Shown here one piece after another: positions 1 to 64,000 of a stretch of DNA of 64,000 nt. How positions within the stretch are numbered: the first letter of the stretch is position 1; each line of letters opens with the position of its first letter. The stretch is from Rhodamnia argentea (taxonomy: Eukaryota; Streptophyta; Magnoliopsida; Myrtales; Myrtaceae): contig NC_063151.1 of assembly GCF_020921035.1 (NCBI RefSeq), positions 25,922,934-25,986,933 of the forward strand. The letters are read 5' to 3'. Both the position numbers and the translations under genes were made by a program. The notes under the pieces were generated by a model. The model was given only the letters and a program-made list of their open reading frames with translations. It was not told the DNA's origin and did not search any database.

Positions 1-439
1 GTCAACCGAACCAATAAGAAAGACAGGCGCTTCATCGAGAATGGACAGAGAACATTTGCCAATAAAGAATAAGAATTTGTCTTGTAATGACAAAGCTAAA
101 GCAACCTCGCGGGTCATTTACGGGTTGCAGTTCATGACGCAACTCAATTAGCGGGTTAAATGAAGCAGCACTCCAGGGGCAAATCCTTAGTAATGAGAGC
201 TTGAGGCATAAACCCAATTGAATAATTTATGGGCTATGTAAAGAGGAACAGCGGACAACACAAGGCCTCACCAAGGCCCATCCCAACATACGAGGTCGGG
301 TGGTACTCCCGACAACTGTGGTTTGCAAGAACAACGATTTTTGCATCCTCATCTAATGCATATATGTATTGTCTGTGTGATTTCGATTTAGTAATTTAGT
401 ACGAAAAGTGTTAGAACTATATCAAGCGCGCAACTTATT

Positions 440-975
440 TACCGTTACGAGGTGGGGCCGTAGAAGATGATGGGGACGGCTTATCATTTCTAGGCGAGGC
501 CAAAGAAGGCGAAGATGGAGACGGAGGGGTGACCGGCGGGACGAACGCAAGATTGCTGCAGTCTGGTCCCAAATTGCCTAAGCACGGTAGAATGGTTTAC
601 GAAACGCACGGTTAGAGCTACAACAACTTGTCTCACGGGCGCGAAGCCGTTTCCCTCTTTTTGCGCCATAATCGTCGGCAAGAATATTGAATGAAATTGA
701 TGTAGTTAAATGTCAATAGAGTGGTGAAATATGAAATCAAGTAGTGTGAAAACTTACATTTTTGGAAGCAAGGTAAGGCTGCGGAGCCCATCAAATAGGC
801 TGAGCCATTGTGGTTCCCGTGGGCCACACACTCCCCATCCCCACACAACGGAATAGGGCAAGATGGATCGGCGGTGAAATTAATTGGTGGCGGAAGCTAG
901 AGCGCCGGAGGCTGCGGCGTTGGAGGCTCGCCGCCGCATTGGTAATTGATGGTGCCCGTTTCGTTCCGAAAATTG
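440..975 (-). pseudogene. Decayed EGF-like Cys-rich protein gene (tandem copy of the gene at 4717-5979)
   Basis: Read on the minus strand, three blocks match exons 3, 4 and 5 of the intact gene downstream. Near 975-860 lies the CGGEPP-type segment, near 840-750 the CGDGECV segment ending in a QKC-like motif, and near 640-450 the final Cys/Pro/Ser segment. The copy is broken. The exon-3-like block has an in-frame TAG soon after the Pro-rich stretch. The exon-4-like block has lost about 19 bases, which removes the Tyr-Glu-Cys-Gln-Cys core of the EGF-like fold. The exon-5-like block carries a short insertion that shifts the frame, and its acceptor region differs from the ACAG of the intact copy. 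No counterparts of exon 1 (signal peptide) or exon 2 are seen upstream. Similarity continues into 3' flanking DNA (about 95-125 against 4620-4655), so the duplicated unit was larger than the coding region. A pseudogene is much likelier than a functional paralogue. Confidence 0.75.
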
Positions 976-1316
976 CATTTGAAATCTTTCTTCTTCTTCT
1001 TTATTTATGTTGAACAACTCAACGTCCTATTGCTTGTGAAATGCTACAGAACTCCTCATGAAATTTGCATGCCAAACGGCACGGACCCCCCCTACGCCCG
1101 GCGACATGGTATCACACGTATTCCGAATTCGTAGTCATCCGATCTTACGCCCAACTCCGAACAGTCATGCATTGTCGGTTTTGGTGATCTTACATACATG
1201 TACGGTCTAATTGTTTCGTTTAGCATGTCCGGTGTTTTTTTCCGTTACCAAGTTAAAAGAATCCTCAAATGACCGGACCGTCAAATTAAGTGGGACATAT
1301 GAGAGATAGGCTTGTC
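976..1316. other. Intergenic, no gene seen
   Basis: Ordinary non-coding DNA upstream of the dead EGF-like copy. Exons 1 and 2 expected here from the intact paralogue are absent. Confidence 0.5.
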
Positions 1317-1716
1317 AAAACGAGTCATAAACTCATTTCTTAATCCATACATGATGGGCTGGGTTGTTATATGAATTAATTATATACAATAAATGAGTCA
1401 TAAATAGTTTAAACATAATATGAATGTTCGATTGATCTTAAATGAGCTATAAATGAATTTTCAATTTACTTAAAGACAACCCACATTTATGACTCTCTCT
1501 TCATTCTCTCTCACCCTCGTTCGATCTCACAACCACTTACTCCGCACTCTCACCTCAATTTGAGTATGAGTTTTCTTAGATTTGATTAGATAAGAAAATG
1601 TTTTATAAATATGGGTTGGGTCAATACATGTTACTATATTCGCATTGCAATAGATGGGTTAAATGGGTATATGTGGGTCGGGTCATCAATCCGGTCCACC
1701 CGTTTGACAAATCTAA
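1317..1716 (+). repeat. Dispersed TIR-like repeat, copy 1
   Basis: This block starts TTGTCAAAACGAGTCATAAA and ends near CCACCCGTTTGACAA, so its ends form a short imperfect inverted repeat. It contains GGGTTGGGTC and GGGTCGGGTC runs. The same sequence recurs in reverse orientation at about 52180-52575, with the same order of internal landmarks (ATAAATGAG, a TC-rich stretch, TTGATTAGAT, ATATGGGT). It is a non-coding, non-autonomous DNA transposon-like repeat. No clean target duplication was found at either copy, so the superfamily is not assigned. Confidence 0.6.
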
Positions 1717-1760
1717 CAACAAGAGATGCGCACGATTGAGGGTCCAAATACATTGTCATT

Positions 1761-1782
1761 AGAGAGAGAGAGAGAGAGAGAG
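1761..1782. repeat. (AG)n microsatellite
   Basis: A run of eleven AG dinucleotides. Similar GA/CT runs occur at 4207-4233, 8393-8416, 16417-16456, 31851-31881, 41001-41020 and 55554-55588. Confidence 0.9.
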
Positions 1783-2039
1783 AAAGACGGAGAGCCAATA
1801 CCAAGTTGATCTTTGCGATTAGTTTTGTCTTTTTTAAGTGAAATGAAAATTTCCTTTCTGATAAAAAAGGAAATCGAAAATTTGTTTGTGACCAAAAATC
1901 ACAATCTATCGAGATCATCCATGGAGGTCTCGTCCCGACCCCAAAATCTTCTCTCCTTCTCTTTAATATATATATGGGCCCATAAAATCCCAAGCCCATG
2001 TCTCCCCAGCCCCAACCCGTTTTATTCTTCTTCAACAGA

Positions 2040-3612
2040 GATTGTGGAAGAGGACACCAGCGGACAAAACGAGAAACCTAAAGGCGGCTCGTCCCATAAA
2101 CTCGAATCAACTTCGAATTATAAAGCCGGGTAAGTATTCGAGCATATTATTCGTCTAACCGGAGTAATTTTTGAAGTTAGGTCGTAAATTCAGAGTTACG
2201 GGAATTTGAGCTACGGAGTTCGAGGTATTGTCGGGCCGTGTTTATACATGGAAATAATAGTTTAAGGCGCTATAACAAAAGTTGATTTCAAAATATGGTT
2301 TGATTGCAACGAGTTTTCGAAGTTTCTTACGCTAGCTATGCCTAACGAGGATGCGTAACGAGGAAAGACGAATGTTATTGTAAACAAGTTTCTTCATCAG
2401 CGTGTTGAAGCCGTTTTATCGACGATTAACCGTAGTTTAGTCATGTCATTCGCTCGAGTAGTGTATCGCTTAGTTGTTGATATCGTTTTCCGATTAATTG
2501 CTAGGAATTCAAGTGTGTCAACTAGAGTATCCTTCATAGGTTGGCTTTCAGCTGGTACTATCTCTTTTTTGAGTTTCTCATATTTCGAAAACGAAATGAT
2601 TTAGATATGTTCTGAGTTAAAGACATAACATATTTCTTGCATAAATTGGATTAAATATTTTTTACTGCATGGAAAGGTTTTTTAGATAATGTCTAAACGA
2701 ATTGCCTGCAAATGGGTTTGCAAAACCTTTTGGGGAAAAAAATCATGAAAAGTCCCTGACTTTAAATATGGTTTATAAAAGTTATTTTCTTTTATCAATT
2801 GAGTTACGAAAAGTTACATGTTCAGGTTACTCAAATTGATTTTTGTGATGATTTCTGATTTTGGTCATGACTTTGAGGTTGATGGATTATGCTAATGTCG
2901 CTATGATTAGATCTATTGGGGAATTGGGGGGGAGTAGCATACTATCGGGACGTCAATATGGCCGAACCAACGGCTAATATCGGTGGTAGATCTAGCAAGG
3001 GAGTAAACTTGATCACCTTTGTCACGATATTAAACGTGACCATAGGTAAATGTTGAGTACTAGATTAGTCGATAGAGTAGATCATGGACGTCTGCCTTGA
3101 TTGTTAACTAACTTTTATGTAAAAAGGTTTGTTGGAAAAATATTATCCACTCTTGATATTTTACTTATATATTACTCCGACTTGAGATTGACCAATGATG
3201 ATATTTTTTATGAAGGTGTATAGTGAATGTTCAATCTTCTTAAAAGAGATGTATTATTCACTGAGTTGGTTGTTCACTCCATTCATCTTTCTCGCTTCTG
3301 GTTCTTCAGCGAGCTGCAAGTAGGATGAAAGCATTATCGTTAACGAGAGGCCATTTTGATAGTGGTGACTTGTGATATGAGTTGTACACGGAAGAAGAGT
3401 TTCTAAGTTCGCTTTTTATGAATATGTGTACGTATATCTTTTTGATAGATTATCGAAAACTTCTGATGTTGTAACCAGGTAATTTTTTATCAAATTATAT
3501 GAATGTATGTACTTCGATATAAGGTTGAATTATAATTATGTTTGAGGTTGTGTCCTTCGGGTAAAAGACAGCCGTGTCATTGCTTATTTCTTTAGAGTCG
3601 AGGGTGTGACAC
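2040..3612 (+). repeat. Solo-LTR-like repeat
   Basis: A long non-coding block ends with GAGGGTGTGACA, a form common at plant LTR 3' ends. An internal stretch (about 2550-2660: CAGCTGGTACTATCTC, a T run, GAGTTT, CATATTTC) is recognisable in reverse orientation at about 21060-21170, inside the repeat next to the copia remnant. No gag-pol coding sequence lies next to it. The best reading is a degraded solo LTR or LTR fragment. The family and the exact 5' boundary are uncertain. Confidence 0.45.
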
Positions 3613-3777
3613 TCCATGTCCCACAAACAAATCTAATGCTCGACATCACCCATGTTCTTTGTCGTCCCTGCAGTGGCCCCAAAACAGAGCTTTGCAGTTC
3701 CCTCTTGATCAAGAACAGCAATAAGAAGAAAGAAGGGAGGGGTGGGGTGGGGTGGTTAGCTTTATGTCAGTTTTGGG

Positions 3778-4110
3778 ATGGAGGTTGTCGATCTTTACGG
3801 GGCTAGCAACAGGTTGCCCGCCAACAGCAAGTCGATCCATATGGAGGAACACCGGCATGGACGTGCGTTCGAGGTCGTTTTCAGAGGAAGACGGCGAGGA
3901 GGCCCTTAAGGGGGCCGCGTTCGAGAAGCTCCCCTCCTTCGACTGCCTCAGGAAGGGGTAACTCACAAAGTCCCGCAGCCACGGCGACGGGGAACGACAT
4001 TGGGGACCTCAGAATTCCCGACCGGAAGGACTAGGAGCAGTTGGTGAGGATTGCAGAGGAGGACAACGAGAAGCAGGGGCAAGAGGAAGAACTATCAAGA
4101 ACCTGTCACC
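3778..4110 (+). pseudogene. PDR-type ABCG transporter, N-terminal fragment (pseudogene)
   Basis: Translation gives the hallmark N-terminus of full-size plant ABCG/PDR proteins in pieces. First comes a Met-Glu-x-Val-Asp start with Tyr-x-Ala-Ser-Asn. After a frameshift near 3830 comes IWRNTGMDV followed by EEDGEEAL and AAFEKLPSFDCLRKG. Then come an in-frame stop and, in another frame, DIGDLRIPDRK and QLVRIAEEDNEK. In intact genes these segments form one continuous soluble N-terminal region of the first exons, before the first nucleotide-binding domain. Here there are at least two frame changes and two stops, the usual Trp of EEALKWAALEKLP is Gly, and similarity ends near 4090. No ABC domain or membrane segments follow. 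It is a truncated relic with no transport function. Confidence 0.72.
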
Positions 4111-4206
4111 CTTTGGTTCTACCTGAATCCATGCTCACCATGATCGAGAAGTTCTTTTTGAATTTCAAGAACATAATAAGCAAGTAATTTTCCCTGAAAT
4201 GAAGCT

Positions 4207-4237
<31 letters not shown>

Positions 4238-4716
4238 ACTTACAAGCTACAAGACCGCATAAACTATAAAGAATAAATACATATGTATGCTTTATATAGT
4301 GTAAATATCAGATTTCAAAGAAGCGAGGCAACGTAATCATCATGAAAAAAGAGCCATGTATAAGTGTACTATCAAATGTTCGAGCCCCTTCTATGATCTT
4401 CCTTATAATCAGAAATGAAATTATTGCGTGACCGAACCATACGCAGCTCATCGCATTGCTCTGCTAAATCCACGAGACGGCCATCGCAGCAAGAAGCATC
4501 ATCATCCATGACAGCGCCCGATAACTCCTCGAACAATTCGGTGCGCCCGCCAATCCTGCCAAAGCCAGCATCGCGCGAGACATGCTCAGTAAAGATGTGG
4601 GCTAAAATCACAAGGTTAAGAAGCTAAAGCAACCTCGCAAGTCATTTACAACCCCTTTGAATGTTATCTGGGCTACGTGAAAGAGAGAAATTTTCCGGTG
4701 GGGAATGGGCCACGAC
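4111..4716. other. Non-coding spacer with (GA)n and an unassigned minus-strand ORF
   Basis: Contains the (GA)n run at 4207-4233 and an open minus-strand stretch at about 4611-4372 that is rich in Asp/Glu and has no ATG at its head. I recognise no family in it. The last ~100 bases are 3' flanking DNA shared with the pseudogene copy at about 95-250. Confidence 0.4.
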
Positions 4717-5979
4717 TTATTTACCATTTCGCGGATGGGCTGAAGGAGATGGCGGGGATGAATTACCAGTTCCAGGCGAGGCGGAAGATTTCAGAGGCGA
4801 CGGCGGGGGCCCCGTGGCCGGCGGGCCCAACCCGAGATTACTGCAGTCTGCTCCCAAATTGCCTAAACACAGTAAAGAACGAAACGTACAGTTAGAACTA
4901 CAATAGCCTGTGTCACAAGTGAGAAACCGTCTGCATCTTTTCAGGCCATCTATTTATGAATGTGAAAAGCATGGGAATTAGAGACATAGAGGAACTCACA
5001 TTTTTGTACGCAGGCGAAGATGGGCAAGCCCAGCAAATTGGCCGAGCCCTGGTGGCACTGGCACTCGTAAGTATTCCCGCTAGGCACACACTCCCCGTCT
5101 CCACACAGCACGAACAAGCAAGCTGCAATGGCAGCGACGAACATAATGCATCCTTGGAATGAACAGATTATGTTGCCGGATGCACAACCAAAAGGAGAAA
5201 ACTTACGGAGGGAGAAATTAACCAGTGGCAGAAACAACGGCGGAGGCGGGGACGGAGGCACCGGAGGTTCGCCGCCGCATTCGTAATTTATGCTGCCTGT
5301 GTTGTTCCCGAAAAGTCTCACGTGAAATGTTAATTGAATAGCTCAATGTCCTATTACTTGTGAAATGTTTACAGAAGTTCTAAAGTAACTTGCGATGCGT
5401 AGATGGTGGGTGATATGATGCCTAGGCAAAGAGTGCTTGTTTTGGTGATCTTATCTTATCTACATGCATGATGTGATTTTTCCATTAGATTGTCCTATGA
5501 TTTTCCGCTTCCAAGTTTAAAAAGAATCTGTCAAAGAGATGCGTTCGGACCGTTCAATCAAGTGAAAACATGCGGCGAGATCAACGAGGGATCCACATGA
5601 GCCAACGGTTTCGATTTCGCTATGATATGGAGAGGGATATAGAGAGAGAGAGACTGACAGTTAGGCACGATGCAGGAGGGCCAGACGACCCAGCCGCCCA
5701 GCTGGGGCCTGCTCCACCCGGAGTAACAGTCGCACGCGAACCCGGGCAGCACGGCCGGGGTCTCCCGGCACGTCCCCATCCCGCAATCCACCGTCCCACA
5801 CTTAGCTTCCTGATCTGATCACACCATTTTCAAGAAACCCAAATTCGGTCAAACAGATAACGCCCATCAGATACGAAAGACAAGGAAGGGAAATCACCAT
5901 GTCGGGTTGACATCAACTGGGAAGACGTGGGGTTGCAAATGCAGGTGAAGAAGAGGATGAAGATGACGAGGAGCCCCAT
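4717..5979 (-). CDS. Secreted Cys-rich EGF-like protein, five exons
   Basis: Exons on the minus strand are 5979-5898, 5814-5659, 5296-5207, 5122-5000 and 4907-4717. All introns are GT-AG and the joined frame gives 213 residues. Residues 1-21 (MGLLVIFILFFTCICNP then TSSQ) are a clear signal peptide, so the product enters the secretory pathway. The mature part has about 20 cysteines: a CGMGTC segment with C-D-C-Y-S-G-W (EGF-like ending), a CGGEPP segment with a Pro-rich linker, a CGDGECVPSG...YECQC segment (second EGF-like unit), and a Pro/Ser-rich tail. There is no terminal hydrophobic segment, so neither a membrane nor a GPI anchor is evident. It resembles the plant group annotated only as neurogenic locus notch-like/EGF-like proteins, whose role is not established. 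The ATG at 5979 was chosen because it opens the signal peptide. The exon 2 acceptor (at 5815) is the least certain join. A dead tandem copy lies at 440-975. Confidence 0.75.
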
Positions 5980-6084
5980 GCTTCTGCTCCTTCCACAGAC
6001 TCTGCACTGCCGGTTTCTTCGACCCAAATTTAAGGAGAGAGCATTTATTCTTCCAGTAGAACCCGAGAAGATCTGTTTAAACAA

Positions 6085-6921
6085 AACGAAAACCGAAAGA
6101 CCTGCCGTACGAAGCCGCGTGAAAGTGAAACAAGCACGTCCCTGGGGAACATCAATGCCTTTAGATCTTCTTCTTTGTTTTGTTAATGGTTAAAGATTGT
6201 TTCTAGTCCCTGGAATTCTCGTATCAAGCTTTACGTGTCCAAAGTGAGTTTCGATTCCCATGTTGGAAGAGGCGACTTAGGTAGTATCGCATGTGGGGGA
6301 GAGATGGGTGAACAGGGCGGGACAAGCAATGGAGTTTGACAAAACAGGACGTTCATATCAGTGCGAGACACAGAGCCCCAGACAGAACAGTGAACCTACC
6401 AATACAGGAATACGACTTCCCAGTTTGAACAGGAAAAGGATATACCGTTTCAAAATATCGGTCGAAAGTCTCACCTACCGATGCTCCTTCGCAAATGGCT
6501 CGCTCCACCAGGCGACAAGATGAGCCAATGCTACAACGGGCCGGCTTATAAGCACCGCCACACGACGCCCCGAAATGGCCATCGGAACTTTTTTCCAGCT
6601 CTAGGAGCATCGAGACTTCTCCCTAGTTTCTCTCCCTCTGTTTTCCACAAAAAGGCTGTGTTCGAGAATGTCTTTTTACTACCAAACTTGGCTACCACAC
6701 CGTTTCAAATTTCCTGAATGATGAAACATTTCTGCCTGTATTTAGTGTCGAACCTGTTTGACAGTACAAGCCTGTGTGCGAAGCACCATTTCACCATAAG
6801 ATTAACAAGAACTATAAAAACCACCGCTTACTATGACGTACCAGCCACGAATGTGGCACAAATTGGGTAAATAGGCACCAATGTTCCAATTGTTCCAATC
6901 GAAGGCTAAAAGAACCGCTCA
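6085..6921. other. Intergenic, no gene seen
   Basis: Lies between the 5' end of the EGF-like gene and the 3' end of the aminotransferase. It probably contains the promoter of the former and the 3' UTR of the latter. No additional coding sequence or repeat was recognised. Confidence 0.5.
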
Positions 6922-9900
6922 TTATACCATTCCATCTCTCACCAATTCCTCTAATCCCTTCTTCAACCTCTCCGCAGCGGCGCTGCAGTCACTCTCCACC
7001 AACCCTCCGAAAGATATTCTGAGATTCCCGGGACACCCGCACGCACTCCCGGGAATAGTCACGACCCCATGCTTATGAGCGAGCCAGCGAACGACATCAA
7101 AGTCCTTGACAAACTTGTCGGGTAGCTTTGCCCACAAATAAATGGCGCCCTCTCCACCTTTAACCGCGCCATCTCCAAGAGGAGAGAGAGCTTCTACGAC
7201 GATCTCCCTGTTCTTGATGAGAGTCTTCACACGCTCCGTGACCCACTCAGGTCCCGCTTCTAAGGAGTATAGGGCTAGATGTTGAGAAATGATCGAAGCA
7301 CATATGGGGATATTGTCCTGAACTTTGAGGAGTTGGTCTGCAAAACCTTCAACTTCCAAAGGATATGCGATCTGTGAATTGCACTCACCAAATTAGTCTT
7401 CAAAAATAACAAATCATCGATAATGTTTAACTTTTCAATAAGAAGGGAAGACTGGCCCCATGTGCACATTCCGAGTTAAATAGCATAAACTTAAACTCAT
7501 CTGTCTCCTATTAATTGAGACCATTCAAAGAACCTGTCATTTATGCTTTTCATTTAATCCAGAAAGATGTACTAAGTTGATCCAGGGTGAAGGTTAAATA
7601 TAATGACTCGCTTATGAATATGCTTATATTTATGGTCAAGCCAATTTGACATACTGTTCCCCGTGAAACGGAAAAGAGAAAGGGCTTAATGGTCATAAGG
7701 AACTCATTCAATTCTCACGCAACAAAGCAACTTACATATCCAACTCGCCATCCCATCATCCCATAGGCTTTTGAAAAAGAAAAGATGTTGACAATATGAT
7801 TTCCTTCAATGCAGGTGTGCTTAAGACCATCATACATAAAATACCTGCAAAAACAAAAGGACCACGGGAGAATTTAGTACATAAAGCATTTTTAGCCAAT
7901 AGATTGGATTGCAGAATCATATATATAGCCAGATTTCAGTTATGCTGAGACCCCAAAATGACATGACTTTACTCCTGGCATACGTGTGTGACATGCCGCT
8001 ACTCTAGGACAGAGAAGAGCTTGTAAATTTTTGGACAGACAGAGACTAACGTAGCAATATCAACAAATAAAAGCTTACTTTGCTGTAAATCACCTCAAAG
8101 TGACCTCTAGGTAGAGAAATCATCACATTGAGAAGCTCTGTTGATAAAGAAAAGGCAAGCATTTAAAATAACAAGGACTTACTCATATGTATTATCGACA
8201 ACAAGCCATGCACCATTCTGCTCACAAAGATCTGATATCCTCTACTAGGAAAAAGAAAACACAAAGTTAGATAATTGAAGTAGAACTTGATTATCTAGTC
8301 TTAACCTCTGCCAAGACAGTGCATTAGAGTTTTCCCAAAAAAAAAAAATGAGTATTGATTTTGTGTCCTCGTAGCAATTAATAGGCCATTTCAGAGAGAG
8401 AGAGAGAGAGAGAGAGTGAGACCTTAAGAAGAGGCTCAGGGATGTAGGTGCCGGATGGATTTCCAGGATTCACAACTGTAACAAGCTTTGGGACAGGTTT
8501 GGTTTCGGATAGAGTTTTCTCTAACCAATCTGCAGTTATAGTAAATTGCTAAGTACTCCTCCCACAAAACACATGGAGGAGATGTGCAACAATCATTCAA
8601 ATCAGCAGCATCCAGTGAAATTAAAGACACCCTTGAAACCTATTGACCATATAGAGATGGATTGCTAACACCTTTAACATTATTCTGAAATGAATAAATG
8701 AACAAATAAGTAGTAGTAATTAACACCCTCAGAGAAGACTCAAGCAACTTCTTTCACATAATGATGGTGTGACCCCCATAAGAAACATACAAATTTCAGA
8801 AGCTCCTAACATTTGCATATAGGTACATCTCTAAATGTGGCTACTAGGAGAAATTTTAGAAAGAAGATTTTCAACCAGCACTTCACAGAGACACATGGGA
8901 ATACAGATTTTTCAATCTTACTTATCACAATAGCAGTCTTCAGGATGAATTCAGGAATCACTAAGGGGTCCCCCTGTAATGTACAGTAACATACAAGTAC
9001 AAACGAAAAACTGTACTTCTAGTTTCTTCACTAAGAGGACAATCATATCGATAAACAAACTAGTGGGGAGAAGAAAACGTAATGACACTAATGGAATGCC
9101 AATACTAACGAATGATCATCAACGGTCTAGGGCATGTAAGGATAAACTTTTACATTTTACTTTTCACTCGATCTAAACATAGGTACACGCACTTGACCTT
9201 TTTTAATCTGAAATTTTTCACAACATATAAATGTTGACACAAATTCACATATAACCTTTTTTTAATTACATAAAATACGGAAAATATTTTATTTTTTTTT
9301 TTTTTGGGGGGGGTTGGTTATACACTTAACTTTTCAAAATGTAGAAAACAAACAGGCCCTAAACACCTATTACATGAAGGATAACAAATTCACAGAAATA
9401 TCTCACGTAAATCTAACCTGCATCAGGGTAAAGAGTCTCCGGGTCACCAGGACCAACCAGTATATCAGTGACCCCTGTCATCTGGAAGGACATGTATGCA
9501 TTAAAGTAATATGGCGCAAACATGACAACAGAGTCACCAGCGTCACATAACGTGAGGACAAGATCCACAAATGCCTGGCAGAAGAAAAATGAACAGATTA
9601 TATGTTGGTCAGAATCATTTCATCAGGGCGTAATAGACCAGAGTTGTTCGCTCCTCACTTGAAGAAAAATACTATACAAGAAAAGAGAAATGCACTTCCA
9701 GAAACCTGATTTGCTCCAGAAGTTACCACCACTGAAGATTTGTATAATTTATTTTCCCGCTGCAACTGCAAAGCAAAAGAAGCAATTCGAAGGATGCCAC
9801 CATAAGCAAACTCATCTTTAAATTTCCAAGTCCCGGAATCTTTTAGTCTGAATAATATAGAAGAGGTCAATGCAATATTCCTTAAAATGTGTACCTTCTT

Positions 9901-11249
9901 TACCAATGCCTCTCTGAGTTCTGGGATACCTTCATCAGCACCATAACGGCTAATAGAAGGCTCCCAAACAAGTTCTTTTACCTTGTTCAGTGCATCCTTG
10001 GGTGGTTGCCAATAGACCACTCCCTTAGCACAACGCAAGAAACAACGGCAAAGTTAACAGCTAGCATTTCGTAAGATATTAAACCTTATGTGCCACAAGA
10101 AATAGAAAGAAACTCCGCTCAAAAGCCCTTCCACAATTACACAAGTAATGGAGATTTCAAAGTAAACATGTTCTGATCATTAAATAGATTAAGATACGAT
10201 TGTCAATGGCAGGCAAGAGGATACACCAGAGTCAACAGATTCTTCACATGACCAGAGGAAAATGCCCTATTAAGCAGGGAACACACAGTTTGATGCTTCA
10301 AGTCCACAGGCAATCATTTCTGTTTCTGTGGGTATCTAATTGAAATGAGAGCTCAATCAACATTTCTGTTAGTGTGCTTTGAAGGATGAGCACAAAAACA
10401 AACACTGAAATGCAACACCAATGTTATTTATAAGAGAAGAGATTCCCCCATTATCAGATAAAGGATCGTGGATAAATCCCATTCAGAAATTGAGGCAAAC
10501 TAATGAGGCCCAGAACACTGGTCTATGCCTCTCCAACACATTAACTAGTAGAGTTGATCACATGTAAAACCCAAGCTGCAGTATGGACTGGATAGCAAAT
10601 TCTCGTTAGGAATCTAGTCCTCAAAATTGTACCAAATCCAACAATGAACGAAAATCAATACGTAGAAGGCAGATATTTTTTGTTTAAGTTTCCCAAAATT
10701 GTCGAGCAAAAAAACCTTTTGATACTCTAGGCACTTCTACAAATGCATTACCCACACGATTTTCCGCTTGGCCCTTTTCGAGAAACCTAAAACGCCTTTC
10801 CCTAAACAAGAACCAACCCCACTTCACACCAAAGCAAGAGAAAGACACCATCCCCATTTCCCAACAAAATTTGGCCATTTTACTCTAGAACAACTAAAAC
10901 AGATCACAATGCATTCTCAGTTCTCGACACCAACACGATCATCAATCACGACACAAAAACGAAAAAGAACACACTGTCCCACTACACAAGAAGAACTAAG
11001 TTGGAACAAACCTGAGCCAAAGACATGGCATCTTTCCTTCCTCGAATCACCTCTTGTATCTGCAAAAGAAATCAACTTGGTACAGTATTTCACGCAAATT
11101 GAAACAATTGAGAAACCCCCAGGTGTGCTTTGGCAGTTAAAACCAAAATGATACAAGAACAGAAGAAAGAATTCCAATCAAAGTACCTGAACCATTACAG
11201 GCATCTCAGTCTCCAAAGCCCTCTTCGCAAGCTTCCCAAATGAACCCAT
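6922..11249 (-). CDS. ISS1: PLP-dependent aminotransferase, ISS1/VAS1 type
   Basis: Nine exons: 11249-11187, 11059-11012, 10023-9895, 9765-9706, 9574-9418, 8529-8423, 8241-8183, 7844-7736 and 7371-6922. All have GT-AG borders, and the joined frame encodes 393 residues, about the family length. It is a fold-type I class I/II aminotransferase. Visible motifs are SRYGADEG, the SGANQ phosphate-site segment, NPGNPSG around residues 173-179, VVDNTYEYF with the cofactor-binding Asp at 204, and SFSKAYGMMGWR with the Schiff-base Lys at 233. Near the C-terminus, LRISFGG supplies the carboxylate-binding Arg. Overall sequence closely follows Arabidopsis ISS1/VAS1 (recalled as At1g80360), a cytosolic enzyme that uses methionine to transaminate indole-3-pyruvate back to tryptophan and so links ethylene and auxin supply. 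The function here is inferred from that family match. No organelle-targeting extension precedes MGSFGKLAKRALE. Confidence 0.93.
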
Positions 11250-13515
11250 CTTTCACCCTTTTCGTTCCCCAGCTACACGAATCAAGACACGGGGCCTTGC
11301 GATTTCCAGATAATGGAGTAAATCTCAAAAGTCTTGCCTCCAAAGTTTTGGTCCAGTGGGAAACCAGAAGATGGTCAGCTTTTCTCGACACCAACCCAGT
11401 ATTATCTGTTCAACTTTCCGTGTAAAGGAGAAAATGCTAAGATACGAAGAGGCGAGAAAAGACAAGAGCACTTTTGATCGTAGACGCATTTGGCGTATGG
11501 ACTCTCACTTTTGTCCCTTTCCACCTAATCCTCGGAAATTTCAAAATTTGTTTATGGTCATAGAAGGCAGATTTGAAAGGCAATTGTTGTCTAAACTTTA
11601 ACTATTACTAGATTTTTGCCCGCATTTTCGACTAAATGCTATAAAAAAAAAATTTGTGGTCCCATGTAATCATGTGAATTATAATTTGACCAAAAAAATC
11701 ATGTGAATTATGAATATATTATTAGGAAATGAGAGTGGATAGATAAGTAAATTACTAAATTTTTAGCTTTTTTTTTTTCACCAATTTTGCGTTGTTTCAC
11801 TTCTAACTTTTATGTAGGATAGATTTAATCAAATTTAGCCTTATAACCAAAAACTTAAAAAGGAGAATCCAACCATTTCCCAAGTAAGAATCAAAATCGA
11901 TAAATTTCGGGGAATTTCAAGTCTGCTTCCTAGTTCTGATTTCGTCAAAATTGAGGTCTACAAGGTCTATTCTAAATCTCCACAATGTAACAGCTAATTT
12001 GGGAAACATCCCCCTTTTTCTTGAACCGAATTGATTGGTGATATACTTTTCAACAACCTAAATAATGAAAGGAATCTTTGACTAAACCATACATTTAAAC
12101 TCTTATTACTTCTTCCAGACCGACTATTTTTTACATGTACTATTATGATTAATAAAATCGACATAACTTCTCATTAGTCATAATGTATTGAAATCATGAC
12201 GTATATTATCCGACGTAGCTTTGAAGGTCCCCGTTCTTCCTTTGGTACACTAAACAAGGCGGTTTACGTGTGTCTCGAAAAGTTGAACAATCCTATGTTT
12301 TCAAAGTAAATTTCGGAGAAATCAGTCACTAATTAGATTTGTTTTTCTCCATGCATCGTATTCTCATTGCGGCAGAGAAGCAGAGGAACCGAGGAGGACG
12401 AGAATCACTCAACGTGATCGAACAAAGACAGGGCAATCATTTACCGCGTTTCTCGCACGCAAAAAAAATGGAACTTTACGAAATTCCCATGTGACAGTAA
12501 TAAATATAGATAGCCTCGAACGGATTCCGATGTTCATGATGTCTGTTTCCGGTCTCTTGTCGGACTCTAATGCTCATTCTGACAAGAGCCGTCCATCCCG
12601 TGACGAAAGAGCCTCCACGGATTGATTAAGCCAACGAATGGCCATCAATCTAACTTTCCCTCATTTTTTGTCCTTAGCTCAATTAACAAAAATACCCAAA
12701 AGAGATATTAGAATATCGGAGTCACTTGATGTATTTTTCGAAAGATAATTTTCATTCTCGAAGCTTTCTATAAAATTCGACGATAGATCGATAAATGAAG
12801 TTATGCATCTTGAAGTTACGTATCCCCTCTCTCATATGAAATGAAAATTTTCCTATCGACAAATAAAAAAAAACACAATAGATCGATGAATCATGCCTCA
12901 ATATCTCAATACGCCACTTATTGAGAATCAAATTCTAGAACCCCGGAAGTGTTAGGAACAAGAACAAATAATTTGAGCAGCCGCACCATTTTTAATGTTT
13001 TTTTTCCTTTGATACTTTCTTTAATGTTTATATCTCGTATCATCTATTCGAACCAAGCGTTTCAGAATCTCGTTGAAGCCTAAGTCGCATAAGCGACATA
13101 CACAAATGAAACTGAATAAGAACAATGCCAGTGTGCCCTGCAAAAGATATTTGGCTCAACTACCCACTATTCTGAAACTTTGGTTAAGATCCCCTTGGCA
13201 AGATTGGCGACATCGGATTGCGGTGGACTTGAGTTTTCTTTGCTTGGCATGGCAACTAAAATGGACCAACCGGCAATCGCCCGGCAACTCTATCGCTTTG
13301 TGGAAAGAAGAAACCCAGACGAGATAAGGTAACACCAAGAACGAAATTTTCAGCTAGAAGTTACTTGAATAGGTGGGACAGCTGATGAAAGCCGGCATCA
13401 GATGCCAGTAAAGTGAGAAACCATGAACTTTCTTTGTGTTGGGTGGGCGGTACTTCGTGTTCCTTTGATGTGTGCCAGAGAGAGAGAGATCCCTTGTTCC
13501 TTCCATATGCTGAAT
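11250..13515. other. Intergenic, AT-rich, no gene seen
   Basis: Holds the presumed promoter of the aminotransferase (about 11250-11600) and the region beyond the INO80C stop codon. Short open frames here start at random points and show no family resemblance. No clear transposon ends were recognised. Confidence 0.5.
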
Positions 13516-15335
13516 TCACCTCAAAACAACTGCAGCATTTCTTAGAGCCAGATACCTCTGAACATACTCACTGGGAAGTGACCTAATGACCTTAAAGACA
13601 CCGGCATTTGCATAACGAAGCTTTGTCCTCGGATCGTGGTATGGTGCCTGCATTGGCAAACACATTCAAAAACTTCATTATGCAGTCTGTTCCATAAGAT
13701 GCTCTCTTCGTAAATGAGGATATATCTGTGAAAGGACCATTCACTTCTGTGAAGGACTGAAACATAGATATTGACTTTAAAATCATAATTCATGAAGTTT
13801 GACACAAGACATGATAGTATGTGCAGAATAAAACCACAAGGAACCATCAACAAAGAGTGAAACAAGGAAAAGAGGTGTTACTCTAAATTCCAGTTTCAAG
13901 TAAGTGGTGTCGCCCATGCTTGTATTAATTAAATCCATAGGAAGGAAAAGTTAATTTTATATAGAAGAGCACGCCAAAGCAGCAGTTTAGACGACATGTA
14001 ATAGAGACAAGGAGGATATGCCAAATGGCCACCAAGTAGGATACTAGAAATTAAAGTTCGATCATTAAGCTTTGCATTCTAGAAAGTGAGGTCTTCATGA
14101 GAAAATTTTCATTTATCAGATGCTTTGCGATGGCAATGCAGAAACACAAAGTACTTCAAGAAACTTGAACTTCTTCTTTCTCGTGACCTAGTCAAAAGAA
14201 TACCTATTTTGTAAACAATATTAAAATCCAATAACATATAACCCGATACTATCTGATGTCATATAATAAACTAAAATATTCAGCATCTTGACATTATGAG
14301 TTACTTACCTCATATCCTGTTATATCACATATCCTCTTGCTTGGATGCATTGAAGGTGGTGATTCAATGTTAACATCTGTAAAACAGGGCACGATCAGGC
14401 TTTTCACATGTAAAGAGGCAAGTAGAGCTTAGAGAAGCTATTATGTTGTTAAGTACATCTCTGCACAACCACAATAACTGCACCATAACTGTTCGGACTT
14501 CTATTGCAACTTATAAAGCCTAGGTACATGTGTGCACGAAGCAACAGCAATCACTAGACTTTTTACGGCAAAGTGCACCAGAGGATGTGAGGATGAAATA
14601 TTTCCTATTGAAAGCCCTTCCACCAAAGATGTCTCAGCAATCTGATCTCAATGGATACTTTTCATGCAGAGTTTCAGAGAATGCAGGCATACAGCACTCC
14701 TACTGTCTATAATAGAATTTGCGATCTTTAAAACAAAAACAGAAGCAGGAGTTCACAATTAAAGAATCAAACCCCAGTCAAGATGATCCTGATTCTAGAG
14801 CAGTTGCACTATTTGCCGCGTAAAAAATTTTCAGCAAAACCAGCTAAGTAACCAAAGTCTCAAAGCTTCCGAAATCTCAATATCGTTTTTTTTTTTTTTT
14901 TTTTTGACAGAAGTAAGACAAAAAATATGAAGCAATCATAAAATAGCTCCATTGAAAAAACTAATACAAGCTACCGGATTTGAAACTTGATATGCGCCAA
15001 TATCATGGCAGGAGTACTGAGAGGAAACGACAACACACCCGGCTGTGTATCGACCAACATAATCCATTACCACTATCAACAAAGGGGGAAAACAGAGAAA
15101 TCCGCGACCCAATGAAAAGTTTATATTCTTGCTTGCTTGGTCTGAGAAGTATGAACTTACAATTAGGTTCATCAGGAGGGTAGCTCTGGATATTTTCAGC
15201 CTGAATGATCTGCTTGAGATGCTTGAAACGCCTGGCACTGGACTGGCCCTTTGGATACTTCTCATAAATTTGAGTCTTCTTGAAGCTGAAATAGGTTGGC
15301 AACACAAGTTCTGCTTCTATTACCTCTGGCTCCAT
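13516..15335 (-). CDS. INO80 chromatin-remodelling complex subunit Ies6/INO80C-like
   Basis: Exons are 15335-15161, 14376-14309 and 13647-13516. All splice sites are GT-AG, and the join gives 124 residues, the usual size of the plant Ies6/INO80C protein. The C-terminal half is a YL1-C domain: [18 protein letters not shown] followed by [16 protein letters not shown], the conserved core shared by Ies6 and YL1. The N-terminal part has the [23 protein letters not shown] stretch (basic, nucleosome-contacting in the family). In yeast and mammals this subunit pairs with the Arp5 module of INO80 in the nucleus. That role is inferred here from homology. The ATG at 15335 opens directly into conserved sequence. 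A (GA)n tract at 16417-16456 lies about 1.1 kb upstream on the plus strand. Confidence 0.9.
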
Positions 15336-16414
15336 TCTTCTCTCCTTTCTCTTTCAAGACTGCACATCTCAATTATATAACGCTTCGTTGAATGCAGACA
15401 TTGTCACTTCGAGAAAACAAGTCATTGATTTGCATTCGTTTCAGCTCCCACCCCACAAGACCCCAGCTTCAATTCCCTAGCCAGACGAGTATGCTGAGTA
15501 GTCCGGAAATGATGAGATGAGACATCAACAATAACTAGCCATCTATAGGTGGACAATTTCAGACACGGACAATTCACTATGACGAGATAAAACACAAGAT
15601 AAAGAGCGAAAACGTATATATGTCTCCATCGTCTAACACGTAATTGATGGCAGTTGTGGGATGCGTTGCAAGGATTTATCATCGAAATAATTCAATTCAA
15701 AATACAATATGGGGAGAAAAAGTTGGAATTGGATGGATTCTTGTGGGCGTAAGTTTACCAGCATCCTAATTTGAGCCGGACAATACTAGATTCGAGTTGG
15801 GGTTCTCTTTCCTGGTGTATCTAGGTCCACCATGCAGTAGGGGCGGAGACTGAAACTCAAATTCGAGCATAATGGCAACACTGCTTTTGTAGAATAGTGG
15901 AGCAAGTGTAGCAAGAGAAACAAAATGATAATCTGTACGTGTGAGTGTTCAAAAAGAGAAGAAAGACTGATTTTTAGATGCGATGCATGTCCGAGCGGTA
16001 GTGAGGTCCCATTTCTGCAGTTCAAGACAAGGCATTGAGGCTGCTATTACAGTTATGGAAAGACCTGCCTTGCAATCGTCTTGTGTTCCAGACAGCAAAA
16101 CATAAATTCCCCAGAAGTGAGAGCTAATTCAACAAACAGCATATGGAATAAAACCCAAAATCAACACCTATTGAACGAGAAAAAAAAACAAAAAGGGGAA
16201 GGGCTTGAGATGAAAGAGCCACTTCAACTTAATTCAAACTGAGATTGGAATAAAAAAAAGCTCGCTATCTTCTAAACTGAGATTGGAATCGACAACTTTG
16301 CTTGAAACCTAACAGTCTAACAACCACTTGGTACTCAACAATTTCACCTAAATCACCCCACCATTCATCCATTGGACTCAGCAACTGAGGCACAGCTTAG
16401 GATTCCGAGGAGGG

Positions 16415-16458
<44 letters not shown>

Positions 16459-16830
16459 AACCTTGAGCTCCCGAGGGCAACGGGGGCGACGGTGGCGACG
16501 GCGCTGAGAGGGGCGAGAGAGAGACTCGAGAGGCGTCAAGGACTCAGGACTCGGCACACGAGAGAGAAAACTTGCCCGGCCTTTTTTTTGTTTTTTTTCT
16601 TCTTTTGGTCCTAAAAGTGAATTGCAAAAACAAACGAAAAAATCAAATAAATACGTTAGACGAAAAATTTAACATTGCTAGAAAAAAAAAATTCAAGAAG
16701 TTTATTATTTAGAATAATTAAAATAATTTTTTTATATTTAGATGAAATCTAAAAATAATTAAAAATAATAATTTTCGTAGTTTGGAAAAGAAAATTTCGT
16801 AAAGAAACGTGTAATATTCCGACATTAATG
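15336..16830. other. Upstream region of the INO80C-like gene
   Basis: No coding sequence recognised. The long (GA)n run at 16417-16456 is a pyrimidine (CT)n tract in the sense of the gene, of the kind often found in plant 5' UTRs. A 5' UTR intron is possible but cannot be proven. AT-rich filler follows from 16600. Confidence 0.4.
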
Positions 16831-16839
16831 GCTGGGGCA

Positions 16840-17660
16840 CATGCGGTCGAAGAACCGAACCCAAGCTTGAGTGCCAAGGACTTGAGCACGGGCAACGATC
16901 GGGGTGCACAAAAGCCCAGGCTCAACACCACGTTGCCCATGCCTAGCACCTTGGACAATACTCTATGTTTTTCAGGTCTTTCCATAGCTAAACCACTGAA
17001 ATAAGTCCTTTTTTTTTTTTCCGGCCCACAGCCCCAAGAATGTTCCAAGCTCGAGTTCAATGGACTTGGGCCCAACCTCTGTGGAGCCCGAGTCGGAGCG
17101 TCGAGGATCCAAGCACAAGCACCGGGATTCCAAGCCCCGCCTCAATGGACCTTTGGCCTTGGCATCGAGGACTCAAGCACATTCACTAGATTCCGAGCCC
17201 CGCCTTGATCTACTCGGGCCGAAGCACTAGGGATTCGGGCTTGGGCATTGGGTCTCGAGCCCAACCTTGATGAACCCGAGCTTGAGTATCAAAGATCCAA
17301 AGACAAGCACAGTTGGGCCCTAGTGCCAAGGACTAAGGAATTTGGGTTCCAGGCCCGGCCTCCATAGACTTAGTAGGCTCAAGCACTAGGGTCCAAATCC
17401 GAGCAAGCGAATCTAAGCTTGGGCACTAAAGTCCTGGGCCAAGTCTCATTGAACCCGGGCTATTTGGGCACAAGCATCGAGGTATTAGGCCCGACCCATG
17501 TGGACCTGGGCTGATGTCGTGGTCCCGGGCTCAAGCGGCGGGGTCCCAAGCTTGGCCTCTATGGACCCAAGCCTAGACATCGGGGAACCAGGCACAGGCA
17601 CTAGAGTTCTGGGCCTGGACTTGATGGACTAGTCCGACCCCAGTGGACCGGGCTCGTTAT
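16840..17660. repeat. Degenerate tandem array, period about 60 bp
   Basis: A GC-rich island in AT-rich DNA. A motif like GGCCTnnATGGACCCGAGC, followed by GGCATCGAGGATCCAAGCAC, recurs with variants. Centres fall near 17073, 17139, 17202, 17263, 17358, 17442, 17494, 17554 and 17617. Most steps are 52-66 bp, and two longer steps suggest an insertion or a lost unit. Units are heavily diverged. There is no sustained open frame across it. Weaker, related sequence extends left to about 16840, interrupted near 16960-17025. Confidence 0.65.
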
Positions 17661-18065
17661 TAACGACTTGGGAAAGGGGGTTAGGGTTTTCTTGCCTAAG
17701 TGTAACCTCTAATCCAAGTGTCGATATTTAGTCAAATTTTGAAAAGTGATTTCTAAATTTTTAAAGGTGAAATCGTTTTCCTAAATTTAAGCATAAGTCT
17801 TTCATTGATTAGTAAAATGCGTTTTTTTTTTTATAAATTTTTTCAAGTTCAATAATAGTGTTTAGGTTCTAAGATTTATTGCTAGGCATATTTAGAAAAG
17901 GCATAAGGATAGAAGAACTACCAAATTTTGTGTACAACGCTTATTTTGGTGTCAAAATTTTGTATTGACTTACTTAAGTGCCAAATCAAAGAAAAAATAA
18001 TCACTTAAATACCAACGGCGAAAGATTCCAATAAAGCGATTACATATCATTTATTATTAATTTTT

Positions 18066-19273
18066 GGGAAATTTTCAAAAAAGGGCTCGAAGTGGTCTCA
18101 TTTTCTCAAATAAGGGTCTAGAGTGAACATCGCTTCAAATAAGCGCATGAAGTGTACAAATCGTTTCAAATAAAGGCCTAGTTGAAGGACATTTTTTGTC
18201 TTTTAATCTTTTGGCCTTTTCTTTTCTATTTTTATTTTTTTCTCCTCCCTCCCCTCCTGTTCATCATCTCCTCCACCACATATTTTTCAACGGGTCCTCC
18301 ATCCCTCGCACGAACGGGAACTCCCGCTTGTTGTGCAAGACGTGCGTGATCGCCGCCGCCGCCACAAGATTACTCATCGGCAGCGCCCCTCCCACCGCCA
18401 CGGACCACGTCCGCCCGTCCACCGACCGCATCCGCACTTGCTCCGGGACGCCGGGCTCCGCCAACGTGGCTCGGCACACCTCCTAGAGCCGAAAGTCGAA
18501 CTCGTCCATCTCCAACGTGTTCGCGCGCGAGAACGGGAGTGATGCCGAGCTCGTCGGGTCGTAGCACGGCACCGGCACCGGCTTCGGTGTGTCCCTCGGC
18601 GTCGGCTCCCTCTCCGCCCTGTCGCTGAAGGACTCCCTCACGAGCCTCTCGAGCACGGCCATCGCCGTGACATGGAGCCGGCGGAGCCCCCTTGCGGGAG
18701 CCTCCGTAGGAACCCGCCCAAGCGGGAGACGAGCTGCGAGAGGTAGAACTTCGGGCCGTGGTCGGCGAGAAACTTCCACGTGTCGTCTTCCCGGAAAAAC
18801 GGGCGATTGTGGTCCTTTGTGGAGAAGAGCATAGCGGTAAAGATGCCGCCTTCGTCGGTGCCCGCGGCAACGTTGAAGTAATCGGGGATGCTGGCGTCCG
18901 GGTTGCTGGACTTTGACTTGAGGGCATGCCCTAGATAAGCGAGGGCTTTGCCAAGGAGGATGCCCCGCAAGCCGCCATAGTCGACCCAACCCTCTCTCTC
19001 TCTTTTCCCCGTTGAGTGCGTCGGTAGATGGAAGATGAAGACGACCATGCATTCAAGTCTGAAGAGATGATGAATAGGAGGGGAGGGGAAAGGAGGAGAA
19101 AAAAAGAAAAAGAAAAAAGAAAAGGCTAGAAGATTAAAAGAAAAAAATGTCCTTTAACTAGGCTCTCATTTGAAATGATTTGAACACTTCAAGTCTTTAT
19201 TTGAAACGATATTCATTCTAGACCTTTATTTGAGAAAACGAGGCCACTTCAAGTCCTTTTTTGAAATTTTCCC
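18066..19273. mobile_element. Pack-MULE with perfect 9-bp target duplication
   Basis: The element starts GGGAAATTTTCAAAAAAGG and ends with the inverse of GGGAAAATTTCAAAAAAGG. The inverted repeats run about 165 bp inward (left 18066-18230, right 19273-19110) with scattered mismatches. The flanks are identical 9-mers, TTAATTTTT at 18057-18065 and at 19274-19282, as expected for Mutator-superfamily insertion. No transposase is present. The interior is GC-rich and carries a patatin-like phospholipase fragment on the minus strand, so this is a gene-capturing non-autonomous MULE. A related single terminus occurs at 34616. Confidence 0.88.
18262..19020 (-). pseudogene. Captured patatin-like phospholipase fragment (pPLAIII type)
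   Basis: Minus-strand translation within the Pack-MULE gives GILLGKALAYLGHALK, then IPDYFNVAAGTDEGGIFTAM, then KDHNRPFFREDDTWKFLAD. In a second frame it gives TPRDTPKPVPVPCYDP, SRANTLEMDEFDFRL, EVCRA, then SVDGRTWSVAVGGALPMSN and ITHVLHNKREFPFVRG. These are ordered segments of the patatin domain, closest to the plant pPLAIII group (noncanonical GxGxG motif, acyl hydrolases). Coding capacity is lost. There is a frame change near 18680, and a TAG replaces the Trp before EVCRA at 18484. The GxGxG position reads GTDEG, and the Asp of the catalytic Asp-Gly-Gly dyad is missing in VAVGGA. The N-terminus is absent. It is intronless within the element. Confidence 0.82.
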
Positions 19274-20705
19274 TTAATTTTTTTAACATCACGTGACAAT
19301 TTTTTAATAAAAAAATTAGTTCACGTGCACTTTTAAACTTAAGAATAAGCATTTTTTTTTTTGAAAAAAAGTTAAAATAAACTGAAAAACTAAAAAAAAA
19401 AAAACAATGTAAAAAAAAGAGCTTTGGATTGGTTTGCAGGGGCGAGGTTTCTCTCTTGCTCCTTCGTCCACAACCAGCCAACCCCTCGCCATTGCGGCCG
19501 GCAATCGTCGCCGTCAGTCCAGGTTGCGTCTAGTCGCCACCTCCTCCGTCGGCTTTGCAACCGAGCTGTAAGCGACTTAGCCATGGACAAAAGCAGCAAT
19601 TGTTTTGGTCGATCTTCCGGTTATCTTTTGGGTATTTTTTTTTTTTTGTCAGTCTTTTAGGGTTTCTTTGATCGTGAAAGAGATTGACAAAGGGAGCAAT
19701 TTTTCTTTCTTTTTTATTTTTATTTTTTCTGGGTTGCTGCTTGGGGTTGGAGGGAAAGTGAAATTGCCTTAGACTTGTTAGGTTAGATGGAAGGTGAAAA
19801 GGAGACGCAAGAGGAAGGTGGATCCTGTAATGACCCACAAAGAAGAAATTACCTAACAATTTTTTGTGATAGCCTTCTTCTTCATCGGGTTTATTTCGCA
19901 AGACTACCCACAAACAGGGAGGTGGGTCACTGAATCTGTCGCTCTTGGCCATGGAGGAGCAATGCCGGAGGCACAACTCCATATCTCGCTTTCAACGAGC
20001 ACTACTCCAGAGCTAGAACTAGACGAGTGACGTCTGACGAGTGGCTTGGGCCAGCCACGAGCGACGCAGTAAGGGATGGCTCGGCTTCAACGCTAAGGAC
20101 GCGGCGCCGGCGTCTCCACCGGTAGCGACAGCAGGGATAACTCCAATGAAGTGTAGAAACTTCCAATCTTTCATGGCCAAACTCATAACTTTTGCTTTTT
20201 TTAAATTTAATTCCGTGTTAACAACACTTGTCAAGTTTTCAGTGGTTGGAAAAAAAAAAGATATATTTTTAACTTTTATCTTTTTTTATTATTGATTGGA
20301 TGCTCCTTCGAGCTATGTAGGATTAGCTTATTAATCAAAATGCTAGGTAAAAATTTTCGCATTATTCACGGGGATTTGGCACTCAAATAACCATTTTTCA
20401 AAAAAATTGGCACTTAAATTTTCCAATAAAAAATTTTGGCACCAAAATAAGCGCCATATGCAGAATGAAAGCAAAATCAAAACGCACGAGACACGATATA
20501 CGTGAAAAATTCAAAACGGGGAAAAGTCGTGGAGAGAGAGATGAGTTTCACTATCTTCAATAGCAAGCACAAAAGTACAATTCACGAATCTAAAGATCTA
20601 ACAAGAAGAAACCAAAAACAAAGAGAACGGGAAGAAGTGGAGGTAACCCTTACAATATGATATGCAACATATCTTTTTATAGCCCCCTTCAAAAAACCCT
20701 CAATG

Positions 20706-21845
20706 GGTTCCCAGCGATATTGAGCACCAACAAACTAACAACAGCATCCTCCAAAATCACGAAGCCAAACGAAATGTATATCATTAATTGGTTCACAAAC
20801 TAAGAGTCATAATCCTTCCATAAACACAACTCATCCACTAGAAATATTTACGATAAAGTGTTTCTCAAATCATTTCGTAGAACCGGTCATACAATCTTTT
20901 GTAACGTTTTTCTTTCTTTTCATAAAACGTTTCTCAAATCATCTTAGAACTCATTCCATAAACCGGTTCGCAAAACGATACATACATATATTTCTTCATA
21001 ATACGCTGCATAACACATTTTCTAAAACATTCATAAATAGCCAAGTAGTAAATGTCCAATCTATATTTCTATGCAATAAAATGGTACTTCATAACATATT
21101 TAATCCATATTGCTTTTGAAATATGAGTTTACAAACTCAAAAAAAAGATAGCAATACTCATCTGATAATGCCCACAACGTAACTATATGCAACGACGATC
21201 TCAAAGTCCTAATCATCAAACGAGGACCGACGTTAAAACCAAGTAAAATACTACAACAATTACAAATCAGCTAAAATATGCTTAAATGCTAACTAAACAA
21301 CTCTTACTAGCCACAAATCACTCACCCACAGTGATTATCGAAGTCGATCGAAAAGCTGAACTCGTATGTCGATCGAAAAGTAGAACTTGTACATAAAGCC
21401 CTAAAATTTCGCTCCGACAAAACCGGTATTCCAAATCGACTCCCATCAAAACCCACAACTCTGTGACGCCATAATCCACAATTTCTGTGAACTCCCAAAG
21501 CTCAACAATTCAAAAATCAAATATCATGGCTCTAATTTCAGCAAACTTCGAATTGGAGCCCTAATTCCAAAAACTATACCAATTGGGAGAACGAGGGTTG
21601 CGGAAACTTACCGTGCGTTGTGATCAAAGCAAATCTAGCTTGGTGAGATTCCCGTGATGCTTAGTCCTCTCCTTTCTCTTCTTCTTTTTTTCCCTTTTCT
21701 TTTCTCTCTTTCCCCTTTCCTGTTTTCGTGTGACTCTCGGGCTCCTTATTGAGCTAAAGCTCCACTATTCTCTTTCTTTTTATTTGACCAAGGTTTTTTT
21801 TTTCTTTTGACCATTTGACCTTTGACTTGGTCAAACTCTGAAATA
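20706..21845 (-). repeat. LTR-like repeat inserted in or fused to the copia remnant
   Basis: Non-coding sequence that, read on the minus strand, parallels the block at 2100-2700. Shared features are GGTAAGT near the start, then CAGnTGnTATnnCTATCT, a T run, GAGTTTnT and CATATTTCnAAA. It ends by pyrimidine-rich DNA at 21660-21800. It is interpreted as part of another LTR family. It breaks the copia element. Confidence 0.4.
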
Positions 21846-21849
21846 TTAC

Positions 21850-23576
21850 TATATCATTGCTGTATAAATTGTTTGAGACCATACAAGGAGCATTTCAACC
21901 TGTAAACGTGATCTCTTTTACCCTCAATATTGAAACCCTCGGGTTGAAACATATTTAGATTGTCTCCTCAAGCTCGCCATGTAGAAAAGCGGTCTTGACA
22001 TCTAAGTTGCTCAAGTTCTAGATCGTAAAGGGCCACTAATGCGAGCAACACATGAATGGAATTGTATTTCACAATTGAAGAGAACACTTCATTGAAGTCA
22101 ATCTCCTCTTTTTGACTAAAACTCTTTGCTCCTAAACGTGGCTTGAATCTTTCACTTCAACCCCTAAAATTCCCTCCTTTCTTTTGAAGATCAACTTGCA
22201 TTTAATAGTTCCTTTTCCCTTAAGCAATTTTACAAGATCCCAAGTTTGATCTCTATGTCTCTTCATTCATTGCAACAAGCCACTTCTCATATTTAGAATA
22301 AATAGTAGCTTCATGGAATATACAAGGTTCTTCGATACCAAGATTTTCAGTCAATTGTAAGAGCATATGCTATCAAATCAACGAAACCATACATTTAGGA
22401 AGGTTTAATTTGACATTTAGCCCTCCCTACTGCCAAGGTATGAGGTTCTCAACTTCTTTTACTTCATCCTTAATAGAATCTGAGTTTTGTTGCTTACTAT
22501 TACTTTCTAACTTAGTAGGAACATTTTCGGAGCTTCTCCGTGAATGCTCCACACTAAACTCAACCTATTTCGTAACATCCTCTTCCTAAATACCTGTAGA
22601 CTCAACAACCTTTCTAGGATCAAGCATATAATTTTCATCAAAAGTAACATTTTTTTTTATTATAAACTTTGGTGACTGAGGATCAGAACACCACAATCTA
22701 TTTCCCTTAACCCTATTTGCATAACCAACAAAAATACATTTCTTGATTCTAGGTTCAAACTTATCATCTTTTACATGATATTAAACGGGACATCCAAATA
22801 CTTTTAAAATAGAATAACCAAAAGGTTTATCAAACCACACCTCATTTGGAGTCTTACATTCAATTGCGGTCGAAGGAGAATGATTCACCAAATAACGCGT
22901 CGTGTTCACGATCTTAGCCCAAAAATCTTTCTCAAGTCTAGCATTAGAAAGCATACACCAATATCTCTCTAAAAGTGTTCGGTTCATGCGCTCCACCACC
23001 CCATTCTATTGAGGTATGTATCTGATTGTTCGATGTCGAGCAATCCCCGAATCTTCGTAGTACTTGTTCATATTACCTCTGCAAAACTCAAAACTATTGT
23101 GTGTTCCGAGACGTTTTATCTTCTTTCGGTTTGATTTCCAATCAATATCTTTAACTTCTTGAATGTATCAAAAATGTCATTTTTACGCTTCAAAAAATAA
23201 ACCAAGACTTTCCTAAAAAAGTCAACAATAAATGTCATATTATAAACTGCGCCACCCTTAGATGTAATCTATGCAAGTCCCCACAAATCGGAGTGAATAT
23301 AGTCATTTGTCGAGTGTACCTCGATCTTGAAACAAACTTTACGTTGTTTCCTATAAACACAATGCTCACAAAAGCAAGTGAGACCGTATGCTCCCGACAG
23401 AGTAAGCCACGTTTACTTGAGATAGTTATTCCTCTTTCGCTCATGTGGCCCAACCACATATGCCATAACTTTGATTTATCGGAATCTGAAGATGATGATA
23501 CATTTAAAGTACCCACGGCGATACTTCCCTGCACAATGTAAAGACCATTTTTCTTGTTATCTTTCATCACAATCAA
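21850..23576 (-). pseudogene. copia pre-integrase, integrase and partial reverse transcriptase remnant
   Basis: The pre-integrase zinc domain reads KLWHMWLGHMSERGITI with SSKRGLL (near 23450). Integrase sequence continues in broken frames to MVERMNRTLLERYWCMLSNA, then FWAKIVNTTRYLVNHSPS (22999-22781). The start of reverse transcriptase is seen near 22100-21850 as FNEVFSSIVKYNSI, MFQPEGF and YRLKCSLYGLKQ, where similarity stops abruptly. The catalytic YxDD region and RNase H are absent. Confidence 0.75.
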
Positions 23577-23879
23577 AGAGCCCTTTTAAACTTTCAAAAC
23601 TTACATCTACTGGTATACATGCATTCTTTTCTTTTCTTTTTGGTAGAAACGTGTACATGCATTCAGTGGAATCCAAACCGCTCAATGATATAAGGTTTTT
23701 CTTCAAATATGGGATGTGCTTAACATCTATAAAAGCAGTTTTTGTAATTGGTACATCATTTTAGTTCTTACTACGTTGCCATCACATTTGATCCGGACCA
23801 TACTAATACCCACAATCATGCAAACTGCATTATTGCCTATCAAAACCGAACCAGTACTAACTTTCTCATATGTGTGGAA

Positions 23880-24748
23880 TCAATCTCCATTTGAATACAT
23901 ATGATATGAACATGTCAAATCCAAAATTTGTTCGTCGTCCGCACGATAATCCAAAGACAAAACAATAAGAACATTGTATGTATTAGCTGACTTGTTATTC
24001 TTCACCAAATTAGCCGAATTGGAATTCTCCATCAACTTTTTTCTTTTAGCATTGAGCAAAGGATACTCATTTTTATAGTACCAGAATTTGTGACAACAGT
24101 AACACTTCATTTTTCTCTTGTCCTGGCCTAACTTAGACTTTGAATGCCCTTTACCATTACTACGTCTATCCCGATGATTCGACATTTCCCTAACAACTAA
24201 GCCATCGATTTTATTTGCACTACCACTTGCATTCAACTTTGTACACATATCCGTGAAATGTAGCGAGGCCTTCACATCCTCAAGTATTATGGATTCCCTT
24301 CTATACAACACAAAATTCACAAAATTCTCATACGAGCTTGGTAGAGAGTATAACACAATTAGAGCTTGGTCTTCATCATCTAACTTCAAAACTATATTTT
24401 TCATATTCATTACGATCTTATTAAATTTATTTAGATGTTCTTGGATAGAAGCGCCGTCTTGCATATTTAGTGTGTAAAGACGTTACTTCAAGAATAATCT
24501 CATCTTAAGAAATTTCTTCATTTAGAGCCTCTCTAACTTTTACCACAATCCGGAAGCCATTTCTTTATCAGAAACTTCACGAAGCACCTTGTCATAAATG
24601 ATAATTGGATGGTGTTGTGCGCCCTCTCTTCCATCTCCAAGGCTCTATTTAAACCTTCCAAGCGCAACTGAGCCTTCATCTTGATCCTCCATAGCCCGAA
24701 ATTATTTTGACCATCGAAAGGTGCCACTTCGAACTCGATAGATGTCAT
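23880..24748 (-). pseudogene. copia gag remnant
   Basis: A likely ATG at 24748 begins MTSIEFEVAPFDGQNNF, then LWRIKMKAQL, the start of the copia-type gag (UBN2 family). After a frameshift near 24600, the second open piece reads MQDGASIQEHLNKFNKIV, then LDDEDQALIVLYSLPSSYE and KASLHFTDMC, typical of the capsid region. The zinc knuckle is damaged: CYCCHKFWYYKNEYP keeps the first two cysteines and a lysine-rich context, but the Gly-His and final Cys positions are altered. It is not functional. Confidence 0.8.
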
Positions 24749-25080
24749 CTCAAACAAAAGATCGAAATTGCTTTGCTTTGATATCGGTTTGTTGCAAAAT
24801 AACACCAAAGAGATGTGCGAATTCAAGCACAAATAGTAAAGGATGAAAGCAACATCAAAACACACAAGACATGATATACATGAAAAACCAAAAATGGAAA
24901 AAATCATATAGAGAAAGGGGTTTCACTATCTTCAATAATAAGTATAAGAGTACAATTCACAGATCTAAAGATCTAACAAGAAGAAGTGAAGAACAAAGAA
25001 GAGGGGTAGAAGCGGAGACAAGCCTTACAATATGATTTGCAACATATCCTTTTATAGCCCCCTTCAAAATACCCAAAAAC

Positions 25081-26634
25081 AAGAGTGTATGGTCCAAAAT
25101 GCCCTTCTCATTAATTTGAAAGTCAAAACTCAACATAGCATAGTTATGCCCTTAGAAAGGCTCATGCAGCAAAGGCCTATGCATGGCTTGTGTTCACTTT
25201 CGACTTAATCGTAGGTTCCATACATATAGATTTTTTGTTGGATATATAATGTCGCAAAAAATGAAAATGATGCAGTTTTTGTAAATAATTTTTTTATGGC
25301 TATAATTTGATACATTCTAATTAACAACTGTCGATAATTGTACTCACTAGTAAAATCCTTCAATAATTTCGAGAAAGTAGATATGATTATCTAAGCATGT
25401 TTCGTTGATGATGCGATGGATATAATGTAACACCTTTCATTTTGTAAATGAATGTACAATGTAACTAAATTTGATAAAATTAACAAAAAAAGGGAGAGGA
25501 TAAAATGGAACATTTGTGATGCTTTTTTATATGACCCATAAGGCTAATGGTGTATATCATGGTCTCCGAGATTTACTTGTTCTACAATTAGTTTACTCAT
25601 AAAAACAAGAACAAACAACGGTAATGTGATTTCGCGTTGATCGGCTCGGCTTAGTGATGGTAGTTGTGCTTCTTCTTTTTTTTTGGGGGGGGGGTTCCTC
25701 TAACATATTCTCTTTGGGTAATTAAGTCATTGCATTTTTAATTTATTCAGTTGAGGCATCTAATTTTTATGTGAGGTGCAATCGAATCTTTCGCCATCGA
25801 TACCTTTGGATTAAGGTGATGCAACTGCCCAATGTCCACATGGCATTTTCAACACCGCAAATAGAAGAAAAAAATAAATAAATGTCAAACGTTATTGGAA
25901 ATGAAATGTAAAACTTTGAAAATGGAAAAAAGAGGAAAAAAGTTATAACCGTCTCGCCTCTCTGCAGAGCGCCGCGGCACCAGCACCACACCACACCACA
26001 CCACACCCAACACGCTCGCTTATTTTCAAACCCCGGCATTTTTATAGTGTTTCGGGTATGATGCACAATTTTATAGCGTGTTGTCGTAATTAAATGCAAT
26101 AGCATCATCGAAAGTGATTCACGACTTTTCGATTGAACTCGAGTCTTTAAGTTAAACAGCACGTATTGACCGCCAAAAAAAAAAAAAAGCGGGTTACAAA
26201 ACAGCCATCCGAAGCATCTGGATCAAATTCAAAAAAGACCTCAAGAGAAAATAAATAAACCCACCCTACCCAACCCCAACCAAAAAAAAAAGTAAACGCT
26301 CGAGCACTCTCTTGTCGGGTCGGATGACCCGTCGGACCCTCCACGTGATTATGTGGGCTCCCGTCATGTGGGGGTCCAGCGAAGCACGCTTGCATATTTA
26401 ATGATTAACTTGTCCTAAAGGTGCCTCCTAATCGTCATCAACCCCACTGTCCAATTTTTTCAAAAGTTCAAAACGATTCAAACGTTGCTTCGTGCCTCCT
26501 CAACCTCTATTCTTGTTTTTCTACTTGTCTCCATTCCTCCTTAGATCAGCAAATCAATCTCTAGATCGGGTCGCGCCCTCTTTCTGATTTTCTCGGATTT
26601 TGTATAATCTGCCTGCGCGACATTCAATTTCAAA
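25081..26634. other. Intergenic, AT-rich
   Basis: No gene recognised. Includes a (CACAC)n-like run at 25983-26007 and several homopolymers. The DNA from 26400 to 26630 is unremarkable. Confidence 0.5.
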
Positions 26635-27698
26635 GGGATAAATACACCGTGAGTGTCATAACTTGTGTACGACGTTCATTTGAGTGTCATAACTTTCATT
26701 TCGTTCACTTGAGTGCCACATCGGAGTAAAAAGTTTTTATTGAGTGCTAATTTCGACGAAAATCGTTTACTTGAATGTTACTTCCGACAAAACATCCTAC
26801 GTGAACTTTTTCATAATTATTTTAATTATTTTTTAATGACATGGATTTTTTTATAATATTTTTTGACTTTTTTTTTCTTATTTCTTTATTTATTTTGATT
26901 TTTTCATTTTTTTCATTTTTGTGCCATTTTTCCCTTTGGCCGGTGAGGGCCATCGGTGACCCTCGCCGGCCATGATTGGCCTGCCTAGGGGCGAGGGCCG
27001 ACGGGGCTGCGACGATCATTGCGACCTCGACGGCCGCGAGCGAGGGCGCAAAGGCCCTCACCAGATCTGTCGTGGCCGTGAGATCGTGACGGCCGTCGTG
27101 ACCCCTCGGCCAAGGGCCAACCGGCCCTCACTCTTGGGTCGCTCGCTCGTGGCCGGCGGGGGTCACGAGAGTCCTCGCCCAAATCTAGCAAAGGGTCTTC
27201 GCGCCCTCACACGCAACCGTGACGGTCATCAACCGGGGCCGTCGCGGCCTCACCGACCTAGGGTAAGCCGACCCTAGCCATTGGGTCACGCGGTGGTAGC
27301 CGACGATGGGGCCGGGGGCTGTGGTGGCTAGAGCGGTGGCAGATCCGGTAAAGTGCTCGTTCGGGGTAGCGGTCGCAGGAGGTGGAGGGGCAATGGGGAT
27401 GGGGGTTGTAGCGGCGGTGGAGCGATGGCGGGGACTCCATCGTTTAAGAAGGTGTAGCAAATCAAAGAGAGAGAGATTGCAAAATATATAAAAGATTATA
27501 CAAAAATTCACATGTACATAAAATATTCAAGAAAACTGTTTCACCCGTGCCATGTCATCTTTTCCGGCGTTCATGTAAGCGATGACACTTAAATGATTAA
27601 TTTTTAAAAATTATGGCACTCAAGTGAGCGAAAAGAAAGTTATGGTATTCAAGTGGACGTCATATATAAATTATGGCACTCACGCTGTACTTATTCCC
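26635..27698. mobile_element. Second Pack-MULE-like TIR element with perfect 9-bp target duplication
   Basis: The left end starts GGGATAAATACACCGTGAGTG and the right end is the inverse of GGGAATAAGTACAGCGTGAG. Inverted similarity continues inward through GTGTCATAACTT and CACTTGAGTGCCA for well over 100 bp. Flanking 9-mers are identical: AATTTCAAA at 26626-26634 and at 27699-27707. The interior (about 26930-27440) is strongly GC-rich, dominated by GCGAGGGCC- and CCTCGCC-type repeats. It shows no transposase and no protein I can name, so captured gene DNA is inferred from composition only. Confidence 0.82.
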
Positions 27699-27707
27699 AA
27701 TTTCAAA

Positions 27708-28380
27708 AGTGGCAAGTTTTTAAAAGAGCGTACTCGAATCTCTGAAACCGTGCTCATGGTACAAAGACGGGCCAAACAACGTGCGCCCCGACCTTGTTTA
27801 GAACGTCTCTGTCATTCGAGGTGCAAAAATAAGGTATTCTTAAATCGATTATGACCATGATATGCGTATCAACAGTCCATCGCGATTGATCTTTCGAGAA
27901 TTGATAAAAATTCGAAAATGGTAGTCCGATCGGAGCTAAGCACATGGACCGATATGTGCTTTCTGTGTGAATGCATGCGTTTAGATGACCCGTTTGGTGG
28001 AATTTACCGGTGCATCCTAATGGCCCGACGATTATTAAAATTTGTTAATTGAGCGGATTGGGATTGGATGTTAACGCAAATCAAATGTGTTTATACGACC
28101 CGTAGAAAGAGTAGAAACGACTCGGATGAACAAAAAAGAGCTTTCTTTATAACATTTCTCGCAAGAAAAAGTTAGATTCCTTACTTTTTGGTCAAACGGT
28201 CAACGGGGTTAGACTGTCATCGCATGATAAATTAACGTTTGGATCTTGGTTTTTAACCCGACATCTGCTAGTGCATCCGTTTTGATCGATTAATAAATAA
28301 ATTCGTTAGTTGTTGAGAGTTCAAACAGAGCAACATCCCGCTCTCGCTCCCACGGTCACCGACGCTGTCTAGAAAAGGCG
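27708..28380. other. Upstream region of the A2-type cyclin gene
   Basis: No coding sequence. It leads into the 5' UTR exon of the cyclin gene, whose donor is at 28530. MSA-like cores lie at 28195-28206. Confidence 0.5.
28191..28206 (+). promoter_or_regulatory. Two adjacent MSA-like cores upstream of the cyclin gene
   Basis: The sequence GTCAAACGGTCAACGG contains AACGG twice (28195-28199 and 28202-28206), the second as TCAACGG. AACGG is the core of the mitosis-specific activator element bound by three-repeat MYB (MYB3R) factors at plant G2/M genes. The position, about 300 bp before the inferred 5' UTR end, fits an A2 cyclin. Binding is inferred. Confidence 0.55.
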
Positions 28381-28529
28381 AAGAAGAAGACACACCTTCA
28401 GTTCTCTCTCATCGCCATCCTTGCGCTGCTCTTGGGGCTTAGAAGACGAGGCGGGGATTCCGCCACGCCCGCAAAAATCAGACTTTTCTGCATTCTGCAT
28501 CTATCTTGAACCGGAGGCGCTTTCATTTG

Positions 28530-29265
28530 GTATGTCTTCTTGCTCCTGTCGGCATAAGAATTGACTCGACTAACTTGGGGTTTTCTTGATTTCTTGAAAA
28601 AGCTGGCTTTTTGGAGATCTGTCGATCAGGCGTAGCTTTGTATGTTTCTTCATCTTTTGGGTTGGCAAATGCGGGACAAGAAATGGGTAATTTGAAAATC
28701 TCAAGTTCTGGAACCCAAGAACGAAGGGGAAGATCGTGGAGCTGAATTAGTTTCGAATTTCGCAGAGAATTCTTGATTTCTTCTCCCTCGTTCTCGTGGC
28801 AAGAGACATGTTTTGACTTTCATCTGAACTTTCTCTCTGTCATCGTCTCTTGCTCTTCCCCCAACTTGCAAGTCTGCAATCTCTGCAGGATGGGGAACTT
28901 TTTTAGTGTAGTTTTGATTTACTCAGCTGGGTTTTAAGTAGGAACGACAATGTGGGTCGAGAATAGCCAAGATTTTACTCTTTGCTTCGGTTTACGAGGT
29001 TGTGTAACATCACTTCCTTTTTTGTTTCCTTTGACTTCGTCCCGTGGTCGCGTTCTTCAATTTTCTGAACTGTAACCCAACTCTTGGCATTGTGCTGGCG
29101 AACTTAGGTTTCTTCAATTACGTTGTTATATTTGCTTTTCAAAGCACTTTAAAAGATTTTCCACAGAATCCATCCTCTATTCTTTTTCTTTATGATCTAA
29201 TTTTATATATCTCTGTTCATGGTCATGATTTTCTGTTCATGACGTGGATTTCTTTCCTTTTCTAG
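28530..29265 (+). other. 5' UTR intron of the cyclin gene (inferred)
   Basis: A CATTTG/GTATGTCT donor at 28530 and a TTTTCTAG acceptor ending at 29265 flank a pyrimidine/T-rich 736-bp stretch. The exon that follows begins 10 bases before the start codon at 29276. A leader intron is the simplest explanation for the lack of other start codons. Confidence 0.5.
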
Positions 29266-29275
29266 GCTCATAAAC

Positions 29276-31849
29276 ATGAAAAAGGAAACTCTAGGGACTA
29301 GTACCGTCGGAGCTGTTAATGGTCGAGTGACCCGTGCTCGAGGGGCTGCAATACATGCATCTGAGGAAATAATTGTTTCAGAATCATTTAGGCAGTCTAA
29401 ACAGCACGATCAGAATCATGCTTCACAGGAGAAGCCAAAGAGAGCAATTTCGGATGGAAACGGCAGTGCTGCTAAAAATGCATTTGCAAAGCGAAGTAAG
29501 CAGACAGCCCTTCAAGACGTAACAAATGTTTGCTGCAACAGCTTACATAAAGACTGCTTCAATGTGACGAAAATAGTGGTTAGTGTGCTATATTCATTCT
29601 GTTGGTGCAATGCATGTTTATCGCAGTATACTTTATTAGTCGAAACTCGAACGTATTTGGACGGAAATGAACTATGCATTTTGGAAAATATGTTTCATGA
29701 ACAAGTATTCAATGTAACATATTTAGCAGATACAAAAAGGCTGGAAACAAATAGAGTCAGGTCATGACGATCTCAAGCAACAATAGACGACATCTTTGAG
29801 TTAAGTATTCAATCCATCATTCTCATTCGCACTTTGGATATGCTAATTGTCAGGCTAGAAATGGGAAAAAGGCGGGGAATGCTCCAGTCAAGGTTTCCAA
29901 AGTGATTAAATCAGTTTCAGTGGAAGTCTTGAAGCCTCAGTCAGATTTAAGCGCAAAGACTATAACTGAAATGGTGGCCAAGGAACCGAGTTCAGCAACA
30001 GTTCTGCAGACAATCGAGCAGGAAGAAGATGCATCTTCATGGTCAAGCAGTGCTGGATGCACCATAACCAATTCTCAGCTTGAAAAAGATTTTTCTGGAA
30101 TGTCTTCACAAAATCAAGGTCCTTAAACAAAATTATAAACAAATACATACGAACTTGCCTACACAGAAGGGAAAGTTCATACAATTGAGAAGATGTGCTT
30201 CGACTTCTTGTAGCCTTCCCTAACTGAACATGTGATGCAAATGAGATACAATTTTCTCATCTTTCCAGGTTTGTATGGTGAAGTTTGCTCATACGTGCCA
30301 TTTTGTTTGGGTTTTGGTTACAGCAGAGAAAGAAAGCCTTCAAGAGATATCAACGATCTCAGAGAAACCACAAGTTACCAATATTGATTCTGATCAAAAG
30401 GATCCTCTGTTATGCAGCCTTTATGCCCCGGACATTTACAGCAATCTACGTGTTACAGAGGTTTGTGCAATAAACAGCATGTGCTATAGATACTTTGATC
30501 TCATATCAATTCAAACAACTAGTCATTTTTCGGCTTAATCTGAATTCTGAAGTACGCGAATCCTGTAGAGGCAGAAGTTTTCAAGAGATTAATATAGTAG
30601 CTGGATGGCAAATTCTCTGCCTGCAAAAAGCTTGAACCACGGGACTAATTTTTTAGCAAGATCAGATGAAAAACGTTCATGCAAAATGCTGGCTCCACTT
30701 AGAAGGAAAAGGCTTCATTTTAGTTTTATGCAACTTCTCCATGTTGGATTGCTCGGCTCTACTTGACGCTGCTTGCAGAAACCTCAATTGTGTCTTTATA
30801 AGTTTGAAGTTATAGCTATACCAAGATCTAGGAGATCAGTAGGTATCACTCTCTTCTCTAACATTGATAACTGCAATGCTAATTCATGCAATGAACTTAC
30901 CTATCAAGCTCCGCAAGGAATAACATATGATGAAGGGAGGGAGACATTCTCATTGTCGTTTTCTTGACCTTTCCCTCCAATATTGTGTTCCCAACCATGC
31001 AAAGGCCACAAGCACCAACCATGGACTCATTCCTCTTTTTTTTTTTTTGTCAGCTTCTCAGGAGACCTTGTTGTAATTTTATGGACACTGTCCAGAAAGA
31101 TATCACTCAGAGCATGAGGGGGATCTTGGTTGACTGGCTTGTGGAGGTCAGCATACCTCTGTGCTATTTTGTGTTCTCTATTTTCCTTTGCCAGTTCTGT
31201 AAGTTTGTTTCTGCCATAGCCAGAATTCTATTTCGCTATATATGCTTCACTAACCGCATATTGCATTGTGCATTTTCATATAATTGGAGAAAGGGTTTAA
31301 ATCATGTGCCTCCAATCCAGTGTTCATGCACACGTGAAACAAAAACCTTGTCCTGGATTCCTATTCTTTTACAGGAAAAGTCCCCGCTGATTTTTTCAAC
31401 CAACTTGTTTGCTCTCTGTTTTCAGGTATCTGAGGAATATAAGTTGTACCCAGATACTCTATATCTCGCCGTGTTTCTGATTGACCGCTTTCTATCTCAA
31501 AATTACATTGAAAGACGGAGACTTCAGCTACTTGGCATCACTTGCATGCTAATCGCGTCGTAAGACTGTTCCCATTACCTTTCAGTTTTGTTTTTGTTTG
31601 TCAGTTATTTCTGGAATGATATGTCTTGCATTGCACATCATATCGGTACAGCAAGTACTTGGCTGATCAAATATAGGAGCACATTTACTTCATCACCAAG
31701 AAGAAAGTAAACAATGGAGGACTAACTCTGAATAGTGGAGGCAAAGACATTAACCCTTTTTGGCTTCTAATGGAAGAAGTAATTTTATTCTCTCTTATCT
31801 GATGCTTGTTGGATGCATCAATATAAAATAGAGCAAAAGCTTTCCATAT

Positions 31850-31884
<35 letters not shown>

Positions 31885-33436
31885 AGGTAAATATCCTAGA
31901 TATAATAGATCGCTTCACATATTTCAACTCATAAAAATTGCTTCTTCTTTGGAAAGATCTTGCACTATGAATTCCAGAAACTACTTTGCCTCTTGTTTGC
32001 AAAGTTCATGAGACAATGTGTGTCCTGCGAAGCTTAACACTGTGTGCGCTCTTTGTCCTTTGTAGGAAGTATGAAGAAATTTGTGCTCCGCGAGTCGAAG
32101 ATTTTTGCTTTATCACAGACAATACTTACACCAGAGAAGAGGTATGCGCTACTACTCTTAACTGGCCTACTTGAATCTTCCACACTTCGTTGCTTACGGA
32201 AACAAACGATTTATTGTTCTTTTCATAACAGCTTTTCCTTCAAATTTTGCTAAGTCGCAGTGACTTATGCAATAGCCAAAGTCCTCGCTTGCTTTAGCTT
32301 GTTCCTTTGCCTAACCAAGATGCGCAACACTGACAGTTGCTCAACCATCATCATTATACAACCGAAATTATTGTGAATCCCATTAACTGAAAGGAATCAC
32401 CAAATTATGCATCAGGCAATGATTTCTCTAGAACTATGAATTCAGCTGTCTATTCAGATGTAAAAGATCCACACTGGTGTGTATTGGTAGGTATTGAAAA
32501 TGGAGGGCCAACTACTGAAGTATTTTGGCTTCTGCATTTTTGCGCCCACTGCGAAAACTTTCCTTAGGTACCGCAACTTACTGAACTCTCATTTGCTTTT
32601 CTTCCATTGGACTTATCTGCATTCTAAAAGCATCAAATATTTTGTTTCTCAGGAGATTCATTCGAGCAGCGCAGGCATTGTATACGGTAAGGTCATTGAT
32701 CTCCTCCATGCTCGCCTGAGCTTAGGAAAATGCCACGTTCCGTGTTCTTAAGAAAACTAACCATATGTCCATCAACTGGTTGTAAACTTTCCAGAGCCCT
32801 AGTCTGGAATTGGAGTACTTGGCTGATTACCTTGCAGAGCTGACATTGGTTGAGTACGACTTCCTGAGTTTTCTTCCTTCTCTAGTTGCTGCATCAGCTG
32901 TATTTCTTGCTAGATGGACACTGGATGACTCACGCCACCCTTGGGTGCGTTCTCTATCTTTCATTTATTTCATCTCCATGAGCTTACAATTTCATGATCT
33001 GGGTATTGACTTACCTTTCACTTTCTGCAGAATCCGACGTTGGAATTCTATACATCTTATAAGGCCTCTGACCTGAAGACGACGGTATCTGCATTGCAAG
33101 GCCTGCAATTGAATGCAAAAGAATGTCCACTAAGTGCTATTCGTATCAAGTATCGGCAGCAGAAGGTACACTAGTATAAGAGCTCGAAAAGTAGAACAAA
33201 GTAAAATAAAAAACCACTCATACTTGGCCGAAGTTTATTGCTCACATCATTGAAAAGGATATCTTACTTAGATTTTCTTATGTTTGTTACAACAAAAGTT
33301 GCGAAATTGCTATCCTTTTTCTGGTCGTCTTGAACTGAAATACAAGCTCTCGCTTATGAGCCTCTTTCCTTCTTCGTTGTAGTTCAAATCAGTGGCGCTT
33401 CTGCCTTCCACCAAAACCCATGAAGCGCTCTTCTGA
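29276..33436 (+). CDS. CYCA2: A2-type cyclin
   Basis: Eleven coding exons: 29276-29578, 29854-30118, 30324-30460, 31054-31146, 31426-31559, 32066-32141, 32491-32567, 32653-32686, 32795-32944, 33031-33165 and 33383-33436. All are GT-AG and phase-consistent, giving 485 residues. The N-terminal ~235 residues are the usual variable regulatory region, including [10 protein letters not shown] and the A2-type [10 protein letters not shown] motif. From residue 236 come [24 protein letters not shown], the A-type cyclin-box signature, then [39 protein letters not shown] and the C-terminal cyclin fold with [18 protein letters not shown]. The product binds CDKs in the nucleus and promotes S/G2-M progression. 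In Arabidopsis CYCA2 genes also restrain endoreduplication and act in stomatal lineage division. The closest recalled match is CYCA2;4 (At1g80370). The N-terminus has no RxxL or KEN motif. The 101-residue first exon ends at GTG/GTTAGT, the least certain join. Confidence 0.93.
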
Positions 33437-34255
33437 AGATGACAGTGCCGCTGACAATGCTCTAATCCTCGCTAATAGCTGACGGCAACATTTCCCCTGC
33501 ACGTATGAAGATATGTGAGGTTATGACTAATCCCAGATTCGGCGCTTTCACCGACTTGTTCCATACAGATTTCTAGTACTTCCACGTCTGTTCATACTAC
33601 GTACAGACTGCTCGTCATTGTTACTTTCATTCTTTTTAGGATGTACATGTTCGGATCCTGAGATCTCGGGATCCGTCACCCAATTTCACATAATTGCTGA
33701 TATTTTTTTTGTCGTTCTGACTTTAGTTAATTAAAGTTAACCATGAAATGACGACGAGCTCAGTGGTACTACTACTGTAAACTAGCTGGAGAGGATGTAT
33801 CTAGCTCAATGTAATCTTGAAGCAAAAAGCCTCCACTCTATTGTACTCCTTTTATATCCATTGCTCATTCAGTTCCTGTTCTGCAATACTTGACTTTTGT
33901 CTGATTTTCGCACGCTCCCTCCCTCGGGCACGAACGCGAGCATCAGCATGCTTTGCAACTAGCGTCGGCGTTTCGACCATGCGATGGAGCCGGGATTTGG
34001 GAAACTCTGCTTGGATGGATTCTCGGGATGCTACCATTTGATCTCAAAACTCTGGCAACTGATCGTTGTTAAGTGGACCAAATATGAAGTCAATACCTAA
34101 AACTAATTGGTAAGGTTAATGTTGGAAAAAAAAGTTGGTAATTTAATGTGTAGAGAGGTTAATAACTCCGATAAAAGTTGGTCACTTATCTTTGTTTGCT
34201 TTTTCTTCCTTTTTCTATTTATGAAAATAAAGCTATGGAGGCATTGAATTTTTCG
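33437..34255. other. Cyclin 3' flank
   Basis: Probable 3' UTR followed by intergenic DNA. No gene or repeat recognised. Confidence 0.5.
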
Positions 34256-34257
34256 AA

Positions 34258-34582
34258 GGAACAATTACACCAATGATCTTTGAACTTTGGCTCAACATAT
34301 AATGTCGTCTTCGAACTTTTAATTTTTCCAATGTGGCTCCTAAACTATAGCCCAATATTCAATAACGCCCTTGGGCTTGGTAAATGTTTAATCTAGTCCT
34401 TATATTAGTATATCACTGGATTGGAACTAAATTAAATTGAATAAGTACTAAAAGTTCGGGGATCTTATTGAACAAATTAAAAGTTTAGGTACAATATTAT
34501 ATATTAAGTTAAGGTTCGCGGATCACATTGCACGAATTAAAAGTTAGGAGACGATATGGAGGCTATTTGTGTCAATATATTC
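34258..34582. repeat. Small TIR repeat (MITE-like)
   Basis: The left end AATTACACCAATGATCTTTG with TCGTCTTCGAACTTTTAATT and CCAATGTGGCTCC is mirrored at the right end. Inverted, that end reads TTGACACAAATAG with TCGTCTCCTAACTTTTAATT and GCAATGTGATCC. A short AT-rich repeat without coding sequence. No clear target duplication was found. Confidence 0.45.
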
Positions 34583-34615
34583 TGTGTGTCCCTGTTCGTG
34601 TATTAATTGGAGGGA

Positions 34616-35215
34616 AAATTTCAAAAAATGCCCCAAGTGCCTTCATTTGTTTTTAAAAAAGTTCATAGTGAACCTTGTTTCGAATAAGGACCTAAAGTAC
34701 CTAATTATATTTCGATGAAGGGCTTGAGCTAGCGGGTCGGTCAAATGCTAGGTGGCTGGCGAGCATATGAATTTTCCGGTGGCCGAAATAAGGGCATTTT
34801 CGTCTCATATAATTTTGAATAAAAAGAAAATCCAAAAAATTATAAATCTCAATGGTTCTTTCTCTTCCCCACTTCGTGAACAAACGGACCTGAACAGAGC
34901 GAGAATCAGCGGGCACCGGCAGCGTGTGACTGAGCGATGGGGTGCGACCAGGTGGCGGCCGCGGTATGCGACCAGGAGGCATCGGCGTGCGAAGGATGAT
35001 GGATTTTGAACAAAAAACTTCCCCTCACGGCTCACACAAAGCCTGCCAAGTGTGAGGGCTTATGGAAGTGTTGCCCGAGCGAGGGCCGGCTGGCGCTGGC
35101 GATGGCGATGTGCGACCGGCGGTGGTGTGCGATCGGCGGCGGCGGCGTCGTACGATCTGGCGGCGGCAACGTGCAAAGGGTGAGGGATTTTGATCGAAAC
35201 CCAATTTTTCCTAAA
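34616..35215 (+). mobile_element. Single terminus of the GGGAAAATTTC MULE family plus GC-rich DNA
   Basis: The stretch GGGAAAATTTCAAAAAATG followed by CCCAAGTGCC, TTCATAGTGAACC, TTTCGAATAAGGACC and TGAAGGGCTTGAGC is a diverged version of the left terminus of the Pack-MULE at 18066. A GC-rich segment (34890-35190) with repeated GTGCGACC and GGCGGC units follows. No matching inverted end was found within 1.5 kb, so the element is truncated or its other end has decayed. Confidence 0.5.
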
Positions 35216-35492
35216 TTGGGAACTTCCGAAGAAGTCCATATCCGGGTCGGCTTCCTTTACAGTGTGTGCTCTCTGACATTTTTCGTCTCTGTGTTTCAGA
35301 AATTTCCCCTTTACTTCCTCGTAGCAGAGCTTGTGGGACTCAGCATATCCTTCACGGTTTCAAATAGAGCTCTATAGCTCCATCTGAGCTTTAGCATTCA
35401 GAAGCTGCTAATTCTGGCATTAGATATTGCTCAAGTGGACTGATGTTGCCATTCCAGCTCGTGACTCCTATTGAATTTTCATACTCCTTCAA

Positions 35493-35867
35493 TTAAGTGA
35501 TTAATAAAATGATGGCGATGAACCAAGTAATGGCAAAGCCCCCCATAAGTACAACTATCGCCCAGATAAAACTAAGGGGGCTTCCAAGCCAGTGGCGGCT
35601 TTTCCGCGAATCGCAAGGTGGAGAGGAAATAGAGTTAGCTTTTGCTCCGGGTGGGAACAACTGATAATGCAGCAGAAACTCTGTTTCTGCTGCTTCCATC
35701 TCTCCTACCGGCACTAGTTTGCGGCTCAAAGATTGTGGTGGGTGGAATGATGATTTCATTCTATTACGAAGCTCAGGAATATCCACATGAATGCTGCTTT
35801 GACCTTCAGAACTGTTCTTGTCCTTCATTGTTTCATTCTGGAGAAACCCAAAGAACAGTTTGGACAT
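35493..35867 (-). CDS. Small putative single-pass membrane protein (hypothetical)
   Basis: An open frame of 124 residues from ATG at 35867 has a soluble, Ser/Lys-rich first part (HVDIPELRNRMKSSFHPP, then FLLHYQLFPPGAKANS) and one strongly hydrophobic C-terminal segment (SFIWAIVVLMGGFAIT, then WFIAIILLIT). The result is a likely tail-anchored or single-pass membrane protein. I do not recognise the family. A TTTCAG acceptor-like site just upstream (near 35910) suggests a preceding non-coding exon. Composition is gene-like, but without a homologue the call rests on the open frame and the clean hydrophobic segment alone. Confidence 0.4.
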   Translation of the reverse strand: MSKLFFGFLQNETMKDKNSSEGQSSIHVDIPELRNRMKSSFHPPQSLSRKLVPVGEMEAAETEFLLHYQLFPPGAKANSISSPPCDSRKSRHWLGSPLSFIWAIVVLMGGFAITWFIAIILLIT

Positions 35868-35909
35868 CAAATCAGCTGAAGAAAACTTCTAGCTGGCGGT
35901 TCAATTGAA

Positions 35910-37560
35910 CCTGAAATCGATTCCCATAATTTCTATTATATGAAGACAATGTGCAAAAGAGAAGACAAATTGAGTCGATGTTGTCTCCGTCAGAGGAGTA
36001 CGTGCGTAAGGTTCTGATAGTGTAGTGAATGATCTGGCTCTGAATTATATGTTTCCATGCACGGCTCCTTGGAAGGCATCGACTTCGACATCAATGGTAG
36101 CAAGATTCCTGATGAAGTTGAACCTTTAGAGTTTTCTTTTTCTTCTGATTTCAATGTTATGTAATGCGCGGTTGTGGCATTTCTTTTGTACCTTGCTAAA
36201 GATATTTATCGAGGCTTTGTCTCAAGTTAGAGGTTGTGGCATTCTTTTGTGCCTTGCTGAACATGTTTCTTTTGCTTGTTGTGATTGCGAAACACAGTGC
36301 TTTTGTGTCCCTTTACTTCGATCCTCTTTTGGGATTGTTCCTTAGCAGATAGCAAGTTCCAACGTTTGAACTTAAGATTAGTGCAAGACTGACTTTTCTT
36401 TGTGATCTCATTGCTTTGCTAAGATAATAAAGCTTATAATCTTCTGAATCTAGTGATATATATTCCTCTAAACGTGCGGTTGCAAGCAAATGGACTACAA
36501 TACAAGCAAAATTGAATTTGCACCCACATCATAAAACAAAAGGTTTTAAAAGCTCTCGAGTAAGAATGCTGAATGAGAGGCCTCATGGGCATAATGCATT
36601 GTAGATATTGCTCTCGACTTTAATACTGGGCTGAGAGTGTTTTCATTCTCTTTTCACACGGCAGCACTCCATAAGTAGCAATAGCTTTTTCCTCACCAAA
36701 CTGCATTTATCGATTATGGTACAATCACTTTACAGTGCTATTGTGACAGAAGTTCAAAGCAGAAACAAGTTAACAACCCACAAGTCGCACTTGCAAGACG
36801 AGAAAGAGAAACAGAGAAGTGCAGAACAGAAGGGTACTCAAATGCAATATTATTCCTTTTGCAGGTTGGCTTTTTCTTTTGGCTGGGGACTTCTCTCAGC
36901 ATGCTCTTTTCGTTGAGCGAACATCAATGTACATTAACTCACGAACAAAAGGGCATAGAAAGAATGATGCTGACAAAAATTTAGAAAAGAAAATCAAGAT
37001 TCATAGAGAGAAAAAGTTCCCGATTGTCCCAAGCCAAAGTTGCAGACCATCATGTCTAAAAGAACAAATTGATAAAAGTGAAAAAAGAGCCTTCTTGCTC
37101 AATTCTGTATAAACAATTCCTCAAAGCCAAACTGACGAAACAGGCTTGGTATGACTTCATCTTAAGTCCTACTCGAGCGTTACCAAATTATCATAAATAG
37201 AACAAAAGCTTCGACAAGGAGGGATTCTATTTCATCTATTCTTTATGTCAGACTTGAGTCGAGATGCAGAAACAAAAAAAAAAGCCCATTTTCTTGTCAA
37301 TAACAGAATGTAGAAAGTAAACAGTATCGACATTGTTACACAACAAGCTGTCAAGTATCACACGCTAGAGAGCAGGGGTTCAACGGATGACAGAACTTCC
37401 CTCACTTGACAAACTCTGCAGACCACTCTAGCATATCCCAGTGGACCTCTTCGGCACACTTCACTGCTTCTCTTCATCAGTGACAACGTACCTAACGAGC
37501 ATTGCACGATATTACTAGCTTGTAAATCATATCAAAGGCATGAAAATAGATCTTAGAATC
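35910..37560. other. Intergenic, no gene seen
   Basis: AT-rich DNA with several short open frames that lack family resemblance. May include the promoter and 5' exon of the small membrane protein. Confidence 0.4.
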
Positions 37561-37561
37561 A

Positions 37562-37930
37562 TTCAGAACAAAGCTACTCACCTTCCTAACAAAAGTCAGA
37601 AGCTCCAATTGCAAATGCACCATTACCCTTCAAGCATGAAAAGACATGAAAATGTGCACATGAAGGTTCCTGCAGAAACTCTTAAGAGATTTTTGGTATC
37701 GAAAAGTGATCTTTTAAAGAATTGTTTAGAACAAAGCTGCTCACCTCCCCAACAAAAGTCAAAAGCTCTAATTGCAGATGCACCTTTACCCTTCAAACAT
37801 GAAAAGACATGAAAATACGCACAGGAAGGTTCCCGCAGCAACTGTAAGAGATTCTTGGCATTGAAAAGTGATCTTTTAAAGAATCGTTTAGAACAAAGCT
37901 ACTCACCTCCCCAACAAAAGCCAGAAGCCC
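37562..37930. repeat. Tandem repeat, period about 163 bp, just over two copies
   Basis: AGAACAAAGCTnCTCACC recurs at about 37565, 37728 and 37890. Each time it is followed by CCnAACAAAAGTCnnAAGC, and the first two copies continue through CATGAAAAGACATGAAAAT and GAAAAGTGATCTTTTAAAGA. Units are similar in sequence and not coding. Confidence 0.85.
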
Positions 37931-38349
37931 CAATATCACTCTAAGAGATGCACAGTGACCTTTCATAGCTTTAACTATTTGCTTTACATCCTCATATCCC
38001 TCATCATGCTAAAAAAGAGAAACAAGAGCCCATGCAGCCTTACTTGTTTGATGGACAAGAAAAACATGACAAACATCCCAAAAAGTTGTTGGTTCTTGCA
38101 AAACTTAAAAAGTTGCTCATCTTTGACCACTTTCATGTTTCGGTCTTCACATCCTCTTCTCTACCTATAGTAGAATTAAAAAAACAAATTATTAGTCAAA
38201 ACAAAGTCAACCACCAGAACACTTTAATGACAAAGTCAAGCATAGATGGATACTTGCATCTTCTCTCTTCCTAGAGATGACATTAAGCTCTCCATATTGC
38301 TAAAAAATGACGCAAGTAGTTCAGCTGTCTCAATTTGTGATGTTGGGGT

Positions 38350-40600
38350 TGATAGAGCGCTTTCTACCACATTTTGTGAGCATATGGTAGATGTAGATGT
38401 TGCCATTGTTGTTGTTGTTGTTGATGCAACTCATGGACTCTTGCAATAATGCCTGTTATGGCCTTACTTACCGCATCTCGCACAAGTGATTGTAGTATTT
38501 TCTCTCTTTAACTTGGATCCCACCGGCTCTTGCATAACTTTCTTCTTTCTCTTTTTTAAATTGTTATCACCTATTTCATTCACCGACTTTGTTCTTTGTT
38601 TCTTCTTTCTACGAACTTGCTTAGGCACATCTGGTGGAAGTAAATGCTCTATAGCAGGCCATGTGTCCTTGGAATCTACAACATGCACAACATGGCTGTA
38701 AGTCTGCATGAATGTTGCCAAACTGAAACATGTGTGAACCCATTTTTCAAGTTGTTCTTTTAGGTATACAAAAGTCGCCACAGCATGACAATAAGGGATT
38801 CCACTAATTCCCATCTTTTACAGCTACAAGTTTTGTGTCTTAAATTAACTACCCTCTTGTTCCATATGGTCCGCTCAATTCAAACTCATCCTCCCCATTC
38901 CATGTAGGAATCCACGACGCTGAATTTTTTTTTGTTTTTTGAAGATCTAATCTCTTGGATCTTAGGACAAATCACATTATTGTAGTTAGCCAATCCATCT
39001 CTTTGCTTATGAATCCTTTTCATGAGTTGCACTCTTATAGCTCAAGCAATGTGATGATAGGCTTGTCTCTAGCATCAATGATACTCTTGTTGAAGCTTTC
39101 GAACCAATTATTCAAGAAAGCATCGCATTTTGAGTTTATTCTAAAGTGGGACTTGCTCTATTGCACTGGAGGTCTTTGGGACAACCAATCATAAGCTTTT
39201 TGATTAATCGCCTTAAGCTCTTCCATGGCCAAGTCGAAATCACATACCCTAGTTGCCATGGCAGACTTCCAAACCGAAAGTTTAAGTTCCAATTCTTTGT
39301 GATGCAACCTAAAGTTCTCATAAAGATGTCTCAAGCAAAATCTATGTTCTACTTCAAGCATCAAATTTACTAGTGCTTGCACCAATCCCTTCTGCTAATC
39401 ACACAAGAAAGTCCAGTACAATTTGCAAGGTTTATGATCCCCAAATCTTTTGCGATCATACTAAGGAACAAATGCCATGTCTTGTATATTTCTTGTCCCA
39501 CGATTGCCCATACAAATGAATACATCTAATCATTTTCATCTAGGCCCACAGTTGCTAGAAGTATACCCTTGTAGCCTGATGACAAATAACAACCATCAAA
39601 CCCCACAAAGCGCTTACATCCTTCTACAAAACCCCTCCTCAATGCATCTAGACATATGTAGACTCCTTCAAACTTGAATTGGTCTTGACATTGCTCACTC
39701 TTGATTACACAAGTGGATCCTGTGATGGAATCAAGGAGTGCTTGGCAATAACTTCTAAGCATCCCAAATTGCTCCTCCTCATTCCTCGTGACCATACTCG
39801 GTGCTGTAACTCTAGCTCCGTAGACTATTGTCTTGCACAACTTCAAAACATTCTCGGACTCCATTGTTTTCTTCATTGCAACACATGGCCATGTTGGATT
39901 ATTCCTCAACCAATCACAATACTTGTTTGCCAGCCATTTAGAGCTTACTTGGGGGACACATAGAACTCAATTACATGTATGTATAGGTTTGACGGTTTTA
40001 ACTTGTAAAGTCTACTTCCTCAGCATTTTGACAGCATATATAAGCCAATCACAACCATCAGAACACACTACCCTCAACATGTTTGGTGCATTCTTAGTGA
40101 ACCTCACCTATCTCCCATTTTTAATGGTATAATTCCTAATTGCTTCTCTAAACTCCTTGACATTACTAAAGCACATCTCCAACTTAAAGGCACTATTCTC
40201 CATGTCCACCTTAGCATTAAACTCGAGATATGTATACTCAACTTGACTACCCATATTCGGGAAATCTACATTATCGGATAATGTATCTACATACAAGCCG
40301 ATGTCTCCGGCCTCTGTATCCCTCTGCATTGAACTACCTTCTATACATCGCACATTTCTTCCGTATAACTCATCAAGATCAATAATGGCAAATTCATCTT
40401 CAGCAACACCCCAAACACGCCCAGGCATGGCATAATTCACTTCTTCACATCCATCACCTGGTGCAAATGGAAGGAAAAAAATAAACGTCAAGCTGCAATT
40501 ACAATCCCCATCACAAGGGGAAAAAAATGTCAAGCTACAAGTTATACAATGAATCAGGCCTCCAAAGTGCAATTTTTGTCTTCCAAACACTTCATCTTAC
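38350..40600 (-). pseudogene. Decayed autonomous MULE transposase (MuDR type)
   Basis: Minus-strand pieces occur in transposase order. Near 40590-40110 is a MuDR N-terminal-like region ending LEMCFSNVKEFREAIRNYTI, followed after a stop by VVCSDGCDWLIYAVKM. Near 39890-39530 come TRNEEEQFGMLRSYCQALL and CKRFVGFDGCYLSSGYKG with LLATVGLDEN, which carries the first catalytic Asp of the MULE DDE/D domain. Next, in another frame, comes QALVNLMLEVEHRFCLRHLYENFR (39385-39160), then KCDAFLNNWFESFNKSI. Near 38810-38450 come GIPYCHAVAT (SWIM-type Cys-His) and TCARCGKCGHNRHYC (CCHC knuckle). There are several in-frame stops (for example at 40104-40106 and near 40020) and frame changes, so it encodes no active transposase. 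TIRs were not located. It lies directly upstream of the glycerate kinase gene. Confidence 0.85.
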
Positions 40601-41019
40601 CCTTATAATTTGCGAACAACGTCACGCGTGTAATCACCCAAAACAGTCTCGTAGTATGGCATTTTGGTTTATCTAAAAAATAATATATTAAAATTTGCAG
40701 ACCACGAACAAATAATTGAGAAATAGGGAGGAATACAAAAAATAAAATGAAAACAGTAAATAGTGAACCACAAACAAATATCTGTGTATGTTAACACCGT
40801 TGTTGATTGGACCAAAAAACGAAAAAAATTACAACGTTGTTGTCGATGCAACTGATGGATTCTTGCGTCACTCTTTCTCTCTACAGTAGTAAGAGGGAGA
40901 AAATAAAAACTGAAAAGAAAAAAGAAAAAAGACGGGTTGGAGTTGGCCACTCCATTTCCATCGCTTATCTCTCGAGTCTCGTTCTTCTCCTCCTTCGATC
41001 GAGAGAGAGAGAGAGAGAG
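40601..41019 (+). promoter_or_regulatory. Upstream region of the glycerate kinase gene
   Basis: The whole spacer between the dead MULE transposase and the kinase start is about 420 bp. A (GA)n tract (41001-41020) runs straight into the start codon, giving a GA-rich leader. No TATA box was assigned. Confidence 0.4.
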
Positions 41020-44000
41020 ATGGCGGTGCTGAGTGCACTCGCGCCACTGTCGACGACCTCTTCGCTTCCCATGAGTTGGCCTACTTACGGCGATGGTTCC
41101 AAGCACACCACGGTGGCCTCGTGCCACCATCTGATCGATCTCGCTCCCTCGACTCGTCTCTCCAAGCTCTCCCCCTCTCTCTGCACGCAATCAGGTGACT
41201 CCCAGGCTCCCTTTCAATTGCTCTCTCTCTCTCTCTCGCGCGCGCGCGCCCCAGCATTTTGATGAAGGAGCAACGCGCGGTGTACGGGGAACCCGTTGCG
41301 ATTTCTCATGGAGTCCCGCTTCTTCGATGCTCTGGCACTGCTGGGAATGATATCCGAGAATTCACATTGGCGATGTCGTGCAAGTTGTGATTTTTTGTCC
41401 GCTTTCGATAGCGACATTTGATGGGCTATTTTAGGATTCTGTTTAGTATTCCTTTGACGTAGTTCGAGTGCGGCCTGGATTTCCTTTCGTTTCCTTCCGC
41501 AAATAAGAAGCATGAGCTCTGCTCTTAAATGAGCTGGAGCGTCACTATTCACTTGATCTTTTTTATTTATTTTTTAACTTTTCGTATGGTTTGAGCTCTA
41601 GGGAATGTTGGTTATGTTGTTAGGAATAGAGATGAAACTGGAAGTCACCCCCTTGAGCCACTGATCGAATTTGATCGCTTATGTTGTCTATGCGCTGGTT
41701 TAATCCATTGCTTGACGCGATTCATATCTGCTGAGCAAGTCTATCATGAAATGAATCTCGAGCGGATCTGTCCACTCTTGGCTTGAACATGCCTGACGTG
41801 TTTCATTCCTTTCATTTGTTTAGGAACTCTTCCTGCTACAAATGGATGCCCGTGGATGCTGGGCTCTTCCATTTATCACCTAACTGGCGGCAGCAGATGG
41901 AGGCTGAAACCAGTTTACTCAATATTCCCTACCTCGCCAGCCCAAGTTTCCTCTGTACAGGACCTTTTCGATTTTATTTGCTCAGGTCCTCTCTTTGACA
42001 AGTTGGGTATGACCCCAGAAAAGGTGGCCGAGTCAGTTGATAAATGGTTGGCTTATGGCTTACACCTCTGTCGGTTGTTTCAACTCAATGAGCTCTACCT
42101 CACATTTCCCCAAAAGGCTAGGTTTTATCACTACTATATTCCCGTCTTCTTGTGGTGTGAAGATCAGATTTCTCAGCACTACTCCAAGTTCAAGGAGGGG
42201 GAAGATATCCCACCTCTTGTGGTAGGTACCATTTTGTTATATTACCCTAAAATTCCTCAAGGCAAGAACTTGAAGGAGGGAGGACATTGAGGAAATTTTT
42301 AGTTGCTGATTTTAATGCTTCATGGTGTTGATCCTGATTATAGCAATAGCGTCAAGAACAATGCTAATGTAGCTATCTCTGATTAATCTCTTTTTGACAA
42401 GCAATCGATGATTTAACTGCCTAAGAGGATTCATCTAGTTGACTAGGATTGATATAGTAATGGCTTTGTTTGTTGGTAGGTTCGTATGAGAAAATAACAA
42501 GATTTTATCCTCGCGCAGATTGGTTTTAGTGCTCCCCAAGGTTGTGGCAAGACAACACTAGTTTTTGCCCTTAACTATCTTTTCAAGGTCACTGGCAGGT
42601 GGGATAAATAGCTAGAAGCTTAATTTTGCTTAAATTTAACGTATAATGATTCTGATTAACTAATCTAATGTCAGGAAATGCGCAACGTTATCAATAGATG
42701 ATTTTTATTTGACGGCAGAGGATCAGGTACTACTATCTGAGTGCAGCATTGCCTCTTCTTTGATTGCTTGCCATTTTCATACTGATTCTGCTCAATATGC
42801 AGGCGAAACTGAGAGAAGAAAATCCAGGAAATGCACTTCTAGAGGTAATGATCACTTCTAAATCTAAATCTTAACTGGAGGAGTGGGGGTTGTTCCTGTC
42901 CCCTACTTGTGCCCTCATCCCCATTTTCATCTCTCTACTTTTGTACACAGTTGCGTGGAAATGCAGGAAGCCATGATCTTCAATTCTCAGTTGAAACACT
43001 CACTGTTGTGACCAATTTGACTAAAGAAGGTGGAATCTGTCACCTTAATTTCACCCTTGCACATCCTGCAAGTCCATCATTAATTCTCATTACCCCAATT
43101 TTTTAGGCATGAAGATGAAGCTACCTCGATATGACAAAGTGAGCTGGCAACTCAAAAACTTTTTATCTCAATGATTCCAAAAACTTGACCAATGCTGAGT
43201 TCTCCTCCCTTGCAGTCTGCTTACAATGGAAAGGGTGACAGAGCTGATCCATCAACTTGGCCAGAAGTGGAGGGGCCATTAACGGTAAGAAATTTCTAGA
43301 CAGAAAAGCAGCAATGTGGGGAGAGGATGAACTTGGACTTTTTGAAAACTCGATCGTGTACATTTCTGTTATAACCAGCAGAAGGGGCATGGACCAGAGA
43401 GATGTTACAGTCACAATGACTTGGTAGTATAAATACTGGCAACTATGAGGCAAGCAGAACTGATGGCGTTATTTAGTGGGTTATCCTCTCTCAGAAGATG
43501 TCTGAGGAAAGGTTGACTCAGCTGTGGGCATGGCTATGATCTTTTGTGGATTTGATCACCTCTTGCAGATTTGAATTTCGATTTTCTTGTATTCCATCCA
43601 TGATGTTATGACTTCTGCTCGTCCTCTAGGCTGTTTTGTTTGAAGGTTGGATGCTTGGATTCAAACCCTTGCCAGCAGATGTAGTCACAGCTGTCGATCC
43701 ACAGGTTGTGGCTCAAAGAATCTTGCAGATGTGTGGATGACTTTTTTCATCATGCTGTTGTATGATAACTGGGCTAATACCTTACTGCGTCTGTTATACA
43801 GCTAGAGACTGTAAACAAGAATCTTGAAGCTTATTATGATGCGTGGGACAAATTCGTCAAGGCATGGATAGTCATCAAGATTCAGGACCCTAGTTGTGTC
43901 TACCAATGGCGCTTGCAGGTTGGCAACTCATCTTCTCTATGACCACATTACGTCCTATGGAATTGTAGAATCCCATCTGCAAATTCACCGCAACTGCGAA

Positions 44001-44351
44001 ACTTTTATTTTCTCTGTCACGATTTTAAGTGCGTATGAGTCGTTTTTGCGGAATCTTTTCAGGCAGAAATTGCCATGAGAGAGGCCGGAAATCCCGGGAT
44101 GTCTGACGAGGAGGTGCTTTCCTGTTCATCAGTCTTTGACGTGCTCTGGTTTTAGTTGGACATGCAGCAGCCATCTGATTTGCTAATTCTGAGGGTAGAA
44201 CTTCTGCATTTTGTAGGTTAAAGATTTTGTCTCCCGTTACCTCCCAGCATACAAGGCGTATCTGCCGACGCTCTACTCCGAAGGACCAAACGGGTCGGAC
44301 CCTGAGCATCTCCTTGTCATCGAAATCGATGAAGGGAGAAACCCGTTGTAG
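41020..44351 (+). CDS. GLYK: D-glycerate 3-kinase, chloroplastic
   Basis: Twelve exons: 41020-41194, 41824-42221, 42519-42598, 42675-42726, 42803-42844, 42951-43029, 43107-43138, 43216-43284, 43630-43704, 43802-43918, 44063-44113 and 44217-44351. All are GT-AG and phase-consistent, giving 434 residues. It phosphorylates D-glycerate to 3-phosphoglycerate, the last step of the photorespiratory C2 cycle, in the chloroplast stroma. The first ~60 residues are Ser/Thr/Leu-rich with few acidic residues, as expected for a transit peptide. A P-loop, IGFSAPQGCGKTTLV, starts at residue 192. LSIDDFYLTAEDQ, RYDKSAYNGKGDRADPSTWP and VLFEGWMLGF follow, all diagnostic of the plant-type kinase (PRK/uridine-kinase-like fold). 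The C-terminal LLVIEIDEGRNPL ends the protein. Recalled closest match is At1g80380. Intron 1 holds a (CT)n-(GC)n run at 41219-41250. Confidence 0.95.
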
Positions 44352-47300
44352 GTAGCTTAAGTGACTGAAACTTTCACTGCCATTCTGCTTTAGGAAATTC
44401 TTTCTTTTTCTTGGATGTTGGGCCTGTTGCATGGTCAGTCTTGTTTTCATAACATGCAATCTTCTGCTGTTAGTCACTGTAAATTGTAAATGCTATGTGA
44501 AATTTCGACATGTAAATAAATATATTAGCAGCTTATCAGGAATTGTCTTCAATCGCTTATGTGAAACCTAATTCACTCCAGGAGGAATATCAAACAAATA
44601 CGTTCATGTTATTACAGACCTCAAGTATCACGCATACTTCGATTGGATGAACCCATTTACACGACAATTATTGGATAATGAGGCATTTACACGACAATTA
44701 TTGGATCACGAGGTCTCCAAACTACTGCACAAAGAAGAGACACGGTCTTCAAACATTCTGGTTAAACTAGCAGCAACAGCAGATACTTTCCAAGCAGTAT
44801 TCGCAGGTCTCAAAGCAGCAGCAGCAGCAGCACAGCGTGAACAAACTGCACGACCAAATTGGCTCGACTATAAATTCGGGAGAGTGATATGGACTATGCG
44901 TTGGCACAAATGAAACGCGAATTCTCATGATCTATACCGACTGGGGAGTTTGATGCAAAAAACGAATAGCAGCAAAAGAAAGAAAACAAGCATCAGAAGA
45001 GAGAAATAAACGGTTGCTTATACCGACTGTGCGAGCCAAAGGGTAACTGCTAGAACCATGCCAAGCAACTGTCGAGTTTATGGCTGACTACTCAATTTTG
45101 ATGAGCCTTATTCGTGGGATTCGCATGAAGGTATTCACAAAGATGAGCACAAAGCAACTCTTTCGCATGTTCGACTAAAGATAAGAGGTAATCTCCGTCC
45201 TATCTCTTGCTATGTCGCTAACTTTTAAAGGTAATCCTTCGGCTATTTGTCGCTATGGAGGAAAGATTCGAGTAACCGCTTGAAACCTCAAAAATTTACA
45301 GAGACCAGGAACAGAGAAGAGATGTAAACAGACCATGCATATAGACAGCCTTTTTCCTCGTGACGATTCTTAACATGATTGAAATACGACATCTGCTGAG
45401 CATCCGGAGCGCCCTCCATGTTGCCGAGCCTGAGATTGGCCGAGAAGGGAACTCGAGAAATCTGATGAATTGACTCCTGTTCTACCAGAGCGGCAATATA
45501 TGCAGAACAGAGCCGTTCCTTTTCTTGGGCGGCCGACGAACAGATTAGTTCCTTTCGAGGACCAGAGCGGTTCCTTTCAAGAACTAGATGCGGACCACAC
45601 CTATTCCAAGTGATTCCATTTATTGTTGTCGTTAAAGGGAAAGTAGGAAAGCTCATGTGTCCCTCTCCATTTGCCCCACCGCTCGGCTTGTTGCGTCTAA
45701 CTAACGGTCATGGCCATTCTGACAAGTTGCCCACACAGAGACCCATCACATCCGCTCGACAGTCCGCATCCTATCCATGTGAGGATATGATGCCGGACTT
45801 AAATCATCAAGACGCGGCTACTACCACGACCGTTGATAGGCGTGGGGTCACTGGGGACCTGCGACGGAAGGCCGAGATGCAAGTGCAACAACCCCATCTG
45901 CGACCATGGATTGCATTACATGATGAGGTGTTCAAGGAGTTCCTTCTTGATACATGATTTGGTCCGACTCCCACCAGAGACATCACATTAAATTAGTAGG
46001 TCCTCAATGAAACGACATCAAATTGAACAGATACAGCTAGCTCAGCCTGTTGACAAGCTTGAGTTTGATCGTGTGAATATTCTACCTGTGTGTGCCCCTG
46101 TCGACACACACAGCAAATGCTTGTGATTTGACCTTGAAAGCATATTGCAGGATCAAAAGAGAAGAAATGGCTGAAATTATAGGCAAAATTCAAAGTAGCT
46201 ACAAGATGGAATATGTGTAAACTTAGTCTAGACCACTTCCGAGGCAAGATGGTACCAAAGACGGCAAATTGTTAATAGTGAACGCCAAATCAACGAGAAG
46301 AATGACATTAAACGGTCATTACTCCCACTTTCCCTGAATTAGACAATCCTTGAGCTTAAACTTGGTCCAATAGCAAACGAAAAGAAGGAAAGTTTCAGCT
46401 TCAGCTGAACTATAGGGATCAGGATGACCAAAAAGTAAACAAACATGCAATCACGGTCCCTTATATCTGAACTGAGCATCAGGAACTAGTTTCATTAAAC
46501 GAGTAAAGTGGATTGCTGTCAAATGGTTGGTAATTTGACCAAAACGTAGATGCTCAGACTTTATGTCATGAGCTCTACCTACTTTGTAAAAAACCATATG
46601 AAGCATCGGCTTTTGGTTAATATCCATCTGGGCAGGCATGTGCTTAAGCATCAACATATCCCATCGTGATATGGAAGAGTACGTTCCAGGAAAATTGATC
46701 AAAAGAGGTAGAGAACAATGCCATTGCCGGTTCAATGAAGTAATAACTTCCGGAGAGCCCACAATGAGCAATGAAAAGCACAATTTAACTTCTGCAGCAC
46801 TCGACCCAAAAAAAAAAAAAAACTTCTGCAGCAACATTTTCTGGCAAACCAAGGAGGATTGAGAATGATTAGTAAAGAGAATGATCACAGAATGCAAGCA
46901 TAAAGATATATCTTCACGATATACTTGAATTTTACAGCTTCAACTTTACTAAAGTAGCAGAAGAACTTCCATACACGGATAATCAAACATGTCTAGCTCG
47001 TCTTATGCAATCAACAGACAACATAGGACAAGGGGGAGAGAAAATATGCAGCGAATTATGACAATATCTGTAGCTCTACATAAGCAGAGCAAGGCATCTC
47101 TTGCAAATTTAGGTGAGTCAAGTGGCAAAAATGTTAATAATATGCCAAGTGAAAGGGGGAAGATGCATATGTTGTCAGCAAAAACCATCAGAAGTGATAA
47201 ATTTCTCATCGAACACTGATGACATCTTAAGAATTATTGAATATTTAAATATATGCTATCGCATCACACTCATCTATTACAAATGAAAAAATGGTAGATA

Positions 47301-47466
47301 CTTGAGAACATCTAATACGTGGCATATGCCAGCAACACCCCACATTAGTAATAGCTAATAGAATTAGCATCTTAAAGCCAAAATGGAATAACAAATATAT
47401 CAAGCAATGAGAACGAAGCATCATGACGACCTTAACTAATCATAGTAAAATAATCTTAGTACACAG
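44352..47466. other. Spacer between the glycerate kinase and CDI-like genes
   Basis: No named gene. At 44647-44913 an open frame carries a short direct repeat (two copies of TTACACGACAATTATTGGAT, 42 bp apart) and a poly-Ala run encoded by a GCA tract at 44812-44833. A charged coding-like stretch continues in broken frames to about 45060. This could be a relic gene of unknown family. A minus-strand open frame at 45656-45288 is also unrecognised. The DNA from 46000 is probably 3' flank of the CDI-like gene and AT-rich filler. Confidence 0.4.
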
Positions 47467-48225
47467 CTATTCTACTTTGGATTTGTCCTGCTTCTGATAC
47501 TCTTCGGATTCTTTGGTCCATAAATCTCCAAACTCACAGTTCTTCCAAGCTTCAAACCACGGACCTCCAAGGGTGTAATGTATGGCTTTAGGGAACGTAC
47601 TGGGATCATTTTCGACTACCTTGTTATGCCCCACAAGGAAATTCCACACAAACGGTATCGAGCCAATCTCACTGTCATCAAGCCACTGAAACCTGTGCAA
47701 ATAAGCACCTGTCTGGGCATTCACCACCTCAGGTGTCAACACCTTGTTTTTGGGATGTCCACAATTATACAGTACCATTGAAGACCAGTTTTTCCTGGGA
47801 TACACCGTTTGCACGGCTCCATCCATCTTTGTGGTCTCTTTAGGCGTGTAATCATGTTGAACACACATTACTGCATATTTATCATCCGCCAGGCCCCTCA
47901 ATTCTTTGATGTCCCCTAAGTAGAGAAAATCACAGTCCACAAACATAGCCCAACCATCATAATTAGCCAGATGTGGAGTCAAGAACCGAGAAAATGAGAA
48001 CTCGGTGCTCTCGAGCTTCCCCCTCTCCCGCCAATACAAGCCATTCTTCCTCAATTCAGATTGCTTGATGGGGATAATGTCAACAGGAATGGATGATCTC
48101 TTCAGAATAGAGTAGCGGCAGACCTCATAAGCAAGGTCCTCGCGTGGATCGTACCCGATGAAGATCTTGAAGGGCTTCTCAAGTGAATTCTTCATAGTAG
48201 CGCCATTAACAGCACCATTCATCAT
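47467..48225 (-). CDS. CDI-like nucleotide-diphospho-sugar transferase family protein
   Basis: A single coding exon of 252 residues follows a leader intron (donor 48881, acceptor 48316). After splicing the first in-frame ATG is at 48225 (MMNGAVNGATMKNSLEKPF). The longer open frame reaching 48327 would use intron sequence and is rejected. The body reads FKIFIGYDPREDLAYEVC, then a glycosyltransferase-A-like core with FVDCDFLYLGDIKEL, where Asp-Cys-Asp is a DxD metal/nucleotide-sugar motif. It ends with a GGPWFEAWKNCEFGDLW block. It resembles the small plant family of Arabidopsis CDI (recalled as At1g64980), whose substrate I do not know. No signal peptide or membrane segment is present, so it is probably cytosolic. 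Glycosyl transfer is inferred from the fold only. Confidence 0.85.
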   Translation of the reverse strand: MMNGAVNGATMKNSLEKPFKIFIGYDPREDLAYEVCRYSILKRSSIPVDIIPIKQSELRKNGLYWRERGKLESTEFSFSRFLTPHLANYDGWAMFVDCDFLYLGDIKELRGLADDKYAVMCVQHDYTPKETTKMDGAVQTVYPRKNWSSMVLYNCGHPKNKVLTPEVVNAQTGAYLHRFQWLDDSEIGSIPFVWNFLVGHNKVVENDPSTFPKAIHYTLGGPWFEAWKNCEFGDLWTKESEEYQKQDKSKVE

Positions 48226-49120
48226 CTCGCTGGAGATTTCCTCAACTATCTCAAGCCTTTTGGAAGGGACAGGCAGTGCCACGAACAAAAACGAGATCCA
48301 GATGCGTAGACAATCCTGCATCAGCAAAGGAAACCGATGAACAAAAACGATAACGCTTTTATTTGCGGAACATTTGCTACAAGATCAGAGATCAGAAACC
48401 CAAAAAGAGCAAAACTAGAAAAAAGAATAGGCAATCCAAGAAAGATCTTCACTACCGAACAGATACATTAGTTCATACACTAGTTTCACCGAATAATGCT
48501 GCACATCCTGATTTTCATCAGCTGATTGCACATTTCGATATGCTTAATATCCCCTATGTTGAATCCCACGAATCCCACGAGCTTTCGGTCGATATCTAAA
48601 GAAAAACCGAATAGGCAATCCAGATTCTTCCCCAGAATCGGAATGGCCTCGGCCCGCAACACCCGATTGCAACCCAGAAACCTAAACGCGCACGCGACGC
48701 CCAAATGCATCTTCTTTTTTCCTTTTTTTTTTTTTCTCAGAAAGCACAGATTCGACTCGTAGCAGGAATCGGAAAAAAGAAGAAGCGAAATTCCGCGCAA
48801 GAACATCGAGCACGTCCTCCTGGCGCCGCTGCTCAGGCAAGTCTCAGGAATTTGCAGATCCGCGAAAGGAGAAGAATGTACCTGGAAAGCTACAGCGCCG
48901 TCGACGGAGCAGATCGAGAGCGAAACGGGCGGGAGTGCCTCTTCTTTCTTCTTTGCTTCTTCTTGCTTCCACCGCGATTCCTGGGGGAATTTATGAGGCG
49001 GAGACCAGGGGGGATGACGACCGTTGGTTCGAGCGTACGGCTCGAAGATGTTTGCGGGCTGAAATAGCACGGGGCCGAACAGTCGTCCGTGCCTCGCGGA
49101 AAAGTCAATTTTGGACATGC
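48226..49120 (-). promoter_or_regulatory. 5' leader, leader intron and promoter of the CDI-like gene
   Basis: The donor CCAG/GTACATTC (48882/48881) and acceptor TGATGCAG (48316) define a leader intron of about 566 bp. The leader exon (about 48883 up to ~49000) has no ATG, which supports the start at 48225. Open frames on either strand here are chance. Confidence 0.55.
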
Positions 49121-50075
49121 TATGATTTTTTTTTTAATATTATCCCTTAATATAATCTCATTTTTGGTAATTAAAGACAATATTAGATAATAAATGTGAG
49201 TATATATATGCTTTATGAAATTGATTATTGGGTTTATCTTAGGCGGAATAATTATTTTCTTTCCTTTTCTTATTCGTTGGATGATAGTTTCCGTTCTTTT
49301 TTACACGCATGACAAATTTGTGGGAAAAAAAATGATACTCTATGGTAATAAAACAATTAAGTTAGGACTTATTCGACGAAATCACTAATGGCTCCAAATA
49401 CGAAATTCAAATTTCCAGTAAATAGCTCTCTATTGAATGAATCGGGTATTTCGTTCACTACTTAACGGATCACGTGAACTTTTTCAACTCGGTTGTAAAT
49501 TTGAAGAAAAAAATCAATTTATATTATCAAAGGTGGATTTGTTAACTACCGTTGTCGGTGGGACGCTGACTTTTGCAATACACAAATCGTTTGAGTAATC
49601 GGCATTTTCGAATCGAAACTTGCTTCGTACAATTCGTCTCGATGAGTGCCTTATTGACGAGAATATTATCAAATGAGCTTCGTTAACGAGCATTCTTAAA
49701 GCACTAATTAATCCTAATTAGAATAGGAGTGAATTCTTTCACTTTTCAAAATGCTGATTTTTTTTCTTTTTCGGCGTAAAAGTCATTCGATGGCGCGTAG
49801 AAATTGATTGGTGTCGAAGGCGTAGTAGGACATGGAACCGCCGACAGCTACAGCACAGACCTTTTGTGGCCGCAAAGCAATGACACCCTGTCGCCGTGTG
49901 CGGGGTTGTCTGTCGGTGGCGATGATTCCCGTGGGCCGCACAAAAGAGCCCATGGACAACCTCCGGAAAACGTGTGGCTGCTCGAGCGACAATATGGTCT
50001 GGAGCAAGTCATGCTTTATGAAGATTCATTCAAACATTACAGGAGCATCCATACACGCGCTCGCGCCGTTTATTC
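49121..50075. other. Intergenic, one unassigned GC-rich island
   Basis: AT-rich DNA with a GC-richer island at 49800-50000. That island is open on both strands (minus-strand MGSFVRPTGIIATD, then VIALRPQKVCAVAVGG). I recognise no family, and it may be captured or relic sequence. Confidence 0.35.
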
Positions 50076-50938
50076 CGCAAAAAATACGATATTTTTTTAG
50101 GAAAATAACGATATTTTTTAATATTTGGCTGAAATCTGAAAATAAATTGAAAAATATTTTCCATCATTTGATAAGAAAAATCAAATTATTACTTTATCAT
50201 TTTTATTTTTGTTTTTTTTTTCTCTTTTATTTTATTATTTTCTTTTTCCTTTCTCTTCGGCTGGCGATTGGCCACTTCGACGACTGGTGACCGATTGCGA
50301 GGCTCGCGTGGATTTGGCGTGCTCGAGGCTTGCCTCGACGGCCTCAAGCTTGCCATCGTCGAGGCCATGAGGCTTGCCTCGCTAGATCCTGTGGAGCCTC
50401 GAGCTCGCCTTGCCTCGTGGTGGCGACCGTCGAGGAAGAAAAAAAATTAAAAAGTAAAAGAAACTCAACAATAACAATGAAAGAAAATCTAAAAAAAAAT
50501 AAAGAAAGAAAAAAAGTAAATAAAAAATTTTAAAAAGGGATGTGTGATATTCATAATTGTGGCGACTAGATCATACATAGAAATAGAAAAAGTAAATAAA
50601 AAAGGTAAAGTGAATATACTTAGGTTTTGTCTATTGGATGGTTACGGGAAGGTGGATGTTTTGCCATATAAGGAGCAGAAAAAACCCCACCCGCTGAAGA
50701 AAGCTTGTGTAAGCTCCGTTCGTTTCGTGGATAAAGTAGAGAATATTTTTCTAAAACTAATTATCTACATCGCTCACGAAACCAAACGAAATAAATAAAT
50801 AAAAATTCGCCGTCCACGAAAAATGATTAGACATAAATTTTTACCGACAATAATATATTTTTCATTAATTAATTATTTTAAACGATATAAATGATTATTT
50901 TTTCGGAAAATATATTATTTTATGCGAAACAAACGCAC
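50066..50938. mobile_element. Possible third MULE-like element
   Basis: The left end GTTTATTCCGCAAAAAATA with ATATTTTTTTAGG resembles the inverse of the right end, which reads GTTTGTTTCGCATAAAATA with ATATTTTCCG. AT-rich arms enclose a GC-rich core (50255-50440) with repeated GAGGCTTGCCTCG-type units. No target duplication was found, so the boundaries and class are tentative. Confidence 0.4.
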
Positions 50939-50939
50939 C

Positions 50940-52170
50940 AATCACGTAATTGTTTCCATTAGGAGAGGATGGCTTCCCTTTCCATTGCCCAATACCCAAC
51001 AAAACATGGCCCATGACCGCAGGGCCCAATAGGCCCGCCTCATCTGGAATGGGCCGAAACCTGTCCCTAAAATTCAGCCCGTCGTTACGAACAAGTTCTG
51101 CTCAATGGGGCTCAGAAAATTTGGGTGCTTTCGCACTTTGCAGTGACTTTCAACTCTTAATTTCTTGACATTTTGCTTCCAATATCTGAAACTCAACTTT
51201 TTACTTAGTAGATAATGCACTGCCAGTGTAGTGCCCCCCGCCCAAAAAAAAGTTTTATACATGTGGCATCGGCCACCTTTGATTTGAAAAGTATAACCAC
51301 CCACTCGCTCAAATTAATGCTGTATTAGGTCGCTTGCGTAAAACTTTTTTTTACACTGACGGTGAAAGTTAAAATTACTTCGTCAATTTTTTTTTTCCTT
51401 CCGTTCTTTGAAACTATGACTACGAGTTAATTACTAATGAGACTCTAAACAAATGCATGAAACACTAGGAATTTTTCGAAATACCCATTTATTGAGAAGC
51501 TCTAGTCTTTATAGCACTTCCCATTAAGATACCCAGTCGGCCAATTGATTCACCCGAAAGCACGGGCAAATGGATCAACTGGCTAATTTCATCCATATGG
51601 CTTTATCGACGCGAAAGGAAGTTAAACAAGCGCCACGCACCGTGCCATGCATGTGCCATCGCTCGAATTAGCGGAACAACTTTTTGGCAATTCAAAAGAT
51701 AGATCCTTGGTATCCGACAATACAGTCCTTTTTATCGAAAGTTGATTAACTTGCTTCCCCGCATCGCCGATGCACGACCGGTACTTTCCAACCAGATTGA
51801 CCTAACTCCCTCCATTCGGGGCGGAAGCGTCAGGGCACCTTTCACTGTCAGCTTGAAATGGCGGAACAATAGGACATCACTTCCATTGAGGTTGGTGCCA
51901 CTCTCTTGCCAAAACTGAAAAGGCACATTTCGTATCATGTGCTGTGAGAGAGAGCGAGATGGTGATCGTCCCAAATGCATTCTTGAGTTTGATGTCTGAC
52001 CATATTGATGCCTTTTTACTGGATCTGTCGAGACATGGACACGATCCCCTTTGCTTGAGGTCATCCTCACTTTGATCTTGGAAACTCATTTCACGAGACA
52101 TCTGAAAAATTTCCCTCATTGATGAGCTTCCATTGACCGCTTTGCATACGTTCCGGGGCTTCATTTCTTG
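50940..52170. other. Intergenic with an unassigned minus-strand open region
   Basis: Two overlapping minus-strand frames at 52164-51732 remain open for about 100 residues each (one includes MREIFQMSREMSFQDQ and SSKKASIWSDIKL, the other RNVPFQFWQESGTNL). The mixed frames suggest a broken gene, but no family is recognised. Confidence 0.3.
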
Positions 52171-52179
52171 AACGTAAAT

Positions 52180-52575
52180 CCGTCAAACGAATTGATCAAG
52201 TTATAAATGATCCAACCTAAATAGACACACTTAATCCGTTTATGACCCATTTAGTTCAATACAAATTTAGTGGCCAATACCCGACCCGACCCGACCCGAC
52301 CCCATCCATACCCGACCCATATTTCAATAACACTTATATATCTAATCAAATTTAGGAAAAATCGGTTTGTAGAGTGCAAAGTGAGTGAGCGCGGAATCGA
52401 GTGAGAGCAAGATAGGCGAGTTGGGTTTAAATAAATTGTAAAATCATTTATTACTCATTTAACACTCATTTTATATTTAAATCCAGGTATGACCCATTTT
52501 CAACTAACTCATATAATAACTTACATTATTATATATGGGTTAAGAAATGAATTTATGGCCGATTTTGACAGGTTT
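52180..52575 (-). repeat. Dispersed TIR-like repeat, copy 2 (inverse of 1317-1716)
   Basis: Reverse complement of the family at 1317-1716, sharing the same order of features: CTGTCAAAATCGGCCATAAA at one end, ATAAATGA, a TC-rich segment, TTTGATTAGATAT, GAAATATGGGTCGGG, and CGTTTGAC at the other end. It includes a (CCGAC)n run of about four units at 52281-52300. Confidence 0.6.
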
Positions 52576-53875
52576 ACTTGAGTGTATGCAAGCGTGAGAG
52601 GCCACTGTAAATTCACGGATGCATTCATAGGGTGATTGCTTGGAAGTGCATTGAGGGAGATGCACGATGTTGTGATTTCTTTGTGCTTTTCCGTGACCCT
52701 AAGGAATTTACTTACAAGTCCTTTAAAAGTTCCTAAAACTTTAGTGCTTTATTTTGGGAATTTTATTCTTTCATAGTTTCTTAATGGGAAAATGCTTCCC
52801 CGACAGTATTGTTAGGAACGGTACAATCTCGATCGTAAACTCACGCACCATCACCGCATGTTTTGCATAAAATATTCATTGATTGAGAGATCGTGTGATC
52901 AATTATACTATCAAGCTAGAAGCTTCCTTTCTTAATACCTCCACCCCCTAGAAAAAATCGATAATAATAATATCTTGTCTCATGAGGAAAAGGTTTTCGT
53001 AAACAAAATATTATCAATCATATGACATTGTGTAGAACTAGTTACTTATTGAAACCGATTCTTAAGCAATGTATCAAGCGAGATGATGTATGTGTAAAAG
53101 CAAAAAAGCTTTTCACTGCTTTGTGAACTAAACACGCGGTTTGGTCCAATAAATCACGAGTTACGAATCACACTGTGTCAATCGAGAGGCTCGACAAGAA
53201 GGAATCGGCGGAGAACATATACAGAGGTTATCTCACAATCAAATCAGAAAATTAATGCATCAATAAACAATTTTTAGAACGCATCAAACTGGAAATAAAT
53301 ATATGTATGACATGCTTGGATGGTGTCTTATAACTCAACCGTCTCCAGGAAATCTGATCTATTACTTCATGCTTTTTCTCCATGTCATTTGGGAAAGATC
53401 AAAGCCATTTCCAGAGCCTAGTTCTCCAACTTTCAAAAGGAATCTCTGCAAGCTGAAAAGATGGATTGGAATCGAGAATCCACTTGAACTCATCATTTCA
53501 AATGGCTCAATTCCTGTTGTGTTTTTCCCTCCTTGTGTTTCGACTGTCCTTAACCCTAAATGCCATTTTCTGCGAGACAATCTGAAGCTGTAGTGCCATC
53601 GATACCGGGAGTCTATTAACCATACGCAAGATAGTACGTGTAACAATACGCGAATTATTCAGCACACATATAATCATCTTGAACAGACAATAACAACTGA
53701 AAGCATAAACTGCTAGTTAAGCATTCCCATGTAAGGGAGTTGTCCTTAAATTCGACGAATATTCGGCCACTTCATTAGCTGATTAAGATAATGTTCTAAT
53801 CTGAAGACGTACGAAGATGAGGGGAATCATGTCAAGTTCCTTCATATCACAGAAGTTTGTAGCTTGTTCTCCTCA
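52576..53875. other. 3' flank of the Aux/IAA gene
   Basis: AT-rich DNA without recognised genes. The last few hundred bases before 53876 probably include the Aux/IAA 3' UTR. Confidence 0.45.
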
Positions 53876-55549
53876 TCAGTTATCGTCTTTCAAGGTGCCT
53901 TTGAGGAAGTCCCTAGTCTGCAGCATCGCAAAGTCCTTGGCTTCCGATTTCTTCATTATCCTCAGCCTTCTGCACGACTCCATGAACATCCTGGTACAGA
54001 AGGAAAGCCATGAGTTTCATTACAACGATGAGCATCCGACAAGGACGACACTTGACACGACAACACCGATGAACTACGTACAAATTTTGTGCTGTAATTG
54101 TCCCTCAGTTTGAAGTTTTTACGACTTTCCACTGATCAAAATTTCCAAAGGGTCAGAAACCCAAAACCCTAATTATCAACTTTGCTTGAGACATGGCATT
54201 TTCGACGAATGATCTCTCTTCCCAACAAGGAATCAAAGACTCGGAATGAAGGAAAGAATCGTCATGTGGGCGGCTTCGTGATGATGCCATGTCTTGACCA
54301 GTTCTGGCCATCGAGGACAGTTTTGTCAACTTCCCGACACCATAATGGGGGAATTGCCCATGTCGGCCACATTAGCTTTGAAAGAGCCGGTGTCAAATGC
54401 CAAAATAATTTCGTTGACATTGATGCCAATGACTTAAGGTCCAAAAAATAAATAAACAAAGTTTACAGATCCTATGTACGATTCGAGACATCTTTTACTT
54501 TTTTTAAAAATAAGAGCATTAGTTAGCGTCGATCTAAAGGATTACTTGCTTAATTTGATCTTAATTTGGCTTTAGTAAATGTTCCAAACATCGAACATTA
54601 TTACCATTAACAGATCGCCTCAGGAATTTCTTCTGTATATTGACTAAGCTACCAAGGAGAAGATCGAGATAAGAACTGGACAGTACATGATGGAATTTAA
54701 GTTTAGTCCGGCCATCATCCACATAAAACGAATTCTGAATCCTCTTCAATTCGCAAGTCTAGGGGTAGTTGTCTCAGCAGATCCCATGGTCCAAATCAAG
54801 TTGCTTGTTTCTTGTGCTCATTCAATCCAATTTCTCGGGTTCTCGGCGGATCGATTTTAGTCATCCAGTAGTTGTTGCCATCCGAAAATGTCAAAATCCT
54901 TTTGTGTAAGCCAGTACCTACGATGGCTTAAACTTATATCTATCTCCTTATTTCGAGGATCTCTTAGGAAAACGGCTCTAATATAGCATAACAGAGCATA
55001 TACATAAATATATTCTCTTTGCGCGCATTAAAGAATTTTTGAAATGTGCATGCTACTATATGATTCCTAGAAAATAAGAAAAAATAGAATTGCATGATAC
55101 TACTTGCAACAACATAAATTGCATAATTTGGGGGGATGGAGGGACTTACTCCCAAGGGACATCTCCCACAAGCATCCAATCTCCATCCTTGTCTTCATAG
55201 ATGAGCTTGTACTCAGCTCCTTCCCCTTCATTCAAAGCCTCGCCTATAGATCAACATGTACATGCACTTGATAAGCATTTAATGAACAATTAGCCAGCTA
55301 ATTACTTAATTATGCTCTTGCTTTTGTTTCCTTTACTTTTGAGCTTTAGCTGATTTTCGTTTTCACAGCTTTCAATCCATAAAATGGCCTCAAAGTATAC
55401 CTTTTTGATCTCTAAATTAGTCTACCCGTACGGGCATAATGTCAATGAAAAATTTGAACAATTGTTGATGATTGATGGCTCATGCATGACCCTGTCAAGA
55501 ACATTTGTGTTTGTTGATCTTTCCTATCATCGTTAGGGCAAGAACTACT

Positions 55550-55591
<42 letters not shown>

Positions 55592-55981
55592 GGTTTGAAA
55601 CTACTCACCAATGCCATGGCAACCAAAGAGCTTCTCCAAAGAAAATGCTAGATCAGAGTATCCCTTTTGCATGCTCAAGTCGATCTTCCTAAGGTAGAGC
55701 GCTCCGTCCATGCTCACCTTCACGTAACCTTTCGTGCCCGCCCCTGCCTCGGACCGGTCCACCTTCTCCTTGCTGAAACTATTCCTCTGCCGGTACGAGC
55801 ACACCGGCGGCCACCCCACGACCTGGTTCTTCGCTGGAGCCTTCGTCTCCCCGGTCGACCCATTCCCCTCCGCGGCGGAGATCTCAGAGAACACCCTCTT
55901 GTTCGAGCTCGGCTTCACCGCGCCCGGGAGGCCCAACCTGAGCTCTGTCGTGATCTCAACCCCCACGCCTTGTTCCTCCAT
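53876..55981 (-). CDS. IAA15: Aux/IAA transcriptional repressor, IAA15-like
   Basis: Exons are 55981-55609, 55243-55150 and 53990-53876. All are GT-AG, giving 193 residues. All four canonical domains are intact. Domain I is [10 protein letters not shown] (residues 11-20), the EAR motif that recruits TOPLESS. A Lys-Arg pair lies at 28-29. Domain II is VVGWPPV (54-60), the degron bound by TIR1/AFB F-box receptors with auxin. Domain III is [19 protein letters not shown], and domain IV is [21 protein letters not shown] continuing through the last exon; together they form the PB1 fold that binds ARFs. It acts in the nucleus as a short-lived repressor of auxin-responsive genes. The start at 55981 is the first true ATG, since an open frame 15 bases longer begins with TTG. 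The closest recalled match by sequence and by neighbours is IAA15 (At1g80390). Confidence 0.92.
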
Positions 55982-56077
55982 TTGGACCACCACCAAACAA
56001 TCACGATGCCCTTCCTCCTCCTCTCCCTCAGTTTGCAGTCACTTGCCTGATGAAGTCGACTAACCGGTGTACTTCTT

Positions 56078-56087
56078 TTTATATATA
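56078..56087 (-). promoter_or_regulatory. TATA box of the Aux/IAA gene (candidate)
   Basis: On the minus strand TATATATAAA lies about 97 bases before the start codon, a normal spacing for a plant TATA box with a short leader. Confidence 0.55.
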
Positions 56088-56094
56088 AGAAGAC

Positions 56095-59077
56095 TTAGGT
56101 GGTAATGGAAAAACAAAGGGGCCTAGTCTTTGTACATGAAGAGGGAAGAGAGAGGACATAGTGGGAGCAATGACAGGTCGGGCGAGGCTTAACGGTCGGT
56201 CACATGAGAGGCAGAAGTGGGGTCTCCCAATTGCTGTGCTTGGTATGACCATTTAAGACCGGCACATATTATAAGTTTTGGACAATGGGACAGATCGGAG
56301 GGTCGTCGATGCTCCTGCGTGATCTGGTGGGATCTCATAGTGGCCGTCTGATGAGGTGAATCGGGAACAAGCCATGTGAAGCTTCCTGATTGAGAGGGAG
56401 GGTCTTGTTGACAATCTGCGTTCTACATATTTTTGTGTACAATGTACATTTCCTATACAAATTGAAAAAAAAAGAAAAAGAAGTATAATGAAGTATGCCC
56501 TTAGTTGATACATGGGGTTTTGGAACATTCATCATTATGTTTGTGTCAAGTGGCTCGTCGTCCATGCATGAAAGCATGCCTTTGTTATGCAAAGTGTTAG
56601 AGAAATGATTATGCACCTGTGAGACTAATAACATATTTTAGAAATTATGTGGGGCCTACATCTTTAAAAATTTGTAACCAACAATAAATTGTTACTCTCA
56701 CAATTACTCAAAGACTGTTATGCTAGCAAAACTAAGTATTTGATGCGTCTTCATGTGCATGCAGTGTACACGGCCATCACATCATTGTATTCCTCCTTCA
56801 CTTTTATGTAATTGCATGCTCATCATTTTTGTTTAGTAGAGTTAGCCATGCACCAAAATCATGGTGAAGTGAAGTATTGCCTAAGTAAAACCGACATCGA
56901 CACCGACACGCGATACGACATGACATGCCAAGATATCATTTTTTTTTAAAAAAAATAGAGAATTCCGACACGTTAGGACACATTGTATTTATCATGTACT
57001 TATAAAAATATCAGCGATGAGTTTCTTCTTATTCTTCTTTTGTTAGGGATTCACGATTAGGTTTTTTTTTAATTTGGTTGGGTATATTAATGTTGAGGTG
57101 GTTGGGTATACGATTTGAATATGTATATTTTTGATAAATTTACATTTTAATTCCAAATTTAATGAAAATGCTTAAAATTGATCCCGTGAGTATCGAAATG
57201 ACCTGTCTAGATGTGGACTTGTGTGTCGCTTACGTGTCTTGAGTGCTAACCACAGTGATCACAAATTGGAGAGTGTTAGGAGAGTGTCGGACACTACACG
57301 GAGACTTCTGAAGAGTGTTGGTGCTTCTTAGAGTGTTGTCCATGAGATTCCGTCGGTGAAAGTAAATGGAGACATGCTCGAGTGCACAGTATGAGTATGA
57401 GTCCATTGCATCTCAGCCCTCAAATTATGGGGGTTCTGTACATAACCCACCAACCATCAATGGCTCATATGCGTTGGGCTCGCATGCAATGGGACCATTT
57501 AACAAATATCAAGAAAATGGTGACGTGTTTGGCCGAAAATGAAAAAAGCTTGTATAGTGATGTGACTCATGTCTATGTTGGTGTCATTATATGTGTGCCT
57601 TGCATAACGAGAGATCAGTAAGAGGGAAGCCTAAGACGGAGTTTGTCAACATACACTGTTATATTGATGCCCACTCAAACATTTAAGAATAAGTTATAAA
57701 TCAATTTGGATATGTTAATTGCTTCACATTGCATCGATCTATTACGTCAGGTTTCTCTAGCACAACCAACATGTATGTCTAGCTGTCCCCATTTTTACCC
57801 CATGTTTTCCTAGATGTGGTTGTTGTTGAATGTTATCACTCATTTTTAAGACATGTTTTTCCATTAAAGCGAATTCTAAAAATTACTAGCAAGATGTTAG
57901 TGCATTGTATGGGGTCGAAGACTGTTTTTATTGTATTATTCTAAATGTTAGTGCCAATGTTAATTTTCGCAAGAAAAATATAACAATATGCAAAAAATAT
58001 ATATAATAAAATAAATATTTATATCAATCAAATTCTCCACTAAAATACGTGGAGTTTTATTTAACGTGGATCCAAACTCTATCAAGCAGGTTTATCCTCT
58101 TATTGAAAGAGAATATATGACGTGAAATTGCAATTTTAATGGAATAAAATATAAGAAGTAATTGTCGAGCACGTAAAATGATGGAATGAATATGAAACAT
58201 GAAAACATAAAAGTAAGAATGTGAACTCCCATCTCTTAATAGCTTCAAGATCATCTTCCGATTCAATGCATTTAAATTATCATCTTTACGGAAATTCTCC
58301 CTTTTATTTTCGGTAAACATTTTATTTTTGTCTTTTGTTTTGGCCAGAGTTGATGGACATCTTACCATGCACTATAATGCATCACATAGAGAAGGGTTAC
58401 TAGTTACTACTACAAAACACCATAAACCAATACGCATATAATAAATTTATCCCAAATTAATTTTTGGATCACCAAAAACCCTAAACCGATACATGCATGA
58501 TAAATTTACCGTCTGTAAATTGTTGACTTTGATGACACATGGCTGTTGACGTGGCAAGTCCATGTTGAAAATTCATATGGTTAATACCACGAAAAATCCC
58601 AAACTAGTACATTTGCAACAAGTTTATCACAAATTAGTATATAAGTCACAAATTCACCCTTCGTTATTTTTGGTAACTACAGCAGTACTCTTGATAAAAT
58701 GGCTCAACCAAGTATAACCATACGGCCTATCACCGCCTAATTTGGCATCTTGTGCAAAAACATTAATGATGGATTAACCTGTTGCGGATTTTACTTGACC
58801 TTCTATCAATTCTCCATCTTCAAGGTGAGCATAAGCAGTATCTTTTCACAGGTGGTACGTAGTAATTATTAGAATCTCGAACCTCATTCAAAAGCGGGTA
58901 CTGAACATTTGAAGTTGCAACTTTTCTTGATAAATCTAGGTCGATTAATGAAGCAATCGGACCAAGTTGTGGCGTGCAATCAAGTTTATTTTCCATATTT
59001 TTCTAAAGAACTACAAACTTTTACCAAGAAGAAAAGCCTTTGCTATTAAAGTAAAATCAGGGCGAAAATTCATTATA
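56095..59077. other. Upstream/intergenic region of the Aux/IAA gene
   Basis: No gene recognised. At 58405-58660 a motif like ACCnCnAAAnnCCnAAACnnnTACAT followed by AnAAnTTTAtC recurs three times, suggesting a small degenerate repeat. The remainder is AT-rich. Confidence 0.4.
57369..57374 (-). promoter_or_regulatory. Candidate auxin response element TGTCTC
   Basis: TGTCTC on the minus strand, about 1.4 kb upstream of the Aux/IAA start. Aux/IAA genes are commonly ARF targets. A six-base match at this distance is weak evidence. Confidence 0.25.
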
Positions 59078-59085
59078 GGCAACAT

Positions 59086-59779
59086 TAGGGGTGTGCAAAC
59101 TGGACCGGACCGGCCCGGACCAACCCGGGACCGGCCCGGACCGGCCGGGTTGGTCCGGTCCTTGAGGTGGATGGTCCGGTCCCCGGTCCCAATAAATGGG
59201 ACCGGTGACCGGGCGGTCCGGTCCTCGGGTTTCTTGCATTGGGACCGGACCGGCCCGGCCCGGACCGGACCGCCAATAATATATAATTATTTATATATAA
59301 ATATATACAATTGCAAAAAAAAAATTAAAACAAAACAGAATAATAAAAGTCCACTGCCCATTTTTTTCCTAACCTTGCACGGTCGCACTCTCTTCCTCAA
59401 GACTCTCTTTTTAGTCTTATTTTTCATCTTTTTTTGGTTATCTTTTCTCCCTGCAGGCTTTTTTGAGTGCGGTTGGTGATGTTTTTATCATGTAATGGCT
59501 GGATTTGGTATTGAATTCGAACATTTTGGTCAAGTTCGTCGATCATAAAAGTCATAGCGAGTCGGTATGTTTTTACCATGGCATAATTTATTAAGTTGAC
59601 TAGATTTTCAATAGTTAGCGGTCCTACTTGGGCGGGACCGAGACCGGACCGGGACCGGCCCGGACCAGGACCGGCGGTCCCGGTCCGGTCCTTGGTCCCG
59701 AAAATATGGGGACCGGGACTACGGTCCGGTCCCCGGTTCCATGCCGGGACCGGACCGGCCCGGACCATGCACACCCCTA
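59086..59779. mobile_element. Non-autonomous hAT element with subterminal GGACCGG arrays
   Basis: Terminal inverted repeats TAGGGGTGTGCA and TGCACACCCCTA are flanked by identical 8-mers, GGCAACAT at 59078-59085 and 59780-59787. An 8-bp target duplication with this terminus is the hAT signature. Inside each end, dense GGACCGG/CCGGTCC arrays (about 59101-59275 and 59630-59767) form long imperfect inverted arms around an AT-rich core of about 350 bp. There is no transposase. Confidence 0.93.
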
Positions 59780-59787
59780 GGCAACAT

Positions 59788-61865
59788 CCTGAGGTAAAGA
59801 ACAAAAAAAAAAAAAAACCTAGCAACAAATAGGGCTCATTCAATTTCATCTTCTCCCCCATTCCCTCCGACATTCACATTCACGGCCACCAACCTTCACG
59901 ACCACTCTCTCTATCGGCAAGTATATTCGGCCAGACCTCATTCCGGCACTGCACACTCTTGTTTCTAGTCTTTCCTCTTTGTACTCAATCAACAAAGATA
60001 ATCAATAGAATAACGGTTGCTAGACTAATGTGGGCAACTCGAAGTACCTGTTTGAGCACACCAGAGCTCTGATCAGATTTAACTTCCGAGCTGACAACAA
60101 CGATTCAAAGTTTTGGTCATCTCTTCGTAATTCCCCGATTTATAAAAGCGGGCATCATGATTAGTCTGGTGCATGTGGGAAGATCAAGCACATCATATGA
60201 AAGTAGTTCTATAGTTGAAGGAAAATCAATTCGTGCTTTCATTAGGGGAACACAACATGTCAAAGATTATTGCGCATCAAACCTGATCATTGACAATATA
60301 CTATTATCTCCAAATATGGTCTGATCCCAATATTCTCAAAAGGGTCTTAGGCACTTGTTAAATATACTTAAAGAGGAAATGTTCGACTTCCAAAACATCG
60401 GGTAAGTATGTTACGAGGACGATTAATGTTGATATGTACGTGTGAGTAATGTTAGAAAGTCCAACATCGGAGAATTCATTTGATGAGGAAGAATGGGTCA
60501 ACCGGATACGTTAATGGTCTCCCTTTTTGCAACCTTCTTGGATGAAGGTATTAAACTTATAGTGCGTCATCCCGACAATCAATGCTGGAAAAATCACAAT
60601 ATCTCATTACTTGGTTGATTATCAAGTGCTCCGAGTACACTTGGTAACAAAACCCAATATAAAGAATGGTGGAAGGTATGCGAATTTAATTATGCCATAT
60701 GATATGATTGCATAAAACCTAACTTCGTATCTTGAATAAGCCCAAAGCCCATCCTTGGATATTCCAACTGCTCCGACAAATTAATTGGACAACACCCACT
60801 ATTGTTATTATTATTTTTCCAGAGAATGACGCACGACTCGAGATGCTGCAGTTGATAAAACAAATCATACGATATGAAAAGTCAGAAAGAACAACACCTT
60901 CAGCATAATCAAACCCTGTAGTTTATGCATCCTAGCTTCCCCCAAGCAGCATGTGTTTTTAGCATCTTTGAATGATTTTTTTTTTATAAAAAAAAAAACA
61001 GATTAATTGCTTTAATTAGAAGAAACGAACTATCTTAAACCGACCAGCAATGTTCCATAATCAAGACCACATGGAACTTATTGCTTAAGGTTGCTATAAT
61101 TAGGCAATAAGAAAAGGCGTCATGTCCCATGGTCGTGTCTTACTATTTCGGAATATGGGCGTTTGATCACATGCTCTGTGCCCCGTTCGATGCCGATGTT
61201 TAGTATATGGTTAATTAAGTACCTACCACTAAGCTTAAAAGTAAAGTAGCAAACCGCTTTTGCCAAGCACCTTACATGGGTGACTGCCTCATGCATGTTT
61301 TGCGGGTCCAAATCCAAATTCATTTCTTATGCTTATAATTCTCATTTTCCATCAATCAATATGTTGCTCTCGAATGTTATGGACATTAGGCAACAGCAGT
61401 GGAGCTGCTGATTTCGATCAATTAATGTGTTGTCCTTTTTATTTCTTTTCTATCTATATATGTCGGTAGGGGAGCTACTTGGCCCCGAACAATTCGATTT
61501 CTCGGTTCAAGAAGCGTAAAGAATTTGTGAGATAACCCGTCACTAATTCCCTAGTCATAGAAAATTGTTATACAGACCGAGAGCATGCGCCGTGTGTCGC
61601 AGCACGATTTTACATTTGAACGGATTGCACTAATTGCAATAGTTCAAATAGATTCAGGATGCCATGCACTACAAGCAATAAGATTTCCTTAGTAGAATGT
61701 GGATGAGTTTGCCTTTTAATGAGAAGTGCATCTACTTCGATGCATGGACTTGTTGCATACAAAACATAATTACACCTTCTGATCATCAGGGGTTGATGGC
61801 CTGCCTTTAAACGAGAGACAAATGAATTTAATGCGCAAAATCTCTAGACACCGTCTTACGACAAT
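59788..61865. other. Intergenic, no gene seen
   Basis: AT-rich. Includes GTTAGAAAGTCCAACATCGG near 60450, a phrase often seen in plant repetitive DNA. No coding sequence supported. Confidence 0.45.
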
Positions 61866-61867
61866 CA

Positions 61868-62060
61868 ATAGGGGAGATTACCAAAAAGGTCATAAACTTC
61901 TTGTAATTACGCCAATTCAATCTTTTTTTTTTTTTTTTGCTAATTGAATCCTAAATATTTTGCATATATGTCAATTTAGTCCATCCGCCCAATTTTGATA
62001 GGAAATCTCTAACATGGACGCATGCCATCTTTGGCATAATTGCACAGTAAAAGTCCGATA
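61868..62060 (+). repeat. ATTACCAAAAAG-TCATAAAC repeat terminus, copy 1
   Basis: GGGGAGATTACCAAAAAGG followed by TCATAAACTTCTTGTAATT and AATTTAGTCC. It matches the block starting near 63828 in the same orientation. Probably one end of a non-autonomous DNA transposon whose other end was not found. Confidence 0.45.
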
Positions 62061-63825
62061 CCTATACCCGAGGAGTCCGCCAAAAGGGAGCGTAAGTCCG
62101 AGCCCATCAATGAATCCAATCGACCAATGAGTTATGGGCCAACTTGAATATATTAACTGCTCCATGCCAAATGACGTGAGACTTTTCTAACACAACTCAT
62201 ACATGCATCTCAACATTTTCCTCCAACCCTTCTCTAAACTTTCACGAAAATATGAGTAAAATTAGGAAAACCACTCCTCATTTTGCATTTGCATATGTAC
62301 ACTGAGCTCACGCGCTATGGAATAATTAAACCTTTCACATCGGCAAGGGCGGTGCTTTCACTATGGCTTCATGTCCTGTGCGACTGTGCGGAAGAATCTG
62401 TCATACGAACTTGGGAAAAAGAAAGGACCAGCTTGTGCTGGTGCTGGTGCTGGGTGCGGGCTGTCTCTTTTTTTCTTTTTCTTTTGTGTATAAAATGGGG
62501 CTCTTGTCTGAACCGAAGATGTTTCTTCCCAACCGAGCATGTGTTTCCTGGGGAGGGGACAAAGCACTTAAACGAGAGAGAGGGATGGGGAGGGGGTTTA
62601 TAAATCCTCGCAACTGGGCACACGTGATGGAGTTCCATCCGGCAAGCGTAACTGTGCGTCAGTTTTTCTTTTTCCTCGCGCTCGGACAATGGTACCGCAA
62701 TTATTCGAGATATGCTTCGCAAGCAGGATCGATTTGGAGGTTGGGTGGATGCCCCTTAGTATCCAGCCATTACTCTCTCTCTCTCTCTACTCCATGTCTC
62801 CATTGACCTTTGATCTCATTCTTTGGGGAAAAAGTTAGCATGTGGGACATCTTCCTTTCTTTTCTTTATTGCTGGGATGGGAATATAGCTGTAATCGGAT
62901 CACAATTCGAGTGAACTTTGGCTGCATGCACACTGTCGTGGAAGAGGCGCCCTAGATGGTACAGCTTGATCTTCGTTTGGTAGCAGTTGCTGAAGAGTTT
63001 CCGGAGCGGTCGGATCCCGTCGTCTTTGACAAGAATCCCTCCGGTAGTCTACAATCTTTCACCTCGAAATTATAAGCTTTTTCGTATCTGTGTCAACCCC
63101 TTAGTTCTCGCGTCAATGAAATCTTCAATCGCTATAATTGGGCTAGGAGAAACATTAAAGATCTGAGTCCATTTGTTATTGTTGGATCCAAGGACGGATC
63201 AAACGGGCTAATGGTGGCCACAGCCTTTACAGCTCGTTAGGTGTCTGGCGTGATTTTTATCGGTTTTGGCTCTCTGATTTCACGCAAATTTTTACTTCTT
63301 TTTCTGATGATCCAGGAGTACGAGCTTGGTGATCTGGCTATTTAGAGGCTCATGAAACACTCTGCAAGCGTCATGAACCGATTAAGTTCACATTTTTGGC
63401 CTGGGCAAGTGGCCGGGACCCAACACAGTCTTTTGTCGGAGTTTGTCGTAACATTGTAAGGATATTGATCAAGAAAAGTTATTTGAGATGTTGAACTTGA
63501 TCGCATTAGTCGATCATCCGCGACACTTGTTGTGTAAGAGTCACTTATTAAAAGTCATGGTGGTATCTTGCTTTTCTGTTCTTCTCCCGTTATGCTGAGG
63601 ACAATAACACATTATGAAACTGATCTACATGCCTCAAAGTCTATCCCCCGTTTCCATCGAAGGGTTTTTTTTTTTTTCCTGACAATTTAAAGGTGTTATT
63701 CCATGGAGACGGATTCAAGTATGTGCTTTACTCAAAAGTGCTGCCACTTCCAAATTTGACACCAAATGCTAAAGTGATGGGCATGGTATTAGCGGATCAT
63801 TGAAGACATTTGTTATTACTGGAAA
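62061..63825. other. Intergenic, possible promoter or leader DNA
   Basis: GC-richer DNA at 62360-62810 has TATAAA-like sites (near 62488 and 62599) and a CT run, which could be the 5' end of a gene whose body I cannot see. Open frames there overlap on both strands and match no family. The rest is unremarkable. Confidence 0.3.
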
Positions 63826-63827
63826 TG

Positions 63828-64000
63828 TAGGAAAAATTACCAAAAAGATCATAAACATATTGTATGGATGCTAATTTAGTTATAAACTTTTCAATTTGGC
63901 CAACTTAGCTCTAAACATTGTTTGCCGATACAGTTCTTGGCCGAAATTGCTGACGTGGATGCCGGTTGTCCTAGGCGGCATGATCGGCGTTGACGCGGAC
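63828..64000 (+). repeat. ATTACCAAAAAG-TCATAAAC repeat terminus, copy 2, cut by window end
   Basis: AGGAAAAATTACCAAAAAG followed by ATCATAAACATATTG and a TTTAGTTATAAACTTTTC stretch, then GACGTGGATGCCGGTTGTCC. Same family and orientation as 61868-62060. It runs off the end of the window. Confidence 0.45.

Follow-up and report, generated by a model that had tools for sequence, protein, structure and literature searches.

Results

Element in the window

The window is the whole 64,000-nucleotide stretch of Rhodamnia argentea DNA that was analysed. A Mutator-like element (MULE) of 1208 bp was located at positions 18066-19273. It ends in terminal inverted repeats (TIRs), is bordered by a perfect target site duplication (TSD) of 9 bp and contains a broken patatin-like fragment in antisense. 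Its boundaries were as follows:

18057-18065, no strand: left TSD, TTAATTTTT, an exact copy of the right TSD
18066-18273, plus strand: left TIR of 208 nt, with first bases GGGAAATTTTCAAAAAAGG and internal subrepeats of ~30 bp (gapped alignment of the element ends)
19061-19273, minus strand: right TIR of 213 nt, the inverted counterpart of the left (gapped alignment of the element ends)
19274-19282, no strand: right TSD, TTAATTTTT, an exact copy of the left TSD

An earlier, sequence-only reading of this DNA had described an element of 1208 bp with an intact 9-bp TSD. Both statements held: the length was confirmed by counting between the two TSDs, and TTAATTTTT was found exactly at 18057-18065 and 19274-19282. 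The inverted repeats, previously put at ~165 bp, proved to be longer, with gapped alignment of the 208-nt and 213-nt arms giving 181 identities, 26 mismatches and 7 gap positions. The chance of identical 9-mers at a similar spacing (+/-50) was 1.6e-5 per site pair within the window.

Most of the 1208 bp was explained by the TIRs and donor-derived sequence. None of the five minus-strand frame pieces of the window copy matched a Pfam profile at E <= 1, and no transposase was found among them. A tRNA scan and an Rfam search at the gathering threshold also gave no hits.

Insertion site

The element was flanked by the arms of a second inverted repeat, which gave 94 identities, 39 mismatches and 8 gap positions when aligned to each other:

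17925-18061, plus strand: left arm of an older TIR-like repeat
20330-20466, minus strand: right arm of the same repeat, from the same alignment

Judging from this arrangement, the element is nested, having been inserted into the older TIR-like repeat. The flanking sequence is repetitive. The two flanks, joined with one copy of the target, were used as an empty-site query, and 40 of the 566 first-look candidates were scored. Among these 40, 37 of the 39 non-self rows crossed the junction unbroken, at 70-78% identity. Three paralogous sites were read (L074 on C7, L075 on C11 and L076 on C10), and all three ran on through the junction, lacked the element and had just one TTAA-T-rich target. Relative to TTAATTTTT, a one-base gap was present in every one of them, with a further substitution in L075 and L076. 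These empty sites are paralogous repeats, not alleles.

Likely donor and captured fragment

The closest non-element relative of the cargo was L003 (C5:3931563-3935246), which had no TIRs and was 86.6% identical to the cargo over 694 bp. An open frame of pPLAIII type starts with an ATG on the minus strand of L003 and extends through 374 residues; exon 1 alone was read. This exon matched the Pfam Patatin profile (PF01734) with an E value of 1.5e-16 over 191 of 191 profile positions. Three other stop-free, non-element exons had protein identities to L003 of 65, 58 and 50%, and further patatin stretches were 39-49% identical; L003 was therefore taken as the closest non-element relative, since the other patatin exons were at most 65% identical in protein. 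A paralog on C8 also had an open frame, with VDGA at the DGG position.

The pPLAIII assignment was made from the patatin domain and motifs: the donor motifs GTGVGG and VGGG fit the pPLAIII description of a GxGxG box and a replaced Asp of DGG, as given in PMC4623698. From sequence similarity, the C5 pPLAIII-type gene is the likely donor of the captured exon, and is called the donor below; the true donor could instead be a sister gene of it. The sequence-only reading had suggested that a genome search with 18300-19020 would recover a donor, and an open-frame first exon was indeed found in this way on C5. Another candidate, the C11 fragment L042, resembled the donor past the capture edge and had no TIR. 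It was rejected as the donor on the basis of its matches, which were 80% identical to a long copy over 130 bp and 83% identical to the C5 gene over 573 bp.

Within the window copy, comparison with the donor identified the following features:

18293-18985, minus strand: captured coding part of pPLAIII exon 1, spanning donor codons ~79-309 and lying antisense to the plus strand of the window (86.6% identity with the C5 donor exon across 694 bp)
18384-18392, minus strand: Gly-Gly-Ala at the patatin DGG/DGA position, Gly-Gly-Gly in the donor (coordinates counted from frames)
18483-18485, minus strand: in-frame TAG for the Trp codon of FRLWEVC in the donor (alignment to donor)
18667-18669, approximate, minus strand: 1-bp frameshift common to all ten aligned short copies (donor offset 793)
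18845-18862, minus strand: GTDEGG, GTGVGG in the donor, an altered GxGxG esterase box (coordinates counted from frame)
18986-18999, no strand: junction of a ~400-bp internal deletion, with donor ~1098-1500 gone (short versus long copies)
19000-19073, minus strand: remnant of captured pre-ATG sequence, donor 1025-1097 (81% over 74 bp)

The predicted patatin homology was upheld by protein search, in which the minus-strand frame 18638-19153 matched Patatin-17 (1oxw) with an E value of 7e-14 over 81 residues. A PDB search with two downstream frame pieces returned chance matches only; these pieces were assigned a patatin origin because their DNA aligns to the donor exon. The reading frame of the window copy was not intact, as a result of the frameshift, the TAG and the missing N-terminal codons. 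Comparison with the donor exon confirmed three of the defects that had been proposed, namely the change of frame (a 1-bp deletion), the gained stop (TAG where the donor codes for W) and the altered GxGxG motif. The proposed loss of the catalytic Asp as a mark of decay failed this comparison. The donor exon already reads VGGG at that position, so no Asp was lost in the window copy. In agreement with this finding, PMC4623698 describes pPLAIII proteins as having the Asp of DGG replaced by G, with the rice variants reading GGG, SGG, TGG or DGG, and the missing Asp was rejected as a sign of decay. The donor exon resembles the pPLAIII phospholipases in having GxGxG rather than GxSxG and GGG rather than DGG (PMC4623698), whereas the window copy retains codons ~79-309 alone, in broken form.

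Copies in the host genome and their target duplications

The host assembly (346.7 Mb, 74 contigs) was searched with the interior of the element (18300-19020) at E <= 0.001. At least 34 matching stretches were obtained and all 30 first-look candidates were scored; repeat counts from this search are lower bounds. The 34 stretches were joined into 29 places, comprising 25 element loci, the donor, two paralogs and one TIR-less fragment. A 26th element locus, L046, was absent from the interior DNA search and was recovered by protein search. The 26 loci are the window copy, L002, L004-L021, L043-L047 and L052. Sister copies, which had been suggested as a search target, were thus abundant: both TIRs were present in at least 24 copies (24 of the 26 loci), those of L014 being read through L056, and L047 and L052 had one partial TIR each.

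The TSDs matched at 9/9 positions in 18 of the 24 copies and at 8/9 in the other six (L005, L008, L021, L043, L044 and L045), each score being the best over end shifts of up to 3, 4 or 6 bp depending on the comparison. A shift of 1-2 bp was required in four of the 24 (L002, L020, L043 and L045), and in L005 and L008 the flanking sequence was mostly A. Random unshifted flank pairs (n = 200,000) matched at 9/9 with a frequency of 1e-5 and at 8/9 or better with a frequency of 2.6e-4; these chance rates are too low for the shifted or A-rich copies, because the TSDs there are the best of several shifts or mostly A.

MULE TIR arms are not necessarily identical when inserted. The clean TSD of this element had been read as evidence of a recent insertion, a conclusion that did not survive the comparison: 18 of the 24 copies also retain 9/9, and an intact TSD therefore provides no date. 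Dating by TSD or by TIR divergence was rejected, since most copies keep a full duplication and the arms may differ from the start.

Capture edges and size classes

Eight long copies (L011, L013 and L015-L020) were colinear with the donor from 1025 to 2190-2196, at 83-86% identity, and the same capture edges (donor 1025 and 2190-2196) were present in all eight aligned long copies. The captured segment of ~1.17 kb consists of codons 1-309 together with the 242 bp that precede the ATG (at 1267); its GC content in the donor is 64%. The short copies, including that in the window, retain donor 1025-1097 (1025-1065 in L010) and ~1501-1517 to 2191-2196, and the ~400 bp between these two blocks is absent from them. 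Since these ~400 bp are present in the long copies, the window copy is considered to be an internal-deletion derivative. L021 is of the short type, split by an insert, and L043, L044 and L046 have lost other parts.

The inner TIR edge TTCATCATCTYC was common to the patatin elements and to three of four other cargo classes (see below), and similar sequence, TTCATCTC, was found at the upstream capture edge of the donor. This likeness suggests microhomology at the capture junction.

In a tree rooted on the C8 paralog, 20 copies grouped apart from the donor (SH-aLRT 94.7, UFBoot 98). L021, L043, L045 and L046 were omitted from this tree, their sequence being nested or heavily altered; a FastTree analysis of 23 copies, to which L043, L045 and L046 had been added, again placed the copies apart from the donor and the C8 paralog (0.958). 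The short subfamily (n = 10, 99.9/100) and the long clade (n = 8, 100/100) were distinct, and the window copy was sister to L002 on C11 (100/100). Seven of the eight long-clade copies were 91-94% identical among themselves over the common block, and L014 was 97% identical to L011. The shared edges and the tree therefore point to one capture followed by amplification, and the simplest reading of these sequences is that the long clade represents the youngest burst.

Decay of the captured sequence

All ten aligned short copies had a 188-bp coding gap (an adjoining gap was aligned separately) and the 1-bp deletion at donor offset 793. As these two lesions are common to the short copies, they are older than the insertion in the window; the earlier view that the cargo was degraded before it arrived here was therefore supported. 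The TAG of the window copy was absent from its nearest sister, L002, and present in L009 and L043. On the simplest reading it arose after the window copy and L002 had split, because L002 does not have it, and it seems to be a later and recurrent change. GxGxG was retained in 12 of the 20 copies that were readable at that position.

Among the copies, differences were spread flatly over the codon positions: at the first, second and third they were 0.068, 0.056 and 0.061 among eight long copies and 0.143, 0.161 and 0.139 among ten short copies. Between the donor and 23 copies, with the poorly aligned L045 and L046 included, they were 0.126, 0.132 and 0.175. In six of the 23 copies the donor frame, as aligned, was free of stops. 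Relative to the donor, all 23 had two or more gaps whose length was not a multiple of three; the gap count by itself is weak evidence and overstates frameshifts, because the open C8 paralog scored four such gaps in the same alignment. Indels common to closely related copies are better evidence of decay, and single-base and 4-base indels recurred at fixed places among such copies. These comparisons gave no sign of protein selection, and the copies evolve without codon constraint.

Related elements with other cargo or a transposase

A 29-base TIR pattern gave 375 matches in the host genome with up to two mismatches, compared to none for the control. Nineteen elements with other cargo (L053-L055 and L058-L073) were picked by their TIRs, and all 19 had like TIRs; they fell into four clusters of seven, five, four and three. 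Their TSDs scored 9/9 in three of three elements and, in a second set of 16 scored unshifted, 9/9 in ten, 8/9 in one and 0-5 in five. One cargo resembled a polygalacturonase-type enzyme (frame versus 3jur, E = 2.6e-5), although a Pfam scan of this frame gave no match. A second resembled a LysM receptor kinase (E = 2.3e-6; Pfam LysM1 E = 0.0045, under the cut-off) and a third a HIRAN-domain protein (E = 1e-4, under the cut-off). The cargo class formed by L061, L066, L067, L068 and L070 had no Pfam match in the one frame scanned. In the three named classes the beginning of the gene seems to be part of the cargo, with a methionine upstream of the domain.

L057, on C3, contained a 6.7-kb element with related TIRs, which were 79-81% similar over ~111 outer bases, and a low-complexity 9/9 TSD. 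One frame of this element, split in two by a stop, encoded MULE, DBD_Tnp_Mut and SWIM domains. A relative of this element was found within the window:

34612-40866, minus strand: remains of a MULE of the transposase-encoding kind, with a related TIR (83% identity with the L057 element across 3075 bp)

Its right TIR lies at 34612 and its transposase frame at 40108-40596. The TIR end was 70% identical to L057 over 247 bp and matched the TIR with 3 mismatches in 21, and the DBD_Tnp_Mut match had an E value of 0.0009, below the curated cut-off.

Discussion

Every Pack-MULE property that could be tested was found in the element. It has long TIRs, a TSD within the 9-11-bp range that matches at 9/9, and no transposase; its cargo is a non-transposon fragment with a parental gene elsewhere, the C5 exon without TIRs; and all three paralogous sites show insertion at a single target copy. 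The initial identification of a Pack-MULE with patatin cargo of pPLAIII type was thereby substantiated by the TIRs, the TSD and the donor exon.

We regard it as highly probable that this is a non-autonomous Pack-MULE that captured part of a pPLAIII exon once and was amplified as a non-coding passenger, a short copy being inserted here. An ancestral TIR element would have taken up ~1.17 kb of the start of a pPLAIII gene in one event. The patatin-carrying element would have been multiplied in trans by a MuDR-type MULE transposase as non-coding passenger DNA; to name the mobilising transposase from the TIR similarity to the L057 element is a guess. The ~400-bp internal deletion would have founded the short subfamily, and one of its members would have inserted into the older repeat in the window.

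The clean TSD in the window would also suit a single-copy, recent Pack-MULE with a private gene capture. That account is refuted by the 24 copies with both TIRs, and the identical capture edges in all eight aligned long copies and the deletion and frameshift common to ten short copies leave it very little probability. There is next to no chance that a processed pseudogene or tandem patatin duplicate came to lie between two inverted repeats by accident, as might be suggested by the one TIR-less donor-like fragment, L042 on C11. TIR-bounded copies at 24 places refute it, and exon 1 and pre-ATG sequence are colinear in all eight aligned long copies, while the paralogous flanks have single targets.

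It is very improbable that some copies still code for a selected protein. ATG frames of 200-258 aa were present in L009, L010, L013, L021 and L044, the aligned donor frame was free of stops in six of 23 copies, and the C8 gaps show that gap counts overstate frameshifts. Against this, third codon positions were not faster among the copies, 1-base and 4-base indels recurred in close copies, and all 23 copies had at least two gaps that were not a multiple of three. A functional role at the RNA level, with the copies forming a family whose antisense or small RNAs regulate the pPLAIII donor, helping to explain their retention, is unlikely. Perfect donor 21-mers occurred in all 24 copies (4-140 each, 17 in the window copy), with 369 distinct 21-mers in total covering 752 donor bases, and in this weak sense the copies may have potential for trans-silencing. 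However, such sharing is expected for any copies that are ~85% identical, and the copies have diverged without codon constraint. A broader proposal is also improbable, namely that one TIR family repeatedly captures the 5' ends of genes (pPLAIII, polygalacturonase-like, HIRAN-domain and LysM-receptor-like) and amplifies each, and that small or antisense RNA from the patatin copies tunes the single close pPLAIII donor.

Amplification of a captured fragment, the preferred explanation, has a clear precedent in PM-ZIBP, a tomato Pack-MULE family in which 14 copies of one host-gene fragment group with a putative parental gene (PMC3310237); in both cases a single captured fragment was amplified. The TSDs of PM-ZIBP are 9-10 bp and AT-rich in table rows of that paper. 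The present family differs in its cargo, its 24 copies and its two main size classes. Tandem TIRs occur at both ends of 13 of the 14 PM-ZIBP copies (PMC3310237), whereas here an unsystematic comparison showed two close TIR-pattern matches at one end of L046 alone. The copy number exceeds that of the tomato non-autonomous single-TIR SLMULE46 (1-14, mean 3) and is below that of a 29-copy tandem-TIR tomato family (PMC3310237). In its long TIRs, 9-11-bp TSD and gene fragment the element is like the Pack-MULEs of rice, maize and Arabidopsis, and the 64% GC of the donor segment is in line with the preference of rice and maize Pack-MULEs for GC-rich sequence, as described in PMC3310237. A full-text literature search, with most subscription journals outside its reach, turned up no previous account of a Pack-MULE with patatin cargo.

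The element is a well-documented but ordinary case of a known process of gene-fragment capture. It provides a clean worked case, in that one genome shows the likely donor together with the edges of the capture, the empty sites, the copies of different size class and a relative that carries a transposase. Two lessons follow: a catalytic motif that looks degraded needs to be judged against the donor, and a clean TSD by itself gives no insertion date. If the copies do make small RNAs against the donor, this family would offer a test of trans-regulation by Pack-MULEs.

Other elements in the window and the host genome

Four features were located in the window or at fetched loci of the same genome (L-numbers):

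Window 17925-20466: older TIR-like repeat pair, enclosing the patatin Pack-MULE
Window 34612-40866, minus strand: remnant of a transposase-encoding Mutator-like element (MULE); its TIR and those of the patatin element are related
L057, 2215-8917 (C3:8701500-8711400): 6.7-kb MULE encoding three domains (MULE, DBD_Tnp_Mut and SWIM)
L042, 2003-2569 (C11:19568504-19572827): donor-like patatin fragment, extending beyond the capture edge (the limit of the donor sequence taken up)

The repeat pair enclosing the Pack-MULE belongs to a repeat family that is abundant in the genome. In the L057 element, which is flanked by a 9/9 TSD (TTAATTAAT), a single frame holds all three domains and is interrupted by a stop; approximately 950 bp at the start of this element had no match in the window remnant.

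The L042 fragment carried no TIRs and seems to have arisen by an independent, partial duplication of the C5 gene, the likely donor. In L046, a copy of the patatin element, the match to the donor was lost from the middle, and near 1522-1653, at one end, there were two same-strand matches to the TIR pattern, spaced 103 bp apart (C7:26789835 and 26789938); these possibly represent a tandem TIR.

A second Mutator-like element was observed in the window at 26635-27698 (1064 bp). Its TIRs start with GGGATAAATAC and GGGAATAAGTAC, it is flanked by an exact 9-bp TSD (AATTTCAAA), and its interior is GC-rich (68%). The window also contained long frames that, by their appearance, may encode a copia-type gag (23880-24482, minus strand), a cyclin (29243-31563, plus strand), a MOB kinase activator (41787-42290, plus strand) and a glycosyltransferase (47467-48384, minus strand).

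TIRs similar to those of the patatin element were also observed at L053-L055 and L058-L073, where the cargo appeared to include the starts of other host genes: polygalacturonase-like, HIRAN-domain and LysM-receptor-like classes, and one further class.
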